Below are positions 1 to 64,000 of a stretch of DNA of 64,000 nucleotides, in pieces. This DNA comes from Pseudomonadota bacterium. GTDB taxonomy: Bacteria; Pseudomonadota; Gammaproteobacteria; Xanthomonadales; Xanthomonadaceae. Under the pieces are notes generated by a model. It worked only from the letters and a program-made list of their open reading frames with translations, did not search any database and was not told where the DNA came from. Each line of letters opens with the position of its first letter. Positions within the stretch are counted from its first letter, which is position 1. The translations under genes were made by a program, and so were the position numbers. Location: contig JAKACT010000002.1 of the NCBI GenBank assembly GCA_021821195.1, positions 1 to 64,000 of the forward strand, in the 5' to 3' direction.

Positions 1-226
1 CCAGCACGTCGGTCATCATGTGCGCGGCGTCGGACAGCAGCGCCAGGCTGTTGCTGAGCAGCCCGCCCACGACCTCCACCAGCAGGAACAGCAGGGTCAA
101 CCCGAAGGCGATCCACAGCGGCCGCTCATGGCGGATCCGCGCGGGCACGTGGCTATGGCCGCGGTCGTGGTCTTGCCCGGGGCCGTGCCCGTGTTCGTGC
201 GGATGATCGGAGTGGCCTGCGCCCAT
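1..226 (-). CDS. Cation diffusion facilitator (CDF) efflux protein, 5' part only
   Basis: This is the N-terminal 75 codons of a gene that runs off the left edge. The translation starts MGAGHSDHPHEHGHGPG and contains a His/Asp-rich cytoplasmic tail (about residues 5-26), then a hydrophobic helix from about residue 37. That helix leads into LLSDAAHMMTDVL, the hallmark first metal-site region of CDF transporters, where the HxxxD pattern binds Zn2+ or related ions. The family exports Zn2+, Co2+ or Cd2+ from the cytoplasm in exchange for protons (CzcD/ZitB type). The start is the ATG whose complement lies at 224-226. Substrate specificity cannot be judged from this fragment. Between this start and the next gene (227-355) I see no further gene. 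Confidence 0.9.
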   Translation of the reverse strand, partial: MGAGHSDHPHEHGHGPGQDHDRGHSHVPARIRHERPLWIAFGLTLLFLLVEVVGGLLSNSLALLSDAAHMMTDVL

Positions 227-355
227 CGCCGTGGATGCCCGGGAAATGCCTGCGAAGATGTCCGGCACCCTAGCGACAGGCGCGCGGGTTACACAATTCC
301 AGCGCGCCGGTGACACTGTGGAACATGGCGCGCGGACGGCACCGCGCACGCATCG

Positions 356-2008
356 CTAGCGCCGCGGCCACGCCGCCAGCAGCGCCCACAGCCCGCCGAC
401 GCCGGCGATCCACGTGGACACCGGCAGCGACAGCAGCTGCGGCCCGCCGGCCTCCAGCGCATACAGCACCGCGGCCACGATCAGCAGGCCAACACCGAGG
501 ATCGAGGCCACCACCCGCCGCTGCATCGCCGCCAGCGTCTGCGCGATCTCGCGCAGGTCGGTCGAACGCATGCTCAGCTCGTGCCCGCCCTGCACCTGCT
601 GCTGCAGCCAGGCGTGCAGCAGGCGCGGCATTTCCGGCGCGCGGGTGACCAGCTCCGGCATCCGCTTGCGCAGCTCGCCGGCCAGCCGCTTCGGGCTGTA
701 GCGCTCGGCCAGAATGTCTTCCAGCACCGGCCGCGCCACCGCCCAGATGTCGATCTTCGGATCCAGCTGGCGGCCCACGCCCTCGATGTTCAGCAGGGTC
801 TTCTGCAGCAGGATCAGCTGCGGCTGCAGGGTCAGCTCGTAACGCTGGGCAGTGCGGAAGAGTTTCACCAGCACTTCGGCCAGCGAGATCTCGCTGAGCG
901 GGCGGGTGAAGTACGGCTCGCAGACCGCGCGCGCGGCGGCTTCCAGCTCGTCGATGCGGATGTGCGGCGGCATCCAGCCGGCCTGCACGTGCAACTCGGC
1001 GATGCGCCGGTAGTCGCGGTTGAAGATCGCCATGAAGTTCTCGGCGAGCCAGTACTGGTCGTCGCTGGAGAGCTGCCCCATGATCCCGAAATCCAGCGCG
1101 ATGAAGCGCGGGTCCGCCTTGCGCTCCGCGTCCACCCAGATGTTGCCGGCGTGGGCATCGGCGTGGAAGAAGTTGTCGCGGAACACCTGCTGGTAGAACA
1201 CGCGCACACCCTTCGCCGCCAGCGCCTTGCGGTCGATGCCGGCGGCATCCAGCGCGGCGATGTCGTCGGACGGAATGCCGCGCACGCGCTCCATGGTCAT
1301 CGCGCGCTCGGCGGTGTGGCTCCAGATCACCTCCGGCACGTACAGGTCGGGCGAGCCCAGCCAGTTGCGCCGCAGCAGGCTGGCGTTGCCGGCCTCGCGC
1401 TGCAGGTCGAGTTCGGCGGCCAGCGTGTTCTCGATCTCGGCGACGATTTCCCGCGGGCGGATCTTGTCGGCGCTGGGATGGGTGCGCTCGACGATGCCGG
1501 CCACGTTCTTCAGCAGCGCGATATCGGCGGCGATCAGCCTGGCGATGTCCGGGCGCAGCACCTTGACCACCACCTCGCGACCATCGTGCAGCGTGGCCGC
1601 GTGCACCTGGGCGATGCTGGCGGAGGCCAGCGGGGTGGTATCGAACGCCGCATAGGCATCGGTGATGCCGCGACCCAGCGCCGCTTCCACCAGTGCGCGG
1701 GCCTGCACGCCGTCGAACGGCGCCACCCGGTCCTGCAGCAGGGTCAGCTCCTCGGCGATGTCGGGTGGCACCAGGTCGCGACGGGTCGAGAGGATCTGTC
1801 CAAACTTGACGAAAATCGGCCCGAGCTCCTGCAGCGCCAGCCGCAGCCGCGCACCGCGCGACTGGGTGGCCACTTCGCGCGAGGCGCGCGGCACGAACGG
1901 CCGCATCAGCCTGAGCCAGCGCTCGGCTGGCGTGTCGTCCAGCAGGTCGTCCAACCGGTAGCGCAGCAGCACCCGGCCGATCTTCCATGCACGCAGCGCC
2001 GACTTCAT
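356..2008 (-). CDS. ubiB: Ubiquinone biosynthesis protein UbiB (ABC1/ADCK-type atypical kinase)
   Basis: The protein has 550 residues, the usual UbiB length. The family-defining KxGQ motif is at residues 68-71 (KFGQ). The Ala-rich nucleotide loop ASASIAQVH (about 128-136) replaces the Gly-rich loop of normal kinases, with the conserved Lys at about 149 and a DFG motif in ALDFGIMG. Two hydrophobic helices at the C terminus (about 503-545) anchor it in the inner membrane. UbiB has ATPase activity and is needed for aerobic coenzyme Q synthesis, probably by handling lipid intermediates. Its start overlaps the ubiJ stop by four bases (ATGA), so the two are translationally coupled. In Escherichia coli the order is ubiE-ubiJ-ubiB, but no ubiE is seen here. 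Confidence 0.93.
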
Positions 2009-2643
2009 GCGGCCAGACCCCGCTCGCGGCGCAGCCTGGCGATCTTCGCGGCGATCCGCTCCACGCCGTCGCGCAGCGCATCCACGTCATCGTGGAAGGC
2101 ATCCAGCTCGGCGCGCGGCACTACGTCGCGGCTTTCCTCGGTGACATATTCCGCCGCCATCCCCGCGAGGTTGCGACCGGCAACCTGTGCCTGCTGCAGC
2201 GCCGCGCGCACGGCCTTGGCGACCTGCACGCCCAGCACCTCGCCGAACACCCGCACGAACGGCAGCTGCCAGTCGGGATCGAAACCCTGCGCCAGCTTCT
2301 GCAGGCGGCGCGCGAGCTCGGCATCGCCCTCGATGCGCAGCTTGCCCACCGGCGGCGCGTTGCTGCTGCGGAAGATGGGCAACTGCTGGATCAGCCCGCC
2401 GAGGGTGGCGCGCACGCCGAGATCCGGTTCGGCATCGCCGTCCAGCGGGCCCACCCGCAGTGCTTCGCCCTCCACCCGTACCTGCAGGGCCAGCGGCGGC
2501 GACGCGATGATCAGCGCCACCCGCTGGCCCTCCAGCGCGCGCAGGCCGCCGCGGGTGTCCTCATCCAGCGCCAGCGCATGGTTGAGCGCCAGCTCCAGCG
2601 CGCGGCCGGCGGGTTGTTTCCAGTTGAAAGCGGGCTCGGTCAT
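2005..2643 (-). CDS. ubiJ: Ubiquinone biosynthesis accessory factor UbiJ (SCP2-like)
   Basis: The protein has 212 residues if it starts at the Met of [10 protein letters not shown]. An in-frame Met 15 codons upstream is less likely because the sequence between is not UbiJ-like. An SCP2-type lipid-binding fold spans roughly residues 15-115. A C-terminal amphipathic or coiled segment (about 165-205) contains [22 protein letters not shown]. UbiJ binds ubiquinone intermediates and scaffolds the soluble Ubi complex with UbiK. The gene sits directly upstream of ubiB with a four-base overlap, the conserved ubiJ-ubiB arrangement, which is strong support for the call despite low sequence conservation in this family. 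Confidence 0.85.
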
Positions 2644-2697
2644 GCGCGCATTGTAGGGCGGTTGCGCGTCGACACCGCGCGCCTGCACCCGCCCGGA

Positions 2698-2853
2698 TCA
2701 GACCCGTTTACGCAGGAACGCGACCACCGCGAGGATCAGGAAGACGACGAACAGCACCTTGGCGATGGTGGCCGCCATGCCGGCAAGCCCGCTGAAGCCG
2801 AGGAAGGCGGCGATCAGCGCGATGACAAGGAAGACGAGGGCGTAATGCAGCAT
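2698..2853 (-). CDS. Small two-helix membrane protein, DUF1328 (YtjA) family
   Basis: This is a 51-residue protein made almost entirely of two transmembrane helices (about residues 2-21 and 29-47) separated by [14 protein letters not shown], ending in RKRV. The pattern [16 protein letters not shown] followed by [16 protein letters not shown] is typical of the DUF1328/YtjA family. These proteins are often stress- or sigma-S-associated in proteobacteria, but their function is unknown. The start is the ATG complementary to 2851-2853. It lies upstream of ubiJ on the same strand, separated by 54 bp. Confidence 0.85.
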
Positions 2854-2984
2854 CGGACGACTCCGTTCGGCCGCGCCGGATTGGCGCCGCGCCAGACTGG
2901 ACGCGGCCCGATCACGCCGGAGTGAAGGCACGCACCCATCGTCCGCGCGTGCGCCCTCTCCGCCCCAAGCCGCGAATCGCGCCG

Positions 2985-3980
2985 TCAGCGCCCCAGCGAT
3001 GCCTGCAGCCGCGCCAGCCCTTCGGCCATGGACACCTTCGGCACGTAGCCGAAATCGCGCGTGGCCGGCGCCATCGAATACCAGTGCGCGGTGCTGAGCT
3101 GTTCGGCCAGGAAGCGCGTCATCGGCGGGTCGCCGCGCAGCGGCAGCGCGGTCCACAGCACTTCGCAAACGGCGCCGATCGCATAGGCGGCACGGAACGG
3201 CAGGGTTGCCTGCACTTCCGGCGCGCCCGCCGCGCGCAGCAGCCCGTTCAGCACCTCGCGCAGCGGCCAGGGCTCGCCGTTGCTGATGAAATAGGCACGA
3301 CCGGCGCAGGCGGCGCCGGCGTGCAGGTGCTCCAGCGCATCCACGTGCGCCTGCGCGGCATTGTCGATGTAGGTGGTGTCGACCAGGTTGTCGCCGCTGC
3401 CGACCAGCCGCAGCCGCCCGGCCCGCGCGCGCTCCACCAGCCGCGGCAGGATCTGTGTATCACCCGGCCCCCAGATCAGCCGCGGCCGCAGCGCCACCGT
3501 GGCCAGCGCCGCGTCATTGGCGGCCAGCACCTCGCGCTCGGCGATGATTTTCGTGGTGGCGTAATGCGCCTTCACGCCTTCGCCATACGGCACCTCGTCG
3601 GCGCTGGCGCCTTCCACCGGATGGGTCGCGCGATGCGCCACGCTGGGCGTGGAGGTATGCACCAGCCGGCCGATCCCGTGCGCGCGGCAGGCCGCGATCA
3701 CGTTGCGGGTGCCGGTGACGTTGGCATCGAAGTAGCTCTGGTAGCTGCCCCAGGTGCCGGCCTTGGCGGCGTTGTGCAGGACCGCGTCGAAGCCTTCCGC
3801 GAACGCCGCCAGCACCGCTTCGCGGTCGGCCAGGTCGCCCTGCAGCTGGCGCACGCCCAGCGCGTCCAGCGCCGCGTGGCGGCTGCGGCTGAAGCTGGCA
3901 ACCTCGTGCCCATGCGCCAGCAGCGCGCGGCACAGCGCCTGGCCGAGGAATCCGCCGCCACCGGTGACAAGGAGCTTCAT
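2985..3980 (-). CDS. oleD: OleD, NAD(P)H-dependent 2-alkyl-3-ketoalkanoate reductase
   Basis: The protein has 331 residues and belongs to the extended short-chain dehydrogenase (3-beta-HSD-like) family. A Rossmann motif TGGGGFLGQ sits at residues 6-14 and the catalytic YxxxK at 140-144 (YATTK), with the accompanying Ser/Thr in HTSTPSV. In the olefin pathway OleD reduces the 2-alkyl-3-keto acid made by OleA to the 2-alkyl-3-hydroxy acid. Its start overlaps the oleC stop by four bases (ATGA), the expected oleC-oleD coupling. The combination with oleA, oleB and oleC in the same 7.4 kb makes the assignment firm. Confidence 0.93.
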
Positions 3981-5629
3981 GCGCTGTCCTTCGCGGGTTG
4001 CGCCGCCGCCCATGCCGCCAGCTTCTCGCGGCCGATCTTGGCGTTGTGGCGGATGTCCACCGGGAAGGGTTTGGGATGGTGCAGGAAGCGCTCGATCTTC
4101 GCCGTGTGCACGAAGCCCTGCGCGAGATGGCGCAACTCGTCGGCGACTTCCGCCACCTCGTCCTGCGCGCCCGGCTGCAGTTCGAACACCAGCACCGGCG
4201 TCTGCGCGCCCTTCGCACCGATGCCGACCAGCGCCGTGCGCCGCACCTGCGGATGGGTGTTGAACACCGGCTCGACCTGCTCGGTGCACAGCGTGGTCTG
4301 CGCATCGACGACCACCCGCTGCGACTTGCGCCCGCAGAACCACAGCCGGCCCTCGTCATCGAACCAGCCGAGGTCGCCCATGCGGTGGACGGTGCGGCTG
4401 CCGCCATCGGGCAGGGTCTCGCGGATCTTCGCCAGCGCGGTCTGGGCGTCGCGGTTGAAGTAGGCATCGGTGGCGCTGGGACCGGCGACGGTGATCTCGC
4501 CCACTTGCCCGGGCGCGACCTGCAACGCGTCGCTCCAGTCGGGGATCGCGCCATCATCGATGCCGATGATGCGCACCGTGTTGCCCGCCACCGGCCGGCC
4601 CACGCAGGTGCCGGCGCCCGCTTCGGTGCGCCCGCGCAGGGTCAGCAGCTCGCGGCCTTCGATCACCGCCACCGGCAGGCATTCGGTGGCGCCATAGGGC
4701 GTCCACAGCTGCGCATCGGCTGGCAGCAGCTCCAGCATCCGCCGCACCACCGCGGGCGGTACCGGCGCACCGGCGCTGGTGACGCGCTTCACGGTCGGCA
4801 GTTTTTCGCCGTGCGCGGCCAGCACGCCCATCAGCGCCGGCGAACCGAACAGCTGGGTCACGCCGAAGCGTTCGATGGCCGCGTGCAGCTTGCGCGGATC
4901 GGCCTTGGCCGGGCGCGTGGGGTCCATGTCGGGGATGATGCTGGTCAGCCCCAGCGCGGGGTCGAACAGCGCGAACGGCGGGAAGGTGGGGAAATCGATG
5001 CCGCCCGCGCCGATCCCGAACGCCTCGCCCAGCATCGCGACCTGGGCGACGAAATGCCGGTGCCGGTACACGACGCCCTTGGGCACGCCGGTGCTGCCGC
5101 TGGTGAACAGGATCGCGGCCACGTCCTCGCCGTCGGTCGCGGCCAGCTGCGGGCCGGCGCCGGCGCCTTCGGCCTCGACCCGCGCCAGCGTGGCGTCGGC
5201 CAGCAGCGGCCAGCGTCCGGTGGTGATGCGCACCGATGCCGATTTCGCCCAGCCCAGCAGCGCCTTCGCCAGCATGGCCAGGGGAATGCCGACGAACGCC
5301 TCCGGCCGCGCCTCGCCCAGGCACTGCTTCAGCGCGCGCCGGTCGATGCCCGGGTCCACCAGCACCGGCACCGCGCCGGCCTTGAACAGCGCGAACATCA
5401 GCAGGAAGAACTCCGGGGTTGGCCGCACCATCACCACCGTGCGGGTGCCGCGACGGATGCCGCGCCCGGCCAGGCCGGCGGCAATGGCGTCGCTGCGCGC
5501 GTCCAGCTGCGCATAGGTCAGCGCCAGCTCGTAGCGGCCGCCCGCGCCGGGGCAGCGCATCGCCACCTGGTCGGGATGCTGGCGGGCCAGCCGCGGCAGC
5601 GCGGCGGCGATGTTGCAGGGTTCGGTCAT
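3977..5629 (-). CDS. oleC: OleC, beta-lactone synthetase (AMP-binding superfamily)
   Basis: The protein has 550 residues and belongs to the adenylate-forming superfamily. The P-loop-like [13 protein letters not shown] lies at about 173-185, [11 protein letters not shown] carries the A5 region, and [20 protein letters not shown] the A7/A8 region. OleC converts the 2-alkyl-3-hydroxy acid made by OleD into a cis-beta-lactone with ATP. The C-terminal lysine region is [11 protein letters not shown]. It is followed at once by oleD (four-base overlap) and faces a plus-strand gene across 96 bp (5630-5725), which must hold both promoters. A generic acyl-CoA synthetase would be the alternative reading, but the ole context argues against it. 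Confidence 0.93.
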
Positions 5630-5725
5630 GCCGGCATTATCGCCCGCCCCCTTGCGCGCCGGCCCGGCGCGGAAAAAAATCGCGTCCCCCTCCCAAGATC
5701 TCGCCGCGCAAGGCCCGGCCCCCCC

Positions 5726-6151
5726 ATGCATCCCTGCCTGACCTGCGGCGCCTGCTGCACCCAGTACCGCGTTGCCTTCCACTGGATGGAATCGGACGAG
5801 GTCACGCCCGGCGGCGTGCCGGCCGCGCTCACCGAGCGGCTGGATGCCCATCGCCTGTGCATGCAGGGCACCTTCGCCCCGCCGATCCGCTGCGTGGCGC
5901 TGGATGCCGACATCGGCAAGTACTCGCGCTGCAGCATCCATCCCAACCGGCCGTCGGTCTGCCGCGAGGTCGAGGCCTCGTTCGAATTCGGCCGCCCCAG
6001 CGCGCAGTGCGACAAGGCCCGGATCGCCTTCGGCCTGCCGGTGCTGACCGCCGCCGACTGGCGCTGGCGCGACGGCGCCGACAACGACGACCACCCGGAC
6101 GACAGCGGCAACAGCCCGTCGCCGCCGGCAATGCCGCCGGTCGCCGCCTGA
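5726..6151 (+). CDS. YkgJ-family cysteine cluster protein
   Basis: This 141-residue protein opens with MHPCLTCGACC, the CxxCxxCC signature of the YkgJ/UPF0153 family, and has further cysteines in the middle (HRLCMQG, IRCVA, RCSIH, VCREV). The family is thought to bind a metal or Fe-S centre, but no reaction is established. The last 25 residues are rich in Asp, Pro and Ser (DNDDHPDDSGNSPSPP) and look disordered. The gene is divergent from oleC and lies between ole genes, but nothing in the sequence links it to olefin synthesis. Confidence 0.88.
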   Translation: MHPCLTCGACCTQYRVAFHWMESDEVTPGGVPAALTERLDAHRLCMQGTFAPPIRCVALDADIGKYSRCSIHPNRPSVCREVEASFEFGRPSAQCDKARIAFGLPVLTAADWRWRDGADNDDHPDDSGNSPSPPAMPPVAA

Positions 6152-6229
6152 GCTGCGGGTTGATCCCGATCAAAACGCCCGCCCGCAGGGGCGCGCAGGC
6201 TGGACGCCCACCCACCGGAGAGGCGTGAC

Positions 6230-6967
6230 ATGAACGGCAAACTGGAAGGCAGGATCGCCCTGGTCACCGGCGGCGCGCGCGGCATCGGTGCCGCCATCGT
6301 CCGCCGGCTGCATGCCGACGGTGCCCGCGTTGCCATCACCGACGTGCTGGACGACGCCGGCCGCGCGCTGGCGGCGGAGCTGGGCGACCGCGCCGCGTAT
6401 TTCCACCACGACGTCGGCGACGAAGCCGCGTGGGTGGACACGCTGGCCGCAGTGACTGCGCGCTTCGGCGCCCTGCACGTGCTGGTCAACAACGCCGGCA
6501 TCTTCCATCCCGGCCAGATCGCCGACGCCGCGGTCCGTGACGTCGAGCAGCAGTTTCGGGTCAACCAGCTGGGCCCCTTCCTCGGCATGAAGCACGGCCA
6601 GGTGCCGCTGCGCGCGGCCGGCGGCGGCTGCATCGTCAACATCAGCTCGATCGCCGGCCAGCTCGGCTTCCCCAATGCCGCCGCCTACGTGGGCACCAAG
6701 TGGGCGGTGCGCGGGATGACCAAGACCGCCGCGCTGGAACTGGCGCCGGCGCAGATCCGGGTGAACTCGGTGCATCCGGGCTTCATCGACACGCCGATGC
6801 TCGACAACAACCCGCCCGAAGCCAATCAGGCCGGCATCGAAGCCACGCCGCTCAAGCGCATCGGCAAGCCCGAGGAAATCGCTGCCGCGGTGGCGTTCCT
6901 GGCCGGCCCGGACGCCGGCTTTGTCACCGGCGCGGAGCTGACCGTGGACGGCGGCTGGATTCTTTAA
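6230..6967 (+). CDS. Short-chain dehydrogenase/reductase (classical SDR)
   Basis: The protein has 245 residues, the classical SDR length. The cofactor motif TGGARGIG is at residues 13-20, NNAG at 87-90, the catalytic Ser in NISS (137-140), and YVGTK at 153-157 supplies Tyr and Lys. The C terminus GAELTVDGGWIL is the standard SDR ending. An acidic residue after strand 2 (TDV, Asp38) suggests preference for NAD+. It resembles 3-alpha/20-beta-hydroxysteroid or glucose dehydrogenases, but substrate cannot be inferred. The ATG follows a purine-rich GGAGAGG. The stop is followed by a palindromic repeat at 7001-7071 that may act as its transcription end. Confidence 0.9.
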   Translation: MNGKLEGRIALVTGGARGIGAAIVRRLHADGARVAITDVLDDAGRALAAELGDRAAYFHHDVGDEAAWVDTLAAVTARFGALHVLVNNAGIFHPGQIADAAVRDVEQQFRVNQLGPFLGMKHGQVPLRAAGGGCIVNISSIAGQLGFPNAAAYVGTKWAVRGMTKTAALELAPAQIRVNSVHPGFIDTPMLDNNPPEANQAGIEATPLKRIGKPEEIAAAVAFLAGPDAGFVTGAELTVDGGWIL

Positions 6968-7000
6968 CGCAATCCAGCGAAGCGACACAGGCTGGAGGTC

Positions 7001-7071
7001 GGCCGGGCAACGCCGGCCTCGCAACCAAGCGAGTATCGGGGAGCGACTTGCGAGGCCGGCGTTGCCCGGCC
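7001..7071. repeat. Palindromic element with conserved 23-nt loop (copy 1)
   Basis: The arms at 7001-7024 and 7048-7071 are perfect 24-bp inverted repeats (GGCCGGGCAACGCCGGCC followed by TCGCAA). The 23-nt spacer at 7025-7047 contains GCGAGTATCGGGGAG. This spacer is identical, in reverse complement, to the loop of the element at 14437-14459, whose arms are entirely different. It lies in the 147-bp gap between the convergent SDR gene and oleB and could stop transcription from either side. The surrounding bases 6968-7000 and 7072-7114 hold no other feature I can name. Confidence 0.9.
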
Positions 7072-7114
7072 GGCCCTCACAACACATCCAGCGTTCTATG
7101 AAACCCGCGAGGAA

Positions 7115-8017
7115 CTACAGCGGATTGCGATCCAGGAACGCCCGGATCAGCGGCACCAGCACTTCGTGCTTGTCCTCCAGCGCGTAGTGGCCGGCATCGG
7201 CATAGGCATGCACTTCCGCGTTCGGCAGCGCGTTGCGGAAGCCGTCGAGGAAGTGCTTGTCGAACACGAAATCGCGCAGGCCCCAACCGATGAACGCCGG
7301 CCGGTCCGCATAGCCGGGCAGTGCCTTTGCGCTGGCCTGCACCAGCGGCATGGCGCGGTCGCCGTCGTGCAGCGGGATGTCCTGCATGAAGCGCAGGGTG
7401 GAGATCGCCTTGTCCCAGCCGTCGTACACGCCGGCATAGGCCGCGCGCACGTCCTTCGGCAGCGAACGCCGGGTGCCCATCCACGCTGCGCCGCGCGCGA
7501 ACAGGTTGAAGCGGCGGATCAGCCAGCCACCCAGGCGCGAATCGCGCCCCATCGCCAGCCGCGCCGGGAATCGCTTGGCCGATGGCAGCGGGAACGCGGC
7601 GGTGTTGGTGATGACCAGGCGCTTGATCCGCGCGGGATCGCGCAGCGCCCAACCGAAACCGATCATCCCACCCCAGTCGTGCACCGCCAGCGTCACCGGG
7701 CCGTCGATGCCGAGGTGCTTGAGCAGCGCCTCCACGTCGTCGATGCGCGACTGCAGCGTGTAGTCGTAGCGCGGCTGCGCGGACGGGCCATCGCCAGGGC
7801 GATCGCTCAGGCCCATGCCGACGTGGTCCGGCACGATGCAGCGGTACCTGTCGCGCAAGCCCAGCACCAGGTGCCGCCAGTAATAGCTCCACGACGGGTT
7901 GCCGTGCAGCATCACGATCACCTCGCCATCGCGCGGGCCTTCGTCGAGGAAGGACATGGCGATGCCAGGGCGGACTTCGAAACGTTGCGGGGTGAACGGA
8001 TAGTCGGGGAAGCGCAT
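7115..8017 (-). CDS. oleB: OleB, beta-lactone decarboxylase (alpha/beta hydrolase)
   Basis: The protein has 300 residues and is of the haloalkane-dehalogenase type. LHGNPSWSYYWR (about 38-49) gives the oxyanion-hole HGNP motif. HDWGG (113-117) holds the nucleophile Asp114, and the catalytic His is in AGHY (His277). OleB removes CO2 from the cis-beta-lactone made by OleC to yield the cis-olefin, the last step of the pathway. It lies 27 bp after a methyltransferase gene on the same strand, with oleA farther upstream. Xanthomonas OleB is the characterised model. A plain haloalkane dehalogenase is the alternative, disfavoured by context. Confidence 0.92.
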   Translation of the reverse strand: MRFPDYPFTPQRFEVRPGIAMSFLDEGPRDGEVIVMLHGNPSWSYYWRHLVLGLRDRYRCIVPDHVGMGLSDRPGDGPSAQPRYDYTLQSRIDDVEALLKHLGIDGPVTLAVHDWGGMIGFGWALRDPARIKRLVITNTAAFPLPSAKRFPARLAMGRDSRLGGWLIRRFNLFARGAAWMGTRRSLPKDVRAAYAGVYDGWDKAISTLRFMQDIPLHDGDRAMPLVQASAKALPGYADRPAFIGWGLRDFVFDKHFLDGFRNALPNAEVHAYADAGHYALEDKHEVLVPLIRAFLDRNPL

Positions 8018-8044
8018 CCGCCCATTGTAGGCGGTGCGCCGGGC

Positions 8045-8707
8045 TCAGCCTTGCTTTCGCAGCAGGAAAGCCTGGCTTTCCACCTGCTCCAGCGCGAAGC
8101 CGAAGCGGACCGCCAGCCACTGCAATGTGGCCAGGCGGTGGAAGCTGACATGGGTGCGGTCGTCGCGGTAACGCCAGCGCAGGAAGTTCGCCGGCAGCTC
8201 CGGCGCCAGCTGGGTCATCACCCCCAGCCAGCCACCCAGGCGCACCAGCGACGCCAGCTGCGTCCAGCCTGCCAGCGGGTCGCGGAAGTGCTCCACCACC
8301 TCGGTGCAGGTGACGAAGTCGTACTGCGCCGCCAGCAGCGCGGCGTCGGGCGCGTAGCACGGGTCGTAATCGGCCATCGCCATGCCCGCCTCGCGCAGCA
8401 TGATCGACAACGCCGGTCCCGGCCCGCAGCCGAAGTCCAGCCCGCGCATGCCGGGGACGAGCTTGGCGGCCAGCGGATCGGCCAGCCGCGACAGGAAGCC
8501 GCGGTAACCGGCATCGGCGGGGTCGTTCTGGTGCAGGTCGTAGATCGCGCGTTCGTCCTCCGGCGACAGGTGCGCGACCGGATCGGCCGACACCAGCCCG
8601 CAACCAGGGCATTCGAAGTAGCGCCGCGCCCGGTCCTCGCAGAACGCATGGGTGGCGGCGCCACACAGCGGGCAGGCGATGGCAACGGATGGCGCGGCGT
8701 CTTGCAT
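8045..8707 (-). CDS. Class I SAM-dependent methyltransferase with N-terminal zinc finger
   Basis: The protein has 220 residues. It begins with a CPLCG ... CPGCGL pair (about 12-37) that should bind zinc, followed by a methyltransferase domain. The SAM-binding motif is LDFGCGPGPALSIML, an acidic motif follows in MADYDPCYAP, and TEVVEHFRDP is the motif typical of the Methyltransf_23 group. The substrate is unknown. It sits immediately upstream of oleB (27 bp) and is probably co-transcribed. Such an inserted methyltransferase is seen in some Xanthomonas-type ole clusters, but no role in olefin synthesis is established. The start is the ATG complementary to 8705-8707. Confidence 0.85.
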   Translation of the reverse strand: MQDAAPSVAIACPLCGAATHAFCEDRARRYFECPGCGLVSADPVAHLSPEDERAIYDLHQNDPADAGYRGFLSRLADPLAAKLVPGMRGLDFGCGPGPALSIMLREAGMAMADYDPCYAPDAALLAAQYDFVTCTEVVEHFRDPLAGWTQLASLVRLGGWLGVMTQLAPELPANFLRWRYRDDRTHVSFHRLATLQWLAVRFGFALEQVESQAFLLRKQG

Positions 8708-8785
8708 GGGCGCTACCTTGCCCGAAACCGGCCCGGGCGCGCACGCGCCGAACCACCGTTGGCGCCGCTGCCGGCACAATGGGCC

Positions 8786-9373
8786 ATGGCCGAATCTTTC
8801 CCGCAGCTGATGGCGCGCATCCGCGCCTGCCGCACCTGCGAAGCGCAGCTGCCGCTGGGGCCGCGCCCGGTGCTGCAGGCCTCGCCCGGTGCGCGCCTGC
8901 TGATCGTCAGCCAGGCGCCGGGGCGCAAGGTGCACGAGACCGGCACCCCCTTCAACGACCCCAGCGGCGAACGCCTGCGCGACTGGCTGGGCATCGACAG
9001 GACCACCTTCTACGACGCCGGCAAGATCGCCATCGTGCCGATGGGTTTTTGCTTTCCCGGCACCGGCACCGGCGGCGACCTGCCGCCACGCCCGGAATGC
9101 GCACCGCAATGGCACCCGCAGCTACTGCCGCGCCTGCGGCAGCTGCGGCTGACGCTAGCCATCGGCCAATACGCGCAAGCCGGCCTGCTGCCCGGACGGC
9201 GCGGCCGTACCCTCACCGACACCGTGCAGGCGTGGCGCACGCACCTGGAACGCGGGCTGCTGCCGCTGCCGCACCCAAGCCCGCGCAACCGGCTGTGGCT
9301 GGCGCGGAATCCGTGGTTTGAAGTGGAACTGCTGCCGGTGCTTCGGCAGCGGGTCAAGGACGCACTGGCCTAG
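8786..9373 (+). CDS. Uracil-DNA glycosylase family protein
   Basis: The protein has 195 residues and the fold signature of the family 4-like/DUF uracil-DNA glycosylase group. An N-terminal CRTC pair is followed by LLIVSQAPGRKVHETGTPFNDPSG, where GxAPG-like SQAPG forms the uracil/water-activating loop, and C-terminal LPHPSPRN is the conserved HPSPxN loop. Only two cysteines are in the usual N-terminal position, so an Fe-S cluster is doubtful. Many relatives are annotated as uracil-DNA glycosylases, but activity on uracil is unproven for this subgroup. It is convergent with oleA, the two stops being only 13 bp apart. Confidence 0.82.
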   Translation: MAESFPQLMARIRACRTCEAQLPLGPRPVLQASPGARLLIVSQAPGRKVHETGTPFNDPSGERLRDWLGIDRTTFYDAGKIAIVPMGFCFPGTGTGGDLPPRPECAPQWHPQLLPRLRQLRLTLAIGQYAQAGLLPGRRGRTLTDTVQAWRTHLERGLLPLPHPSPRNRLWLARNPWFEVELLPVLRQRVKDALA

Positions 9374-9386
9374 CCGGCGTCCTTGC

Positions 9387-10403
9387 TCACCACTCGACTT
9401 CCGCCATCGAGCAGTTCAGGCCCGAGCCGATGCCGAGCAGGGCCACGCGGCTGCCCTTCTTGAGGCGACCCATCTCGCGCAGCTTGCTCAGCACGATCGG
9501 CACGCTGGCCGGGCCGATGTTGCCGTGCTCGGCGAAGATGGTCATGACTTTCTTCGGGTCGATGCCCATGGCCTTGGTGAAGGCGGCGGTGTGGACCTTG
9601 CTGACCTGATGGATGACGAATTCGTCCAGCTCGCCGGCCACCCAGCCGAGCTTGAGCTTGGCCACCTCGAAGGTCTTGGTGGCCAGCTTGATGCCCTCGA
9701 TCAGCAGCATGCGGGTATCGGTGATCATGCCGTCCAGGTTGCCGCGGCAGAGCTTGTTCCACTCGGTGGCAGCGCGGGTCACGCCACCCTTGTAGCGCGG
9801 CGCGCCCGGCGCCAGTTCGCTGCGGGCCAGCACCATGGCCGCGGCGCCGGAGCCCAGCGTGAGGGTGGCCATTTCGCGGCGGAAGTCTTCCTCGGTGACG
9901 TCGGCGCGGGTCATGCGGTCCAGCGTCTTCTCGTAGGCCATGTTGGCGGTTTCACCGTCCACCACCAGCGCGTACTCGATTTCGCCGCGCTCGATCATGC
10001 GGCTGGCGATGTCCATGCCATTGATGAAGGCCAGGCAGGCGTTGGCGACGTCGAAGTTCTGGCAGGTGTCCGGTAGGCCGAGGTTGCCGCTGACGATGGA
10101 GGCGGTGGACGGCTCCAGGTAGTCGCGGCTGACCGAGGTGTTGACCAGCAGGCCGACCTTGTCCGGGTCGATGCCGGCATCGGCCAGCGCCTTCACGCCG
10201 GCCAACGTGGCGGCGTCGGAGGCCTGCACGTTGTCGTCCCACAGGCGGCGCGCATGCACGCCGGCGATGTCACCAAGCACGTCGACGCGGATGCCCAGCC
10301 GGTCCAGCGTGGGCCGCAGGCGCGCGTTGATCTCGTCCGACGACAACCGGCGCGGGGCATCGATGTGGGCCAGACCGGCGATGGAGACATGTTGGAACAG
10401 CAT
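9387..10403 (-). CDS. oleA: OleA, thiolase-fold enzyme for head-to-head acyl-CoA condensation
   Basis: The protein has 338 residues and is of the FabH-like thiolase family. The catalytic Cys is residue 123 (ANACLAF), His 265 (VIHQVSK) and Asn 295 (EHGNIGPAS). These three match the Xanthomonas campestris OleA triad C143/H285/N315 with a constant offset of 20. Glu97 likewise matches its base E117. OleA joins two fatty acyl-CoA molecules and yields a 2-alkyl-3-keto acid, the first step to long-chain cis-olefins. It is the upstream-most ole gene here, with 123 bp (10404-10526) to the next gene, which must carry its promoter. No clear sigma-70 boxes were assigned. Confidence 0.95.
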   Translation of the reverse strand: MLFQHVSIAGLAHIDAPRRLSSDEINARLRPTLDRLGIRVDVLGDIAGVHARRLWDDNVQASDAATLAGVKALADAGIDPDKVGLLVNTSVSRDYLEPSTASIVSGNLGLPDTCQNFDVANACLAFINGMDIASRMIERGEIEYALVVDGETANMAYEKTLDRMTRADVTEEDFRREMATLTLGSGAAAMVLARSELAPGAPRYKGGVTRAATEWNKLCRGNLDGMITDTRMLLIEGIKLATKTFEVAKLKLGWVAGELDEFVIHQVSKVHTAAFTKAMGIDPKKVMTIFAEHGNIGPASVPIVLSKLREMGRLKKGSRVALLGIGSGLNCSMAEVEW

Positions 10404-10526
10404 GGCGGGACACTCGCACTGGCGCCAAGGCGGCGCTGGAACCGCATAGGATAGCGCTTTGTCAAACCATGCGGTGGCGTACTGTCGAAACTGCGGGCGG
10501 AATCACACCCGCGGCTTGCCCCGCAT

Positions 10527-10841
10527 TCAGTTGCAGCGCCACATCGCCCAGCGCTGGCTGCCGTCTTCCGGCGGGCCCAGCGGGCTGATCCTGTTGGCGT
10601 TCAGGCCGGGGGCCTCGTTGCGGGCCAGCAGCTCCAGTTCGTCGCGCACGCGGGTGTCGTCACGCTCGTAGAAGCCCACCCGGTGGGTGATGGACACCGC
10701 CACGTCGCCGCGCCGCTCGCAGCCGGTGGGGGCCGCGGACAGGACCTTCACCTGCTGCGCGCCGGGCGCCATCTTCACGAAGGTGCAGGCAGGCAGCGCC
10801 AGCACCGCGCAGGACAGCAGGATCGCTCGCATCGCGGGCAT
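10527..10841 (-). CDS. Small lipoprotein, DUF4156-like
   Basis: The protein has 104 residues when started at MPAMRAILLS. That ATG has AGGAGA five bases upstream, while longer in-frame starts lack a ribosome site. A lipobox-like ALPAC ends the signal peptide at about residues 15-19, making Cys19 the likely lipidated residue. The mature part carries two further Cys, in TGCERRGDVAVSITHRVGFY and the C-terminal MWRCN, probably a disulfide. The layout matches the DUF4156/YjeI-type envelope lipoproteins of unknown function. It follows the M16 protease gene but is separated from it by a strong terminator. Confidence 0.75.
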   Translation of the reverse strand: MPAMRAILLSCAVLALPACTFVKMAPGAQQVKVLSAAPTGCERRGDVAVSITHRVGFYERDDTRVRDELELLARNEAPGLNANRISPLGPPEDGSQRWAMWRCN

Positions 10842-10861
10842 CGGATCTCCTTGCATCGACC

Positions 10862-10896
10862 AAAAAGGAAAGCCCGCCAAGTGTGGCGGGCTTTCC
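10862..10896 (-). terminator. Rho-independent terminator after the M16 protease gene
   Basis: A perfect 12-bp stem GGAAAGCCCGCC/GGCGGGCTTTCC (10867-10878 with 10885-10896) with a 6-nt loop is followed on the minus strand by TTTTT. It lies 24 bases past the stop of the protease gene. Confidence 0.9.
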
Positions 10897-10919
10897 GTGT
10901 TGCAGGATGAACGAAGCGC

Positions 10920-13763
10920 TTACTTCTTCGCCACCGGCTTGCCGTCGGCGTCGATGATGGTGACCTCGCCCAGGTTCAGCGCGCGAACCGGCGCTTCGGT
11001 CTTGGACAGGTCACCCACCACCACCCAGGTCAGGCCGGCCGGATCCAGCATCTTCGCGGCGGCGTTGACCTGTTCGGGGGTCATCGCCTCGATCTCGGCC
11101 TTGCGCTGGAACACGTAGTCGTCGGGACGGCTGTACAGCACGTTGCTGGCGATGGTGCCCATCACCGAGGACGCGGTTTCGTAGGCACCGGGCAAGGTCA
11201 GGGTGAGCACCTTCTCCATGCCTTCCACCTCGTCCTTGCTGGCCGGCGCCTTGCCGCTGGCATAGTCGGCCAGCTCGCGCTGGATTTCCGCCACGGCCTC
11301 ACCGGTCTTGTCGATCTGCACCGGCGCCGAGGCGCTCCACAGGCGTTGGCCAAGCGAACCGCCGGCACCGCTGCGGGCACCGTAGGACCAGTGCTTGTCC
11401 TCGCGCAGGTTCATGTTCAGGCGGGCGGTGAAGTCGCCGCCCACGATCATGTTGGCCATGTCGTACTGCACGGTCTTCGGATCGGCGCTCGACGGCAGGG
11501 TCTTGGCGGCGACGATGTTGGCCTGCACCGCCCCCGGCTGGTCGATCAGGAACACGCGCGGCTTGGCCTGCGACGCCACCTGCGGGATCGCGGCGGCCGC
11601 GCCGGCATTGCCGGCGGCCTTCCAGCCGCCGAAGTGCTTCTCCAGCACCGGCACGATCTCGACCAGGGTGGTATCACCCACCACCACCAAGGTGGCGTCC
11701 TGCGGGCGCAGCGCGCTGGCGTGCCAGCCCTGCAGGTCGGCGCGGGTCAGCCCGGCGATGGACGCCTCGGTGCCGCTGCCGGTGCGCGGGGCGGCATAGG
11801 GATGGCCTTCGCCGAACACCAGGCCCGGCAGCACGCGCTGGATGATGCCGTTCGGGTTGGCCTTCTCCTGCTTGATGCCGGCGATCCACTGCCCGCGCAC
11901 GCGCTCGATGTCGGCCTGCTCGAACCGCGGCTTGCGCAGCATGTCCGCGAACAGGGCCACCGACGCTTCCAGGTTCTGCTTCAGCGCCGACAGGTAGGCG
12001 CTGCTGCTGTCGAGACCGGCGCTGGCGCCGAGGTTGGCACCCAGCGACTGCGCGCGGTCGGCGAAGGCCAGCGCATTGAGGTCGCCGGCGCCTTCGTCCA
12101 GCAGGCTCATGGTGAAGCTGGCCATGCCCGGCTTGCCATTCGGGTCGGCCGCCTGGCCGCCGCGGAACTCGTAGCTCATCTGCACCACCGGGATGTCATG
12201 GCGCTCGGCCAGCACCACCTTGGTGCCGTTGCTGAGGGTGGCGTGCTGCTGCTGCGGGAACTTCAGGTCGGGGAAGCTGGCCGGCATCGGCACGCCGGTC
12301 TTGCGATCGACGGAGGAAGCGACGGTCTTGTACTTCGCATCCGCCTTCGGGGTCTTGAAGGGGGTCGGGGTGGCCGCGGGCTCTTCCTGCAGCGCGACGC
12401 GCTTGCCCGGGTTCACCACCAGCGTGTGGCTGCCCTTGCCGGCACCCAGCCAGGCATTGCCGGTGGCGCGCAGCGCCTCCGGGGTGGCCTCGGCCAGCGT
12501 CTTCAGGCTTTCGCGGAAGCAGCCGGGATCACCCATGAACACGGCGCATTCGGCCAGCGCATCGGCCTTGCCACCGAAACCGCCGATACGCTCGACGCCG
12601 CGGATCCAGCCGGCCTCGATGGCGGTGCGGTTGCGCGCCACTTCCTCGGCGGTGGGGCCTTCGGCCAGCAACTTCTCCAGCTCCTCGTCGATGGCCGCTT
12701 CCACCTTCGCCACGTCCACGCCCTGCTTGACCGCGGCGGTGATCATGAAGGTGCTGCTGAGCTGCGAGCCATAGGCACCGGCGCTGACGTTGTCGACCAG
12801 CTTGTCCTGGTGCACCAGCCGCTTGTCCAGACGCGAGGACTTGGCGCCGCCCAGGATCTGCGCGAACAGCTGCAGGCGGTCGAGGTCGGGCGCGCCGTAC
12901 TCGGCCACGTTCCACACCCGGTAGATGCGCGACTGCGGCACCTGGTCGGTCATTTCCGAGCGCGAGTCGGCGCTATGCGCCGCCACGTCCACCTTCGGCT
13001 GGGCCATGGTCGGGCCGGCCGGGATGTCGCCGAAGAACTTCGCCACCTTTTCCTTCGCGGTGGCGACGTCGATGTCGCCGGCCAGTACCAGCACCGCGTT
13101 ATTCGGGCCGTACCAAGTCTTGAACCAGGTCTTCACGTCCTCCAGCGCGGCGGCGTTGAGGTCGTTCATCGAGCCAATGGTGCTGTGGTGGTACGGGTGG
13201 CCCTTGGGATACATGGCCGCACCCAGCACGTCCCAGACCTGGCCGTAGGGCTGGTTCTCGCCCTGGCGCTTTTCGTTCTGGACCACGCCGCGCTGCTCGT
13301 CCAGCGTCTTCTGGTCGATCGCGCCCAGCAGGTGGCCCATGCGGTCGGATTCCATCCACAGCGCGGTATCCAGCGCGGTGGTGGGGACGTTCTCGAAGTA
13401 GTTGGTGCGGTCGGAGTTGGTGGTGCCGTTCTGGTTGGTGGCGCCGATGGCCTTGAACGGGGTGAAGAATTCACCCGGCGCGTTCTCGCTGCCGTTGAAC
13501 ATCAGGTGCTCGAACAGGTGGGCGAAGCCGGTGCGGCCCGCGGGTTCGTCCTTGCTGCCGACGTGGTACCAGACGTTGACCGCCACGATGGGGGCCTTGC
13601 GATCGGTGTGGACCACCACGCGCAGGCCGTTCGGCAGGGTGAAGGTCTCGTAGGGGATGTCGACGGCCGGGGCGCTGGCGGCCCGTGCGGTGGGGGCGTA
13701 ACCGCCGGTGGTCAGGGCAGTGGCAAGCGCAAGCGCCAGCGCGGCGGGACGAAGCACGGACAT
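10920..13763 (-). CDS. Periplasmic M16-family zinc metalloprotease (tandem-domain)
   Basis: The protein has 947 residues and a cleavable signal peptide (about 1-29, ending ARAAS). The first M16 domain has the inverted zinc motif HLFEH at residues 82-86 and the distal ligand Glu near 164 (VVQNEKR). The second half, from about residue 520 onward (LSNGTKVVLAERHDIPVVQM), repeats the fold without the motif, as usual for pitrilysin-like pairs. Such enzymes degrade peptides in the periplasm. The chosen ATG has AGGAG seven bases upstream and starts exactly at the signal peptide. It is transcribed alone and ends at a strong terminator. Its substrate is not known. Confidence 0.9.
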   Translation of the reverse strand: MSVLRPAALALALATALTTGGYAPTARAASAPAVDIPYETFTLPNGLRVVVHTDRKAPIVAVNVWYHVGSKDEPAGRTGFAHLFEHLMFNGSENAPGEFFTPFKAIGATNQNGTTNSDRTNYFENVPTTALDTALWMESDRMGHLLGAIDQKTLDEQRGVVQNEKRQGENQPYGQVWDVLGAAMYPKGHPYHHSTIGSMNDLNAAALEDVKTWFKTWYGPNNAVLVLAGDIDVATAKEKVAKFFGDIPAGPTMAQPKVDVAAHSADSRSEMTDQVPQSRIYRVWNVAEYGAPDLDRLQLFAQILGGAKSSRLDKRLVHQDKLVDNVSAGAYGSQLSSTFMITAAVKQGVDVAKVEAAIDEELEKLLAEGPTAEEVARNRTAIEAGWIRGVERIGGFGGKADALAECAVFMGDPGCFRESLKTLAEATPEALRATGNAWLGAGKGSHTLVVNPGKRVALQEEPAATPTPFKTPKADAKYKTVASSVDRKTGVPMPASFPDLKFPQQQHATLSNGTKVVLAERHDIPVVQMSYEFRGGQAADPNGKPGMASFTMSLLDEGAGDLNALAFADRAQSLGANLGASAGLDSSSAYLSALKQNLEASVALFADMLRKPRFEQADIERVRGQWIAGIKQEKANPNGIIQRVLPGLVFGEGHPYAAPRTGSGTEASIAGLTRADLQGWHASALRPQDATLVVVGDTTLVEIVPVLEKHFGGWKAAGNAGAAAAIPQVASQAKPRVFLIDQPGAVQANIVAAKTLPSSADPKTVQYDMANMIVGGDFTARLNMNLREDKHWSYGARSGAGGSLGQRLWSASAPVQIDKTGEAVAEIQRELADYASGKAPASKDEVEGMEKVLTLTLPGAYETASSVMGTIASNVLYSRPDDYVFQRKAEIEAMTPEQVNAAAKMLDPAGLTWVVVGDLSKTEAPVRALNLGEVTIIDADGKPVAKK

Positions 13764-13867
13764 GGGCAACTCCTGTGGGAAACAACGTGACGGACAGCAA
13801 ACTTTCGCATGATAGACCGCGTGCATGGCCGATACACTAGGCCGGAAGCCATCCCCGGGAGCCCCGC

Positions 13868-14806
13868 ATGCGCCGCACCGTCCTCGTCACCGGCGCCAAC
13901 CGCGGCATCGGGCTGGCGTTCGCGGGCCAACTGCTGGCGCGCGGCGACCATGTCATCGCCACCTGCCGCCACCCCGGCAAGGCCGCTGCGCTGAACGCGC
14001 TGGGCGGCGAGCATCCCGGTCGCCTGCACGTGCTGCCGCTGGACGTGGCCAGCGAAAAATCCCGCGCCGAGCTGATCCGCGAACTGCCGCTGGTGCTGGG
14101 CGAGGACGGAAGGCTGGACCTGCTGATCAACAACGCCGGCGTGCTGCATTCGGGCGAACGCTTCGGCCAGCTGCGGCAGGAGACGCTGGAAGACAGCCTG
14201 CGCATCAACGCCATCGGCCCGCTGCTGCTGGCGCAGGCGGTGGCGCCGTTGCTGCGGGATGGCAACCGCGCTGCCGGCGGCAACGAGGGTGTCGCGGGCA
14301 CGGGCGCCACCGGAGCCGTGATCAACCAAGCGAATCACGTGGAGTGCAAACGCGACAGCGTTTGCGTTGATCGCTTGCCCGGCGGCGCCCGTGCTGCGGA
14401 TATCACGAGCAGCGGCGGCGCTAGGGGCGCAATCAAGTCGCTCCCCGATACTCGCTTGGTTGATTGCGCCCCTAGCGCCGCCGCTGCCTCCGGTTGTCCC
14501 GTCATCGCCAACCTCAGCTCGCAACTCGGCTCCATCGCCGGCGTGACCCGCTTCGGCGCGCCCAGCTACGCCATCAGCAAGGCCGCGCAGAACATGGCCA
14601 GCGCGCAGCTGGCGCAGGCGCTGGCCGCGCGCGGCATCGTGGTGCTGTCGCTACACCCGGGCTGGGTGCAGACCGACATGGGCGGCGAGAAGGCGCCCGA
14701 TGCGCCGGCCGACGTGGTCGCCGGCATGCTGCGGCTGATCGACGCCGCCACGCCCGCGCAGTCCGGCGGCTTCTTCGACTGGCGCGGCGAAGCGTTGCCG
14801 TGGTGA
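13868..14806 (+). CDS. SDR-family oxidoreductase carrying an in-frame palindromic insertion
   Basis: The protein has 312 residues, about 75-80 more than its class. TGANRGIG is at 8-15, NNAG at 88-91, Ser in NLSSQLGS (215-222) and YAISK at 234-238, so both halves of the catalytic machinery are present. Residues from about 132 to 211 do not look like SDR sequence and match exactly the repeat-rich DNA at about 14261-14498. Without them the protein would be about 235 residues. The insert falls just before the strand that leads to the catalytic Ser, where a loop could bulge outward. Whether the enzyme is active is unknown. Related proteins are C-factor-like carbonyl reductases. Confidence 0.82.
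   Translation: MRRTVLVTGANRGIGLAFAGQLLARGDHVIATCRHPGKAAALNALGGEHPGRLHVLPLDVASEKSRAELIRELPLVLGEDGRLDLLINNAGVLHSGERFGQLRQETLEDSLRINAIGPLLLAQAVAPLLRDGNRAAGGNEGVAGTGATGAVINQANHVECKRDSVCVDRLPGGARAADITSSGGARGAIKSLPDTRLVDCAPSAAAASGCPVIANLSSQLGSIAGVTRFGAPSYAISKAAQNMASAQLAQALAARGIVVLSLHPGWVQTDMGGEKAPDAPADVVAGMLRLIDAATPAQSGGFFDWRGEALPW
14298..14393. repeat. Degenerate palindromic element inside the SDR gene
   Basis: Imperfect 28-bp arms (starting GCACGGGCGCC at about 14298, ending GGCGCCCGTGC at about 14393) flank a 41-nt centre. That centre begins CCAAGCGA like the loop of the two perfect elements and contains its own hairpin GCAAACGC-GACA-GCGTTTGC. It looks like an older, decayed or variant member of the same family, in tandem with the perfect copy that follows. 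Confidence 0.6.
14411..14485. repeat. Palindromic element with conserved 23-nt loop (copy 2, inside a gene)
   Basis: Perfect 26-bp arms at 14411-14436 and 14460-14485 (left arm begins AGCGGCGGCGCTAGGGGCGC) flank a 23-nt loop at 14437-14459 containing CTCCCCGATACTCGC. The loop is the exact reverse complement of that at 7025-7047, while the arms share nothing beyond a few bases next to the loop (CAA on the left, TTG on the right). The frame of the host SDR gene stays open through the element. Confidence 0.9.
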
Positions 14807-14862
14807 ACGCCACAACGACGACCTCCATCCTCCACTGCGCGAAAGGAAGCGCGTAGAACCCC

Positions 14863-15339
14863 ATGCACGTCATCCTGCATCACCCTGAAATCCCGCCCAA
14901 CACCGGCAACGTGATCCGCCTGTGCGCCAATACCGGCGCGCAGTTGCACCTGGTGCGCCCGCTCGGTTTCGACATCGACGACCGCCAGCTGAAACGCGCC
15001 GGGCTGGACTACCACGAGTACGCGCGCATGCAGGTGCACGACGACCTCGACGCCGCACTGGCCGCGATCACCGCCCAGGCGGGCAAGCCGCCACGGGTGT
15101 TCGCGCTGTCCACGCGCGGGCGGGTGCGCTTCGATGCGCCGGACTATCGCGAGCACGATGCCTTCCTGTTCGGCAGCGAAACCGCGGGGCTGCCGCCGGA
15201 GGTGCTGGCCCGCGTCCCCGAAGCGCAGCGCCTGCGCCTGCCGATGCGGCCGGACAACCGCAGCCTCAACCTGTCCAACGCGGTGGCGGTGATGGTGTTC
15301 GAGGCATGGCGGCAGGCGGGGTTCGCGGGCGGCGAATAG
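14863..15339 (+). CDS. trmL: tRNA (cytidine/uridine-34 2'-O)-methyltransferase TrmL
   Basis: The protein has 158 residues and is a minimal SPOUT methyltransferase. The N-terminal HHPEIPPNTGNVIRLC, the middle FGSETAGLPPE, and the C-terminal LPMRPDNRSLNLSNAVAV are the three SPOUT motifs that form the trefoil-knot SAM site. TrmL methylates the ribose of the wobble nucleotide in tRNA-Leu isoacceptors. The length and motifs match the family closely. It starts 56 bp after the SDR gene with no obvious terminator between, so the two may share a transcript. Confidence 0.93.
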   Translation: MHVILHHPEIPPNTGNVIRLCANTGAQLHLVRPLGFDIDDRQLKRAGLDYHEYARMQVHDDLDAALAAITAQAGKPPRVFALSTRGRVRFDAPDYREHDAFLFGSETAGLPPEVLARVPEAQRLRLPMRPDNRSLNLSNAVAVMVFEAWRQAGFAGGE

Positions 15340-15496
15340 GGCTTGAGGCAAGCGCGCGCGAAGTACAACACCCAACCCGAATGACGGCTGTACCGCGCCG
15401 GGCGGGATTCAGTCCATGTTGTGACCGGGCGCAAAGAATGCCCGCAAGTCCCGCCGATCCGGCTGGACGGACAACAACAACATGGAGGTCCACCTC

Positions 15497-16054
15497 ATGA
15501 AGCGTCACATCCTTGCCTTCGCCCTCGTCGCCGCCATGCCCTTCGCCGCGTCCGCGGCCGACGGCATCAAGTACAACTACGTGCAGGGCGGCTACGTCGC
15601 CACCAATACCGACGCCGGCGACGCCGACGGCTGGGGCGTGCGTGGCTCGGTGGCCGTGCATCCGAACTTCCACCTGTTCGCCGACTACGCCAACCAGAAG
15701 ATCGACAACACCAGCGTCGATTTCGACCAGTGGCGCGTGGGTGGCGGCTACAACCGCAGCATCTCCGACCGCACCGACTTCGTAGGCCAGCTGGCCTACG
15801 AGAAGCTGGATGCCGGCGCCGGGATCAAGGCCGAGGGCTACAGCGCCGAAGCCGGCGTGCGCAGCATGATGACCCCGAACATCGAGGGTTACGCGATGCT
15901 GGGCTACCAGGACGGCGACGACTTCGACGGCGATGCGTATGGCCGCCTGGGTGCTGCGGTCAAGTTCAACCAGAACTGGGGCGCCACCGCCGAGGTCAAG
16001 CTGGTCAACGGCGGCGACACCCAGTGGTTCGTGGGTCCGCGCTTCAGCTGGTAA
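15497..16054 (+). CDS. Ax21-family outer membrane beta-barrel protein
   Basis: The protein has 185 residues with a signal peptide MKRHILAFALVAAMPFAASA and a mature part of alternating beta strands ending in the Phe-Ser-Trp C terminus typical of outer membrane barrels (GPRFSW). YNYVQGGYVATNTDAGDADGW, NQKIDNTSVDFDQWRVGGGYN and YEKLDAGAGIKAEGY closely resemble the Xanthomonas Ax21 (Omp) family. Ax21 was first described as a secreted signal, a claim later withdrawn; a porin-like role is safer. The start chosen has GGAGGT seven bases upstream, and an ATG five codons earlier overlaps that ribosome site. A terminator follows directly. This is one gene with its own promoter region (15340-15496). Confidence 0.85.
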   Translation: MKRHILAFALVAAMPFAASAADGIKYNYVQGGYVATNTDAGDADGWGVRGSVAVHPNFHLFADYANQKIDNTSVDFDQWRVGGGYNRSISDRTDFVGQLAYEKLDAGAGIKAEGYSAEAGVRSMMTPNIEGYAMLGYQDGDDFDGDAYGRLGAAVKFNQNWGATAEVKLVNGGDTQWFVGPRFSW

Positions 16055-16074
16055 GGCATCCGCCAAGCCAAGCG

Positions 16075-16106
16075 AAAACGCCCGGCAGTGCCGGGCGTTT
16101 TCTTTT
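16075..16106 (+). terminator. Rho-independent terminator after the Ax21-like gene
   Basis: A stem CGCCCGGCA/TGCCGGGCG with a one-to-three-base loop is followed by TTTTCTTTT on the plus strand, and preceded by AAAA, so it may work in both directions between the convergent gpsA and the porin gene. Confidence 0.88.
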
Positions 16107-16138
16107 GCGCGCGGCGCGATCCGCGCAGCTGCGGCGGA

Positions 16139-17167
16139 TCAGCCGAACAGCGACTGCGGATATTCCGCCTTGCGCTCGCGCGCCATCAGCCGCGCCAAAC
16201 CTTCGGCCGGCGTGACCGTGCCGTGCAGCACGTCGCGCACGCCTTCGGCGATCGGCAGTTCGATGCCGTGCGCATTGGCCAGCCGCATCACCTCGTCGGC
16301 GGTCTGCAGGGATTCGACCACCTGGCCGATCTCGCGCACCGCATCGGCGATCGTGGCGCCGCGCCCCAGCGCCAGCCCCAGCCGGCGGTTGCGCGACAGG
16401 TCGCCGGTGCAGGTCAGCACCAGGTCGCCGAGGCCGGCGAGGCCCATCAGGGTTTCCGGGCGGCCACCGAGGGCGATGTTGAGGCGCAGCATCTCGTTGA
16501 GGCCGCGGGTGATCAGGCCGGCGCGGGCGTTCAGCCCCAGCCCCATGCCGTCGGCCACGCCGGTGGCCACCGCCAGTACGTTCTTCATCGCCCCGCCCAG
16601 CTCGGCGCCGCGCATGTCGTTGCCGGTGTAGGCGCGGAACGCCGGGCCATGCAGCGCGTCGGCGACCTGCCGGCAGAACGCGGCATCATCGGAATGCACG
16701 GTCAGCGCGGTGGGCAGGCCCTCGGCCACTTCCTTGGCGAACGACGGGCCGGTGACCACCGCCAGCGGCACTTCGTCGCCCAGCACCTCGCCGGCGACCT
16801 CATGCAGGAAACGCCCGCTGCCCGGCTCGAAGCCCTTGGTGGCCCAAGCCACCCCGGCCTGTGGCGGGCGCAGCGGCGCCAGCGCACGCAGGGTCTCGGC
16901 GAACGCATGCGAGGGCACCACCACCAGCACCAGGTCAGCATCGGCCAGCGCCTCGTGCAGCGAAGTGGTGGCGCGCAGCGCGCCCGGCAGGGCGATGCCG
17001 GGCAGGTAGCGCGGGTTCTCGCCGCCACCCGCGATGGCCACCACGGTGGCGGCATCGCGGCCCCACAGCACGGTGGGGTGGTCGTGGCGGGCGATCAGCG
17101 CCGCCAGCGCGGTGCCCCAGGAGCCCGCGCCGAGGACGGCGACCTTCGGTTTTGCAGACGCCGTCAT
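16139..17167 (-). CDS. gpsA: Glycerol-3-phosphate dehydrogenase [NAD(P)+]
   Basis: The protein has 342 residues. The N-terminal [14 protein letters not shown] (about 9-22) is the dinucleotide-binding motif, and [30 protein letters not shown] and [32 protein letters not shown] carry the substrate and catalytic residues of the GpsA family (Lys in GAMKN). It reduces dihydroxyacetone phosphate to sn-glycerol-3-phosphate for phospholipid synthesis. The start MTASAKPKV lies 10 bp after secB, with which it forms the common secB-gpsA pair. Confidence 0.95.
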
Positions 17168-17177
17168 GCGTCGCGAA

Positions 17178-17702
17178 TCAGGCGTTGCCGGCGGTTTCGG
17201 CGTCGGCCAGCGAGTCGCCCTGCTGCGACATCTGCGCAACGCGCTGGCGCAGGGTCTCGGCGTACAGCGCCTCGAAGTTGATCGGCTGCATCGGGAACGG
17301 CGGGAAGCCGCCCGAGGTGATCAGCTGGCCGATGGTGGCCGAGGCATAGGGGTACAGGATGTTCGGGCACTGGATGCCGAGCATCGCGTCCAGCATCTGG
17401 TCGTCCATGCCGCCCAGGCCGAACACGCCGGCCTGCTCGACTTCGGCCAGGTAAGCGGTCTTGTCGTTCAGGGTGCAGGTCAGGGTGATGCCCAGGCTGA
17501 CTTCGAACGCGTTCTCGGCCAGGCGCTGCACCTTCTGGTTCAACTTCATCTGCAGGTCGGGCTGGCCCTGCTCGTTGAACACCTGCGGCGCGTTCGGCGC
17601 TTCGAAGGAGACGTCCTTCACATACAGCTTTTCGACGGTGAAGGTCGGGCCCTGCTGGGCGTCGGCGGCCGGCGCGATGCCGTTCAGGTTTTCATCGGAC
17701 AT
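17178..17702 (-). CDS. secB: Protein-export chaperone SecB
   Basis: The protein has 174 residues, slightly longer than E. coli SecB (155) because of an Ala/Gln-rich N-terminal lead and a loose C terminus. [37 protein letters not shown] and [24 protein letters not shown] are hallmark SecB segments. The tetramer holds preproteins unfolded and hands them to SecA. It is followed by gpsA at 10 bp. A rhodanese gene lies upstream on the same strand with 116 bp between. Confidence 0.97.
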
Positions 17703-17818
17703 GGGAATTCTCGAGTGCAGCGGAAGAAAGGGAAACGTCGATTATCGCACCGAACGCGGCGCGGCCTTTTCGACGTGGGGCACGCGCGGCCGGAACACAA
17801 GCCCGGCGCGATGCCGGA

Positions 17819-18253
17819 TCAGCGGCCCTTGACCAGCGGCAGATCGGCGGCCTGCCAGGCCTGGATGCCGCCTTCCAGCACGCTGACATGGGCGAAACCG
17901 GCCTTGCGCAGGCGCTTGGCGGCGCCGCTGGCGGTCTGGCCGACCCGGCACACCAGCACCACCGGCAGCGCCTTGGCGGCGGCCAGCTGCTTGTGTTCGG
18001 GATCGAACTGGCTGGGCTGGACGTTCTTCGAGCCGGCGATATGGCCCTTTTCGAATTCGCCGGGGGAACGCAGGTCCACCACCAGCGCGTTGTCACGGTT
18101 GATCAGGCCGGTCAGCTGGGCCGGGCCGACCCGGCGCACGCCGCCCAGCAGGTTGGCGACCTCGTTGCCGATGAGCGCGATGGTGATGCCGGCCAGGGCC
18201 AGCGAAAGCATGGGGTGGCGGCCGGCGAAGGCGGCCAGTTCGGCGAAGGTCAC
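17819..18253 (-). CDS. Membrane-anchored rhodanese-like protein
   Basis: The protein has 144 residues. One transmembrane helix (about 12-37) is followed by a single rhodanese domain with LVVDLRSPGEFEKGHIAGSKNV and the active-site loop VCRVGQTASG, Cys102 being the likely persulfide carrier. C-terminal VLEGGIQAWQAADLPL is typical of the fold. Single-domain membrane rhodaneses next to secB are common in gammaproteobacteria, often with a glutaredoxin gene that is absent here. The physiological sulfur acceptor is unknown. Confidence 0.88.
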   Translation of the reverse strand: MTFAELAAFAGRHPMLSLALAGITIALIGNEVANLLGGVRRVGPAQLTGLINRDNALVVDLRSPGEFEKGHIAGSKNVQPSQFDPEHKQLAAAKALPVVLVCRVGQTASGAAKRLRKAGFAHVSVLEGGIQAWQAADLPLVKGR

Positions 18254-18302
18254 GGCATCGACCGGTCAAGACGGGGCGGCAATTGTAGCCGCAGCGCGCG
18301 CC

Positions 18303-18719
18303 TCATTCGCCCCACAGGTCCGGCAGGCCGCTGACCAGCCACCAGCTGCGCGACGGCTCGTCGTAGCGCCAGCGTTCGCGGTAGCGCACGGTGCGTTCGG
18401 CCAGGGTGTTGCGGTTGATCACGCCGATCTCGATGTCGCGCACCACCTCGCCATTGCCCAGCGTGGTACCGCCGCTGTCGCGGTAGGAGGAGATCTGCAC
18501 CTGCTTGTAGCGGGAGAAATCGACGTCGGTGAGCGGGTGTTCCCTGCGTACCTTGGGATCGACCAAGTTCCACGCGCCTTCGAAATCGCCCCAGCGGATC
18601 GCCGCCGAATAGCTGTACTGCGCTTCGTCCAGCGCGCTGCCCTTGCTGGCGGACTTGGGACAACCGGCCAGCAGGGCCAGGCAGCACAGCAGCAGGCAGC
18701 GCAGCAGCAGTCGTTGCAT
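18303..18719 (-). CDS. Conserved hypothetical lipoprotein
   Basis: The protein has 138 residues. A signal peptide of Leu and Cys residues ends in the lipobox LLAGC (Cys20). The mature part (DEAQYSYSAAIRWGDFEGAWNLVDP ... RYRERWRYDEPSRSWWLVSGLPDLW) resembles the NTF2-like cone fold of small proteobacterial lipoproteins, with a Trp-rich C-terminal strand. No enzymatic residues are evident. It stands alone between a rhodanese and a thioesterase-like gene, 49 bp from the former. Function unknown. Confidence 0.7.
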   Translation of the reverse strand: MQRLLLRCLLLCCLALLAGCPKSASKGSALDEAQYSYSAAIRWGDFEGAWNLVDPKVRREHPLTDVDFSRYKQVQISSYRDSGGTTLGNGEVVRDIEIGVINRNTLAERTVRYRERWRYDEPSRSWWLVSGLPDLWGE

Positions 18720-18785
18720 CGGGGTTCTCCAGCGGGGGACGACGCATCCTAACCGCTCGCGGGCGACTTCCCCGCTGTCGCGCCG

Positions 18786-19256
18786 TCAGGCCTTGCCGAT
18801 CGCCACGTAGCGGCCGGTGTAGGTCGCCGCCACGCCACCTTCGGCCAGCAGCGTCCTGGCCTGCAGCCGGATGCTGGCGCGTCCCTGCCGGCGCAGCGTG
18901 TCCACCAGCGCGGCGTGCTCCACCGCGTCGTCGAACGCCGCTTCCACCATGATGTCCTCGAACACAGGCTTGAGGTAGCGCACCCGGCTGTCGGCCACGA
19001 ACACGTCGGCATGCAGGCCGGCGGTTTCCAGCTCCATCGACACCAGCCCCCACGCAGCGATGGTCATCAGCGACGACAGGCTGCCGCCGAACGCGCAGTG
19101 CTTGTCGTTGACGTTGGCGGCCAGCGGCGCGCGCAGGCGCAGCACGCCATCGTGCCAGTCCAGCACCTGCGGCTGCATGGCGGCCACCGGCGGCATGCCG
19201 GCGAAGTGCCGGGCCAGCGCGTCCAGCGCGGAAACGGGTGTATCGGTTGCATCCAT
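18786..19256 (-). CDS. Hotdog-fold protein of the YiiD/thioesterase type
   Basis: The protein has 156 residues with the start at MDATDTPVSALD. NVNDKHCAFGGSLSSLMTIAAWGLV is the central helix of a hotdog fold with the conserved N/H-x-x-FGGS pattern, and VADSRVRYLKPV and ASIRLQARTLLAEGGVAATYTGRYVAI are the following strands. The pattern matches the C-terminal thioesterase domain of YiiD (FabD2-like). It probably hydrolyses or binds an acyl-CoA or acyl-ACP, but the substrate is unknown. The gene is divergent from hemD with 45 bp between starts. Confidence 0.78.
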   Translation of the reverse strand: MDATDTPVSALDALARHFAGMPPVAAMQPQVLDWHDGVLRLRAPLAANVNDKHCAFGGSLSSLMTIAAWGLVSMELETAGLHADVFVADSRVRYLKPVFEDIMVEAAFDDAVEHAALVDTLRRQGRASIRLQARTLLAEGGVAATYTGRYVAIGKA

Positions 19257-19301
19257 GCGCGAAGCCTGACGCAATCGTCGACGCCATGCCAAGCTGTAGG
19301 C

Positions 19302-20081
19302 ATGCCGCGCCTTACTGATCAAGCACTTCCGCTTCAACACTGGACCGTACTGTCGCTGCGACCGCGCGGACAGCACGCCGGCCTGCGCACTGCGGCAACG
19401 CGATCCGGCGCGCGCTTGTTGGCGCTATCGCCGATCGCCATCGACATCCTCGACGACAGCGACGCGCGGCGCTCCCTGGCCGTCGCGCTGGCCTCCGACA
19501 TCGTCCTGTTCACCAGCCCGAACGCAGTGCGCGCGTCGGCGGCACTGGCACCGCTGCACGCACGCCGCGGCCAGCATTGGATGGCGGTCGGCGCCGGCAC
19601 CCGCCGCGCGTTGGCGCGCCGTGGGATCGACGCGGTGGCGCCGGTGCGGATGGACAGCGAAGGCCTGCTGGGCCTGCCGCAGCTGGCGAATGTGCAGGGC
19701 AGGCGCATCGGCCTGGTCACCGCGCCCGGCGGCCGCGGCGTGCTGGCGCCGTCGCTGGCGGCACGCGGCGCGACGGTGCTGCGCGCGAACGTGTATGCGC
19801 GCCGCACCGTCACCCTGTCGCCGGCCCGGTGCGCCGCGCTAGGAGAAGCGCTGCGCGATCCCGACCGGGTGCTGCTGGCACTGAGCAGCGGCGAAGCGCT
19901 GGACGCGCTGCTGGCGCAGGCCCCGCCACGGAACCTGCACAAGGTCGCGGTGGTGGCGGCCAGCGCCCGTTTGGCCGAAGCGGCGCGTGCCGCCGGCTTC
20001 ACCCGCGTCGCGCAGGCCAGCGACGCGCGCCCGGCCGCGCTGCTGCGTGCAGCCGCCGACGCCTTCGCCCGGCACGATTAA
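19302..20081 (+). CDS. hemD: Uroporphyrinogen-III synthase
   Basis: The protein has 259 residues. HemD sequences diverge strongly, so the call rests on fold and context: WTVLSLRPRGQHAGLRTAA at the N terminus, FTSPNAVRASAAL (the conserved F-x-S-x-N-A motif), AVGAGTRRALARRG and LVTAPGGRGVLAPSLAARGATV are family segments, and LALSSGEALDALL mirrors the second substrate lobe. It cyclises hydroxymethylbilane with inversion of ring D. Unlike most relatives the gene lacks hemC upstream here, but is followed by hemX and hemY, the usual order hemD-hemX-hemY. Confidence 0.88.
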   Translation: MPRLTDQALPLQHWTVLSLRPRGQHAGLRTAATRSGARLLALSPIAIDILDDSDARRSLAVALASDIVLFTSPNAVRASAALAPLHARRGQHWMAVGAGTRRALARRGIDAVAPVRMDSEGLLGLPQLANVQGRRIGLVTAPGGRGVLAPSLAARGATVLRANVYARRTVTLSPARCAALGEALRDPDRVLLALSSGEALDALLAQAPPRNLHKVAVVAASARLAEAARAAGFTRVAQASDARPAALLRAAADAFARHD

Positions 20082-20091
20082 CATCCCCGCC

Positions 20092-21069
20092 GTGGACACA
20101 CCCGACACCCCCGCCCCCACTTCGCCCGCGCACCGCTCGCGCGCCGGCGGCCTGTTGCTGTTGGCACTGCTGCTGATCGCGCTAGCCACTGCCGGCGCGC
20201 TGGGCTGGCGCCAGTGGCAGGCGCTGCAAGCGCAGGAGCGGGCCCGCAGCCAGCAGCAGCGCGACGCGCTGGACGCGCGCATCGACAGCTTGCGGCAGGC
20301 GCAGCGCGCGCAATCGCAGCGGCTACAGCAGGCCGAGGCCACCAACCGGGTGCTGCGTGACGAATTGCTGGGCCTGGGCCAGCGCGCGGCGGCCATCGAA
20401 GACAGCGTGTCGCGGCTGGCCGATGCCGACCGCCACGGCGCGCTGGCGCTGCGGCTGGACCAGGTCGAACTGCTGCTGTCGATCGGCCAGCAGCGCCTGC
20501 AGCTGGACGGCGACCTCGACGGCGCGCGGCGCGCGCTGGCGCTGGCGGCCCCGCTGCTGGCCGCGGTGGATGATCCCACCTGGCTCAATCTCAAGCAGAC
20601 GCTGGCGCAGGAACAGGCCGCGCTGGCAGCGCTGGGCCCGGACCCTCGCACCACTGCGGAATCACTGCTCGAACGACTGGTTGCGGATATCCCGCTGGAA
20701 CAGGTCGCCATCACCGACGCCAAGCCATCGCAAGCCGCGCCGTGGTACGCACGCCTGCTGGACCGCATCGTGCGCGTGCAGCCCACCGCCAGCGCCGGCC
20801 TGCGCGACCGCGCCGATCGCGAGGCCGCATTGGCCGCGCTGCAGCTGGAAGCCGCGCTGGCGCGCACGGCCATCGCCCGCCGCGACGATGCCGGCCTACG
20901 GCAGGCCCTCGTCCGCATCGACGGCTGGCTGCAGCGCCTGCTGGCCGGCTCGCCGCAGCTGGCGCAGCGCCAACGCTTGGCCGCACGGCTGCGCGCCACC
21001 ACCCTGCACCCAGCCGCGCCGCTGTCCGGCAGCACGCTGGCGCAGCTGCGCGCGCAGCGCGACAGTTGA
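20092..21069 (+). CDS. hemX: HemX-like membrane protein
   Basis: The protein has 325 residues when started at the GTG ten bases after the hemD stop; no ATG fits better. A short cytoplasmic tail is followed by one transmembrane helix (about 17-38) and a periplasmic coiled coil rich in Gln, Ala and Arg (RSQQQRDALDARIDSLRQAQRAQS). A helical domain with TWLNLKQTLAQEQAALAALG and ARLLDRIVRV follows. This is the organisation of HemX, a conserved partner of HemD and HemY in proteobacteria. No methyltransferase domain is present, so database names of that kind would be wrong. Confidence 0.82.
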   Translation: MDTPDTPAPTSPAHRSRAGGLLLLALLLIALATAGALGWRQWQALQAQERARSQQQRDALDARIDSLRQAQRAQSQRLQQAEATNRVLRDELLGLGQRAAAIEDSVSRLADADRHGALALRLDQVELLLSIGQQRLQLDGDLDGARRALALAAPLLAAVDDPTWLNLKQTLAQEQAALAALGPDPRTTAESLLERLVADIPLEQVAITDAKPSQAAPWYARLLDRIVRVQPTASAGLRDRADREAALAALQLEAALARTAIARRDDAGLRQALVRIDGWLQRLLAGSPQLAQRQRLAARLRATTLHPAAPLSGSTLAQLRAQRDS

Positions 21070-21214
21070 ACCGCAGGTCGCTGCGCCGCCCCACGCGCGC
21101 CGTGGACATCGGCTTCCACCTCGCTGCGTACACTGGCTTCCACCCCGCCGACGCGACCACGCCCTGCGTTCGCCGACGCACGCATGACGCCCTGCCCATA
21201 CGGGAGACTCCGCG

Positions 21215-22462
21215 ATGAACCTGTTCCGCAACGTGCTGGCCTGGCTGCTGCTGGCGGTGCTGGGCGCCGTGCTGGTGCAGTTCCTGCTGCAGGATCCTGG
21301 CTACCTGCTGGTGCGCTACCGCGGCACCGACTACAGCACCACGCTGGCGGTGGGCATCGGCCTGCTGCTGGCGGGACTGTTCGCGCTGGCATTGCTATGG
21401 ACGTTGTTGCGGCTGCCGTTCCGGCTGTGGAACCGGCGCCGCAGGCGGCGCGCGCAGGCGCAGCTGACCGACGGGCTGGCGGCGTTCGAGCGCGGCGACT
21501 ACCTGCGCGCCGGGCAGCTGCTGCGGCAGGCCATGGACGACCCCGCGGTGGAAGCCGTGGCCCGCACGCAGGCGGCGCGCGCTGCCTTCGCACGCGGCGA
21601 CGATGCAGCAGGCGAAGCACTGCTGGAGGGGTTCGAGCATCGGCACGCCGGCATCCGCGCGGCGGTGCAGGCCGAACGCGCGCTGGCCCGGCACCAGCCG
21701 GAAGCCGCGCTGCACGCGCTCGATGCCGCGCCGGCGCAACCGCTGCCACCGCGCGGCCTGTGGCTGCGCGCGCAGGCGCTGGTGGCCAGCGGCCGCAGCG
21801 CCGAGGCCTACGGCCTGCTTGGCGCGCTGCGCCAGCAGCAGGCGCTGCCGGCAGCCGAGGTCGAGGCAGTCCCGGCGCGCTGGGCGGCGCAGGCGCTGCG
21901 CGAAGCCGACGACGGCAACGCCGTCGCCGCGCAGTGGGATGCGCTGCCGCCGGCACTGCGCAGCCATCCCGACATGGCGACCGCCTATGCCGGCCGCGCC
22001 GCCGCGCTGGGCTGGCACGAGGCGGCCACGGCGAGCATCGAACAGGCGCTGGATGCCGATTGGGACGAGGCGCTGGCCGCGCTGTACGGCCAGCTCGACG
22101 TCGACCGCCTCGAACATCGCCGTGCACGGCTGGAGCGCTGGCTGCAGGCGCGCCCGGCCAGTCCGGCGCTGCTGCTTGCCAGCGCCCGCATCGACCAGCG
22201 GCAGGGCCGCTGGCTGGCGGCCGAGGACGCGCTGGATCGCGCGCTGGCGGCAGGCGCCGGCGCGCCGGCATGGGAAGCGCTGGGCGATGGCGCCGCGCAG
22301 CTGGGCGACCACGTCCGCGCGCAGCGCTGCTATGCCAATGCGCTGCGCGGCCAGCGCGGCGATGCCGCGGTGGAACCCACGGACGCGGCGCCCCCTGCAC
22401 GGCCGGCGGACGCGCAAGTCGAAACGCGCGATCCCTACGGCCTGCCGCGCCTGGCCGAATGA
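21215..22462 (+). CDS. hemY: HemY-type TPR membrane protein of the heme locus
   Basis: The protein has 415 residues. Two transmembrane helices (about 5-26 and 45-66) enclose the conserved loop DPGYLLVRYRGTDYSTTL, a HemY_N signature. An Arg-rich stretch and a long array of TPR-like helical repeats (GLAAFERGDYLRAGQLLRQA, LERWLQARPASPALLLASARI, WEALGDGAAQLGDHVRAQRC) follow. It is an inner-membrane protein linked to heme synthesis by gene context and not the oxidase also named HemY. The 145-bp gap after hemX (21070-21214) contains no gene and no strong hairpin. The last 30 residues are Pro/Ala-rich. Confidence 0.88.
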   Translation: MNLFRNVLAWLLLAVLGAVLVQFLLQDPGYLLVRYRGTDYSTTLAVGIGLLLAGLFALALLWTLLRLPFRLWNRRRRRRAQAQLTDGLAAFERGDYLRAGQLLRQAMDDPAVEAVARTQAARAAFARGDDAAGEALLEGFEHRHAGIRAAVQAERALARHQPEAALHALDAAPAQPLPPRGLWLRAQALVASGRSAEAYGLLGALRQQQALPAAEVEAVPARWAAQALREADDGNAVAAQWDALPPALRSHPDMATAYAGRAAALGWHEAATASIEQALDADWDEALAALYGQLDVDRLEHRRARLERWLQARPASPALLLASARIDQRQGRWLAAEDALDRALAAGAGAPAWEALGDGAAQLGDHVRAQRCYANALRGQRGDAAVEPTDAAPPARPADAQVETRDPYGLPRLAE

Positions 22463-22565
22463 CCCGCGCGCCGCAACGCGCCGGTGGAGCCGGCGCTGTT
22501 CGGCGAAAATGGCGGCCCTCCGGGCCCACGCGGGCAACGGCCCTTTCCCCCTGCGGACGCCTCCC

Positions 22566-23411
22566 ATGATCCTTGTCCTGCTGGCCGCGCTGTGCAGCGT
22601 GCTGGTTTCCGTGCTGCTCAAGCTGGCCCGGCGGTTCGATGTCGACGTCGGCCAGGCGGTGGCGTGGAACTACGTCGCCACCACCGCGCTGACCTTGGCG
22701 GTGCTGCAGCCGGCGCTGCCCCCGCTGCAGCAGGTGGACACGCCGTGGCTGACCCTGGCCGCGCTGGGCCTGCTGCTGCCGACCATCTTCCTGGCGCTGG
22801 CGGCCTCCGTGCGCCACGCCGGGATCGTACGCAGCGATGCCGCCCAGCGGCTGTCGTTGCTGATCCCGCTGCTGGCCGCATTCACCCTGTTCGGCGAATC
22901 CCTCGCGCCGCTCAAGCTGGCCGGCTGCGCGCTGGGCCTGCTGGCGCTGGCAGCGATGGTCTGGCGCGACGGGCGCGATGCCGGCGGCAACGGCGGCGCG
23001 CGCTGGGGCTGGCCGCTGGCGGTGTTCGCCGGCTTCGGCCTGATCGACGTCCTGTTCAAGCGCGTGGCCGCGGGCGGCCTGCCGCTGGGCAGCGCGCTGC
23101 TGGCGGTGTTCGCGCTGGCGCTGCTGGTGGCCTTCGCCATCCAGCTGGCGCGGCGGGCGCGCTTCGCCCTGCGCAGCGCCCTAGGCGGGCTGCTGCTGGG
23201 CGCCGTCAACTTCGCCAACATCCTGTTCTACCTGCGCGCCCATCGCACGCTGCCGGACAGCCCGTCGCTGGTGTTCGCCAGCATGAACCTCGGCGTGGTG
23301 GCGCTCGGCGCGGTCGCCGGCGTCGTGCTGTTCCGCGAGCGCCTCGGCCGGATCAACGCCGCCGGCCTGCTGCTGGCGCTGGTGGCGATCGCGTTGCTGG
23401 CGCTGGGCTGA
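22566..23411 (+). CDS. EamA/DMT-superfamily membrane transporter
   Basis: The protein has 281 residues with about ten hydrophobic helices in two EamA repeats (residues 1-130 and 145-281). The first repeat ends with LAPLKLAGCALGLLALAAMVW, the second with ERLGRINAAGLLLALVAIALLALG. These are the typical final-helix motifs of drug/metabolite transporters. Direction and substrate cannot be inferred. It follows hemY after 103 bp and is convergent with the kinase gene, with only 20 bp between the stops. The start ATG begins the first helix and is the only reasonable choice. Confidence 0.85.
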   Translation: MILVLLAALCSVLVSVLLKLARRFDVDVGQAVAWNYVATTALTLAVLQPALPPLQQVDTPWLTLAALGLLLPTIFLALAASVRHAGIVRSDAAQRLSLLIPLLAAFTLFGESLAPLKLAGCALGLLALAAMVWRDGRDAGGNGGARWGWPLAVFAGFGLIDVLFKRVAAGGLPLGSALLAVFALALLVAFAIQLARRARFALRSALGGLLLGAVNFANILFYLRAHRTLPDSPSLVFASMNLGVVALGAVAGVVLFRERLGRINAAGLLLALVAIALLALG

Positions 23412-23431
23412 GCGGCGCGGCTTTTTGCGCC

Positions 23432-26197
23432 TCAGGGCAGCCGGGGCTTCAGCATTGCCCGCAGACGCGCCAACTCCGAAGCCTCTTCCGTCCCCAGCCC
23501 GGCCAAGGCCTCCACTGCCACCGCCAGCAACTTCCTGCCCGCATCGGGCTGCCCGCGCTCGATCATGAGTTCGCCGCGCAGCGCGTCCAGGCGCTGCTGC
23601 CAGCCGGGAGTCGAATCGCCTGCCGTCAGCAATTCCGCCTTGAGGCCATCCAGCTCGCGCCACGCCTCGTCGAAGCGGCGCATTTGCACCAGCATGGTCG
23701 CCAACTCATAGCGGAAGACCTGTGCATGGACGTTCTGGTCGCCATCGTCCTGTCCCCGTAGGGTGGAGATCGCCTCGCGAATCAATGTCACTGCCCGATC
23801 CCGATCCCCGCAGTCGAATTCCATGCTTGCGAGATTGCCGGTCTCGACGATCGTCGCCTGCTTCCCCGCACCGAAGTGCTCACGCATGCCTGCAACGACC
23901 CGGCGCATGATGGCGAGCCCTTTCTTGCAATCACCGGCACGGTCGTGGATGTTGGCGACGGTCGAGAGCTGCACCAGCGTCTGGTACTGGTTCGGCCCCA
24001 TCACTTTTTCGGTGGCGGCCACGGCGGACTCCGCAAGCGGCAGCGCCTCGTTGTAGCGACCCTTGTTGCGCAGCACCCGCGCAAGATTCATGCGTAATGC
24101 CGACAGGTAGGTTTCGCCGATGTACTTGCCTTCGAAATGCGGATTCCCGAGGGTTTCCCGCAACAAGGTTTCCGCCGCGTCCGCCATATCGGAGCGCATC
24201 AGCATGTCGGACAGGTTGATCCGCAGTACCGCGGCCAGCTGGACATCGCTTGGATACAGGACGCGCTGCAGGTGGTCGGCGCGCTTGAGCGCGACCATCG
24301 ATTTTTCGATGTCCTGCTGCTGGGTGTTCACGACCACATGGTCCAGCGCGGAGTCGAACGCCAGCACTCCATCGGCTTGAAGTGCACGACCTGCCTCGGC
24401 ATCGGTCTGCGCGAGCATCCGCTCCGCTTCGTCGAACTTTTGCAGATATGCCAGCGTGCGAATCAAGTCGTATTTCGCCCGCAGGGTCTGCTCGGCAGTC
24501 CCGCCGAATGACCGGGTGTAGTTGGCGACCGCCTTGCGCAGGTGCAACTCGCTGCGCTCGCGGTCGCCCAGCGAGCGCCAGGAGGCGCCCAACGCCGCAT
24601 GCAGGCTCCCCAGCGCGGCCGTATCGCCAGGGAAGCGCTCGTCCACGTGTGCGGAAGCGTGCTCCAGCAGGTCCTTGATGGTCGGTTCTTTCTCGAACGC
24701 GGCGCCGCCGGGATTGACCGCGCGGATCAGGTCGTTGCTGAGGAACTTCACCACGGTTTCCGCGCGACGCGCCTGCTTCTCCGCGACGTCCTTCTGCACT
24801 GCCAGCTGCCCGGCATAGCGCTCGCTCTTCCGCCACATGGCCGCGCTGATCGCAACGCCAGCCATCAGGACCAGCATTGCCGCGACCACCCACGGCCGCC
24901 GCGCGCGCGATCGCGCCAGCCGCTTTTCACCTTCCGCCACCCGCGCCTGCACCGCCAGCTCCAGCACGTGTTTTTTGCGCCGCGCATCCAGGTTGCGGAT
25001 GCGCCCTGCCAGCACGGCGGCAGAGTCCAGGCGGCGGGCCGGATCCCCGTTGGCGGCATCCGCGATGTCCTGGCGTAGCAACGGGTCATCGATGTCCTGT
25101 TCCCATCCCGGCGACAGCGGGCGGCGGAAATCCCCTACCAGCAGCTGATAGAGGGTCACGCCCAGGGCATACACGTCGCTCTTGATGGTGGCGGACTGCC
25201 CAGCCACCACTTCCGGCGCAAGGTAGAGCGGCGTGCCGCTGTCCGGCGAGAGCAGCTGCGTCTGGGTAAGCCCCAGATGGGTGATGCCAAGCTCATCGAG
25301 CATTCCGGAGTCAAGCAGTCGGCTGCTGCCGAAATCGGCCACCCGCAGGCGGACGCCCTCGGCGTCATCCCGCACCAGTAGGTTGGACGGCTTCAAGTCC
25401 TTGTGCAGTACGCCAACGCCATGCGCGGCGGCGACCGCCTCGGCAGCCTGCACGAACAGCGCCAACCGCCGTTCCCGGGGGATGCCATCGATGCGCCCCG
25501 CTTCCGGCCAGCGGTCAAGGCTCGGGCCTGCGTATTCGGATTCGACGAAATAGGGCGCTTCCTCGAAATCCCAATCCAGCACACGAACGTAATCTTCCCG
25601 TTCGCCAAGCGCTTCGCGCAGCAGCCGTGCGATGGTTACCTCGCGCTTCAAACCATGCAGGCCCTTGCCTGCCAGGCTGAACTTGAACACCCGGACCTCA
25701 TGGGTCTTGGCGTGTCGAGCCAGCCAGACCTCGTTGCCTTCGGTCCGCGCCAATGGCGCCTCCAGCCTCCAGTTCGGCCGCCGCGGAACGGCGATGCCTG
25801 CCTCCAGCCTGCTTGCAGTCGGCAAGAACTCCGCCTGCTTGCGCGCCACCGGCACCGAGAGCCGATACCCAACTCGGGGCAAAGTGACCACGATGTCTTG
25901 GGCCTCATCGCCGAGCGCCTTGCGCAGCTTGCCGATGGCATTGGTCAAAACGGCCTCGACCACGATCCGGCCGGCCCAGGCCGAAGCCAGCAGCTCTTCC
26001 TTGGTCACGGCCTCGCCGGCATGCCGCAGCAGGTACTGCAGCACATCCAGTGGTTTGCGCTCCAGTTCGACTTCCCGCCCGGCCACCCGCAGCCGCCAGC
26101 GGCCCTCGTCGAACTCGGCATTGCCAAACGTCCAGACGTACGCCCTCGCCTCACGGCGGGCCTCCATGCCGTCGTCCATCGTCATCCCTTTCCCCAT
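23432..26197 (-). CDS. Winged-helix/Ser-Thr kinase/TM/TPR signalling protein
   Basis: The protein has 921 residues and an uncommon domain order. Residues about 20-115 are an OmpR/PhoB-type winged helix (ERKPLDVLQYLLRHAGEAVTKEELLASAW, PRVGYRLSVPV). Residues about 143-410 form a protein kinase with Lys172 (VFKFS), HKDLKPSN (265-272), DFG (288-290), APE (328-330) and SDVYALGV. The Gly-rich loop is degenerate (ARTEGNEVWLA). One transmembrane helix (434-455) leads to a coiled and TPR-like region of about 460 residues. The design suggests a CadC-like membrane transcription factor with a kinase between DNA-binding and sensory parts. The start is uncertain: Met 1, 5, 7 and 11 are in frame, and 1 or 7 have purine-rich leaders. 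It is divergent from the gene at 26380. Confidence 0.85.
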   Translation of the reverse strand: MGKGMTMDDGMEARREARAYVWTFGNAEFDEGRWRLRVAGREVELERKPLDVLQYLLRHAGEAVTKEELLASAWAGRIVVEAVLTNAIGKLRKALGDEAQDIVVTLPRVGYRLSVPVARKQAEFLPTASRLEAGIAVPRRPNWRLEAPLARTEGNEVWLARHAKTHEVRVFKFSLAGKGLHGLKREVTIARLLREALGEREDYVRVLDWDFEEAPYFVESEYAGPSLDRWPEAGRIDGIPRERRLALFVQAAEAVAAAHGVGVLHKDLKPSNLLVRDDAEGVRLRVADFGSSRLLDSGMLDELGITHLGLTQTQLLSPDSGTPLYLAPEVVAGQSATIKSDVYALGVTLYQLLVGDFRRPLSPGWEQDIDDPLLRQDIADAANGDPARRLDSAAVLAGRIRNLDARRKKHVLELAVQARVAEGEKRLARSRARRPWVVAAMLVLMAGVAISAAMWRKSERYAGQLAVQKDVAEKQARRAETVVKFLSNDLIRAVNPGGAAFEKEPTIKDLLEHASAHVDERFPGDTAALGSLHAALGASWRSLGDRERSELHLRKAVANYTRSFGGTAEQTLRAKYDLIRTLAYLQKFDEAERMLAQTDAEAGRALQADGVLAFDSALDHVVVNTQQQDIEKSMVALKRADHLQRVLYPSDVQLAAVLRINLSDMLMRSDMADAAETLLRETLGNPHFEGKYIGETYLSALRMNLARVLRNKGRYNEALPLAESAVAATEKVMGPNQYQTLVQLSTVANIHDRAGDCKKGLAIMRRVVAGMREHFGAGKQATIVETGNLASMEFDCGDRDRAVTLIREAISTLRGQDDGDQNVHAQVFRYELATMLVQMRRFDEAWRELDGLKAELLTAGDSTPGWQQRLDALRGELMIERGQPDAGRKLLAVAVEALAGLGTEEASELARLRAMLKPRLP

Positions 26198-26295
26198 TAG
26201 AGCATCCCCGGCTCAGCTTAGCCGCTCTGCCGCGACACGGCACGCCGCGAGAATTTCCAATTCAAAAACAATACGTTGCAATCCGTTTGAACTTC

Positions 26296-26326
26296 GTTTG
26301 CCGGCCGTGGGGACAGGTTTGCCGGC
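26296..26326. promoter_or_regulatory. Paired direct repeats in the divergent kinase/envelope-gene promoter
   Basis: GTTTGCCGGC occurs at 26296-26305 and again at 26317-26326, 21 bp apart, or two helical turns. They lie in the 182-bp divergent region 26198-26379, which also holds an AT-rich patch (AATTCAAAAACAATACG, about 26260-26276). PhoB/OmpR-type winged helices bind direct repeats, so this is a plausible site for the DNA-binding domain of the protein encoded at 23432-26197. This is an inference. Confidence 0.35.
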
Positions 26327-26379
26327 TGGCCACCATCGTTCCGGCCAGCGGCACGTCGCCGCGTCACCGGAGGCAACCG

Positions 26380-27141
26380 ATGCGGGGCAGGATCATCCAT
26401 TACAACGGCAGCGACGGACGGGGTTTGCTCGCCGCCGCCGACCGCCAACTCCCATTCGAGATCGCGCAGTGGCGCAGCGACACCGCGCCAGCGGTCAACG
26501 CGACGGTCGAGCTGGCGATGGATGGCGACACGCTGGTCGGCGTCACCCGGGTGCCGGACGACGTCCTGCTCAAGGAGAAAGCCGGGCAAATAGCCAGCAG
26601 GCTCGGCGCCGCAGGCGGTGCGGCCCTGCACACGCTGGCCGCACCCGACGCCGGCGCGCCGCGCGGCTGGGTCAATTACCTGGGCAAGCCGCTGCTGGTT
26701 GCGCAGGCCGTGTTCGCCCTGTCGGCGTTGGCCCTGCCCTACCTGTCGATCGATCCGGGCTTCGGCGGTGGCCGCAGTTTCACGCTGACCGGCCTTTCCA
26801 CGCTGTCCGAACAGCTGGGCGCCTCGGTTGGTGGCGCGTTCTGGGTATGGCTGGCGATCTTGTCGATCGTGCTGCCGTTGGCTTGGAAGGCGCGTTGGGC
26901 CTGGTTGGCACTGGTGCTGCCGCTGCTGGCTACGTTGAAGCCGCTGCTGGACATTGCTTCCGGCGTGCGCAAAGCCGCCAGCGGCATGGAGCAGATGCTC
27001 GGCTCCGGGGTCGGCGGTCGGATGGCGCAACAGCTGGTGGACATGCTCGACCCCGGCCTTGGCCTGTGGATTTGCCTGCTGTCCGCTCTTTTCATCGCCG
27101 CACTCGGCGCCAAGCGCGCGCTGCTGCCGCCTGCCGCCTGA
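26380..27141 (+). CDS. Membrane protein with cold-shock-like N terminus
   Basis: The protein has 253 residues. The first 58 residues (MRGRIIHYNGSDGRGLLAAADRQLPFEI ... DTLVGVTRV) have the strand spacing and the GRGLLA-type turn of cold-shock/OB folds. After a linker come about four or five hydrophobic helices (roughly 97-120, 137-160, 165-185 and 222-245). The third and fourth are joined by IASGVRKAASGMEQMLGSGVGG. I cannot name a function. It is the first of four plus-strand genes divergent from the kinase gene. The ATG follows CCGGAGGCAACCG, a good ribosome site. Confidence 0.72.
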   Translation: MRGRIIHYNGSDGRGLLAAADRQLPFEIAQWRSDTAPAVNATVELAMDGDTLVGVTRVPDDVLLKEKAGQIASRLGAAGGAALHTLAAPDAGAPRGWVNYLGKPLLVAQAVFALSALALPYLSIDPGFGGGRSFTLTGLSTLSEQLGASVGGAFWVWLAILSIVLPLAWKARWAWLALVLPLLATLKPLLDIASGVRKAASGMEQMLGSGVGGRMAQQLVDMLDPGLGLWICLLSALFIAALGAKRALLPPAA

Positions 27142-27185
27142 TTCCCACGCACATCTTTTCCCTATCCACGAACGGAGAACCCACC

Positions 27186-28025
27186 ATGCGCAATTCCACC
27201 CTCCTGTTGATGCTCGCCGTGGCGCTGGCCCTGTCCGCCTGCAAGAAGGATGACGATGCCACCAACAATACCGCCACGCCCAGCGGCCTGCTGGGCCAAG
27301 CCGCCGACAAGGCCAAGGCCGAGGGCGCCGCCGCGGCACTGCCGCAGCCGGACGCCAGCAAGCCGCTATCCAGCTACAGGAAGCTGGGCGACAACAATGC
27401 CGATGCCATGTTCCTGTATCAGGCCGTCTCCAGTCTGCCGCCGGACTACGAAAAGCTGGCGAACGGCATTTCAAAGGAGTTTCGTGACACCAGCGACAGC
27501 TTCCGCAAACAGGAGCTTCTCGTCGCGCTGAAGCCGCAGATGGAACAGCAGATCGCACAGGCAAAGGCATCGCCGTACGGCTACATCACGCTCAAGTACA
27601 ACAACAACCTGGAAGCCTACGATTTCCAGCGCAAGGGCTTCCCCGTGTTCTCCTTTGGCGAGAACACCCAGAAGGAGCACTTGGGGGATTACAGCTTCGG
27701 CAAAACCCTCAACTGGGTGAACAGGGGCCAGGTGGCGTTTGCGCCGGTTGGAGACGAAGCCGCGGCGCGCTTGATCGAGCGCATGCGTACCAAGGATCGA
27801 TACGACAACCCGCCGCTGCTAAACGTCTACTTCTTCGCGCAGTCCGCGAACCTCAACTCTGACGAAATCAACGCGGTAGTCACGCGCGTGCAGATCATCG
27901 ACAAGTCCGGCCGCGTCCTGGCCGAGTACGGGCCGGATGGCAGCGTTTCCGCAACGCCGGAAGCCGCACCGGAATCCGCCCCAGCCGACGCCGCCAGTAT
28001 CGCCGCCGACATGCTGGGCGGCTGA
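27186..28025 (+). CDS. DUF4852-like lipoprotein
   Basis: The protein has 279 residues. The signal peptide ends in the lipobox ALSAC (Cys19). A short charged and Asn/Thr-rich linker leads to a domain from about residue 60 (SSYRKLGDNNADAMFLYQAVSSLPPDYEKLA) through LNVYFFAQSANLNSDEINAVVTRVQIIDKSGRVLAEYGPDG. This order resembles DUF4852 proteins, which have no known function. The C terminus is Ala/Pro-rich. It follows the previous gene by 44 bp with a clear GGAGA, so the two are probably one transcription unit. Confidence 0.78.
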   Translation: MRNSTLLLMLAVALALSACKKDDDATNNTATPSGLLGQAADKAKAEGAAAALPQPDASKPLSSYRKLGDNNADAMFLYQAVSSLPPDYEKLANGISKEFRDTSDSFRKQELLVALKPQMEQQIAQAKASPYGYITLKYNNNLEAYDFQRKGFPVFSFGENTQKEHLGDYSFGKTLNWVNRGQVAFAPVGDEAAARLIERMRTKDRYDNPPLLNVYFFAQSANLNSDEINAVVTRVQIIDKSGRVLAEYGPDGSVSATPEAAPESAPADAASIAADMLGG

Positions 28026-28075
28026 AGACCAGCCGCAAAGAATCCAGCGCCACCATCACAAATCAGGGAAACACC

Positions 28076-28294
28076 ATGGAAATCGCAATTCTTCTTCTGC
28101 TGATGCTGGTTGTACTCGGCATTGCCGCCCTCGGCTTCTGGTTCTGGATGCTGGTGGACTGCCTCTCGAAGGAACCATCCGACGGCAACGACAAAGTCGT
28201 CTGGACGCTGGTCATCTTCTTCTTCAACGTACTCGGCGCACTGCTCTATTTCTTCATCCGTCGCCCAAGGCGCAAGCAACTGCACGGGCATTGA
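28076..28294 (+). CDS. Small membrane protein with PLDc_N domain
   Basis: The protein has 72 residues and two transmembrane helices. The first runs into FWFWMLVDCLSKE and the second is DKVVWTLVIFFFNVLGALLYFFIRRPRR. This is the PLDc_N pattern found at the start of cardiolipin synthases and in stand-alone small membrane proteins (related to YxlE/Ctp-type helpers). It has no phospholipase domain. It is third in the plus-strand cluster, 50 bp after the lipoprotein gene. Confidence 0.85.
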   Translation: MEIAILLLLMLVVLGIAALGFWFWMLVDCLSKEPSDGNDKVVWTLVIFFFNVLGALLYFFIRRPRRKQLHGH

Positions 28295-28344
28295 AACCGG
28301 CGATGGAAGCCGTCGACTCAACCGGATCAACCAGGAGGCAAACC

Positions 28345-29040
28345 ATGAACATCCGCCCTATTTCAGTGGTCGTATTGCTGTTGATTTCCATGCCCGCCTT
28401 CGCGCAAAGCGCGGCGCAGTTGAAGCAGGAGAACCAGCGCCTGAAGGCCGAATTGCAGGCCCTGCAGTCCCAATGTCCGTCCTCCACGCCTGCCGGCATG
28501 AACTGGCAGGGGGAGGCCCTGCAAGCCAGGCTCGACTCCGTGCGGATGGGTTGGCCAAAAGCCGGAACCGTGGAGGTCACGGTCACGGCCACCATCCGCA
28601 ACACCAGCCCATCGCCGATGATCGTGAACTACCTCAGCAAATCCATGACTGTCGTCGATGACAACGGCTACCGATACGGCACCAAGCAGTACAGCCCCGA
28701 GACCGATTCCGTGAAGGGCATTCCGATCTACGGCCAGTATGGAAACCGCAGTGTCGATACCACCGCGATCATTTCCGCTGGCGGCACCCGCACCATCACC
28801 TTCGTCGTCGGTCGCCGCATGGACAGCGGCCAGACGCCAGGCAGCCGCCTCGACATCAACGCTACTTTCGTGCAGTTCGAGGACCTTGGCCAGGGCCGCA
28901 TCCGCAAGGTACGCGACTTCCCGGTCGCCTTCACCAACGCCACGGCATCGACCCGCGGCGCGTCTTCCGCCATCGGCAGGCAGGCTTCCGGCATCGTGGA
29001 CCAAGCCTCCGACGCAATCATCAGCCGGCTGATCAAATAG
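28345..29040 (+). CDS. Exported coiled-coil plus beta-domain protein, unknown function
   Basis: The protein has 231 residues with a signal peptide ending SMPAFA-QS. A short coiled coil follows ([21 protein letters not shown], about 23-43), then a beta-rich domain ([58 protein letters not shown]) that looks immunoglobulin-like, as in DUF4352-type proteins. The final 30 residues are Ser/Ala-rich with a possible amphipathic helix. The ATG has AGGAGG eight bases upstream. It is the last gene of the four-gene cluster, and a long hairpin lies 30 bp after its stop. Confidence 0.7.
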
Positions 29041-29069
29041 CCCGACGCAAGCAACGCCGCAAGTCCAAA

Positions 29070-29105
29070 CGCAGGCTGTACCGGGGTGCCCCGGCGCAGC
29101 CTGCG
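29070..29105. terminator. Long intergenic hairpin (candidate terminator)
   Basis: A 9-bp outer stem CGCAGGCTG/CAGCCTGCG (29070-29078 with 29097-29105) contains an inner CCGGGG/CCCCGG stem. No T-run follows, so it is at best a weak terminator or a barrier to RNA decay between the envelope gene cluster and hemF. Confidence 0.5.
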
Positions 29106-29129
29106 GCATGCGGGTCCTACAATGCCCGC

Positions 29130-30062
29130 ATGGACATCCCCGACATCGACAGCGTCCGCAGCTACCTCACCGGCCTGCAGGACCGCATCTGCGCCGCCAT
29201 CGAAGGCGCCGACGGCAGCGCGCGCTTCAGCGAGGACGCGTGGACGAAGGATCCCGCCAGCTCGCCGATCCGCGGCGGCGGGCGCACCCGGGTGCTGCGC
29301 GAGGGCGCGGTGTTCGAGCAGGCCGGCATCGGTTTTTCCGACGTGGCCGGCAACCGCCTGCCGCCATCCGCGAGTGCCGGCCGTCCGGAACTGGCCGGTG
29401 CGTCGTGGCGCGCGGTGGGCGTGTCGCTGGTGTTCCATCCGCGCAATCCGTACCTGCCGACCACGCATGCCAACGTGCGCCATTTCCGCGCCGAGCGCGA
29501 CGGCGAAACCGTGGCCTGGTGGTTCGGCGGCGGCTTCGACCTGACCCCGTTCTATCCGTTCTTTGATGACGTGCTGCACTGGCACCGCACCGCGCGCGCG
29601 CTGTGCGAACCGTTCGGCGCGCAGGCGCGCTACGACGCGCACAAGAAATGGTGCGACGAGTACTTCTTCCTCAAGCACCGCGACGAAACCCGCGGCGTGG
29701 GCGGGCTGTTCTTCGATGACCTGCACGGCGACTTCGACGACTGCTTCGGCTACATGCGCGCGGTCGGCGACGGCTTCCTCGATGCCTACCTGCCCATCGT
29801 CGAACACCGCAAGGACACGCCCTACGGCGAGCGCGAGCGCCAGTTCCAGCTGTACCGGCGCGGCCGCTACGTGGAGTTCAACCTGGTGTTCGACCGCGGC
29901 ACGCTGTTCGGCCTGCAGAGCGGCGGCCGCACCGAATCGATCCTGATGAGCCTGCCGCCGCTGGTGCGCTGGGAATACGGCTACCAGCCCGAGGCCGGCA
30001 GCGCCGAGGCGCGGCTGGCCGACTACCTGCGTCCGCGCGACTGGCTGGCCGAGCTGGCCTGA
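29130..30062 (+). CDS. hemF: Oxygen-dependent coproporphyrinogen III oxidase
   Basis: The protein has 310 residues, the usual HemF size. [45 protein letters not shown] and [28 protein letters not shown] are highly conserved HemF stretches. [31 protein letters not shown] follows toward the end. It decarboxylates two propionate groups with O2 on the way to heme. The stop is directly abutted by that of the convergent arginase gene. Its presence suits an aerobic lifestyle. Confidence 0.97.
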
Positions 30063-30986
30063 TCAGTCGCGCATCAGGGTGGACTTGCCGAACAGGCTTT
30101 CCACCAGATCCACTGCCAGCTTGGCGGTGGCGTTGCGGCGGTCCAGCGCAGGGTTCACCTCGACCAGGTCGAGCGAGCCCAAGCGGCCGCTGTCGGCGAC
30201 CATCTCCATGATCAGCTGCGCCTCGCGGTAGTTCACGCCGCCGGGCACGCGGGTGCCGGTGCCGGGCGCGATCGACGGGTCCAGCATGTCGACGTCGAAG
30301 CTGACGTGCAGGTGGGTGTCGGCATCCACGCCTTCCAGCGCTTCTTCCATCGCGCGGCGCATGCCGACTTCGTCGATGTAGCGCATGTCGTAGATGTCGA
30401 GGCCGTGTTCCTTGACCAGCTGCTTCTCGCCCGGATCGACCGAGCGGATGCCGATCTGGCGTACCTGCGCCGGGGTGATCGCCGGCACCGCGCCGCCCAG
30501 CGTGGTCAGCGCCTCCGGGCCCATCCCGCACAGGCAGGCCACCGGCATGCCGTGGATGTTGCCGCTGGGGGTGAGCGCACTGGTGTTGAAGTCGGCGTGC
30601 GCGTCCAGCCACAGCACCCGCAGTTTTTTGCCGGTCTCGCGGCAGTGCGCGGCGACGGCGGCAATCGAACCGATGGCGAGGCAGTGGTCGCCGCCCAGCA
30701 GGATCGGCATGCGGCCGGCGCGCAGCTCGCGGATGCTGGTGTCGAAGACGCCGCGGTTCCACGCGGTGACTTCCGCCAGATGGCGATAGCCGTCCACCGG
30801 CGGGCTGACCGGATTACGCGGGCCCGGGACGTCGCCGATATCGCGCGCGTCGACGCCGCGGGCGGCGATGGCCTCCACCAGCCCGGCCACCCGCAGCGCT
30901 TCCGGTCCCATCGAGGCGCCGCGCCGGGACGCGCCGATGTCGGTGGGCACGCCGAACACGGAAACGGGCGGATAGGCACGGGTCAT
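30063..30986 (-). CDS. rocF: Arginase
   Basis: The protein has 307 residues. GGDHCLAIGS, WLDAHADFNT, GNIHGMPVA and SFDVDMLDPSIAPGTGTRVPGG hold the two-manganese ligands of the ureohydrolase family. The N-terminal FGVPTDIGASRRGASMGPEALR is typical of RocF-type arginase rather than agmatinase. It splits arginine to ornithine and urea. No arginine-degradation partner is adjacent. The start chosen is MTRAYPPVS, and upstream in-frame Met residues would add unrelated sequence. A tRNA gene lies upstream on the same strand. Confidence 0.94.
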   Translation of the reverse strand: MTRAYPPVSVFGVPTDIGASRRGASMGPEALRVAGLVEAIAARGVDARDIGDVPGPRNPVSPPVDGYRHLAEVTAWNRGVFDTSIRELRAGRMPILLGGDHCLAIGSIAAVAAHCRETGKKLRVLWLDAHADFNTSALTPSGNIHGMPVACLCGMGPEALTTLGGAVPAITPAQVRQIGIRSVDPGEKQLVKEHGLDIYDMRYIDEVGMRRAMEEALEGVDADTHLHVSFDVDMLDPSIAPGTGTRVPGGVNYREAQLIMEMVADSGRLGSLDLVEVNPALDRRNATAKLAVDLVESLFGKSTLMRD

Positions 30987-31028
30987 GGTGACTCCAGGCG
31001 CTGGCAAGAGCGCGGATGCTGGCGGGAG

Positions 31029-31104
31029 TGGTGCCGCTTGTCCGAATCGAACGGACGACCTGCTGTTTACAAGACAGCTGCTCTACCAACTGAGCTAAAG
31101 CGGC
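31029..31104 (-). tRNA. tRNA-Thr (anticodon UGU), CCA encoded
   Basis: The reverse complement folds into a full cloverleaf. The acceptor is GCCGCTT/AAGCGGC, the D arm GCTC-AGTTGGTAGA-GAGC, and the anticodon stem GCTGT/ACAGC around the loop CTTGTAA with anticodon TGT. The T arm is GTCCG-TTCGATT-CGGAC, discriminator A. The 3' CCA is present in the DNA at 31029-31031. It decodes ACA threonine codons. Confidence 0.97.
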
Positions 31105-31160
31105 GGGCAGCCGATTCTATCAGGCGACATGATCGCCGCCGGGCGCGCTGCAGCGCGCCC

Positions 31161-31895
31161 TCAGCGCAGCTGCGCGCAGTCCAGCGGCTGCGCGCGCGCG
31201 ATCCGCGCCAGCGCGGCGCGGTCCGCGCCCGCCGGCAGGCGCGCGTCCAGCCACGCCTGCGCGGGGGTGCCGCCAACCGGCTCCACCTGCGCCTGCACGC
31301 CCTTGCCCTGCAGTTCCGTCTGCCGCCTGCGCGCGCCGGTCTCGCTGCTGAAGCGGCCCAGCGCGATGCTGTTGGCGTCCGCGCCTTCGGTCATCACGAA
31401 CAGGTCGGCCACGCCCGCGGCCTTGAGCCGCTCGGCCGTCGCCACCGCCGCCTCGCGCGTGGGCTGCGCCGGCAAGAACACCTTCCAGCCGCGCACGCCG
31501 CGGGCGCGCTCGTCGAAGGCCACCACCGTGACGCCGGCCGCGGCCAGCGCCGTGCGCGCAACATTGCGGGCGGCAGGATCAGCGAACGGTCCGAAGCGCA
31601 GGCAGGCGGCAGCCTGTTCGACCGCGCTGGGGGCAGCGGGCGCGGGCGTGGCCATGGGCGTGCCGGGCGCCGCAGCCGGCAATGTCGCGGGGGCCGCCGG
31701 GGAAGGCGCGGCCGCTGCGTCGGCCGTCGCCTGCACGGCGGGCGGGGACGTCGCCGGCGCTTCCTTCAGCAGGCGCAGCCCCGGCGCGGGAGCGGCCATC
31801 CCGGTGGCAACGCCGGGCTGCGGCTGGAACAGCCACCAACCGGCGGCGCCCAGGTTGAGCATCACGAGGATCACGATGGCGGCGCGCAGCAGCAT
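31161..31895 (-). CDS. SPOR-domain-like membrane protein
   Basis: The protein has 244 residues. An N-terminal helix (about 4-23) is followed by an Ala/Pro-rich linker (about 30-90) and a C-terminal region CLRFGPFADPAARNVARTALAAAGVTVVAF ... GWKVFLPAQPTREAAVATAERLKAAGVADLFVM. Its spacing of strands and helices fits a peptidoglycan-binding SPOR fold, probably with a second copy after GRFSSETGARRRQTEL. SPOR proteins bind denuded glycan at division sites. It follows coaX with nine bases between, so it should share the birA-coaX transcript. The linker is low-complexity and its exact length is not meaningful. Confidence 0.72.
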   Translation of the reverse strand: MLLRAAIVILVMLNLGAAGWWLFQPQPGVATGMAAPAPGLRLLKEAPATSPPAVQATADAAAAPSPAAPATLPAAAPGTPMATPAPAAPSAVEQAAACLRFGPFADPAARNVARTALAAAGVTVVAFDERARGVRGWKVFLPAQPTREAAVATAERLKAAGVADLFVMTEGADANSIALGRFSSETGARRRQTELQGKGVQAQVEPVGGTPAQAWLDARLPAGADRAALARIARAQPLDCAQLR

Positions 31896-31904
31896 CGGGC
31901 GAGT

Positions 31905-32624
31905 TTATGCGATCCGCAGCGCGTGCCAGCGCGCCAGGCCCTGCAGCACCGCATCCGGCGCCCAGGCGTGCGCCGGCAGCCGCGCGCGCAGCACCCGCGC
32001 GCCACCGCCGTGCAGGTGCAGGACGGGCGCGGCGCCCAGCAGCGCCTGCGCGGCGTGCAGGCTGCGCTCGACCAGCGCGAGCGCGGCGCCGTCGCAGCCG
32101 GAGGCGAGCGCGTGATGAGTGTCGTCGGCGAACTCCGCATAGTCGCCGCCGGCGGCCGGCAGCTGCGCCGCGCGCGCATGCAGTGCCTCGCGCATCAGCT
32201 GCGGCGAAGGCGCGATGCGACCGCCGCGGTGGCGGCCTTCGCCATCCAGCAGGTCGATGGTAAGCGCGGTGCCGACGCCGACCACCAGCGCCGGCCCGCT
32301 ACCGCACAGCCCCAGCATCGCCAGGAAACGGTCCACACCCAAGTGCGCAGGCTCGGCGTAGGCGATCCGCAGCGGCCCCAGCGCCGTTTCGGTGTGTACC
32401 CGGTGCAGGCGCACGAAGCGCGCACACAGCGCATCCAGCAGCGCCACCCGCCGCGTTTCCGCGGCCACGCTGGCAATGCAGGCGACCTCGCCGGCCGGCA
32501 GCGCGTCCAGCCAGGCGTCGGCCTCGTCATGGGCGATCGCGCGCACCTCGCCCACGCTGCCGTCGGGCCGCAGCGGCGCGCATTTCAGGCGGGTGTTGCC
32601 GAGATCGAACAGCCAAGTGGTCAT
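31905..32624 (-). CDS. coaX: Type III pantothenate kinase
   Basis: The protein has 239 residues. DLGNTRLK (about 7-14) is the ASKHA-fold phosphate-1 motif, VGVGTALTIDLLDGEGRHRGGRIAPS the central motif, and LGAAPVLHLHGGGARVL a late segment. CoaX phosphorylates pantothenate in CoA synthesis and needs a monovalent cation. Its start overlaps the birA stop by four bases (ATGA), which is the common birA-coaX coupling in proteobacteria. Confidence 0.92.
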   Translation of the reverse strand: MTTWLFDLGNTRLKCAPLRPDGSVGEVRAIAHDEADAWLDALPAGEVACIASVAAETRRVALLDALCARFVRLHRVHTETALGPLRIAYAEPAHLGVDRFLAMLGLCGSGPALVVGVGTALTIDLLDGEGRHRGGRIAPSPQLMREALHARAAQLPAAGGDYAEFADDTHHALASGCDGAALALVERSLHAAQALLGAAPVLHLHGGGARVLRARLPAHAWAPDAVLQGLARWHALRIA

Positions 32625-33634
32625 GCCTGCCCCGCCTCCGCCCGCGCGGCGCGCACGCTGACGTCGCCCGCGTGGACCAGGTGGATGTCGCCGGTGTCGT
32701 CGCGCACCCGCAGCGCGCCATCCTCCGCGATGCCCAGCGCCTGCGCATCCCAGCTGCGCGTGGCCTCATGCACCTGCACCGGCCGTCCGGCCAGCGTATC
32801 CAGCGCCGCATAGCGCGGCAGGAACGGCGCCAGCCCCTGTGCATCGAACACGTCCAGCGCGGGCAGCAGCTGCGCCAGCAGACCGGCCGCCAGCACGTTG
32901 CGCGGGGGGGGGGCCGGCGCCAGTGCGGACAGCTGCGTCCACGGCTGGTCGATGGCGCTGGAAAAGGCTGCCGGCATGCGCACATTGACGCCGATGCCGA
33001 CGACCGCGCGCGCCGCGCCGCCGGCTTCGCCGCCGCCCTCCACCAGCAGCCCGCCGAGCTTGCGCAGGCCGCCGCCATCGTCGACCACCAGATCGTTCGG
33101 CCACTTCAACCGCAGCTGCGGGAAGCCCAGCGCCTGCAGCGCCTCGCAGGCGGCCACCCCGGCCACCAGGCTCAGGCCGCCCAGTCGCGCCAATCCGCCC
33201 TCGAACCGCCGCGCCAGCGACAGGTACAGGTGCGCGGCCAGCGGCGACGCCCACTCGCGGCCACGCCGGCCGCGCCCGCCGGTCTGGCGTTCGGCCAGCA
33301 GCACCGCGCACCCATGTGCGGGGGTGTCGCGCCGGAGCAGTTCGCTGTTGGTGGAATCCAGCGACCACGCCACCTCCAGATCGGCCAGCCCGGTGTGCAC
33401 CGATGCCGGCAGGGCGGCGCGGATGGCGTCGACGTCCAGCAGGTCCAGCGGCTGCGAAAGGTGGTAGCCGCGCCCCGGCGCCGCCTCGATGGCGATGCCC
33501 GCGTCGCGCAGCGCCTCGATCCGCTTCCAGACCGCGGCGCGGGTCAGCCCGGCCTCGCCGGCCAGCACGTCGCCGCTGACCGGCCCGCCAGCCAGACGCT
33601 GCAACAGCGCGCGTTCGCCGCGGGCGTCGCTCAT
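32621..33634 (-). CDS. birA: Biotin-protein ligase / biotin operon repressor BirA
   Basis: The protein has 337 residues. Residues 1-60 form a winged helix (LLQRLAGGPVSGDVLAGEAGLTRAAVWKRIEALRDAGI), so this is the bifunctional BirA. GRGRRGREW (120-128) and KWPNDLVV are the biotin and adenylate site motifs. A DNA tract of ten consecutive G (32904-32913, read as C on the coding strand) encodes a run of Pro in LAPAPPPRNVL. The frame is open on both sides. The start overlaps the plsY stop by four bases. Confidence 0.92.
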   Translation of the reverse strand: MSDARGERALLQRLAGGPVSGDVLAGEAGLTRAAVWKRIEALRDAGIAIEAAPGRGYHLSQPLDLLDVDAIRAALPASVHTGLADLEVAWSLDSTNSELLRRDTPAHGCAVLLAERQTGGRGRRGREWASPLAAHLYLSLARRFEGGLARLGGLSLVAGVAACEALQALGFPQLRLKWPNDLVVDDGGGLRKLGGLLVEGGGEAGGAARAVVGIGVNVRMPAAFSSAIDQPWTQLSALAPAPPPRNVLAAGLLAQLLPALDVFDAQGLAPFLPRYAALDTLAGRPVQVHEATRSWDAQALGIAEDGALRVRDDTGDIHLVHAGDVSVRAARAEAGQA

Positions 33635-34251
33635 GCGCGGGCGTCCCGGCGGCGCAGCAGGCGCGCGCGCTCGAAGCGCGATTCGGTGCCATGCCGCAGC
33701 CGCTGCAGGTTGCCGCGATGGGTGAAGGCGAGGAACAGTGCCAGCGCGACGGAAAACACCAGCCGCGACGCACCTGCATCGAACAACCAGCCCCACAGCG
33801 GCAGGCTGGCCGCCGCCAACACCGTGGACAGCCCGACGTAACCGGTGGCCACCAGCACCAGCAGCCACACGCCCAGCAGCAGCGGCACGGCCAGCGGCCA
33901 CAGCACCAGCAGCGCGCCGACCGCGGTGGCGGCGCCCTTGCCGCCGCGGAAGCCGTGCCAGACCGGCCAGACATGGCCCACCACTGCCAGCCCCGCCGCC
34001 GGATAAGCCCACTCCGGTGCGAAGCGCAGCGCCAGCCACGCCGCCAACGCGCCCTTGCCGACGTCTATCAGCACCACCCCCAGCGCGAAGCGCAGGCCCT
34101 GGGTGCGGAACGCGTTGGTGCCGCCGGCGTTGCCGCTGCCCATGGTGCGCACGTCGACCCCGCGCAGCCGGCCCAGCAGCAGGCTGCCGGACAGCGAGCC
34201 CAGCAGGTAGGCGACACACAGCAGGCAGGCGGCGGCGAGTACGGGCGACAT
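33631..34251 (-). CDS. plsY: Acyl-phosphate:glycerol-3-phosphate acyltransferase PlsY
   Basis: The protein has 206 residues with five or more hydrophobic helices. SLSGSLLLGRLRGVDVRTMGSGNAGGTNAFR (about 19-49) and HVWPVWHGFRGGKGAATAVG carry the two most conserved PlsY loops, both with the G-S-G-N and GGKGAAT motifs. It makes lysophosphatidate from acyl-phosphate and glycerol-3-phosphate (the product of GpsA, also in this window). The C-terminal 35 residues are Arg-rich and face the cytoplasm. It precedes birA and coaX in a coupled run. Confidence 0.94.
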   Translation of the reverse strand: MSPVLAAACLLCVAYLLGSLSGSLLLGRLRGVDVRTMGSGNAGGTNAFRTQGLRFALGVVLIDVGKGALAAWLALRFAPEWAYPAAGLAVVGHVWPVWHGFRGGKGAATAVGALLVLWPLAVPLLLGVWLLVLVATGYVGLSTVLAAASLPLWGWLFDAGASRLVFSVALALFLAFTHRGNLQRLRHGTESRFERARLLRRRDARA

Positions 34252-34297
34252 CCTTCGATGATACGCAGCGCGGCCACCCGCCCGCACCCGGATCGCG

Positions 34298-36112
34298 TCA
34301 GGGCGCGGGCTGCAGCCCCAGCACCAGGGCACCGCGTCCGGCATGCGCGCCGATCGCCGGCCCCACTTCGACCAGATGCGCCTCGGTCACCGGCAGCAGC
34401 CGGCGCAGCGCCGCAAGCACGCGTTCGCCGTCCGCCGCCGCATCGGCATGGCCGACCAGCAGCCGCCAACCGGGTGCCGCCGGCAGCCGCCGCGCCACAT
34501 GGCGCGCGAACGCCTCCGGCGCGCCGTGGCGGGCGAACAGGCCACCGGCCACCTTCAGCACGCCGTTGCGGATCGCGGCCAGCGGGGTCAGCCCGCTGAA
34601 GCGCACCAGCGGGGCGGCCCAGCGCGGAATGCGACCGCCGCGCACGGCGTGGCGGATGTCGCGGGCCATCGCCCAGGTCAGCGTCTGCGGCACCAGCCGC
34701 GCCAGTTCCTCGGCAATCGCGTCCGCCTCCGCACCGGCCGCGGCCAGTTCGCCGGCGCGCCATGCCAGCAGCGCCTGGCCGACGCTGGCGTGGCCGCTGT
34801 CGATGCAGCGCAGCGGCCCCTGCTGCCCGCGCGCCGCCGACTCGGCCGATTGCAGGGTGCCGGACAACGGCCGCGACAGGCCCACGTAGACCGCAGCCGG
34901 CTGGTGCGCCAGCACGTGTTCGAAGACGCGGCGGAAATCCCCCGGCGGTGGCTGGCTGGTTTGCGGCAGCTGCGCCGAGGCGGCCATGCGCCGGTAGAAC
35001 TCGGCCGTTCCCAGGCCCAGGCGGTCCAGGTAGTCGCGGCCGTCCAGGCTGACCCGCACCGGCACCACGTGGATGTCGAAGCGATCGGCCAGTGCCTGCG
35101 GAAGGTCGGAAGCGCTGTCGGTCACCACCGCCACCCGGCCCGGCGATTCCACGCTGCGCTGCTGCATGACCATGTCGTCGGCCTTCATCGCCTCGACCCG
35201 GCCGAACCCGGCGCAGGCATCGAACAACGCCTGCGGCTGCGCCGCGTGGCCATGCACGCGCACCCGGCTATCGCTGCCTGCCACCACCAGCGACTCGATG
35301 CCGATCGCGGCCAGCGCGGTGCGCAGCGCGACCCGGTCGATCCGCTCGCCCACCAGCAGGCATTCGGTGCAATAGCGGCACTCCGGATCCACGTCCTGGT
35401 GCACATGGGCCGCAGCGGCCTCCCCACCGTCGGTAACTGCGCCGCGCAGGGCCAGCACGCGCGGACCGCCTTCGGCATAGGCGGCGATGCCCTCCAGCCA
35501 GTCCACGAATCCGCGCGCGCCGGCATCCACCACGCCCGCCTTGCGCAGCAGCGGCATCTGCCGCGGGGTGTCGGCCAGCGCGGTGCGTGCACGTGGCAGC
35601 GCCGCCGCGAACGCCTGCCATGGCTTCGCCCCCACCCTGCGCGCCTGCTCCTCCAGCGCCTCGGCGAACGCCGCGATCACGCTCAGGATGGTGCCCTCCA
35701 CCGGCTGCGCCAGCGCCGCGCGCGCGCTGTCCGCGCCGCGTCGCACCGCCGCCGCCAGCTCGCCGGCGTCGAGCTGCGACAAGGCCCGCGCCTGCTCGCC
35801 CAGACCCATGAGGAACTGCGCCATGATCGCGCCGGAATTGCCGCGCGCGCCGTCGATCGCATCGTTGCCCACCCGCAGCAGCAGTTCGCCGGCATGGCGG
35901 CTGCGCCGGCTCAGTGCGCCGTGCAGCACGCTGCCCAAGGTCGAGGCGAGGTTGCTGCCGGTATCGCCGTCGGGCACCGGGAATACGTTGATGCGGTTGA
36001 GCTCGTCGCGCGCGGCGATCACCCGGCGCGCACCGGCGATCAGGGCGCGGCGCAGCGCGGCGGCGGTGACGGCAGGGGGGGCGGCGCTGGTGGCCAGGGC
36101 GGTGTCGGACAT
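34298..36112 (-). CDS. DAK2-DegV fusion protein (FakA-FakB-like)
   Basis: The protein has 604 residues. The N-terminal part is a DAK2 domain with NVFPVPDGDTGSNL (about 43-55) and GARGNSGAIMAQFL, the ATP- and Mg-binding motifs of FakA. The middle is the FakA-type linker with CRYCTECLL. From about residue 318 a DegV domain follows (VAVVTDSASDLP, PQTSQPPPGDFRRVF, VYVGLSRPLSGTLQSA, DSGHASVGQALLAWRAGELA). In Gram-positive bacteria these are separate proteins, a kinase and a fatty-acid-binding partner that phosphorylate free fatty acids. The fused form implies the same job in one chain. It lies near plsY, which uses acyl-phosphate, a direct functional link. Confidence 0.85.
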   Translation of the reverse strand: MSDTALATSAAPPAVTAAALRRALIAGARRVIAARDELNRINVFPVPDGDTGSNLASTLGSVLHGALSRRSRHAGELLLRVGNDAIDGARGNSGAIMAQFLMGLGEQARALSQLDAGELAAAVRRGADSARAALAQPVEGTILSVIAAFAEALEEQARRVGAKPWQAFAAALPRARTALADTPRQMPLLRKAGVVDAGARGFVDWLEGIAAYAEGGPRVLALRGAVTDGGEAAAAHVHQDVDPECRYCTECLLVGERIDRVALRTALAAIGIESLVVAGSDSRVRVHGHAAQPQALFDACAGFGRVEAMKADDMVMQQRSVESPGRVAVVTDSASDLPQALADRFDIHVVPVRVSLDGRDYLDRLGLGTAEFYRRMAASAQLPQTSQPPPGDFRRVFEHVLAHQPAAVYVGLSRPLSGTLQSAESAARGQQGPLRCIDSGHASVGQALLAWRAGELAAAGAEADAIAEELARLVPQTLTWAMARDIRHAVRGGRIPRWAAPLVRFSGLTPLAAIRNGVLKVAGGLFARHGAPEAFARHVARRLPAAPGWRLLVGHADAAADGERVLAALRRLLPVTEAHLVEVGPAIGAHAGRGALVLGLQPAP

Positions 36113-36236
36113 GCCGCCAGTGTGCAGAGCCGGCCGCATCCGCGCCTGCTGCGTCGCAGCATCGACCGGCCCGGCCGGCTGTTATAGTCGCGAACGGGCC
36201 GTGCGCTGCGTACGCCCATTCATCCGGTGACCCTCC

Positions 36237-36533
36237 ATGCGCCTGCCCACGACGCGACAGCTGCTGGCCTGCCTTGCCCTGGCGGGCGCCCTTGGCCATG
36301 CCGGCGCCAGCGAACTGCGGCAGATGCCACCGGAAAGCACGCCGCCGACGGACACCCAGCCGGCGTCGATGGAGCGGCTGGACGAGGCCGACCTGGACGT
36401 CACCGCCGCCGCCGCACATACGCCGCGTGCACCGCGGCCGAAGGCGCAGGCACCGGGCCCGGCCCGTACTTCCGGCGACAGCCGCGCGATGCCGTCGCGC
36501 TTCCACAGCTTCCTGCCCGGCATGTTCCGCTGA
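36237..36533 (+). CDS. Small secreted hypothetical protein
   Basis: The protein has 98 residues: a signal peptide (MRLPTTRQLLACLALAGALGHAGA-SEL) and a short Pro/Thr/Ala-rich mature part ending FHSFLPGMFR. No domain is recognised. It is divergent from the DAK2-DegV gene and followed by mtfA. Composition and signal peptide favour a real gene, but support is modest. Confidence 0.55.
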   Translation: MRLPTTRQLLACLALAGALGHAGASELRQMPPESTPPTDTQPASMERLDEADLDVTAAAAHTPRAPRPKAQAPGPARTSGDSRAMPSRFHSFLPGMFR

Positions 36534-36549
36534 GCGATTGCGTTTCCGC

Positions 36550-37299
36550 GTGATCTGGCCGTTCCCGCGCCGCCCGCGCACCGCTCCTGCACTTGACCCC
36601 TCGCTGTGCCGCCAGGCCGCGGCCGGTTTGCCGTGGCTGCGCGACCTCGACCTGCCGCGCCAGCAGCGCCTGCATGCGCTGGCCGCCGAATTCCTGGCCG
36701 ACAAGACCATCACCCCCCTGCACGGCCTGCGCCTGGACGAGGTGCAGCGGCTGCGGCTGGCGATGTTGTGCTGCATGCCGCTGCTGGAGTTCGGCCGCGA
36801 AGGCCTTTACGGCTGGAGGGAGCTGCTGGTGTACCCGGCCGCGTTCCGCGCCCGGCGCAGCCATGTCGATGCCCACGGCATCCTCCACGAAGGCGCCGAG
36901 GAGCTGATCGGCGAAGCCTGGGAGCGCGGCCCGGTGATCCTGTCCTGGGCCGACGTGCGCAGCGACATCGCCGCGCCGAACGACGGCTTCTGCGTGGCCG
37001 CGCACGAGATCGCGCACAAACTCGACGCACTGGACGGCGCGATGGACGGCACCCCGCCGCTGCCGCGCGACTGGCAGCGGCAGTGGGCGGGGGATTTCCA
37101 GCGCGCCTACGACGGTTTCTGCGCCGAGGTGGACGCCGGCCACGACACCGCCATCGACCCCTATGCCGCGGAAGCGCCGGAGGAATTTTTCGCGGTCTGC
37201 ACCGAATACCACTTCAGCGACGCACGCACGCTGCAGGCGGCGATGCCGGAGGTCGCCGCGCACCTGCGCCGGTTCTACGGCGCGCCGCTGCTGGGCTGA
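36550..37299 (+). CDS. mtfA: MtfA-type (M90) zinc peptidase
   Basis: The protein has 249 residues from the GTG at 36550; a TTG four codons earlier is also possible. The zinc motif HEIAH is at about 152-156 (VAAHEIAHKLDALDG), with the third ligand expected in EAPEEFFAVCTEYHF. The preceding REGLYGWRELLVYPAAF and PVILSWADV are family segments. In E. coli MtfA regulates the glucose PTS by binding Mlc; here only the peptidase fold is certain. The 3' end overlaps the convergent epimerase gene by 25 bp. Confidence 0.88.
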   Translation: MIWPFPRRPRTAPALDPSLCRQAAAGLPWLRDLDLPRQQRLHALAAEFLADKTITPLHGLRLDEVQRLRLAMLCCMPLLEFGREGLYGWRELLVYPAAFRARRSHVDAHGILHEGAEELIGEAWERGPVILSWADVRSDIAAPNDGFCVAAHEIAHKLDALDGAMDGTPPLPRDWQRQWAGDFQRAYDGFCAEVDAGHDTAIDPYAAEAPEEFFAVCTEYHFSDARTLQAAMPEVAAHLRRFYGAPLLG

Positions 37300-38156
37300 G
37301 GCGCATCGAACATCACCGCAGCGGGTGCGAAGGCGCGCGGTGCATAGCCGAAGTCGCGCGCCGCCGGCCCCGCATCGAACACCAGGTCATCGCGCATGCG
37401 TGCGATTGCGTCACCAGTGAGGTCGCGCGCGACGCCTCCGGCACGCGCCGCCGCCAGCAACGCGCGGAACAGCGGCATCGGCAGCAAGTGCAGCCGCAGT
37501 GGCGGCGACAGGCAGGCCAGCACCCGCCGCACCATCTCGCTATAGGGCAGGGTTTCACCGCCCGGCAGGTCATAGCCACGGCCGCGCGCGGCCGCGCTGA
37601 GGCAGGCTGCCAGCGCGGCATCGGCCAGGTCATCGACATGCACCGGCTGGCGCATGCCCCTGGCGTTGCGCGGCAGGACGAAGCGACCAGCGCGCCGCGC
37701 CAGGCGGGCGATGCGGGTCAGGGTGGCATCGCGCCCGACCCCGTACACCAGCGTCGGACGCAGCACGATGGCGGCTTCGCCGCGCGCCCTCGCGGTCGCG
37801 AACAGGCTGGCTTCCGCCTCGCGCAGGCGCCGCGCCACGTCGCGCTCGCCGGGATCGCCGGAGGCGTGCTTGACGTGGACGCTGGTGGAACCGAACGCGA
37901 TCACCCGCGCACTGCGGATGGCGGCCTGCGCGTACCACTGCGCGAACGCGTCCAGCGGGCCGCAGCTGAAGATCGCATCGACTTCCTCCGGCAGTCCCGG
38001 CGGCCGCGGAAAGCCACCGCGCAGCCAGCGCAGGCCGGGGCCATCGGCGCGTTGCGTGCGCGACAGCGCCAGCACCTGCCAGCCTCCGGCGCGCAGCCGC
38101 GCCAGCAAGGCCGCGCCGATCTGCCCGCTGCCACCGAACACCAGCGCCGTGTTCAT
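37275..38156 (-). CDS. NAD(P)-dependent epimerase/reductase-like protein
   Basis: The protein has 293 residues with an N-terminal Rossmann motif VFGGSGQIGAALLARL (about 6-21). A conserved Lys appears in STSVHVKHASGDPGERDVARRL, where the usual Tyr of YxxxK is replaced (HVKHA), so catalytic activity is uncertain. RPTLVYGVGRD and RQPVHVDDLADAALAAC are extended-SDR motifs. It is of the NAD-dependent epimerase/dehydratase superfamily as found for YeeZ-like proteins. Its start overlaps the nhaA stop by four bases, so it is translated with nhaA. Confidence 0.82.
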   Translation of the reverse strand: MNTALVFGGSGQIGAALLARLRAGGWQVLALSRTQRADGPGLRWLRGGFPRPPGLPEEVDAIFSCGPLDAFAQWYAQAAIRSARVIAFGSTSVHVKHASGDPGERDVARRLREAEASLFATARARGEAAIVLRPTLVYGVGRDATLTRIARLARRAGRFVLPRNARGMRQPVHVDDLADAALAACLSAAARGRGYDLPGGETLPYSEMVRRVLACLSPPLRLHLLPMPLFRALLAAARAGGVARDLTGDAIARMRDDLVFDAGPAARDFGYAPRAFAPAAVMFDAPQPSSGAP

Positions 38157-39361
38157 GCGCGGGCGTTGCGCGGCAGCACCAGCGCCAGCCACGCGCTGCC
38201 CAGCAGCGCCGCCACCACCGATGCACCCAGCACGCCCAGCACGCCCTCGGTGTAGTGCAGCGGATGCCCGGTGAAGGCCAGCGAGGCGATGAACAGGCTC
38301 ATGGTGAAGCCGATTCCGCACAGCAGCCCCAGGCCCAGCATCGAACGCAGGTCCATGCCCTGCGGGAACCGCGCCAACCCCAGCGCGCGCATCGCCACCG
38401 CCGCCGACACGATGCCCACCGGCTTGCCCAGCACCAGCCCCAGCGCGATGCCCGCCGGCAGCGGCGACGCCAGGTCCTGCAGGCGCAGCCCGCCCAGTGC
38501 CAGCCCGGCGTTGGCGAATGCGAACAGCGGCAGGATGGCGAACGCCACCCAGGGATGCAGCGCGTGTTCCAGGGTTTCCAGCGGCGAATGTTCGTTGGCG
38601 TCGTCGATCGCGTTGCTGCGGTCGTAGTGGGGGATCATCAGCCCGGTCACCACGCCGGCCAGCGTGGCATGCACGCCCGACGCCAGCACCAGTGCCCACA
38701 GCAGCACGCCCAGCAGCAGGTAGGGCGCAAGCCGCGTCACCTTGCGCCGGTTGAGCGCGGCCATCGCCAGCACCACCAGCGCCGCGCCGGCCAGCGCACC
38801 CCACTGCAGCCCCTGCGAATAGAAGAACGCGATGATCAGGATCGCGATCAGGTCGTCGGCCACGGCAATCGTGGACAGCAGCAGCTTCATCCCCAGCGGC
38901 ACCCGCGCGCCCAGCAGCGCCAGCACGCCCAGGGCGAAGGCGATGTCGGTGGCGGTGGGGATAGCCCAGCCGCGCATCGCCCCGGCATCGCCGTGGTTCA
39001 TCGCCGTGTACAGCAGCGCCGGCACGGCCACGCCGGCCACCGCGCAGACCACCGGCAGCACCAGCTGGTCGCGGCTGGACAGCTGTCCGGAGATCACCTC
39101 GCGCTTGATCTCCAGCGACACCAGCAGGAAGAACACCGCCATCAGGCCGTCGTTGATCCACCAGTGCAGCGACTTGCCCCAATCCGCGCCGCCCAGCGGG
39201 GTGTCGCGGAACAGCTCGTAGGCATGCGCCAACGGCGAGTTGGCGGCGATCATCGCCAGCACCGAGGCGGCGATGAGGACGACACCGCCAGCCGCTTCGA
39301 GGCGGAAGAATTCGGCCAGCGCATGCTGGGCGCGGGCGAGGACGGAAGTATGCGCAGTCAT
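38153..39361 (-). CDS. nhaA: Na+/H+ antiporter NhaA
   Basis: The protein has 402 residues and about 12 transmembrane helices. The ion-binding Asp pair is D169-D170 (TIAVADDLIAI), TATDIAFALGVLALLG (about 136-151) and the unwound helix FAFANAGLALGG are conserved, and the last helices end LGSAWLALVLP. It expels Na+ or Li+ with proton uptake in the inner membrane at high pH. The chosen Met precedes the first helix by about 25 residues. The upstream gap to the divergent gene is 111 bp. Confidence 0.95.
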   Translation of the reverse strand: MTAHTSVLARAQHALAEFFRLEAAGGVVLIAASVLAMIAANSPLAHAYELFRDTPLGGADWGKSLHWWINDGLMAVFFLLVSLEIKREVISGQLSSRDQLVLPVVCAVAGVAVPALLYTAMNHGDAGAMRGWAIPTATDIAFALGVLALLGARVPLGMKLLLSTIAVADDLIAILIIAFFYSQGLQWGALAGAALVVLAMAALNRRKVTRLAPYLLLGVLLWALVLASGVHATLAGVVTGLMIPHYDRSNAIDDANEHSPLETLEHALHPWVAFAILPLFAFANAGLALGGLRLQDLASPLPAGIALGLVLGKPVGIVSAAVAMRALGLARFPQGMDLRSMLGLGLLCGIGFTMSLFIASLAFTGHPLHYTEGVLGVLGASVVAALLGSAWLALVLPRNARA

Positions 39362-39472
39362 CGTCGCAGTATAGAAGTTGGGCGGTGCAGACCGCCTGGC
39401 GGCGACACGCAACGGTCACGTGCGCGACATCGACGGCGATTACGGTGTCGCCCGTCGACCAGGGGACCACCC

Positions 39473-40195
39473 ATGCTGCTCAACAAGACCGCACTCGCGC
39501 ATAGCGCCCTGCAGGCCGGCTCCAGCGCCGGCTTGAGCCTGGCGGAACGGCGCATCCTGATCGTCACCGACGGCAAGCGCACGCTCAACGAGGTGATGGC
39601 GATGCTGGGGCCGGACATCCTGCCGGCCATCGACCGCCTGCTGAAGGATGGCTACATCCGCCCGGCCGACGCCAAGGACACCGCCGCGGTCGCCTCCGCC
39701 AACGGCGTGGCCGGCGCCTTCACCGGCCTGCTGCGCGCCACCACCGAAGCGCTGCAGGCACGCACCGAACAGATCCGCGCCGGCAGCCCACGGCCGGCGC
39801 CGACGCAGGCCGGGATCGCCTCCCCGGCGCACGCCGGCGGCACCGCGCCATCGGTGGCCCCGGTTGGCGCTGCGCCTGCGCCCACGCGCGGCCAGCGCCG
39901 CTCGCTGGTGGCGGCGAAGATGTACATGATCGACATGCTGTCGCTGCAGCGCGACCCGGATGCGGTGGAGCGCAAGGCGCGCATCCAGTTCTGCGGCAAC
40001 GACGACGAACTGGTCGAGGCGATCCTCGACGGCCTGCAGGTGCTGCTGCGGCTGACCAACGACAGCTACGGCCAGCGCGTGCTGGCGCGGCTGGGCGAAG
40101 TGCTGCCGGAGCCGCTGCTGCCGCGGCTGGACGCGATCGCGGCGCCGCGCGCACCGCGGGAGGCCGCGCCCCAGCTCAAGCTGGTGGGCGGCTGA
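39473..40195 (+). CDS. Conserved hypothetical protein with two domains
   Basis: The protein has 240 residues. Residues 1-60 (SLAERRILIVTDGKRTLNEVMAMLGPDILPAIDRLLKDGYI) look like a winged-helix or DUF4388-type module found in proteins coupled to signalling. A low-complexity linker (Pro/Ala, about 105-140) joins a helical domain (RSLVAAKMYMIDMLSLQRDPDAVERKARI ... LVEAILDGLQVLLRLTNDSYGQRVLARLGEVLP). No function is inferred. It is divergent from nhaA and convergent with hmgA. Confidence 0.68.
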   Translation: MLLNKTALAHSALQAGSSAGLSLAERRILIVTDGKRTLNEVMAMLGPDILPAIDRLLKDGYIRPADAKDTAAVASANGVAGAFTGLLRATTEALQARTEQIRAGSPRPAPTQAGIASPAHAGGTAPSVAPVGAAPAPTRGQRRSLVAAKMYMIDMLSLQRDPDAVERKARIQFCGNDDELVEAILDGLQVLLRLTNDSYGQRVLARLGEVLPEPLLPRLDAIAAPRAPREAAPQLKLVGG

Positions 40196-40207
40196 GGCGT
40201 CGGCGGC

Positions 40208-41509
40208 TCAGCGCTGGAAGCGCTTGCGCAGGCCCATCCAGCAATCGGGGTAGTCCTGCTGGCGATGGTCCGCGGCCATGGCCTGCGCGGTCGGGCGGAT
40301 CACCGCGCGCGTCTCGAACATGAAGGCCATGGTGCCGTCGATGTAGTCCGGCTGGCCCAGGTCGGCCGCGCTGGCCTTCTCGAAAGTGGCGGCGTCGGGC
40401 CCGTGCCCGGTCATGCAGTTGTGCAGCGAGCAGCCGCCGGGGGCGAAGCCTTCGGCCTTCGCGTCATACACGCCGTGCAGCAGGCCCATGAACTCGCTGG
40501 CGATGTTGCGGTGGAACCATGGTGGCCGGAAGGTGTCGCGCATCGCCAACACCCGCGGCGCGAAGATCGCGAAATCCACGCTGCTGGTGCCGGGGGTGTC
40601 GCTGGGCGAGTGCAGGACCAGGAAGATCGACGGATCCGGATGGTCGTAGCTGATCGAACCGATCACGTTGAAACGGCGCAGGTCGTACCGGTACGGCGCG
40701 TAGTTGCCGTGCCAGGCCACCACGTCGAGCGGCGAATGGCCGATGTCGCTGCGCCACAGGTGGCCCTGGAACTTGGTCAGCAGCTCGAACTCGCCCTCCA
40801 CGTCCTCGAACGCCGCCCGCGGGTATTCGAAGTCGCGCGGGTTGGCCAGGCCGTTGCTGCCGATCGGGCCGAGGTCGGGCAGCTTGAACAGCGCGCCGAA
40901 GTTCTCGCAGACATAGCCGCGCGCCTGCCCGTCCGGCAGGGCGATGCGGAAGCGGACGCCGCGCGGGATCACCGCGATCTGCTGCGGCTCCACGTCCAGC
41001 ACGCCCAGCTCGGTTTCGATGTGCAGGCGGCCCAGTTCCGGCACCAGCATCAGCTCGCCGTCGGCATTGCAGAAGAAGCGGCCGTCCATGTCGCGGTTGG
41101 CCGCGTACAGGTGCAGGCCGACGCCGGTGCCGGCCTCCGGGCCGCCGTTGCCGGCCACGGTGAACAGGCCCTCGACGAAATCGACCGCCTGCTCCGGCAG
41201 CGGCAGCGGCAGCGGATTCCAGCGCAGCTTTTCCGGCGTCACCGGGCCGCTGCCGAAATCGTTGTGGAAGCCCGCGTGCGCGAACGGCTCGAAGCGCCCG
41301 TGCACCGCCGCCGGGCGGATCCGGTACAGCCAGCTGCGCCGGTTGGCGTGGCGCGGCGCGGTGAACGCGGTGCCGGTCAGCTGCTCCGCGTACAGCCCAT
41401 GCGCCACCTGCTGCGGCGAGTTGCGCCCCACCGGCAGCGCGCCGGGCAGCGCCTCGGTTGCGAATTCGTTGCCGAAACCGGTCTGGTAGCCGTTGCTGTG
41501 GATCGCCAT
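40208..41509 (-). CDS. hmgA: Homogentisate 1,2-dioxygenase
   Basis: The protein has 433 residues. [20 protein letters not shown] starts the protein as in all Hmg[16 protein letters not shown] is a conserved mid-segment, and [28 protein letters not shown] with [14 protein letters not shown] carry the iron ligands His and Glu. It opens the homogentisate ring in tyrosine and phenylalanine breakdown. It follows hppD by 43 bp on the same strand as an operon. Confidence 0.97.
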
Positions 41510-41552
41510 GGTCTGCTCGCTCAGTGGATACCCGCCACGCGGCGGGCGGGGA

Positions 41553-42638
41553 TCACAGCACGCCGCGCTTCATCTGGTCGCGCTCGATGCTCTCGAACAG
41601 CGCCTGGAAGTTGCCTTCGCCGAAGCCTTCATTTCCCTTGCGCTGGATGATCTCGAAGAAGATCGGGCCGAACGCGTTCTGGGTGAAGATCTGCAACAGC
41701 TTGCGCGACTTGGTTTCCATGTCGGCGTCGATCAGGATCGAGTTCCTGCGCAGGCGCTCCACGTCCTCGCCGTGGTTGGGCACGCGCACGTCGATCACGT
41801 CGAAATAGGTGTCCGGCGTGTCCAGGAACTTCACCCCGGCCGCATGCATGCGCTCCACCGAGTCGTAGATGTCGTCGGTGAACAGCGCGATGTGCTGGAT
41901 GCCCTCGCCGTTGTACTCGCGCAGGTATTCGTTGATCTGGCTCTTGTCGTCGCTGGACTCGTTCAGCGGGATGCGCACCACGCCGTCCGGCGCGGTCATC
42001 GCCTTGGACAGCAGGCCGGTCTTGGCGCCCTTGATGTCGAAGTAGCGGATCTCGCGGAAGTTGAACAGCTTCTCGTAGTAGTCCGACCACTTCGCCATGT
42101 TGCCCACGAACAGGTTGTGGGTGAGGTGGTCGATGAAGGTCAGGCCGAAGCCCTTCGGATGCTGGTCCACGCCGGGCAGCGGCTCGTAGTCGGCGTACAG
42201 GTCGGCACGGCCGTCGTCGACCAGGTACAGCATGCAGTCGCCGATGCCCTTGATCACGGGCGTGGCCACCGCGCCGGTGCCAGGCTTGTGGTCGACCTGC
42301 GCGCCGCCGTTGGCCAGCACGTGCGCCAGCACCTTGTCGGTGGGTTCGCGGAAGCGGATCGCGAAGCCGCAGGCGGACGGGCCATGCTGGGCGGCGAAGT
42401 CGGCGGCGAAGGAATCTTCCGACTCGTTGAGCAGGAAATTGATGGTGCCCTGCCGGAACAGGGTGATCGGCCGCCCGCGATGGCGGGCAATGGCGGTGAA
42501 GCCGAGCTGCTGCAGGTATTCGCGCATGCGCGCGCCCTGGCCGGCGGGGGCGGCGAATTCGACGAATTCGAAGCCGTTGATCCCCATCGGGTTGTCGAAG
42601 GTGGTCGGCTGCATGCCAAGATTGGGTTGCGCGCTCAT
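41553..42638 (-). CDS. hppD: 4-Hydroxyphenylpyruvate dioxygenase
   Basis: The protein has 361 residues in two VOC-fold halves. The iron ligands fall in [10 protein letters not shown] (His), [12 protein letters not shown] (His) and [21 protein letters not shown] (Glu), with the family ending [17 protein letters not shown]. It converts 4-hydroxyphenylpyruvate to homogentisate, the substrate of HmgA encoded just downstream. The start [10 protein letters not shown] is chosen over an ATG five codons upstream because it is the usual beginning of the family. A MarR gene is divergent. Confidence 0.97.
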
Positions 42639-42673
42639 GCGGGTAGTCCTCAAACGCCGGGAATGCGCATTCT

Positions 42674-42693
42674 ATGGTTGCACTTGCAACTAT
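42674..42693. promoter_or_regulatory. Palindromic operator between hppD and the MarR gene
   Basis: ATGGTTGCACTTGCAACTAT is a near-perfect inverted repeat (arms ATGGTTGCA and TTGCAACTAT, one mismatch), set 36 bp from the hppD start and 32 bp from the MarR start. It is the natural candidate binding site for the MarR protein. The rest of 42639-42724 is unremarkable. Confidence 0.7.
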
Positions 42694-42724
42694 CTCAAGC
42701 CTCCTCCTTTTTCCAGCCTCCCGC

Positions 42725-43198
42725 ATGCCCGACCACGCCAGCCTCGCCCTCGAACGCTTCCTGCCCTACCGGCTCAGCGTGCTTTCCAACCGCATCAGCG
42801 GGTCGATCGCCCGCGAATACTCGCAGCGCTTCGACCTGGGCGTCACCGAATGGCGGGTGATGGCGGTGCTGGGCCGCAGCCCGGACCTGTCGGCCAACCA
42901 GGTGGCGCAGCGCACCGCGATGGACAAGGTGGCGGTGAGCCGCGCGGTGGCGCGCCTGCTGGAATCCGGCCGCCTGCTGCGCAGCTTCGACGACGACGAC
43001 CGGCGCCGCTCGGTGCTGCGCCTGTCCGAGGCCGGCTACGCGATCTACGACCAGATCGTGCCGCTGGCGCTGGGCTTCGAGCGCCAGCTGCTGGGCGACA
43101 TGCCGGCGGACGAACGCGCACTGCTGTTCCGCCTGCTCGACCGGCTGGACGAGCTGGAACTTCGGGTCGAGGCCACCAGCCAGGCCGCAGCCGGCTGA
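42725..43198 (+). CDS. MarR-family transcriptional regulator
   Basis: The protein has 157 residues. Helices VTEWRVMAVLGRSPDLSANQVAQRTAMDKVAVSRAVARLLESG form the DNA-binding motif, and LLRSFDDDDRRRSVLRLSEAGYAIY is the wing with the conserved D-x-R-R. It is of the MarR/SlyA type. Position and operator suggest that it controls hppD-hmgA, as HmgR-like regulators do in other bacteria, with homogentisate or hydroxyphenylpyruvate as likely effector. The start begins directly at the family N terminus. Confidence 0.9.
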   Translation: MPDHASLALERFLPYRLSVLSNRISGSIAREYSQRFDLGVTEWRVMAVLGRSPDLSANQVAQRTAMDKVAVSRAVARLLESGRLLRSFDDDDRRRSVLRLSEAGYAIYDQIVPLALGFERQLLGDMPADERALLFRLLDRLDELELRVEATSQAAAG

Positions 43199-43220
43199 TT
43201 TCCACCGGCTGCAAACGCAC

Positions 43221-43277
43221 GCGGCGGCCCTGGGGCCGCCGCGCTTGCATCGTCATCCCGCGCCGTGCATCGGCGCG
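43221..43277. terminator. Two GC-rich hairpins between convergent genes
   Basis: GCGGCGGCC/GGCCGCCGC (43221-43229 and 43234-43242, loop CTGG) and CGCGCCG/CGGCGCG (43259-43265 and 43271-43277) lie between the MarR gene and the convergent peptide transporter. Neither has a T-run; they probably serve as weak bidirectional terminators. Confidence 0.5.
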
Positions 43278-43287
43278 GGGGCACGCC

Positions 43288-44790
43288 TCACTTCACGCCG
43301 TGCATCAGCCGCTGGATCAGCGGCGCGATCAGGAACAACAGCACGCCGGCGCCGATCAGTACCCAGAACCCGAAGGTGTAGCCGGCCTGCGCCGAGGCCA
43401 CGGTCATGCCGGCCTCGCCGCTGACGCTGCTGGCGAAGATGCCGGACAGGTTGTTGCCGATCGCGGTGGACAGGAACCAGCCACCCATGCCGAAACCGAC
43501 CAGGCGCACCGGCGCCAGCTTGGTCACCATCGACAGGCCGATCGGCGACAGGCACAGCTCGCCCACCGACTGGATCACGTAGACCATGAACAGCGTCCAG
43601 AACGGGATCTTCATGGTCTGCGGATCGACCATGCTGGACAGCGCGATCATCAGCAGCAGGAAGGCCAGGCCGTTGAAGATGATGCCGAGGCCGAACTTGC
43701 GCGGAATCGACGGATTGGCGCGCCCCATGCGGATCCAGATCCAGGCGACCACCGGCGCCAGGGTGATGATGGCCAGCGAGTTGACCGACTGGAACCAGCC
43801 CACCGGGAAGGTCCAGCCGCCGAAGTCGCGCTCGACGATGTTCTGGGCCAGGAAGTTGAACGAGCTGCCCGCCTGCTCGAAGAACATCCAGAACAGCACG
43901 TTGAAGGCGAAGATGATCAGCATCGCGATCGCCTTGTCGCGGGCGACGGCGCCGTTGGCGAAACCTTCGCGCAGGATCAGCACGCACAGCACCACGAACA
44001 GCGCGGTCAGCAGGATCTGCAGATTGTTGGCGTCGATGGTCAGCAGGAAGTAGATCGCCGGGATCGCCACCAGCACGCCCACCGCCACCATCAGCACGCG
44101 GCCGAGACCTTCCGCGCCGGCGGTGGGGCGACCGATGCCCTGCAGCTGCACGCGGCCCACCCAGAACCACACCAGGCTGACCAGCATGCCGATGCCGGAG
44201 GCGATGAACACCGCCTTGTAAGCCGGCATTTCCGAGGAGCCGCCGAACATGTTCTCGGCCAGGAAGCCGGTCAGGACCGGGGCGATCAGCGCACCGGCGT
44301 TGATACCCATGTAGAACAGGGTGAAACCGGAATCGCGGCGCTCGTCGCCGGTCGAATACAGCTGGCCGACCATGGTCGAGATGTTGGGCTTGAACAAGCC
44401 GTTGCCGGCGATGACAGTGGCCAGGCCCATCTTGAACACCGTCTCGCTGGGCACCGTGATCATGAACAGGCCGGCCGCCATCACCACCGCGCCCAGCAGG
44501 ATCGAACGCTGGTAGCCCAGCACCTTGTCGGCCACGTAGCCGCCGAACAGCGCCGCCGCGTAGACCAGCGCCAGGTAGGCGCCGTACAGCTTGCTGGCCG
44601 AGGCCTCGCCGGAGGAATCACCGCCAAAGAACTGCGCCACGATGTACAGCGCCAGCGCCCAGCGCATGCCGTAGAAGGCGAAGCGCTCCCAGAACTCGGT
44701 CATGAACAGCATCCACAGCGGACGCGGATGGCCCATCACCTGCTTGAATTCCGGAACTGCGCCCGGCGTCGTGTTAGCGGCTCCGCTCAT
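43288..44790 (-). CDS. Proton-dependent oligopeptide transporter (POT family)
   Basis: The protein has 500 residues and about 14 transmembrane helices. MTEFWERFAFYGMRWAL (about 30-46) holds the ExxER motif for proton coupling, GLFKPNISTMVGQLY and DERRDSGFTLFYMGINAGA the PTR2 signatures, and VGELCLSPIGLSMVTKLAP the second signature. It imports di- and tripeptides. It lies next to the genes for tyrosine and tryptophan breakdown, which fits uptake of peptides as an amino-acid source. The gene is 170 bp downstream of kynA, beyond a terminator, so it should have its own promoter. Confidence 0.94.
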   Translation of the reverse strand: MSGAANTTPGAVPEFKQVMGHPRPLWMLFMTEFWERFAFYGMRWALALYIVAQFFGGDSSGEASASKLYGAYLALVYAAALFGGYVADKVLGYQRSILLGAVVMAAGLFMITVPSETVFKMGLATVIAGNGLFKPNISTMVGQLYSTGDERRDSGFTLFYMGINAGALIAPVLTGFLAENMFGGSSEMPAYKAVFIASGIGMLVSLVWFWVGRVQLQGIGRPTAGAEGLGRVLMVAVGVLVAIPAIYFLLTIDANNLQILLTALFVVLCVLILREGFANGAVARDKAIAMLIIFAFNVLFWMFFEQAGSSFNFLAQNIVERDFGGWTFPVGWFQSVNSLAIITLAPVVAWIWIRMGRANPSIPRKFGLGIIFNGLAFLLLMIALSSMVDPQTMKIPFWTLFMVYVIQSVGELCLSPIGLSMVTKLAPVRLVGFGMGGWFLSTAIGNNLSGIFASSVSGEAGMTVASAQAGYTFGFWVLIGAGVLLFLIAPLIQRLMHGVK

Positions 44791-44927
44791 GCGGAATCCC
44801 CCCGTCTAGAGTTATGGAAATGGCGTGTGGAACCGGCCTGCGATGGGCGCGGAACCGGGCGAGGATGGCCGACCGGTGCGGGCAACGTCAAACCGGGCGC
44901 ATTCAGGACAGCCTGCTGCAAAGCAGC

Positions 44928-44949
44928 AAAACGCGCCCCGCGGGGCGCG
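44928..44949 (-). terminator. Rho-independent terminator after kynA
   Basis: CGCGCCCC/GGGGCGCG (44932-44939 and 44942-44949) with a 2-base centre is followed on the minus strand by TTTT, 11 bases past the kynA stop. Confidence 0.8.
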
Positions 44950-44960
44950 GGCAAGCCGGC

Positions 44961-45848
44961 TTAGGCGGCGCCGTCGCGGCCCGGCCCGACCGAGGTGCGC
45001 ACCTCGAACAACTCCGGGAAAAAAGTCAGGTCGAGCGCGCGCTTGAGGAAGGACACGCCGCTGGAACCGCCGGTGCCGCGCTTGAAGCCGATGATCCGCT
45101 GCACCGTGCGCATGTGGCGGAAGCGCCACAGCTGGAACTGGGTCTCCAGGTCCACCAGGTCCTCGCACAGCTGGTACTCGCGCCAGTAGCGGTTGGTGTC
45201 CTCGTAGATGCGCTCGAACACGGGCACCAGTGCCGCGTCCAGCACGTGCGGCTGCGTCCAGTCGCGCGCCAGGTGCGCGGCCGGCACCGGATGGCCCCAG
45301 CGGGCCAGGTAGCGCAGGAATTCGTCGTACAGGCTGGGCGCGCGCAGCACCGCATCCAGCGCGGCTTGGCCGGCGGGATCGTGGGCGAACACCTTGAGCA
45401 TCGCCGCGTTCTTGTTGCCGAGCAGGAACTCCACCGTGCGGTATTGCAACGACTGGAAGCCGGACGACGGCCCCAGCACGTCGCGGAACTCCATGTATTC
45501 CGACGGCGTCAGCGTCTCCAGCACCGACCATTGCGCGGTCAGCTGGTCGAGCACGCGCTTGCAGCGCGCGGCCACCTTGCCGAACTGCCAGACGCGGTCA
45601 TTGCGCAGGTGCTCCACCGCCGCGGACAGCTCGTGGATCAGCAGCTTCAGCCACAGCTCGCTGGTCTGGTGCTGGACGATGAACAGCATCTCGTCGTGGT
45701 GCGCCGGGCTCGACAGCGGCTGCTGTGCCGACAACAGGCGGTCCAGCCGCAAGTAGCCGCCGTAGGTGATGCGGCCGGCCAGGTCGGTATGGATGTCGGC
45801 TTCGAGGTCGCGCTGGTTGGCGCTGGCGGTATCGTGTTCGCTGCTCAT
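44961..45848 (-). CDS. kynA: Tryptophan 2,3-dioxygenase
   Basis: The protein has 295 residues. [36 protein letters not shown] (about 50-69), [19 protein letters not shown] and [33 protein letters not shown] hold the substrate site and the axial heme His (RHMRTV). It is the soluble tetrameric enzyme that starts the kynurenine pathway. Close relatives are the Xanthomonas campestris enzyme of known structure. No other kyn gene is adjacent. The gene is divergent from the dehydrogenase operon. Confidence 0.97.
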
Positions 45849-45950
45849 CGCGCGATTCTCGCACGACGCCTTGCAGCGCCGCGCTGATCCGCGTCAAGTA
45901 CCTTGCGATGCCGCAGCGCGCAACGGCTTGCCAACGCATCGCCGGTATCA

Positions 45951-45966
45951 TGGAGCAATTGCTCCA
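45951..45966. promoter_or_regulatory. Perfect 16-bp palindrome upstream of the dehydrogenase operon
   Basis: TGGAGCAATTGCTCCA is a perfect inverted repeat ending 14 bp before the start of the E1-alpha gene at 45981. It is in the 132-bp divergent region between kynA and the operon and looks like a repressor or activator site. The binding protein is unknown. Confidence 0.55.
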
Positions 45967-45980
45967 ACCTCAAGGCAATC

Positions 45981-47057
45981 ATGACTACTGCCGCCAGCTT
46001 CGAAATCGAATACCTGCAATACCTCAAGCCCGATGGCACCCTGGCCGGCCCGCTGCCGCCCGCGGTGGCCGATGCGGCGGCGCTGCTGCCGCTGTTCAAG
46101 CAGATGCTGTTCTTGCGCACCTTCGACAGCAAGGCCATCGCCCTGCAGCGCACCGGCAAGCTGGGCACCTACGCCGCCTGCCTAGGCCACGAGGCCACCC
46201 ACGTCGGCATCGGCGCGTCGATGCAGCCGGAAGACGTATTCGCCCCCAGCTATCGCGAATACGGCGCGCAGTTCGCCCGCGGCATGCGCCCGCGCGAAGT
46301 GCTGATGTACTGGGGCGGCGACGAGCGCGGCAACCTGCTGACCGGCGCGCCGGCCCACGACTATCCGTGGTGCGTGCCGATTTCCACCCAGATGCTGATG
46401 GCCTCCGGCGCCGCGCTGAGCTTCAAGCTGCGCAAGCAGGACCGGGTGGCGGTGGCGGTGTGCGGCGATGGCGGCTCGTCGAAAACCGACTTCTACGCCG
46501 CGGTGAACTCGGCCGGCGCCTACCAGCTGCCGCTGGTGCTGTGCGTGGTCAACAACGGCTGGGCGATCAGCGTGCCGCGCAAGGCCCAGACTGGCGCCGA
46601 AACGCTGGCGCAGAAGGGCCTGGCCGGCGGCCTGCACTGCCTGCAGGTGGACGGCAACGACATCGTCGCGGTGCTGGAAGCGATGCGCCGCGCCCACCAG
46701 CGCGCGCGCGCCGGCCAGGGCGGCAGCGTGATCGAGTTCATGACCTACCGCCTGCACGACCACACCACCGCCGACGATGCCCGCCGCTACCGCGGCGAGG
46801 ACGAAGTGAAGCAGGCCTGGCTGAAGGAGCCGTTCCTGCGCCTGCGCAAGTTCCTGACCGATGCCGGGCTGTGGGACGAAGCGCAGGAAAAGGCCTGGAT
46901 CGAGGAGAGCGGCAAGCGCGTGGACGTGGAAATCAACGCCTACCTGGAAACCCCGGTGCAGCCGGTGGAAGCGATGTTCGACTACCTCTACGGCGACATG
47001 CCGGCCGAGGTGCTGGCGCAGCGGGCAGCCGCGGTCGCGCTGGAGGGCCGGGCATGA
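45981..47057 (+). CDS. pdhA: 2-oxoacid dehydrogenase E1 component, alpha subunit
   Basis: The protein has 358 residues. GTYAACLGHEATHVGIGASM and YREYGAQFARG are the substrate-side signatures, and GDGGSSKTDFYAAVNSAGAYQLPLVLCVVNNGW is the thiamine-diphosphate motif with GDG and NN. RLHDHTTADDARRYR is the phosphorylation-loop equivalent. It belongs to the heterotetrameric E1 type used by branched-chain 2-oxoacid and by Gram-positive-like pyruvate dehydrogenases. The substrate is not certain; pyruvate is suggested only by similarity of the beta subunit to such PdhB. It overlaps the next gene by four bases. No E3 gene is in the window. Confidence 0.88.
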   Translation: MTTAASFEIEYLQYLKPDGTLAGPLPPAVADAAALLPLFKQMLFLRTFDSKAIALQRTGKLGTYAACLGHEATHVGIGASMQPEDVFAPSYREYGAQFARGMRPREVLMYWGGDERGNLLTGAPAHDYPWCVPISTQMLMASGAALSFKLRKQDRVAVAVCGDGGSSKTDFYAAVNSAGAYQLPLVLCVVNNGWAISVPRKAQTGAETLAQKGLAGGLHCLQVDGNDIVAVLEAMRRAHQRARAGQGGSVIEFMTYRLHDHTTADDARRYRGEDEVKQAWLKEPFLRLRKFLTDAGLWDEAQEKAWIEESGKRVDVEINAYLETPVQPVEAMFDYLYGDMPAEVLAQRAAAVALEGRA

Positions 47058-48040
47058 GCGCGCAACCCATCACCCTGATCGAGGCGATCACCCAGGCGCT
47101 GGCCCATGAACTGCGCAACGACGAATCCGTGGTGGTGCTGGGCGAGGACGTGGGCGTCAACGGCGGCGTGTTCCGCGCCACCGCCGGCCTGTCCGCGCAG
47201 TTCGGCACCGAACGCATCCTCGACACGCCGCTGGACGAAACCACCATCGCCGGCCTGACCGTGGGCATGGCCTCGCAGGGCATGAAGCCGGTGGCCGAAG
47301 CCCAGTTCGACGGCTTCATGTACCCGATGGTCGATTTCATCGTCTGCCACGCCGCGCGCATGCGCTACCGCACCCGCGGCCGGCTGACCTGCCCGATGGT
47401 GCTGCGGGTACCGTGGGGCGGCGGCATCCGTGCGCCGGAACACCATTCCGAAGCCAACGAGTCCATCTTCACCAACGTGCCCGGCCTGCGGGTGGTGATG
47501 CCGAGCTCCCCGCAGCGCGCCTACGGGCTGCTGCTGGCCGCGATCCGCGATCCGGATCCGGTCATCTACATGGAGCCCAAGCGCATCTACCGCCAGTACA
47601 AGGAACTGGTGCCGGATGACGGTGAGGCGTTGCCGCTGGACGTGTGCTACGTGCTGCGCGACGGGTCCGACGTCACGCTGGTGACCTGGGGCGCGCAGGT
47701 GAAGGAAACCCTGGAGGCCGCCGAGAAGCTGGCCGCCGAGGGCATCAGCGCCGAGGTCATCGACGTCGCCACGCTGACCCCGCTGGACTTCGACACCATC
47801 GCCGAGTCGGTGGCCAAGACCGGCCGCTGCGTGATCGTGCACGAGGCCGCCAAGACCGCGGGCTTCGGCGCGGAGATCGCCGCGCGCGTCGCCGAGGAAT
47901 GCCTGTTCGACCTGCTGGCGCCGGTCGAGCGCGTCACCGGCTACGACACCCACATCCCGCTGTTCCGCCTCGAGATGAAGTACCTGCCGAGCGTGGACAA
48001 GATCATCGCCGCCACCCGGCGGGCGATGGCGTATTCGTAA
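47054..48040 (+). CDS. pdhB: 2-oxoacid dehydrogenase E1 component, beta subunit
   Basis: The protein has 328 residues. VVVLGEDVGVNGGVFRATAGLSAQFG (about 26-51), ILDTPLDETTIAGLTVGMA and APEHHSEANESIFTNVPGLRVVMPSSP are classic transketolase-type beta signatures. GKP-like KTGRCVIVHEAAKTAGFGAEI belongs to the C-terminal domain. With the alpha subunit it decarboxylates a 2-oxoacid on thiamine diphosphate. The start ATG lies inside the alpha gene's last codons. Wording such as GVNGGVFRAT is closest to pyruvate dehydrogenases of the PdhAB type. Confidence 0.9.
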   Translation: MSAQPITLIEAITQALAHELRNDESVVVLGEDVGVNGGVFRATAGLSAQFGTERILDTPLDETTIAGLTVGMASQGMKPVAEAQFDGFMYPMVDFIVCHAARMRYRTRGRLTCPMVLRVPWGGGIRAPEHHSEANESIFTNVPGLRVVMPSSPQRAYGLLLAAIRDPDPVIYMEPKRIYRQYKELVPDDGEALPLDVCYVLRDGSDVTLVTWGAQVKETLEAAEKLAAEGISAEVIDVATLTPLDFDTIAESVAKTGRCVIVHEAAKTAGFGAEIAARVAEECLFDLLAPVERVTGYDTHIPLFRLEMKYLPSVDKIIAATRRAMAYS

Positions 48041-48050
48041 AGGACAGCCC

Positions 48051-49379
48051 ATGAGCAAGAAGTTCCTCCTGCCCGATCTTGGCGAAGGCCTGCCAGACGC
48101 GACCATCGTGGAGTGGTACGTCAAGGAAGGCGACGTGATCCGCCTCGACGAGAACCTGGTTTCGATGGAGACCGCCAAGGCGGTGGTCGACGTGCCCTCG
48201 CCGGTCTCCGGCAAGGTGCTGAAGCTGGCCGGTGGCCCCGGCGACGTGATCGTCACCGGCACCATGCTGGCCGAATTCGAAATCGACCCCAGCCTGCCGC
48301 AGCGTGCGGAAGGCCAGGATACCGGCCACCACCACGGCCCGTCGCACGCCGCCCCGGAACCGGCGGCGCCCGCGTCTGCGGCAACCGCCGCGAAGGCGGA
48401 GCCGGAAGACGCCGGCACAGTGGTCGGCGCGATGCAGGTCGGCAACGCGGTGGTCAGCGAAGCTGCGGTTGCGGTTGGCGGGGTCAAGGCGGTGCCGGCG
48501 GTGCGCGCGATGGCGCGCAAGCTCGGCGTCGACCTCACCCGCGTACGCGCGAGCGGCGTGGACGGCACGGTCAGCATGGACGACGTGAAGCGCGCGGCGG
48601 CCGACGGTTCGGCCAAGCCGGGGGCCGCGCCGGTGGCACGCGCAGCGGCCCCGGCGGCGGCCGCTGCCGCACCGGCCCAGCGCAGCACCGTGTCGCAGAC
48701 CGGCAAGCCGATGCGCACCCAGCCGCCGGGCGTGGTCGCCAGCGGCCAGCCCGAACAGCTCAAGGGCGTGCGCCGCAACATGGCGCGGGTGATGGCCGAT
48801 GCCCGCGACCGAGTGGTGCAGACCACCCTGGTGGACGATGCCGACCTGCACCAGTGGCTGGGCAAGCAGGACATCACCGCCCGCACCATCCGCGCGATCG
48901 TGACCGCCTGCAAGGCCGAGCCCGCGCTCAATGCGTGGTTCGACGACGAAAACCTCACCCTGACCAAGCATCCGCACGTGGACCTGGGGCTGGCGGTGGA
49001 CACCCCCGACGGCCTGTTCGTGCCGGCGCTGCGCAATGCCCACCTGCTGGACAGCCGCGGCCTGCGCGAAGGCATCAACCGCCTGCGCACGCAGGTGGAA
49101 GACCGCTCGATCCCGGCATCGGAGCTGAGCGGCTACACCATCTCGCTGTCCAATTTCGGCGTGTTCGCCGGCCGCTACGGCACCGTGGTGGTGGTGCCGC
49201 CGTGCGTGGCCATCGTCGGCGTGGGCAAGCTGTCGCACGACGTGGTGGCGGTGATGGGCGGCATCGAGGTGCATCGCCGCATGCCCATCAGCCTGACCTT
49301 CGACCACCGCGCCTGCACCGGCGGCGAAGCCGCGCGCTTCCTCAAGGCGCTGCTGGACGACCTGGCCCTGCCGCAGTAA
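48051..49379 (+). CDS. pdhC: 2-oxoacid dehydrogenase E2 component, lipoyl acyltransferase
   Basis: The protein has 442 residues. One lipoyl domain carries the modified Lys43 (SMETAKAVVD), a peripheral-subunit-binding domain lies at about 145-180 (AVPAVRAMARKLGVDLTRVRASGVDGTVSMDDV), and the catalytic domain starts at about 240 (KGVRRNMARVM). Ala/Pro-rich linkers join them. The active-site segment near residue 417 is FDHRACTGGEAARF: His419 is present but the usual Asp of DHRxxDG is Thr423. It starts ten bases after the beta subunit gene. A strong terminator ends the operon. Confidence 0.9.
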   Translation: MSKKFLLPDLGEGLPDATIVEWYVKEGDVIRLDENLVSMETAKAVVDVPSPVSGKVLKLAGGPGDVIVTGTMLAEFEIDPSLPQRAEGQDTGHHHGPSHAAPEPAAPASAATAAKAEPEDAGTVVGAMQVGNAVVSEAAVAVGGVKAVPAVRAMARKLGVDLTRVRASGVDGTVSMDDVKRAAADGSAKPGAAPVARAAAPAAAAAAPAQRSTVSQTGKPMRTQPPGVVASGQPEQLKGVRRNMARVMADARDRVVQTTLVDDADLHQWLGKQDITARTIRAIVTACKAEPALNAWFDDENLTLTKHPHVDLGLAVDTPDGLFVPALRNAHLLDSRGLREGINRLRTQVEDRSIPASELSGYTISLSNFGVFAGRYGTVVVVPPCVAIVGVGKLSHDVVAVMGGIEVHRRMPISLTFDHRACTGGEAARFLKALLDDLALPQ

Positions 49380-49402
49380 ATCCAGCACATGGCGACAGCA
49401 AG

Positions 49403-49428
49403 ACGGCGGGCTTCGGCCCGCCGTTTTC
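49403..49428 (+). terminator. Rho-independent terminator of the dehydrogenase operon
   Basis: ACGGCGGGC/GCCCGCCGT (49403-49411 and 49416-49424) with a stable TTCG tetraloop is followed by TTTC. It lies 24 bases past the E2 stop and ahead of a convergent gene. Confidence 0.9.
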
Positions 49429-49442
49429 GTTTGCCGCCGAAC

Positions 49443-49751
49443 CTACCGCCGGAAGGCGCTGCGCCGCAGCCAGGACGCCACCGCCAGCACCAGCAGGAAC
49501 ACCCCGTAGCCCACCGAGGTGGCGAGGACCTGCGGCCACAGCGCGCCGTGGCTGCGGTCGGCGTGGTCGAAACTCCAGTACAGGCTGAGCAGGCAGCCGG
49601 CATAGGCCAGCAGCAGGGCGATGCCGTCGAAGCGCCGGCGCGCGGCGGTGCGCGGCTGGCGCGGATACAGCCAGTACAACGCCGACAGGATCAGGAACCA
49701 CGGCGCGAACAGCACCAGCGCCAGCACCGGCAACGCGGCGAGGTTGTTCAC
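49443..49751 (-). CDS. Small hypothetical membrane protein
   Basis: The protein has 102 residues and three hydrophobic helices (about 5-28, 43-60 and 72-94), with Arg-rich turns (RQPRTAARRRF) and a C terminus of RRSAFRR. No known domain is recognised. It overlaps the trpS stop by four bases (ATGA), so it is translationally coupled to trpS and must be a real gene. Function unknown. Confidence 0.72.
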   Translation of the reverse strand: MNNLAALPVLALVLFAPWFLILSALYWLYPRQPRTAARRRFDGIALLLAYAGCLLSLYWSFDHADRSHGALWPQVLATSVGYGVFLLVLAVASWLRRSAFRR

Positions 49752-51067
49752 GCCTTGCCGCCCTCGCCTTCCAGCGCCGCGGCCACGAACGCTGCCAGCG
49801 CGGCGTTCACTTCGGCGCTGGTCACGCCCTCGCCCAGCATGAAGTCGCTGGCGTCGTCGCCCACCTCGCCTTGCTTGATCGCGGCCACGCGCTGGCCGGC
49901 ATCGCGCGGCGAATCGAAGCCCACGCTCTGCAGCAGCACGCGCTCGCCCTGCACCAGCTTGAAGTAGAACTTGCCGTCGGCATCGCGGTACTGCTTGAAC
50001 ACGGGCAGCGCATCGGCGTCCTTCTTCGCTGCCGGCTTACCGCCATCGACCACGACCGACGACAGGTCGCGCAGACCCACCGCCGAGCGCAGGCGCACCA
50101 GCGTGGGGGTGGCGTGGGTCGCGCGCAGGCGCGCCGCACCGTCGCGCAAGACCGCTTCGATCTCCGCCGGCTTCGCCATCAGTGCCTCGTACTTCTCGCG
50201 CAGCGGCGCCACTTCCGCATCGATGCGCTCGAACAGCTTCTGCTTGGCGTCGCCCCAGCCGATGCCGTCGGCGAAGGCCTGCGCGAAGGCTGCGGTTTCC
50301 TCCTTCGAGGCGAACGCCTGGTAGAGCTGGAACAGCGCCGAGCCCTCGGTGTCCTTGCGCTCGCCGGGCGCGCGCGAGTCGGTGAGGATGCCGGCAATCA
50401 GCTTCTTCAGTTCGTTGCGGGGGGCGAACAGCGGGATGGTGTTGTCGTAGCTCTTGCTCATCTTGCGGCCGTCGAGGCCCGGCAAGGTCGCCACGTTGTC
50501 GTCGATCACCACTTCCGGCAGCACGAAGTGTTCGCCGTACAGGTGGTTGAAGCGCTGGCCGAAGTCGCGCGCCATCTCGATGTGCTGGATCTGGTCGCGG
50601 CCCACCGGCACTTTGTTGGCGTTGAAAATCAGGATGTCGGCGGCCATCAGCACCGGGTACATGAACAGCCCGGCATTGATGCCGGCATCGTCGTCCTCGC
50701 CCTCGGCGCGGTTGCGGTCCACCGCCGCCTTGTAGGCATGGGCGCGGTTGAGCAGGCCCTTGCCGGCCACGCAGGTCAGGAACCAGGTGAGTTCGGGGAT
50801 CTCGGGGATGTCGCTCTGGCGGTAGAACCAGTTCTTTTCCACGTCCAGCCCGCAGGCCAGCCAGGTGGCGGCGATTTCCAGCGTGCTGCGCTGCACCCGC
50901 GCCGGGTCGCCGCATTTCACCAGTGCGTGGAAGTCGGCGAGGAAATAGAAGTTCTCGACGTCGGCGGCCTGCGCGCTGGCCAGCGCCGGGCGGATCGCGC
51001 CGACGTAGTTGCCCAGGTGCGGCGTGCCGGACGTGGTGATGCCGGTCAGGATGCGGGTCTTGCTCAT
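49748..51067 (-). CDS. trpS: Tryptophanyl-tRNA synthetase with C-terminal extension
   Basis: The protein has 439 residues, about 100 more than the usual 330-340. The HIGH-like TSGTPHLGNYVGA (about 12-24) and KMSKS (about 200-204) class I motifs are intact. MYPVLMAADILIFNANKVPVGRDQIQH is the conserved dimer and tRNA region. From about residue 345 a further domain follows (SSVVVDGGKPAAKKDADALPVFKQYRDADGKFYFKLVQGERVLLQSVGFDSPRDAGQRVAAIKQ), which resembles a YegP/DUF1508-like fold seen at the end of some other proteins. The start is MSKTRILTG; a longer reading adds Arg-rich noise. Confidence 0.93.
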   Translation of the reverse strand: MSKTRILTGITTSGTPHLGNYVGAIRPALASAQAADVENFYFLADFHALVKCGDPARVQRSTLEIAATWLACGLDVEKNWFYRQSDIPEIPELTWFLTCVAGKGLLNRAHAYKAAVDRNRAEGEDDDAGINAGLFMYPVLMAADILIFNANKVPVGRDQIQHIEMARDFGQRFNHLYGEHFVLPEVVIDDNVATLPGLDGRKMSKSYDNTIPLFAPRNELKKLIAGILTDSRAPGERKDTEGSALFQLYQAFASKEETAAFAQAFADGIGWGDAKQKLFERIDAEVAPLREKYEALMAKPAEIEAVLRDGAARLRATHATPTLVRLRSAVGLRDLSSVVVDGGKPAAKKDADALPVFKQYRDADGKFYFKLVQGERVLLQSVGFDSPRDAGQRVAAIKQGEVGDDASDFMLGEGVTSAEVNAALAAFVAAALEGEGGKA

Positions 51068-51193
51068 GCGGTGGACGCTGTCGGAACGCGGGGAGTGGGC
51101 CACACAGTGTACCCGCGCCACCCGGCAACCCCGTTCGCCGGCGCCGTGCGTTGGCAGCAGTGCAGCGCAATGCCTGCGCCCCCGGAGATTGCC

Positions 51194-51970
51194 ATGTTCC
51201 ACCGCCTGCTGTTCGCCCTTGCCGCCATCGCCGCCTGCACGCCTGCGACCGCGCGCGCGCCGCTGTCCGCCCAAACCTTGGTGGAGCTAACGCTGGTGGA
51301 CCGCGACACCGCCCAGGCCCTGCCCGAGTACCACCACCACGGCCGTGGCTGGGTGGCCGGCACGCCCGGCCACCGCTACGCGGTGCGCCTGGTCAACACC
51401 ACCGGTGAACGGGTGCTGGTGGTGCTGTCGGTGGATGGGGTGAATGCGGTCAGCGGCCAGGCCGCCGCGCCGTCGCAGGCGGGTTATGTGCTGGGTCCGT
51501 GGGAAAGCACCGAGATCGGCGGCTGGCGCAAGTCGCTGGACGACATCGCGCAGTTCGTGTTCACCGACCTGCCGGACAGCTACGCCGCGCGCACCGGGCG
51601 GCCGGACAACGTCGGCGTGGTGGGCATCGCGGTGTTCCGCGAACGCTGGCAGCGTCCGCTACCGCCACCGGCGCCGCCCGTTGCGGCTGCACCGCAGGCC
51701 AAGGCCGGGGCGGGCGCCGATCGCGCGATGGCGATGGAGGCGATGCCGCAACGCATCGGCACGGGCCACGGCCGACGCGAGCGCGCGCCGGTGGAGCAGA
51801 CCACGTTCGAGCGCGCCAGTGCCAGCCCGCAACAGGTCAGCGAGTTGCGCTACGACAGCGCGCAGGCGCTGGTGGCGATGGGCGTGCTGCCGCGCCGCCA
51901 TCAGGCGCAGGCCCGGCCGCAACCGCGCGCTTTCCCTGGCGGCTTCGTTCCCGATCCGCCGGGTCGTTGA
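51194..51970 (+). CDS. Exported hypothetical protein
   Basis: The protein has 258 residues with a signal peptide (about 1-21). A beta-rich domain runs from about 30 to 155 (TLVELTLVDRDTAQALPEYHHHGRGWVAGTPGHRYAVRLVNTTGERVLVVLSVDGVNAVSG ... GVVGIAVFRERW) and is followed by a Pro/Ala linker and a Gln/Arg-rich C terminus. The domain pattern occurs in conserved exported proteins of Xanthomonas relatives, without known function. GGAG eight bases before the ATG supports the start. It is divergent from trpS. Confidence 0.72.
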   Translation: MFHRLLFALAAIAACTPATARAPLSAQTLVELTLVDRDTAQALPEYHHHGRGWVAGTPGHRYAVRLVNTTGERVLVVLSVDGVNAVSGQAAAPSQAGYVLGPWESTEIGGWRKSLDDIAQFVFTDLPDSYAARTGRPDNVGVVGIAVFRERWQRPLPPPAPPVAAAPQAKAGAGADRAMAMEAMPQRIGTGHGRRERAPVEQTTFERASASPQQVSELRYDSAQALVAMGVLPRRHQAQARPQPRAFPGGFVPDPPGR

Positions 51971-52012
51971 ATAGCGCCGCGCCGGCGGCATCCATACCGC
52001 CGACGCCGATGC

Positions 52013-52141
52013 TTACTTGGCCGCGCCCTCGATCTTCTCGCCGGCCTTCTTGATGTCCTTGCCGGCGCCGGCAATGGTGTTGCAGCCAGCCAGGAAGGCT
52101 AGGCAGGCAAGCGTCAACAGCGCCATCTTCATCAGCTTCAT
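52013..52141 (-). CDS. Entericidin-like small lipoprotein (copy 1)
   Basis: The protein has 42 residues: signal peptide with lipobox LAGC, then NTIAGAGKDIKKAGEKIEGAAK. Ending, size and the CNTIAGAGKD start match the entericidin A/B family, membrane-bound lipoproteins proposed as a toxin/antidote pair in E. coli. The stop is at 52013-52015. It lies 113 bp upstream or downstream of a second copy, which shares the first ten mature residues. Confidence 0.85.
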   Translation of the reverse strand: MKLMKMALLTLACLAFLAGCNTIAGAGKDIKKAGEKIEGAAK

Positions 52142-52254
52142 GGGGGTTCTCCTCGGGATCCGGCGGACATTATCGGGCCGAGGGGAGGACAAGCAAGGGC
52201 ACTTCCCGCGCCGGCCGCCCGCTTGCTAGCGGGCGACCGGCGTCGGGGAGGCGA

Positions 52255-52407
52255 TCAGCACTTCATGTCCTTGCAGTCCTGGGCCTTATCCGAGACCTTT
52301 TCACCAGCCTTCTGGACGTCCTTGCCCGCACCGGCAATGGTGTTGCAGGCGGTCAAGGCCATGCTGGAGAACAGGACCAGCATCAGTAGGGTAAGCAAGC
52401 GCTTCAT
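52255..52407 (-). CDS. Entericidin-like small lipoprotein (copy 2)
   Basis: The protein has 50 residues with a signal peptide ending in LTAC and mature NTIAGAGKDVQKAGEKVSDKAQDCKDMKC. The Cys-containing tail sets it apart from copy 1. The shared core CNTIAGAGKD shows a duplication. The Met chosen is the one starting the signal peptide (MKRLLTLLML) with GGAGG upstream; an in-frame ATG ten codons earlier is less likely. Between 52142 and 52254 a hairpin CGCCCGCT/AGCGGGCG lies after this gene, without a T-run. Confidence 0.85.
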   Translation of the reverse strand: MKRLLTLLMLVLFSSMALTACNTIAGAGKDVQKAGEKVSDKAQDCKDMKC

Positions 52408-52515
52408 GGAGCCTCCTTCGCCGTGGGGTGCGGCCATTTACCCGGTTGCCGCGTGAAGCAGGCGTGCATGCCGGACGCGCCAGCCCAACCCTGGATGAAC
52501 ACCACGCATGGGCAC

Positions 52516-52995
52516 CTAATCGCGTTGCCGCGGTATCACCGTGATCCGGCCATTGGTTTCGAGCAGGGCGAGGCGGACGTCGCCAATGTCGTCGATGTTG
52601 TTCATCCGCAATGCTTCGGCGAAGTCGTCGTGGCTGACCAGCTCGCGCCGCAGCACCTGCCTGAACACCTTGCCATCGCGGGCCAGCACCACTGGCTCGC
52701 CCTCGACCCAGCGCTCCACCCTGCGGTTGCGCGAGGTCTGCCACGCCACCAGGTAGTTGAGCGCGATCAGGGTGGTGGCCATGATCGCCGCGCCGGTCAG
52801 CGAGTTGTCGCCGCCGTTGATGCCGTTCTGCACCGCATTGCCGATCAGGATCAGCAATACCAGGTCGAACGGGGTGAACTGCCCCACCGCGCGCTTGCCG
52901 GAGACCCGCACCAACACCATCACCAGCACGTAGACCACACAGGCCCGCAGCACGAAATGCCACCACGGCGCGGACAACTGGAACAACTCGTTCAT
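52516..52995 (-). CDS. DUF421 (YetF-like) membrane protein
   Basis: The protein has 159 residues with three N-terminal transmembrane helices (about 13-35, 43-60 and 65-88). A soluble tail follows with VLARDGKVFRQVLRRELVSHDDFAEALRMNNIDDIGDVRLALLETNGRITVIPR. This is the DUF421/YetF pattern. The 'RxSGKRAVGQF' turn and VSHDDFxEALR are conserved. Function is unknown, perhaps a sporulation- or stress-related envelope protein in distant relatives. The start MNELFQLS follows GGAGGAATCCAC. Confidence 0.88.
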   Translation of the reverse strand: MNELFQLSAPWWHFVLRACVVYVLVMVLVRVSGKRAVGQFTPFDLVLLILIGNAVQNGINGGDNSLTGAAIMATTLIALNYLVAWQTSRNRRVERWVEGEPVVLARDGKVFRQVLRRELVSHDDFAEALRMNNIDDIGDVRLALLETNGRITVIPRQRD

Positions 52996-53068
52996 GTGGA
53001 TTCCTCCGCGGATTGCCCGCATGCCACATTAGCAACGCACGGCCCGCATGAAATCCGCATGGATCCAA

Positions 53069-53182
53069 GCCCCCTTTAGTAAAGGGGGCGCGCCGACAGG
53101 CGCGGGGATTTGGAAGCCACCGGCATGGGGCCCAAGGTTTGCGCAGCAAACTTTGGGTTTTTGCGGCCGCCAAAAGGCGGCC
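53069..53182. repeat. Cluster of three inverted repeats next to the sX13-like RNA
   Basis: GCCCCCTTT-AGT-AAAGGGGGC lies at 53069-53089. CCCAAGGTTTGC/GCAAACTTTGGG lies at 53131-53142 and 53146-53157, with one G-T pair, followed by TTTTT on the plus strand. GGCCGCC-AAAA-GGCGGCC lies at 53165-53182. The middle one reads as a plus-strand terminator although no plus-strand gene precedes it. With the RNA that follows, the whole 444-bp gap 52996-53439 is structured and non-coding. Confidence 0.75.
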
Positions 53183-53184
53183 AC

Positions 53185-53312
53185 AAAAAAGCCCCGCAGC
53201 CAGGGGGGACTGCGGGGCCGGGGAAGGCCGGTTGGGGAGGACCTGCACCTTCCGGTTGATCACACCAGGGGAGGGGTAGTGATCGGCAACAGGCGTTGCA
53301 CCTGTTGCGAGC
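53185..53312 (-). ncRNA. sX13-like small RNA
   Basis: On the minus strand a transcript of about 120 nt would start near 53312 and end at a strong terminator. In order, hairpins are GCAACAGG/CCTGTTGC (53286-53308) and GATCAC/GTGATC (53258-53284), whose loop contains TACCCCTCCCCTGG. Next is GGAAGG/CCTTCC (53222-53253), with CCTCCCC in its interior, and last the terminator GCCCCGCAG/CTGCGGGGC (53191-53218) with C-rich loop and TTTTTT. Three C-rich loops, the length and the place between polA and a membrane-protein gene fit the Xanthomonas sX13 RNA, known to act on G-rich mRNA leaders. TATAGC near 53314-53319 may be the -10 box. Confidence 0.75.
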
Positions 53313-53439
53313 TATATGACCACTTCCAACATGGATGGTTCGTGAAGATTCGGGTTAAGAAACTGTTGGGTTCAGGAATGATTCATTGCAATTCCGCGGA
53401 AGCCGTCAAAACTCGCGCCAGTTCACGGTTTCCCGCTGC

Positions 53440-56220
53440 CTAGTGGGCCTCGTCCCAGTTGTCGCCCACCCCACTGTCCACCACCAGCGGCACCCGCAGG
53501 TCGGCCGCACCGGCCATCAGCGCCGGCACCCATTCCAACAGGGTCGGCACGAAATCGGCGTCGGCCTCGAACACCAGTTCGTCGTGCACCTGCAGGATCA
53601 TCAGCGCGCGGTCGCGCTTGTCGGACAGCCAGTCATCCACCCGCACCATCGCGCGCTTGATGATGTCGGCGGCGGTGCCCTGCATCGGTGCGTTGATCGC
53701 GGCGCGCTCGGCGCCGGCACGCTGGGCGGCGTTACGCGAATGGATGTAGTCCAGCGCCAGCCGGCGGCCGAACACGGTTTCAACAAAGCCGGCATCGCGC
53801 GCCTGTTGGCGGGTGCGCTCCATGTAGTCGCGCACGCCCGGATAGCGGCTGAAGTACAGCGCGATGTAGTCCTGCGCCTCGCCGCGGCCCACGCCCAGCT
53901 GCTTGGCCAGCCCGAATGCGCCCATGCCGTAGATCAGGCCGAAGTTGATCGCCTTGGCGGCGCGCCGCTCGTTGCCCGACACCTCGGCGATCGGCTTGCC
54001 GAACACCTCGGCGGCGGTGGCGCGGTGGATGTCGGCGCCCTCCGCGAACGCGCGCAGCAGCGCCGGGTCCTGCGACAGGTGGGCCATGATCCGCAGCTCG
54101 ATCTGCGAGTAGTCGCAGGCCACCAGCTTGCGGCCCGGCGGCGCGATGAAGGCGGTGCGGATGCGCCGCCCTTCATCACTGCGGATCGGGATGTTCTGCA
54201 GGTTGGGGTCGGACGACGACAGCCGCCCGGTGGCCGCGCCGGCCTGGTGGTAGCTGGTGTGCACGCGGCCGGTGTCGGGATTGACCATCTCCGGCAGCTT
54301 GTCGGTATAGGTGCTGCGCAGCTTGGCCAGCCCGCGGTATTCCAGGATCACCCGCGGCAGCTCGTGCTGGTCGGCGATCGCCTCCAGCGCTTCTTCGTTG
54401 GTCGAAGGCGCGCCACCCGGCGTCTTCACCAGCGCCGGCAGCTTCAGCTCGTCGAACAGCAGCACCCCCAGCTGCTTGGGCGAATCCAGGTTGAAGCTGC
54501 GGCCGGCCAGTTCGGTGGCCTGCTGCTGCGCGGCCAGCATGCGCCGCCCCAGCGCCGCCGACTGCCGGCGCAGTTCGTCGACATCGACCAGCACACCGTT
54601 CGCCTCCACCCGCGCCAGCACCGGCACCAGCGGCATCTCGATGTCGCGGTAGACCGCTTCCAGCGTCGGCTCGGCCTGCAGCTTCGCGCGCAGCACGCGG
54701 TGCAGGCGCAGGGTGATGTCGGCGTCCTCGGCGGCGTAGCGGGTGGCGTCGTCGATGGCGACCTGCGAGAACGGGATCTGCTTGGCGCCTTTGCCGGCCA
54801 CCGCTTCGTACTTGATGGTGTCGTAGCCGAGATGGCGCTTCGCCAGCGAGTCCATGTCGTGGCGGGCGATGCCGGCGCTGAGCACGAAGCTTTCGAGCAG
54901 GGTGTCGTCGGCGTAGCCGCGCACGTCGATGCCGTGCCGGCGCAGCACGTGCAGGTCGTACTTGCCGTGCTGGCCCAGCTTCTTCTTCGCCGGATCCGAC
55001 AGCAGCGGGCGCAGCGCATCCAGCACCTGCGCGCGCGAAAGCTGCGCGGGCGCGCCGGGATAGTCATGGCCCAGCGGCAGGTAGCAGGCCTTGCCCGGCT
55101 CGACGCTGAAGCTCAGGCCGACCAGATTGGCGCGTAGCGGATCGAGCGAATCGGTTTCGCTGTCGAAGGCGAACTCGTCGGCTGCCTGCAGTTTCGCGAC
55201 CCAGTCAGCGAGTTGCGCCTCGGTCAATACCGTTTCGTATTCGCCCGGCGCGGACAGCGCGGGGTCGATGTCCTCCAACGGCGCCGGCGAAGCCGCGACG
55301 AAACCGCCGCCGCGCGCGGCCCCCGGCTCCTTGTTCGCCACCGCGCCGGTCGCCGCGCCGCCTTCCAGCTCCTTCAGCGCCTGATTGAAGCCATAGCGGG
55401 CGTACAGCGTGCGCAGCGCCTCGGTATCGCGCTCGCGCAGCGCAAGGTCGGCCGGGGCCTGTGCCAGCGCCACGTCGGTCTTGATGGTGACCAGCTCGCG
55501 GTTCAGCGGCAGCCGCGCCAGCGCGGCGCGCAGGTTGTCGCCGATCTTGCCCTTGATCGCATCGGCATTGGCGATCACGCCGTCGAGGCTGCCGTATTCG
55601 GCCAGCCATTTGGCGGCGGTCTTCGGCCCGCACTTCTCCACCCCCGGCACGTTGTCGATGGTGTCGCCCATCAGCGACAGCAGGTCGACGATCTGGTCGG
55701 CGCGCACGCCGAACTTTTCGATCACCGCCGCATCCGAGTCCATCCGGCTGCCGCTCATGGTGTTGACCAGCGCCACCGGCCCCGCGCCGGCTGCCGGCTG
55801 CCGCACCAGCTGGGCGAAATCCTTGTCGCCGGTGGAAATGGTCACGGCCAGGCCCTGCGCCGCCGCCTGCAGCGCCAGCGTGCCGATCACGTCGTCGGCC
55901 TCCACCCCCGGCTCGCGCAGGATCGGGATGCCGAGCGCCGCCACGATCTCCAGCATCGGCTCGACCTGCGCGCGCAGCTCGTCGGGCATCGGCGGACGGT
56001 TGGCCTTGTAGTCGGGATACAGGTCATCGCGGAAAGTCTTGCCGGGCGCATCGACCACGAAGGCGATGTGCTCGGGCTTCTCCTTTAGGTGGCCGCGCAG
56101 CATGTTGACCACGCCGAACAGCGCGCCGGTCGGCTCGCCGGCCGCATTGGTCAGCGGCGGCAGCGCATGGAAGGCGCGGTAGAGGTAGGAGGAACCGTCG
56201 ATCAGCACGAGCTTCGTCAT
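53440..56220 (-). CDS. polA: DNA polymerase I
   Basis: The protein has 926 residues. The 5'-3' exonuclease covers about 1-290 (LIDGSSYLYRAFHALPPL, DAPGKTFRDDLYPDYKANRPPMPDELR, TGDKDFAQLV, GVEKCGPKTAAKWL). The 3'-5' exonuclease covers about 325-515 with intact FAFDSETDSLDP, so proofreading should work. The polymerase domain is at about 540-926 (DPNLQNIPIRSDEGRRIRTAFIAPPG, ADYSQIELRIMAHLS, RRAAKAINFGLIYGMGAFGLA, LQVHDELVFE). It acts in Okazaki fragment processing and repair. The linker around residues 285-310 is Ala/Gly-rich. The start sits 84 bp from a divergent ABC exporter gene. Confidence 0.98.
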   Translation of the reverse strand: MTKLVLIDGSSYLYRAFHALPPLTNAAGEPTGALFGVVNMLRGHLKEKPEHIAFVVDAPGKTFRDDLYPDYKANRPPMPDELRAQVEPMLEIVAALGIPILREPGVEADDVIGTLALQAAAQGLAVTISTGDKDFAQLVRQPAAGAGPVALVNTMSGSRMDSDAAVIEKFGVRADQIVDLLSLMGDTIDNVPGVEKCGPKTAAKWLAEYGSLDGVIANADAIKGKIGDNLRAALARLPLNRELVTIKTDVALAQAPADLALRERDTEALRTLYARYGFNQALKELEGGAATGAVANKEPGAARGGGFVAASPAPLEDIDPALSAPGEYETVLTEAQLADWVAKLQAADEFAFDSETDSLDPLRANLVGLSFSVEPGKACYLPLGHDYPGAPAQLSRAQVLDALRPLLSDPAKKKLGQHGKYDLHVLRRHGIDVRGYADDTLLESFVLSAGIARHDMDSLAKRHLGYDTIKYEAVAGKGAKQIPFSQVAIDDATRYAAEDADITLRLHRVLRAKLQAEPTLEAVYRDIEMPLVPVLARVEANGVLVDVDELRRQSAALGRRMLAAQQQATELAGRSFNLDSPKQLGVLLFDELKLPALVKTPGGAPSTNEEALEAIADQHELPRVILEYRGLAKLRSTYTDKLPEMVNPDTGRVHTSYHQAGAATGRLSSSDPNLQNIPIRSDEGRRIRTAFIAPPGRKLVACDYSQIELRIMAHLSQDPALLRAFAEGADIHRATAAEVFGKPIAEVSGNERRAAKAINFGLIYGMGAFGLAKQLGVGRGEAQDYIALYFSRYPGVRDYMERTRQQARDAGFVETVFGRRLALDYIHSRNAAQRAGAERAAINAPMQGTAADIIKRAMVRVDDWLSDKRDRALMILQVHDELVFEADADFVPTLLEWVPALMAGAADLRVPLVVDSGVGDNWDEAH

Positions 56221-56304
56221 CGGGCGATTCTAATGCCGCGACCGCGCGAAGGCAGGAACGGCGGACGCACGGCACAATGCGCTGCCCCGCCCGGAACGCC
56301 CCGC

Positions 56305-58149
<1,845 letters not shown>

Positions 58150-58202
58150 GCCGGCTGGCCACGCACGCGCATACTGAACCGACCACGCCCGAGGACACCG
58201 CC

Positions 58203-58484
58203 ATGCGCATCGCCCTGCCCCTTGCCCTGACGCTGGCGCTGGCCGCCTGCGCCACCGCCACGCCGGAAGAAATGCTCGCGCAAGGCGCGGTGCCGGCCAC
58301 CCGCACCGAAGCCAACGGCGACGTGGTCACCGAATACCGCAACGGCGGGCGCCTGACCATGGTCAAGGTGGTGCCAGCGCGCGGGCCCGCCTATTACATC
58401 TACGACCGCAACGGCGACGGCGTGGTCAACGACGCCGACGCCAATGGCGGGCCGATGACCTATTACAAGCTTTTCAGCTGGTAA
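58203..58484 (+). CDS. DUF2782-family lipoprotein
   Basis: The protein has 93 residues with a signal peptide and lipobox ALAAC (Cys16). EANGDVVTEYRNGGRLTMVKVVPARGPAYYIYDRNGDGVV is the DUF2782 core. Genes of this family are very often located next to polA, as here (separated by the ABC exporter). The Asp-rich tail NDADANGG resembles an EF-hand-like loop. Function is unknown. Confidence 0.85.
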   Translation: MRIALPLALTLALAACATATPEEMLAQGAVPATRTEANGDVVTEYRNGGRLTMVKVVPARGPAYYIYDRNGDGVVNDADANGGPMTYYKLFSW

Positions 58485-58496
58485 ACGCGCCGCGCA

Positions 58497-60683
58497 TCAC
58501 GCCGGCGTCAGGTTCGCGTACGCCAGCACCAGCCACTTCGAGCCGACCTCGTCGAAATTCACCTGCACGCGCGCGTGCGGGCCGCTGCCTTCCACGTCGG
58601 TGACGAAGCCGGTGCCGAACTTCGGATGGCGGACGTTGGCGCCCAGCCGCACCGGCGGCGCTTCCAGCGGGGCGTGGCCGAAGTCGCGGCGCGGCTGCGG
58701 GGCGAAGCCGCCGCGCGCGAAGCTGGGCTGCTGCTTCGGGCGGATCTCGCGCAGCAGCGGCTTCGGTATTTCGCGCAGGAAGCGCGACGGCAGGCCGTAC
58801 ATGTCGCTGCCGTGGATGCGGCGCGATTCGGCGTGGCACAGCACCAGCTGCTGGCGGGCGCGGGTGATGCCCACGTAAGCCAGCCGGCGCTCCTCGGCCA
58901 TGCGGCCCGGCTCCTCGGCCGAGCGCATGTTGGGGAACAACCCTTCCTCCAGCCCGACCAGGAACACCAGCGGGAACTCCAGGCCCTTGGCGCTGTGCAG
59001 GGTCATCAGCTGCACGCCGTCCTCGCCGGCTTGCGCCTGGCCCTCGCCGGCTTCCAGCGCGGCGTAGGCGAGGAAGGCGACCAGTTCCGGCATCGATGCG
59101 GCGTCTTCCTCGTCGCCGCGCACGAAGCGCGACGCCACCGACACCAGTTCGTCGAGGTTGTCCGTGCGCGAGTCTTGCTGGCCGCGCGACTCGTTTTCGT
59201 AATGCACGCGCAGGCCGGAGCGCGCCAGCGCGTGGTCGATCTTTTCCGCCAGCGGCATCGCCGCGGTTTCGCTGGCCAGTGCGTCGATCAGCTGCAGGAA
59301 GCCGGCCACCGCGTTGCGCGCGCGCGCGGCCAGCGTCGAGTGCTCGCACAGCCGGCGCGAGGCCCGCCACAGCGACTCGCGATGCTCGCGGGCGGCACGG
59401 CGGATCTCGTCCAGCGTACGGTCGCCGATGCCGCGCACCGGCGTGTTGACCGCACGTTCGAACGCCGCGTCGTCATCGCGGTTGGCCAGCAGGCGCAGGT
59501 AGGCCAGCGCGTCCTTGATCTCGGCGCGCTCGAAGAAGCGCATGCCGCCGTAGACGCGGTAGGGGATCTGCCGCTTCAGCAGCTCCTCTTCGAACGCGCG
59601 CGACTGCGCGTTGCTGCGATACAGGATGGCGGCGTCGCCGTGGCTGCCGCCGTCGCGCACCCACTGCGAGATCCGGTCCACCACGTAGGCGGCCTCGTCC
59701 ATCTCGTTGTAGGCGGCGTACAGGTCGATGGCCTCGCCTTCGCCGGCCTCCGTCCACAGGCGCTTGCCCAGGCGGTCGTCGTTGTGGGCGATCACCGCGT
59801 TGGCGGCATTGAGAATGTTGCTAGTGGAACGGTAGTTCTGCTCCAGCCGGATGGTCTGCGCGCCGGCGAAGTCGCGCAGGAAGCGCTGCACGTTCTCGAC
59901 CTTGGCGCCGCGCCAGCCGTAGATGGCCTGGTCGTCGTCACCGACCACGAACACCTGCCCTTCGCTGCCGGCCAGCAGGCGCACGAAGCCGTACTGGATG
60001 GCGTTGGTGTCCTGGAACTCGTCCACCAGGATCTGGCCGAAGCGGTGGCGGTAGTGCGCCAGCAACGCCGGGTTCTCGCGCAGCAGTTCGTGCGCGCGCA
60101 GCAGCAGCTCGGCGAAATCTACCAGCCCGGCGCGCTCGCAGCGTTCCTGGTAGGCGGCGTAGGCGCGCAGCAGGGCGTCGTTCCACGGGTCGTTCGCGGC
60201 CGGCTGGATGTGCTGCGGGCGGCGGCCCTCGTCCTTCTGCGCGTTGATCCACCACGCGATCTGGCGCGGCGGGAACTGGCCGTCGTCCAGCTCCAGCTGC
60301 TGCACCACGCGCTTGACCAGGCGCAGCTGGTCGTCCGAATCCAGCACCTGGAAGCCTTCCGGCAGCTTCGCCTCCTGCCAGTGCAGCCGCAACAGGCGGT
60401 GGGCCAGGCCGTGGAAGGTACCGATCCACGCGCCGCGCGGCTCGCCGCCCAGCTGCGCGGCGATGCGCGCGCGCATCTCGCCGGCGGCCTTGTTGGTGAA
60501 GGTCACCGCGAGGATGCCGTGCAGCGGCACCCCGAACACCTCGTGCAGCCAGGCGATGCGGTGGGTGAGGACACGGGTCTTGCCGGAGCCGGCGCCCGCC
60601 AGCACGAGGTAGTGCCCGGGCGCGGCGGAAACGGCCTCGCGCTGGGCCGGGTTCAGCCCATCGAGAAGGTGGGAAACATCCAT
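58497..60683 (-). CDS. uvrD: DNA helicase II, UvrD
   Basis: The protein has 728 residues. The Walker A segment AGAGSGKTRVL is at about 30-40, FTNKAAGEMRARI motif Ia, DEFQDTNAIQYGFV (motif II), VVGDDDQAIYGWRGA motif III, LEQNYRST motif IV, VNTPVRGIGDRTLDEI and LMTLHSAKGLEFPLVFLVG motif V, and ERRLAYVGITRARQ motif VI. It unwinds DNA 3'-5' in nucleotide-excision and mismatch repair. The C-terminal stretch RHPKFGTGFVTDVEGSG is a Tudor-like tail for RNA polymerase contact. The start is the ATG complementary to 60681-60683. Confidence 0.97.
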   Translation of the reverse strand: MDVSHLLDGLNPAQREAVSAAPGHYLVLAGAGSGKTRVLTHRIAWLHEVFGVPLHGILAVTFTNKAAGEMRARIAAQLGGEPRGAWIGTFHGLAHRLLRLHWQEAKLPEGFQVLDSDDQLRLVKRVVQQLELDDGQFPPRQIAWWINAQKDEGRRPQHIQPAANDPWNDALLRAYAAYQERCERAGLVDFAELLLRAHELLRENPALLAHYRHRFGQILVDEFQDTNAIQYGFVRLLAGSEGQVFVVGDDDQAIYGWRGAKVENVQRFLRDFAGAQTIRLEQNYRSTSNILNAANAVIAHNDDRLGKRLWTEAGEGEAIDLYAAYNEMDEAAYVVDRISQWVRDGGSHGDAAILYRSNAQSRAFEEELLKRQIPYRVYGGMRFFERAEIKDALAYLRLLANRDDDAAFERAVNTPVRGIGDRTLDEIRRAAREHRESLWRASRRLCEHSTLAARARNAVAGFLQLIDALASETAAMPLAEKIDHALARSGLRVHYENESRGQQDSRTDNLDELVSVASRFVRGDEEDAASMPELVAFLAYAALEAGEGQAQAGEDGVQLMTLHSAKGLEFPLVFLVGLEEGLFPNMRSAEEPGRMAEERRLAYVGITRARQQLVLCHAESRRIHGSDMYGLPSRFLREIPKPLLREIRPKQQPSFARGGFAPQPRRDFGHAPLEAPPVRLGANVRHPKFGTGFVTDVEGSGPHARVQVNFDEVGSKWLVLAYANLTPA

Positions 60684-60823
60684 CGCCCCATTCTACCGGT
60701 GCCGGTCACACCGCCGGCGCGCCTCGGACCCCGTTTCCCGGGCAGCGGCAGGGGCATGCGCGGCGACGGGCGGGTGTTCGCGCGACAGCATTCCCGGCCG
60801 CAGCGGCGTACGACGCCGGGCCG

Positions 60824-61435
60824 CTAATGCGCCTGCTTGCCGTTCGGCAGGCCGTGCATGAGCTTGTCGGTCCAGGCGATGCCCACGGCCGAGAAGATGA
60901 ACACGCAGTGGATGATGGTCTGCCACATCACCCCGGCCTCGGTGAAGCCGTTGCCAGGAGCGCCGAGGTCGCCGATTTCGATGAAGGTCTTCAGCAGGTG
61001 GATCGAGGAAATGCCGATGATCGCCATCGCCAGCTTGACCTTGAGCACGCTGGCGTTGACATGGCTGAGCCATTCCGGCTGGTCCGGATGGCCGTGCAAG
61101 CGCAACCGCGAGACGAAGGTCTCGTAGCCACCCACGATCACCATCACCAGCAGGTTGGAGATCATCACCACGTCGATCAGGCCGAGCACGATCAGCATGA
61201 TCACGATCTCGGCGCTCTTTTCAGGCTCCGTCGGCACCGCACCGTTCGCCACCGCCTCCACCGCGTGGCCGCCCAGGAACACCTGGTCGATCAGGTGCAC
61301 CAGCTCCACCCCGAACTGCCAGACATAGATCGCCTGCGCCACGATCAGGCCCAGGTACAGCGGCAGCTGCAGCCAGCGCGAGGAGAAGATCAGGGCGGCC
61401 AGGGGCGACAGGCGGGGGGTCTGGTCGGGCTGCAT
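60824..61435 (-). CDS. UPF0114 (YqhA-like) membrane protein
   Basis: The protein has 203 residues from MQPDQTPRLSPLAAL; ATG codons 10 and 19 codons upstream (61465, 61492) are also possible but have no better ribosome site. Four hydrophobic helices span about 15-38, 65-95, 130-155 and 170-195. SRWLQLPLYLGLIVAQ, VMISNLLVMVIVGGYETFVSRL and HVNASVLKVKLAMAIIGISSIHLLKTFI are typical of the YqhA/UPF0114 group. The C-terminal loop HGLPNGKQAH is usual. Function unknown. Confidence 0.87.
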   Translation of the reverse strand: MQPDQTPRLSPLAALIFSSRWLQLPLYLGLIVAQAIYVWQFGVELVHLIDQVFLGGHAVEAVANGAVPTEPEKSAEIVIMLIVLGLIDVVMISNLLVMVIVGGYETFVSRLRLHGHPDQPEWLSHVNASVLKVKLAMAIIGISSIHLLKTFIEIGDLGAPGNGFTEAGVMWQTIIHCVFIFSAVGIAWTDKLMHGLPNGKQAH

Positions 61436-61504
61436 CTGGGGGTCCGCGGGGAAAAGAGCGGGCATTGCAGCGGCTGGCGGGCCATGCGTCAACCGCGGCC
61501 GGGT

Positions 61505-61520
61505 TTGACAGCGCTGTCAA
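61505..61520. promoter_or_regulatory. LacI-type operator upstream of the sugar transporter
   Basis: TTGACAGCGCTGTCAA is a perfect 16-bp palindrome with the central CG typical of LacI-family sites. It lies 104 bp before the transporter start, and a LacI gene is encoded at the right end. The sequence resembles operators of sugar-responsive LacI proteins, but the regulon is not named. Confidence 0.75.
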
Positions 61521-61623
61521 GCTGGTTGTACAAGCGCGATGGATGGCAGCGCGCCCGCCGTGGGGATACGGGCGGTCGCGTCGCCCTACCCTTCAACCCC
61601 AGCAACCTCATCCGGCGGGCTCC

Positions 61624-63072
61624 ATGGCACACCAGCAAACCCGATGGTCGCAGTTCAGCGTCCTTGTCACGGTGTTTTTCTTCTGGGGCTTCGTTGCCGC
61701 CAGCAACGACATCCTGATTCCCGTTTTCAAGAAAGCGTTCAACCTCAGCCAGGCCCAGAGCCAGTGGGTGTCGATGGCGTTCTACGTCGCCTACACCGTG
61801 GGCTCGCTGGTCTACTTCGGCACCTCGCGGCTGGTCGGCCAGGACCTGCTCAACCGGATCGGCTACAAGAACGGCATCTGCATCGGCCTGCTGGTCTCGG
61901 CGCTGGGCACGCTGCTGTTCTACCCGGCCGCCAACACCGGCTCGTTCGCGCTGATGCTGACGGGGCTCTTCATCGTCGGCCTGGGTTTCGCCCTGCAGCA
62001 GATCGCCGCCAACCCGCTGGCGATCGTGATGGGCAACCCGGCCACCGGCGCGCAGCGCCTGACCATGGCCGGCGGCGTCAACAATTTCGGCACGACGATC
62101 GGGCCGCTGCTGGTCAGCTTCGCCATCTTCGGCAGCCTGGCCACCGGCAACACCGAGGCCAGCATCGAAAGCGTGAAGGTTCCTTACCTCGTCCTCGGTG
62201 CGGCGTTCGTGCTGGTGGCCCTGTTCATCCGGTTCTCCTCGGTGCCGAACCACATCGACCTGGAAGCGGTGGCCACGGACGAGGCCGAGGACAGCGCGAA
62301 GCTTGCGCACAAGTCCTCGGCCTTCGCCTACCCGCAGCTGGCGCTGGGGATGCTGGCGATCTTCGTCTACGTCGGCGTGGAGGTCTCCACCATCTCCAAC
62401 CTCCCGGCCTACCTGCACGAGGGGCTGGGCATCGAGAACCACAACCTCGCCCCATACGTGTCGCTGTACTGGGCCAGCCTGATGATCGGCCGCTGGACCG
62501 GCGCGGCCGGGGCGTTCGAGGTGGGCGCCGGCGTGCGCAGGATGCTGATGCTGATCCTGCCGTTCCTGGCCTTTGGCGTGTACCTGGCGGTGAACGCGAT
62601 CGCCCGGCACGACGTGTCGCAGTTCTACGGCTACGCCGGGGTGATCCTGCTGATGGTCGCCGCCACCTGGCTCAGCCGCGGCAACCCGGCGCGGATGCTG
62701 CTGTATTTCGCGCTGTGCGGCATCGCCGCGCTGCTGATCGGCATGTTCACCACCGGCAAGACCAGCGTCGTCGCCTTCATCAGCGTCGGCCTGTTTTGCA
62801 GCACGATGTGGCCGTGCATCTTCGCGCTGGCGATCGCCGGCCTCGGCCGCCATACCAACCAGGGCAGCAGCCTGCTGATCATGATGATCATGGGCGGCGG
62901 CTGGGTCAGCCTGGCGCAGGGCGCGCTGGCCGACCGCGTGGGCGTGCACATGAGCTTCTGGGTCGGGGTGGCCTGCTTCGCCTACCTCGCGTTCTATGCG
63001 GTGACCGCCAGTGGCGCGCTGCGCCGGCAGGGCATCGACCTCGACCGGCTGGGCGCCAGCGGCGGGCACTGA
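61624..63072 (+). CDS. Sugar MFS transporter of the FucP/FHS type
   Basis: The protein has 482 residues and about 12 helices. The N-terminal FSVLVTVFFFWGFVAASNDILIPVFK and PANPLAIVMG-like AANPLAIVMGNPATGAQRLTMAGGVNNFGTTIGPL are signatures of the fucose-galactose-glucose proton symporter family. Asp/Glu and Asn positions for sugar binding are in NDIL and GGVNNFGT. It would bring a hexose or N-acetylhexosamine into the cell. The regulator encoded downstream on the opposite strand and the operator upstream support sugar-inducible control. Confidence 0.9.
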   Translation: MAHQQTRWSQFSVLVTVFFFWGFVAASNDILIPVFKKAFNLSQAQSQWVSMAFYVAYTVGSLVYFGTSRLVGQDLLNRIGYKNGICIGLLVSALGTLLFYPAANTGSFALMLTGLFIVGLGFALQQIAANPLAIVMGNPATGAQRLTMAGGVNNFGTTIGPLLVSFAIFGSLATGNTEASIESVKVPYLVLGAAFVLVALFIRFSSVPNHIDLEAVATDEAEDSAKLAHKSSAFAYPQLALGMLAIFVYVGVEVSTISNLPAYLHEGLGIENHNLAPYVSLYWASLMIGRWTGAAGAFEVGAGVRRMLMLILPFLAFGVYLAVNAIARHDVSQFYGYAGVILLMVAATWLSRGNPARMLLYFALCGIAALLIGMFTTGKTSVVAFISVGLFCSTMWPCIFALAIAGLGRHTNQGSSLLIMMIMGGGWVSLAQGALADRVGVHMSFWVGVACFAYLAFYAVTASGALRRQGIDLDRLGASGGH

Positions 63073-63083
63073 CCCCGCACAAC

Positions 63084-63108
63084 GCCGCCCGCCCTCGCGG
63101 CGGGCGGC
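63084..63108. terminator. Hairpin between convergent transporter and LacI genes
   Basis: GCCGCCCGCC/GGCGGGCGGC (63084-63093 and 63099-63108) with a 5-base loop lies between the two stops. No T-run is present, so it would act as a bidirectional, probably weak, terminator. Confidence 0.55.
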
Positions 63109-63114
63109 CTGTGC

Positions 63115-64000
63115 TCAATCCCTCGCGGCGGGTCCGGTGGAGCGCCGCAGCTGCAGTGCGTAGGGCACGTCGACGATGCCGCCGCGGCCCGGCTCGCGGA
63201 TCTCCTTGAGCAGCTCCAGTGCCGCCAGCCGGCCCATGTCGCGGGTGGGCTGGCGAACGGTGGTCAGCGGCGGATACACCTGGTGGGCGATCGGGGTGTC
63301 GTCGAAGCCGCACACCGAGATGTCCGCCGGCACCGACAGGCCGCGTTCGCAGATCGCGCAGATCGCCCCCGCGGCCATGTCGTCGTTGGCGGCGAAGATG
63401 GCAGTCGGCGGATGCGCGAGGTCCAGCAGCGTGTTGGCGGCGGCATGGCCCGATTCGTAGGAGAACTCACCGGCGACCACCAGCGCCGGGTCATCCGCCA
63501 GGCCTGCGCGCCGCAGGCCTTCGCGATACCCGGCCAAGCGCCAACCACTGGCACCGTGTGCGGCGTGGCCGCTGATATGGGCGATGCGGCGGTGCCCCAG
63601 CGCCACCAGGTGTTTCATCATCGCGCAGACCGCGCCGAACTCGTCGACCACCACCCCGACCTTGCGGTTGCGTTCCATCGCCGACACGCTGGACCACGGC
63701 ACGCCCAGCTCGGCCAGCCGCCGCAGCAGCGCGGCATCGTCGGTCAACGGCGGCGTCAGCAGCACGCCATCCAGCTGGGCCTGCAGGACCAGCGCCTCGA
63801 CCTTCGCCACCAATCCCTTGCTGCCGTGCACCAGCGGCACCAGCATCAGGTTGTAGTGCTGCGACTGGCAGGCGTCGAGCATGCCCATCTGGATTTCGAT
63901 CAGGTAGTTCCCGGACGGATTGTCGAACAGCATCGCCACGAGGTAGGAGCGACGCCCGGCCAGCACCCGCGCCGACGGCAGCGGCCGGTAGCGCAGCTTC
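63115..64000 (-). CDS. LacI-family transcriptional regulator, 3' part only
   Basis: About 294 C-terminal codons are present and the gene runs off the right edge, so the helix-turn-helix is missing. [44 protein letters not shown] starts the sugar-binding domain, and [38 protein letters not shown] and [23 protein letters not shown] are LacI-family motifs. The effector is likely a sugar moved by the adjacent transporter. It probably represses through the palindrome at 61505-61520. The end of the protein is [10 protein letters not shown]. Confidence 0.93.

Follow-up and report, generated by a model that had tools for sequence, protein, structure and literature searches.

The window analysed here is the whole stretch of 64 kb at the beginning of a contig from a Thermomonas (Lysobacteraceae) genome of 2.92 Mb. 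It contains two long hairpins, one between two convergent genes and the other within an open reading frame. The features at both sites are listed below; for the parts of the hairpins the strand is the one that carries the loop.

6230..6967, + strand: SDR-family oxidoreductase gene, its stop codon about 30 bp to the left of element 1
7000..7024, + strand: element 1, left arm, 25 bp perfect (28 with one T.G, starting at 6997)
7025..7047, + strand: element 1, loop of 23 nt, CCAAGCGAGTATCGGGGAGCGAC, 13 copies genome-wide
7048..7072, + strand: element 1, right arm
7115..8017, - strand: gene for a haloalkane-dehalogenase-like alpha/beta hydrolase (matches below curated cut-offs), convergent with the SDR gene
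13868..14806, + strand: second SDR gene, 312 aa, open through element 2 and a degenerate copy of a second hairpin family
14297..14405, + strand: degenerate hairpin region of the second loop family (CCAAGCGAATCACGTGGAG at 14326-14344), adjoining element 2 in the same SDR gene
14409..14436, - strand: element 2, arm 3' of the loop on the loop strand, 28 bp, perfect
14437..14459, - strand: element 2, loop, the identical 23 nt
14460..14487, - strand: element 2, arm 5' of the loop on the loop strand

A previous sequence-only reading of this DNA had described two elements sharing one 23-nt loop in opposite orientation, and this is what was observed, with the identical loop on the + strand in element 1 and on the - strand in element 2. 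The stems are perfect as that reading had stated, but they have 25 and 28 pairs and not 24 and 26; the arms of element 1 can be extended to 6997-7024/7048-7075, which gives 28 pairs with one T.G (96%). That the stems are of different sequence is true for most of their length, where they are unrelated, but not for the closing CAA/TTG. Since these three innermost pairs are common to both elements, the shared sequence is 29 nt and not 23. The folding energy of element 1 is 10 SD below that of shuffled sequences as RNA and 8.8 SD below as DNA, and the RNA fold pairs two GC steps within the loop. In the window alone, the 15-mer proposed as a probe gave five matches with up to three mismatches as compared to 2.5 expected, so only the two exact matches count there.

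In the second SDR gene the SDR match is broken between about residues 132 and 208. The loop of the degenerate hairpin at 14297-14405 itself holds a further small hairpin. A search of the window against Rfam 15 gave no match at the element at gathering score and elsewhere only tRNA and sX13, a Xanthomonadaceae sRNA (53185-53297, - strand, 61.8 bits). Ten loci searched up to E 1 gave only microRNA matches at the element, far below gathering score, which we take to reflect long hairpins. The other copies in this genome lie beside genes for proteins of the LpxA, IF-3, uroporphyrinogen decarboxylase, Mur ligase, chorismate-binding, TatD, ferritin and class II aldolase types, that is, ordinary housekeeping genes in which we can see no common theme.

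The hairpin family is real and stronger than the sequence-only reading had stated. That reading had proposed a genome-wide search for further copies, and a 25-mer of the loop gave 13 matches in the whole genome (11 exact, one with one mismatch and one with two) against none for the reversed control. The arms of these 13 copies are near-perfect, 24-30 bp long and differ from locus to locus. Copies are present in 20 of 25 Thermomonas genomes, the source genome included. Across the family, a 17-mer allowing one mismatch detected the loop in 25 of 296 genomes and 9 of 54 genera, a count to be read with the fact that 8 of the 296 genomes match the reversed control too; the carrying genomes have 1 to 16 copies each. 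Across the class, an exact 18-mer was found in one of 369 genomes, namely the source genome (control 0). The genome_contigs scan returned at least 108 stretches with the loop; among the matches listed, carriers with names are largely Thermomonas, Luteimonas and Lysobacter, and the others are Zeimonas and other Burkholderiaceae and several MAGs. The phages and viral contigs searched gave no loop match, and plasmids nothing but a 19-nt match of E 0.4 in two Sinorhizobium plasmids. As far as titles and the openings of abstracts tell, the loop has no published description; the sole literature match to its letters, in an E. coli assay paper, was taken as a primer coincidence. RepRanger, with the defaults given in an excerpt of its description (loop up to 11 nt, palindrome up to 32 nt), would miss such elements.

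Pairing in the stems was examined in 21 Thermomonas loci that align without gaps over 24 stem pairs (504 cells); L029 is probably the ortholog of L002, hence 20 independent loci. It was found that 97.6% of the cells hold a standard pair versus 56.3% in shuffles, that both sides change at 23 of the 24 stem pairs and that 185 cells are two-sided changes. None of 500 shuffles was as high, whichever measure was taken, and pairing fell to 33-45% when the partner was slid by one to three columns. An unbiased count was made on the first 20 pairs of 68 genus elements that have an exact loop and were not selected on their arms. The 1360 pairs comprise 1281 Watson-Crick, 39 G.T, 6 A.C and 34 others; when arms were swapped among the 68 elements, the mean was 639 Watson-Crick pairs and the maximum 705 in 200 shuffles. 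Our data show a nearly invariant loop and a stem whose sequence is largely free provided that pairing holds. Some constraint remains in the stem, since G is preferred at pair ten counted from the loop (17 of 20 loci), the strongest preference within the arms. Outside the arms no position of the 20 loci exceeds 0.54 bits and no base is strongly conserved, thus there is no promoter or foot motif common to the loci. Two loop positions covary, being A..C in 171 and G..A in 15 of 189 elements, as would be expected of a folded loop.

The expectation that arms are complementary and variable holds in Thermomonas; the variability does not extend to Luteimonas, SG8_30 and some other MAGs, where the arms are conserved among the copies of one genome. 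A lack of further copies, or conserved stems, would have told against the sequence-only reading, and neither is the case within Thermomonas. In some copies, for example L017 and L205, the arms have decayed and the loop is retained. At the site in G011 orthologous to L011 (L417/L205) the right arm is broken near a G run with the loop intact, possibly by fresh decay or a sequencing error.

The mismatches in the arms are strongly asymmetric between the strands. They were collected from 189 elements, of which 80 come from the genus, 24 from the family and 85 from the genome_contigs set ('gtdb'); the sets were de-duplicated by sequence context, and the last therefore includes some Thermomonas. Poor arms with a score under 12 (3 of 83, 4 of 28 and 17 of 102) and copies no more than 64 nt from the end of a locus were left out, and imperfect loops (up to two mismatches of 17) were admitted only with pairing arms. 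On the loop strand the ratio of G.T to A.C mismatches is 172:30, with arm ends set by best score, the 68-element exact-loop set being the unbiased count. By set it is 79:7 in the 80 genus, 18:3 in the 24 family and 75:20 in the 85 genome_contigs elements, the excess being weaker in this last, mixed set. Non-arm flank positions, taken from 40 genus elements, show the opposite bias (63:148). A fold of the opposite strand would show G.T as A.C, so it is only the fold of the loop strand that is tolerant. The ratio is 24:1 in elements antisense to both neighbouring genes and 15:2 in those sense to both, and in the genus set the G.T mismatches are divided 17:17 between left and right arm. By comparison with the nearest ortholog in the three sets, the mismatches arose by C>T in 41 cases, A>G in 21, G>A in 9 and T>C in 3; the other arm mismatches are about 16 transversions and a few double changes. 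One-sided changes are thus filtered for loop-strand G.T equally in both arms, which indicates that pairing is selected. As the excess is equal in antisense elements and in both arms, it is the loop-strand hairpin that is selected, and not by way of the neighbours' mRNA. The possibility that the right arm is an error-prone copy of the left was rejected because mismatches are equal in both. Our results show that selection acts on the loop-bearing strand to form a hairpin, mostly of 23-31 bp, and that the orientation of the element relative to genes is immaterial.

The placement of the elements agrees with this. In the genus, the neighbouring 3' end is no more than 40 bp away for 12 of 16 sense-tandem and for 20 of 28 antisense-tandem elements; both genes are sense in 16 cases and antisense in 28 (p 0.10). 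Since placement near gene 3' ends occurs in either orientation, the neighbouring mRNAs are not what is selected, and a hairpin of the mRNA 3'-UTR was ruled out by orientation together with the G.T excess in antisense elements. Sixteen of the 80 genus elements were called inside a gene by a simple GC-frame caller, whose 'inside' calls are unreliable.

Copies at orthologous sites are held across species, with the arms changed and the loop sometimes inverted. Among ortholog pairs matched by both flanks, loop orientation is the same in 133 and opposite in 86, and 8 of 16 multi-member ortholog groups contain both orientations; two of these eight include a pair of neighbouring elements, and matching of the wrong neighbour may account for some of the flips. 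At the element-1 locus the loop is on the + strand in G000 and G003 and on the - strand in G022, G006 and G021, with related arms; G019 has a decayed copy, and G009 and G016 have none. The orthologous site in G011 (L296) carries a different long palindrome, GTAGGAGCGCACC..., which judged by eye looks like a GTAG-type REP. The element-2 site carries a copy in 6 of 20 genomes compared, with four kinds of arm and three copies in each orientation, and the reading frame is open in all six carrying species. A close relative, G020, has no element at this site, and a deletion between short GCGCC repeats fits that equally well. No clean empty site was found, the loci other than the element-2 site being too diverged to compare. 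If the element were purely selfish, one would not expect pairing to be maintained at old loci; this argues for a role in the host.

The sequence-only reading had left two possibilities, that pairing itself is selected or that the arms are copied by a process that makes inverted repeats. The data favour both, in different roles. Selection is seen in the filtering of one-sided changes, alike in both arms. For copying the evidence is weaker. In 26 ortholog pairs the two-sided Watson-Crick changes comprise 30 transitions and 28 transversions, and the flanks in the same comparison have 387 and 450 substitutions, respectively. Transversions should be depleted if change proceeded stepwise through G.T, and many of the double changes may therefore be due to copying between arms; with 28 of 58 two-sided changes against 450 of 837 in the flanks, transversions are not depleted (Fisher p 0.50). 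This, together with the loops inverted at orthologous sites, points to arm-to-arm copying. Two-sided changes do not cluster in neighbouring pairs (7 observed, 7.0 expected), hence such copying is suggestive only, and multi-base footprints of template switching are not demonstrated. According to the excerpted text of PMC8794818, template switching makes stems, repairs stems and inverts loops.

The family is not limited to one loop. A second loop, ATCACGTGG, is present in three exact copies in this genome, each with its own near-perfect stem, and both loops, GTATCGGGG and ATCACGTGG, are built on one AAGCGA...AGCGAC frame. In the scan for the second loop only the 16 exact matches were used, matches with two mismatches being at control level. 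In L005 (about 1560-1611), beside the uroporphyrinogen decarboxylase gene, the right arm is repeated together with a decayed second loop (CCACGCGAGCATCGGGAAGCGGC) directly after the intact element; this arrangement is not intact in the five orthologs compared. Lineage variants exist as well. Luteimonas and Lysobacter have inverted doublets about 166-190 bp apart, in Luteimonas with a spacer common to the copies, and in both the stems are conserved within subfamilies, like those of ordinary REPs. In several MAG loci (L076, L077, L094, L120, L141, L148 and similar ones) the stem is interrupted about 15 pairs away from the loop by a recurring internal loop, GGA/GCAA, and blocks of the arms are conserved in those lineages.

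The elements resemble REP, BIME and REPIN repeats with their RAYT/TnpA-REP in being dispersed hairpins mostly just past stop codons, in forming inverted doublets in Luteimonas and Lysobacter, in that an in-frame copy inside a gene is tolerated and in that one of the strands is apparently read in folded, single-stranded form. By extragenic placement and inverted doublets they would pass as REPs. They could thus be conventional GTAG-type REP/BIME elements, moved by a Y1/RAYT transposase and unusually diverged; the accessible parts of two papers report frame-keeping REP inserts (PMC6006769) and that in S. maltophilia and Marinomonas a REP can be recognised by its loop and perfect stem (PMC8266576), and 18 of 25 Thermomonas genomes have Y1_Tnp. 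We consider this explanation improbable. In Thermomonas the loop is constant and the stem variable, with arms particular to each locus, a stem mostly of 23-31 bp and a 23-nt loop, whereas a REP has a short conserved stem, and these sizes fall outside the GTAG ranges in the excerpted table of PMC3733652 (stem 5-13, loop 2-20). No GTAG/CGTC foot was seen in 20 loci. The presence of Y1_Tnp does not track the element: the gene is absent from five element-carrying Thermomonas genomes (three of them 78-86% complete) and from 7 of 18 element-bearing genomes examined, including Zeimonas arvi, and present in three Thermomonas genomes without the first loop. A linked transposase or RAYT gene had been proposed as a thing to look for, and the search for a linked Y1 transposase found none, nor did a reader protein emerge from the analysis; near 15 Y1 (RAYT-type) genes there is no loop, the best loop-like match having 6-8 mismatches of 21. 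The RAYT/Y1 link was ruled out on this gene distribution and the lack of loops near Y1 genes. Copy numbers of 1 to 16 per genome, independence of Y1 and orthologous retention with covarying stems are also unlike REPs. The judgement that this is no ordinary REP therefore stands, having neither the GTAG foot nor the Y1 link, and we file the element among dispersed palindromic repeats as something REP-like in which loop and stem have swapped roles, and not as a REP member.

A strand-specific folded hairpin with a free stem sequence is also a property of integron attC sites. These keep their R and L ends and not the tip; the ends R''/R' read RYYYAAC and GTTRRRY, and the sites sit in cassette arrays. 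Integron integrases over the curated cut-off occur in 22 of 25 Thermomonas genomes and in none of 14 control genomes (carriers include L433, L434 and L435), and attC recombines as a folded bottom strand without sequence conservation, according to the excerpt of PMC2727003. Even so, it is very improbable that the element is an attC-like substrate of a tyrosine recombinase. The attC-like sites found in three of five integron regions, belonging to two Thermomonas genomes, are canonical and unrelated, with another hairpin tip; the loop core is in none of the five regions, and all five Thermomonas genomes without the first loop have an integrase. On these grounds an integron attC was rejected. The attC-like arrays were seen in G003 and G011.

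Hairpins made by template switching (Monttinen and Loytynoja 2022, PMC8794818), as far as the accessible text describes them, share with the present elements perfect arms, two-sided changes and inverted loops, and differ in that here the loop is long and near-invariant and the mismatches are strand-asymmetric. It could be argued on this basis that folding is not selected at all, the inverted repeats being kept by template switching, which can create and repair stems and invert loops (as excerpted from the same paper), and the loop being conserved for another reason, such as a duplex-binding site. The transversions among two-sided changes, which are near the flank level, and the flipping loops would fit. 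But G.T should then equal A.C, and the observed 172:30 strongly disfavours this; mismatches equal in both arms are likewise not what copying error into one arm would leave. We regard this explanation as unlikely. The covariation and the excess of G.T over A.C on one strand are the marks of a single-strand hairpin under selection.

Such a strand could be RNA. Covariation, G.U-tolerant pairing and a conserved, near-invariant loop are classic signs of a structured RNA, and the loop strand may be transcribed from non-conserved promoters or by read-through, with a protein or RNA partner binding the 23-nt loop. The GC steps that pair inside the loop in the RNA fold and the recurring internal loop of the MAG lineages would agree with this, and GT pairs in REP stems have been taken as a hint of transcription in the accessible part of PMC3733652. 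This reading is possible, though rather doubtful. Unlike structured RNA motifs, the elements have no fixed orientation and no common promoter or terminator: they lie both sense and antisense to their neighbours with a G.T excess as strong in the latter, loops flip at orthologous sites, and 20 loci have no promoter-like or other flank motif in common. TTTT occurs within 12 nt past the right arm in 1 of 80 elements and AAAA before the left arm in 0 of 80; an intrinsic terminator was ruled out by this missing T run after the stem. Nor is there an Rfam match at gathering score at the element.

The explanation that we prefer, to which we give about an even chance, is a dispersed REP-like hairpin whose identity lies in the 23-nt apical loop with CAA/TTG, combining strand-selected folding, a putative factor that reads the loop, template switching and past spread. 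A trans-acting factor would recognise the folded single strand through its loop, and the recognised form is somewhat likelier to be single-stranded DNA, exposed at replication or in a cruciform, than RNA. Template switching on the hairpin during replication would often transfer a mutation from one arm to the other, and the same process could also flip the loop; we read the arms as being kept matched by selection plus template switching. At some earlier time the copies may have spread in the form of hairpins or inverted doublets, and within genes they probably persisted only where they were in frame. A more specific version is tentative: the elements may form a loop-defined class in which a putative protein reads the folded loop strand as single-stranded DNA or cruciform, the stem being free text kept complementary by selection and self-templated copying, with at least two loop specificities. 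The 23 nt of the loop would then carry nearly all of the information that lies in the sequence. The two loops built on one frame suggest paired, diverging loop readers.

Repeats are normally recognised by a conserved sequence. Here it is the loop and the pairing on one strand that are conserved, and almost everything else is free. The family thus offers a test case for two questions: by what means long perfect stems originate and persist, and what bacteria do with single strands that fold. With so many orthologous copies among related species, selection can be separated from template switching, and the near-invariant loop could serve directly as bait for the putative reader molecule.
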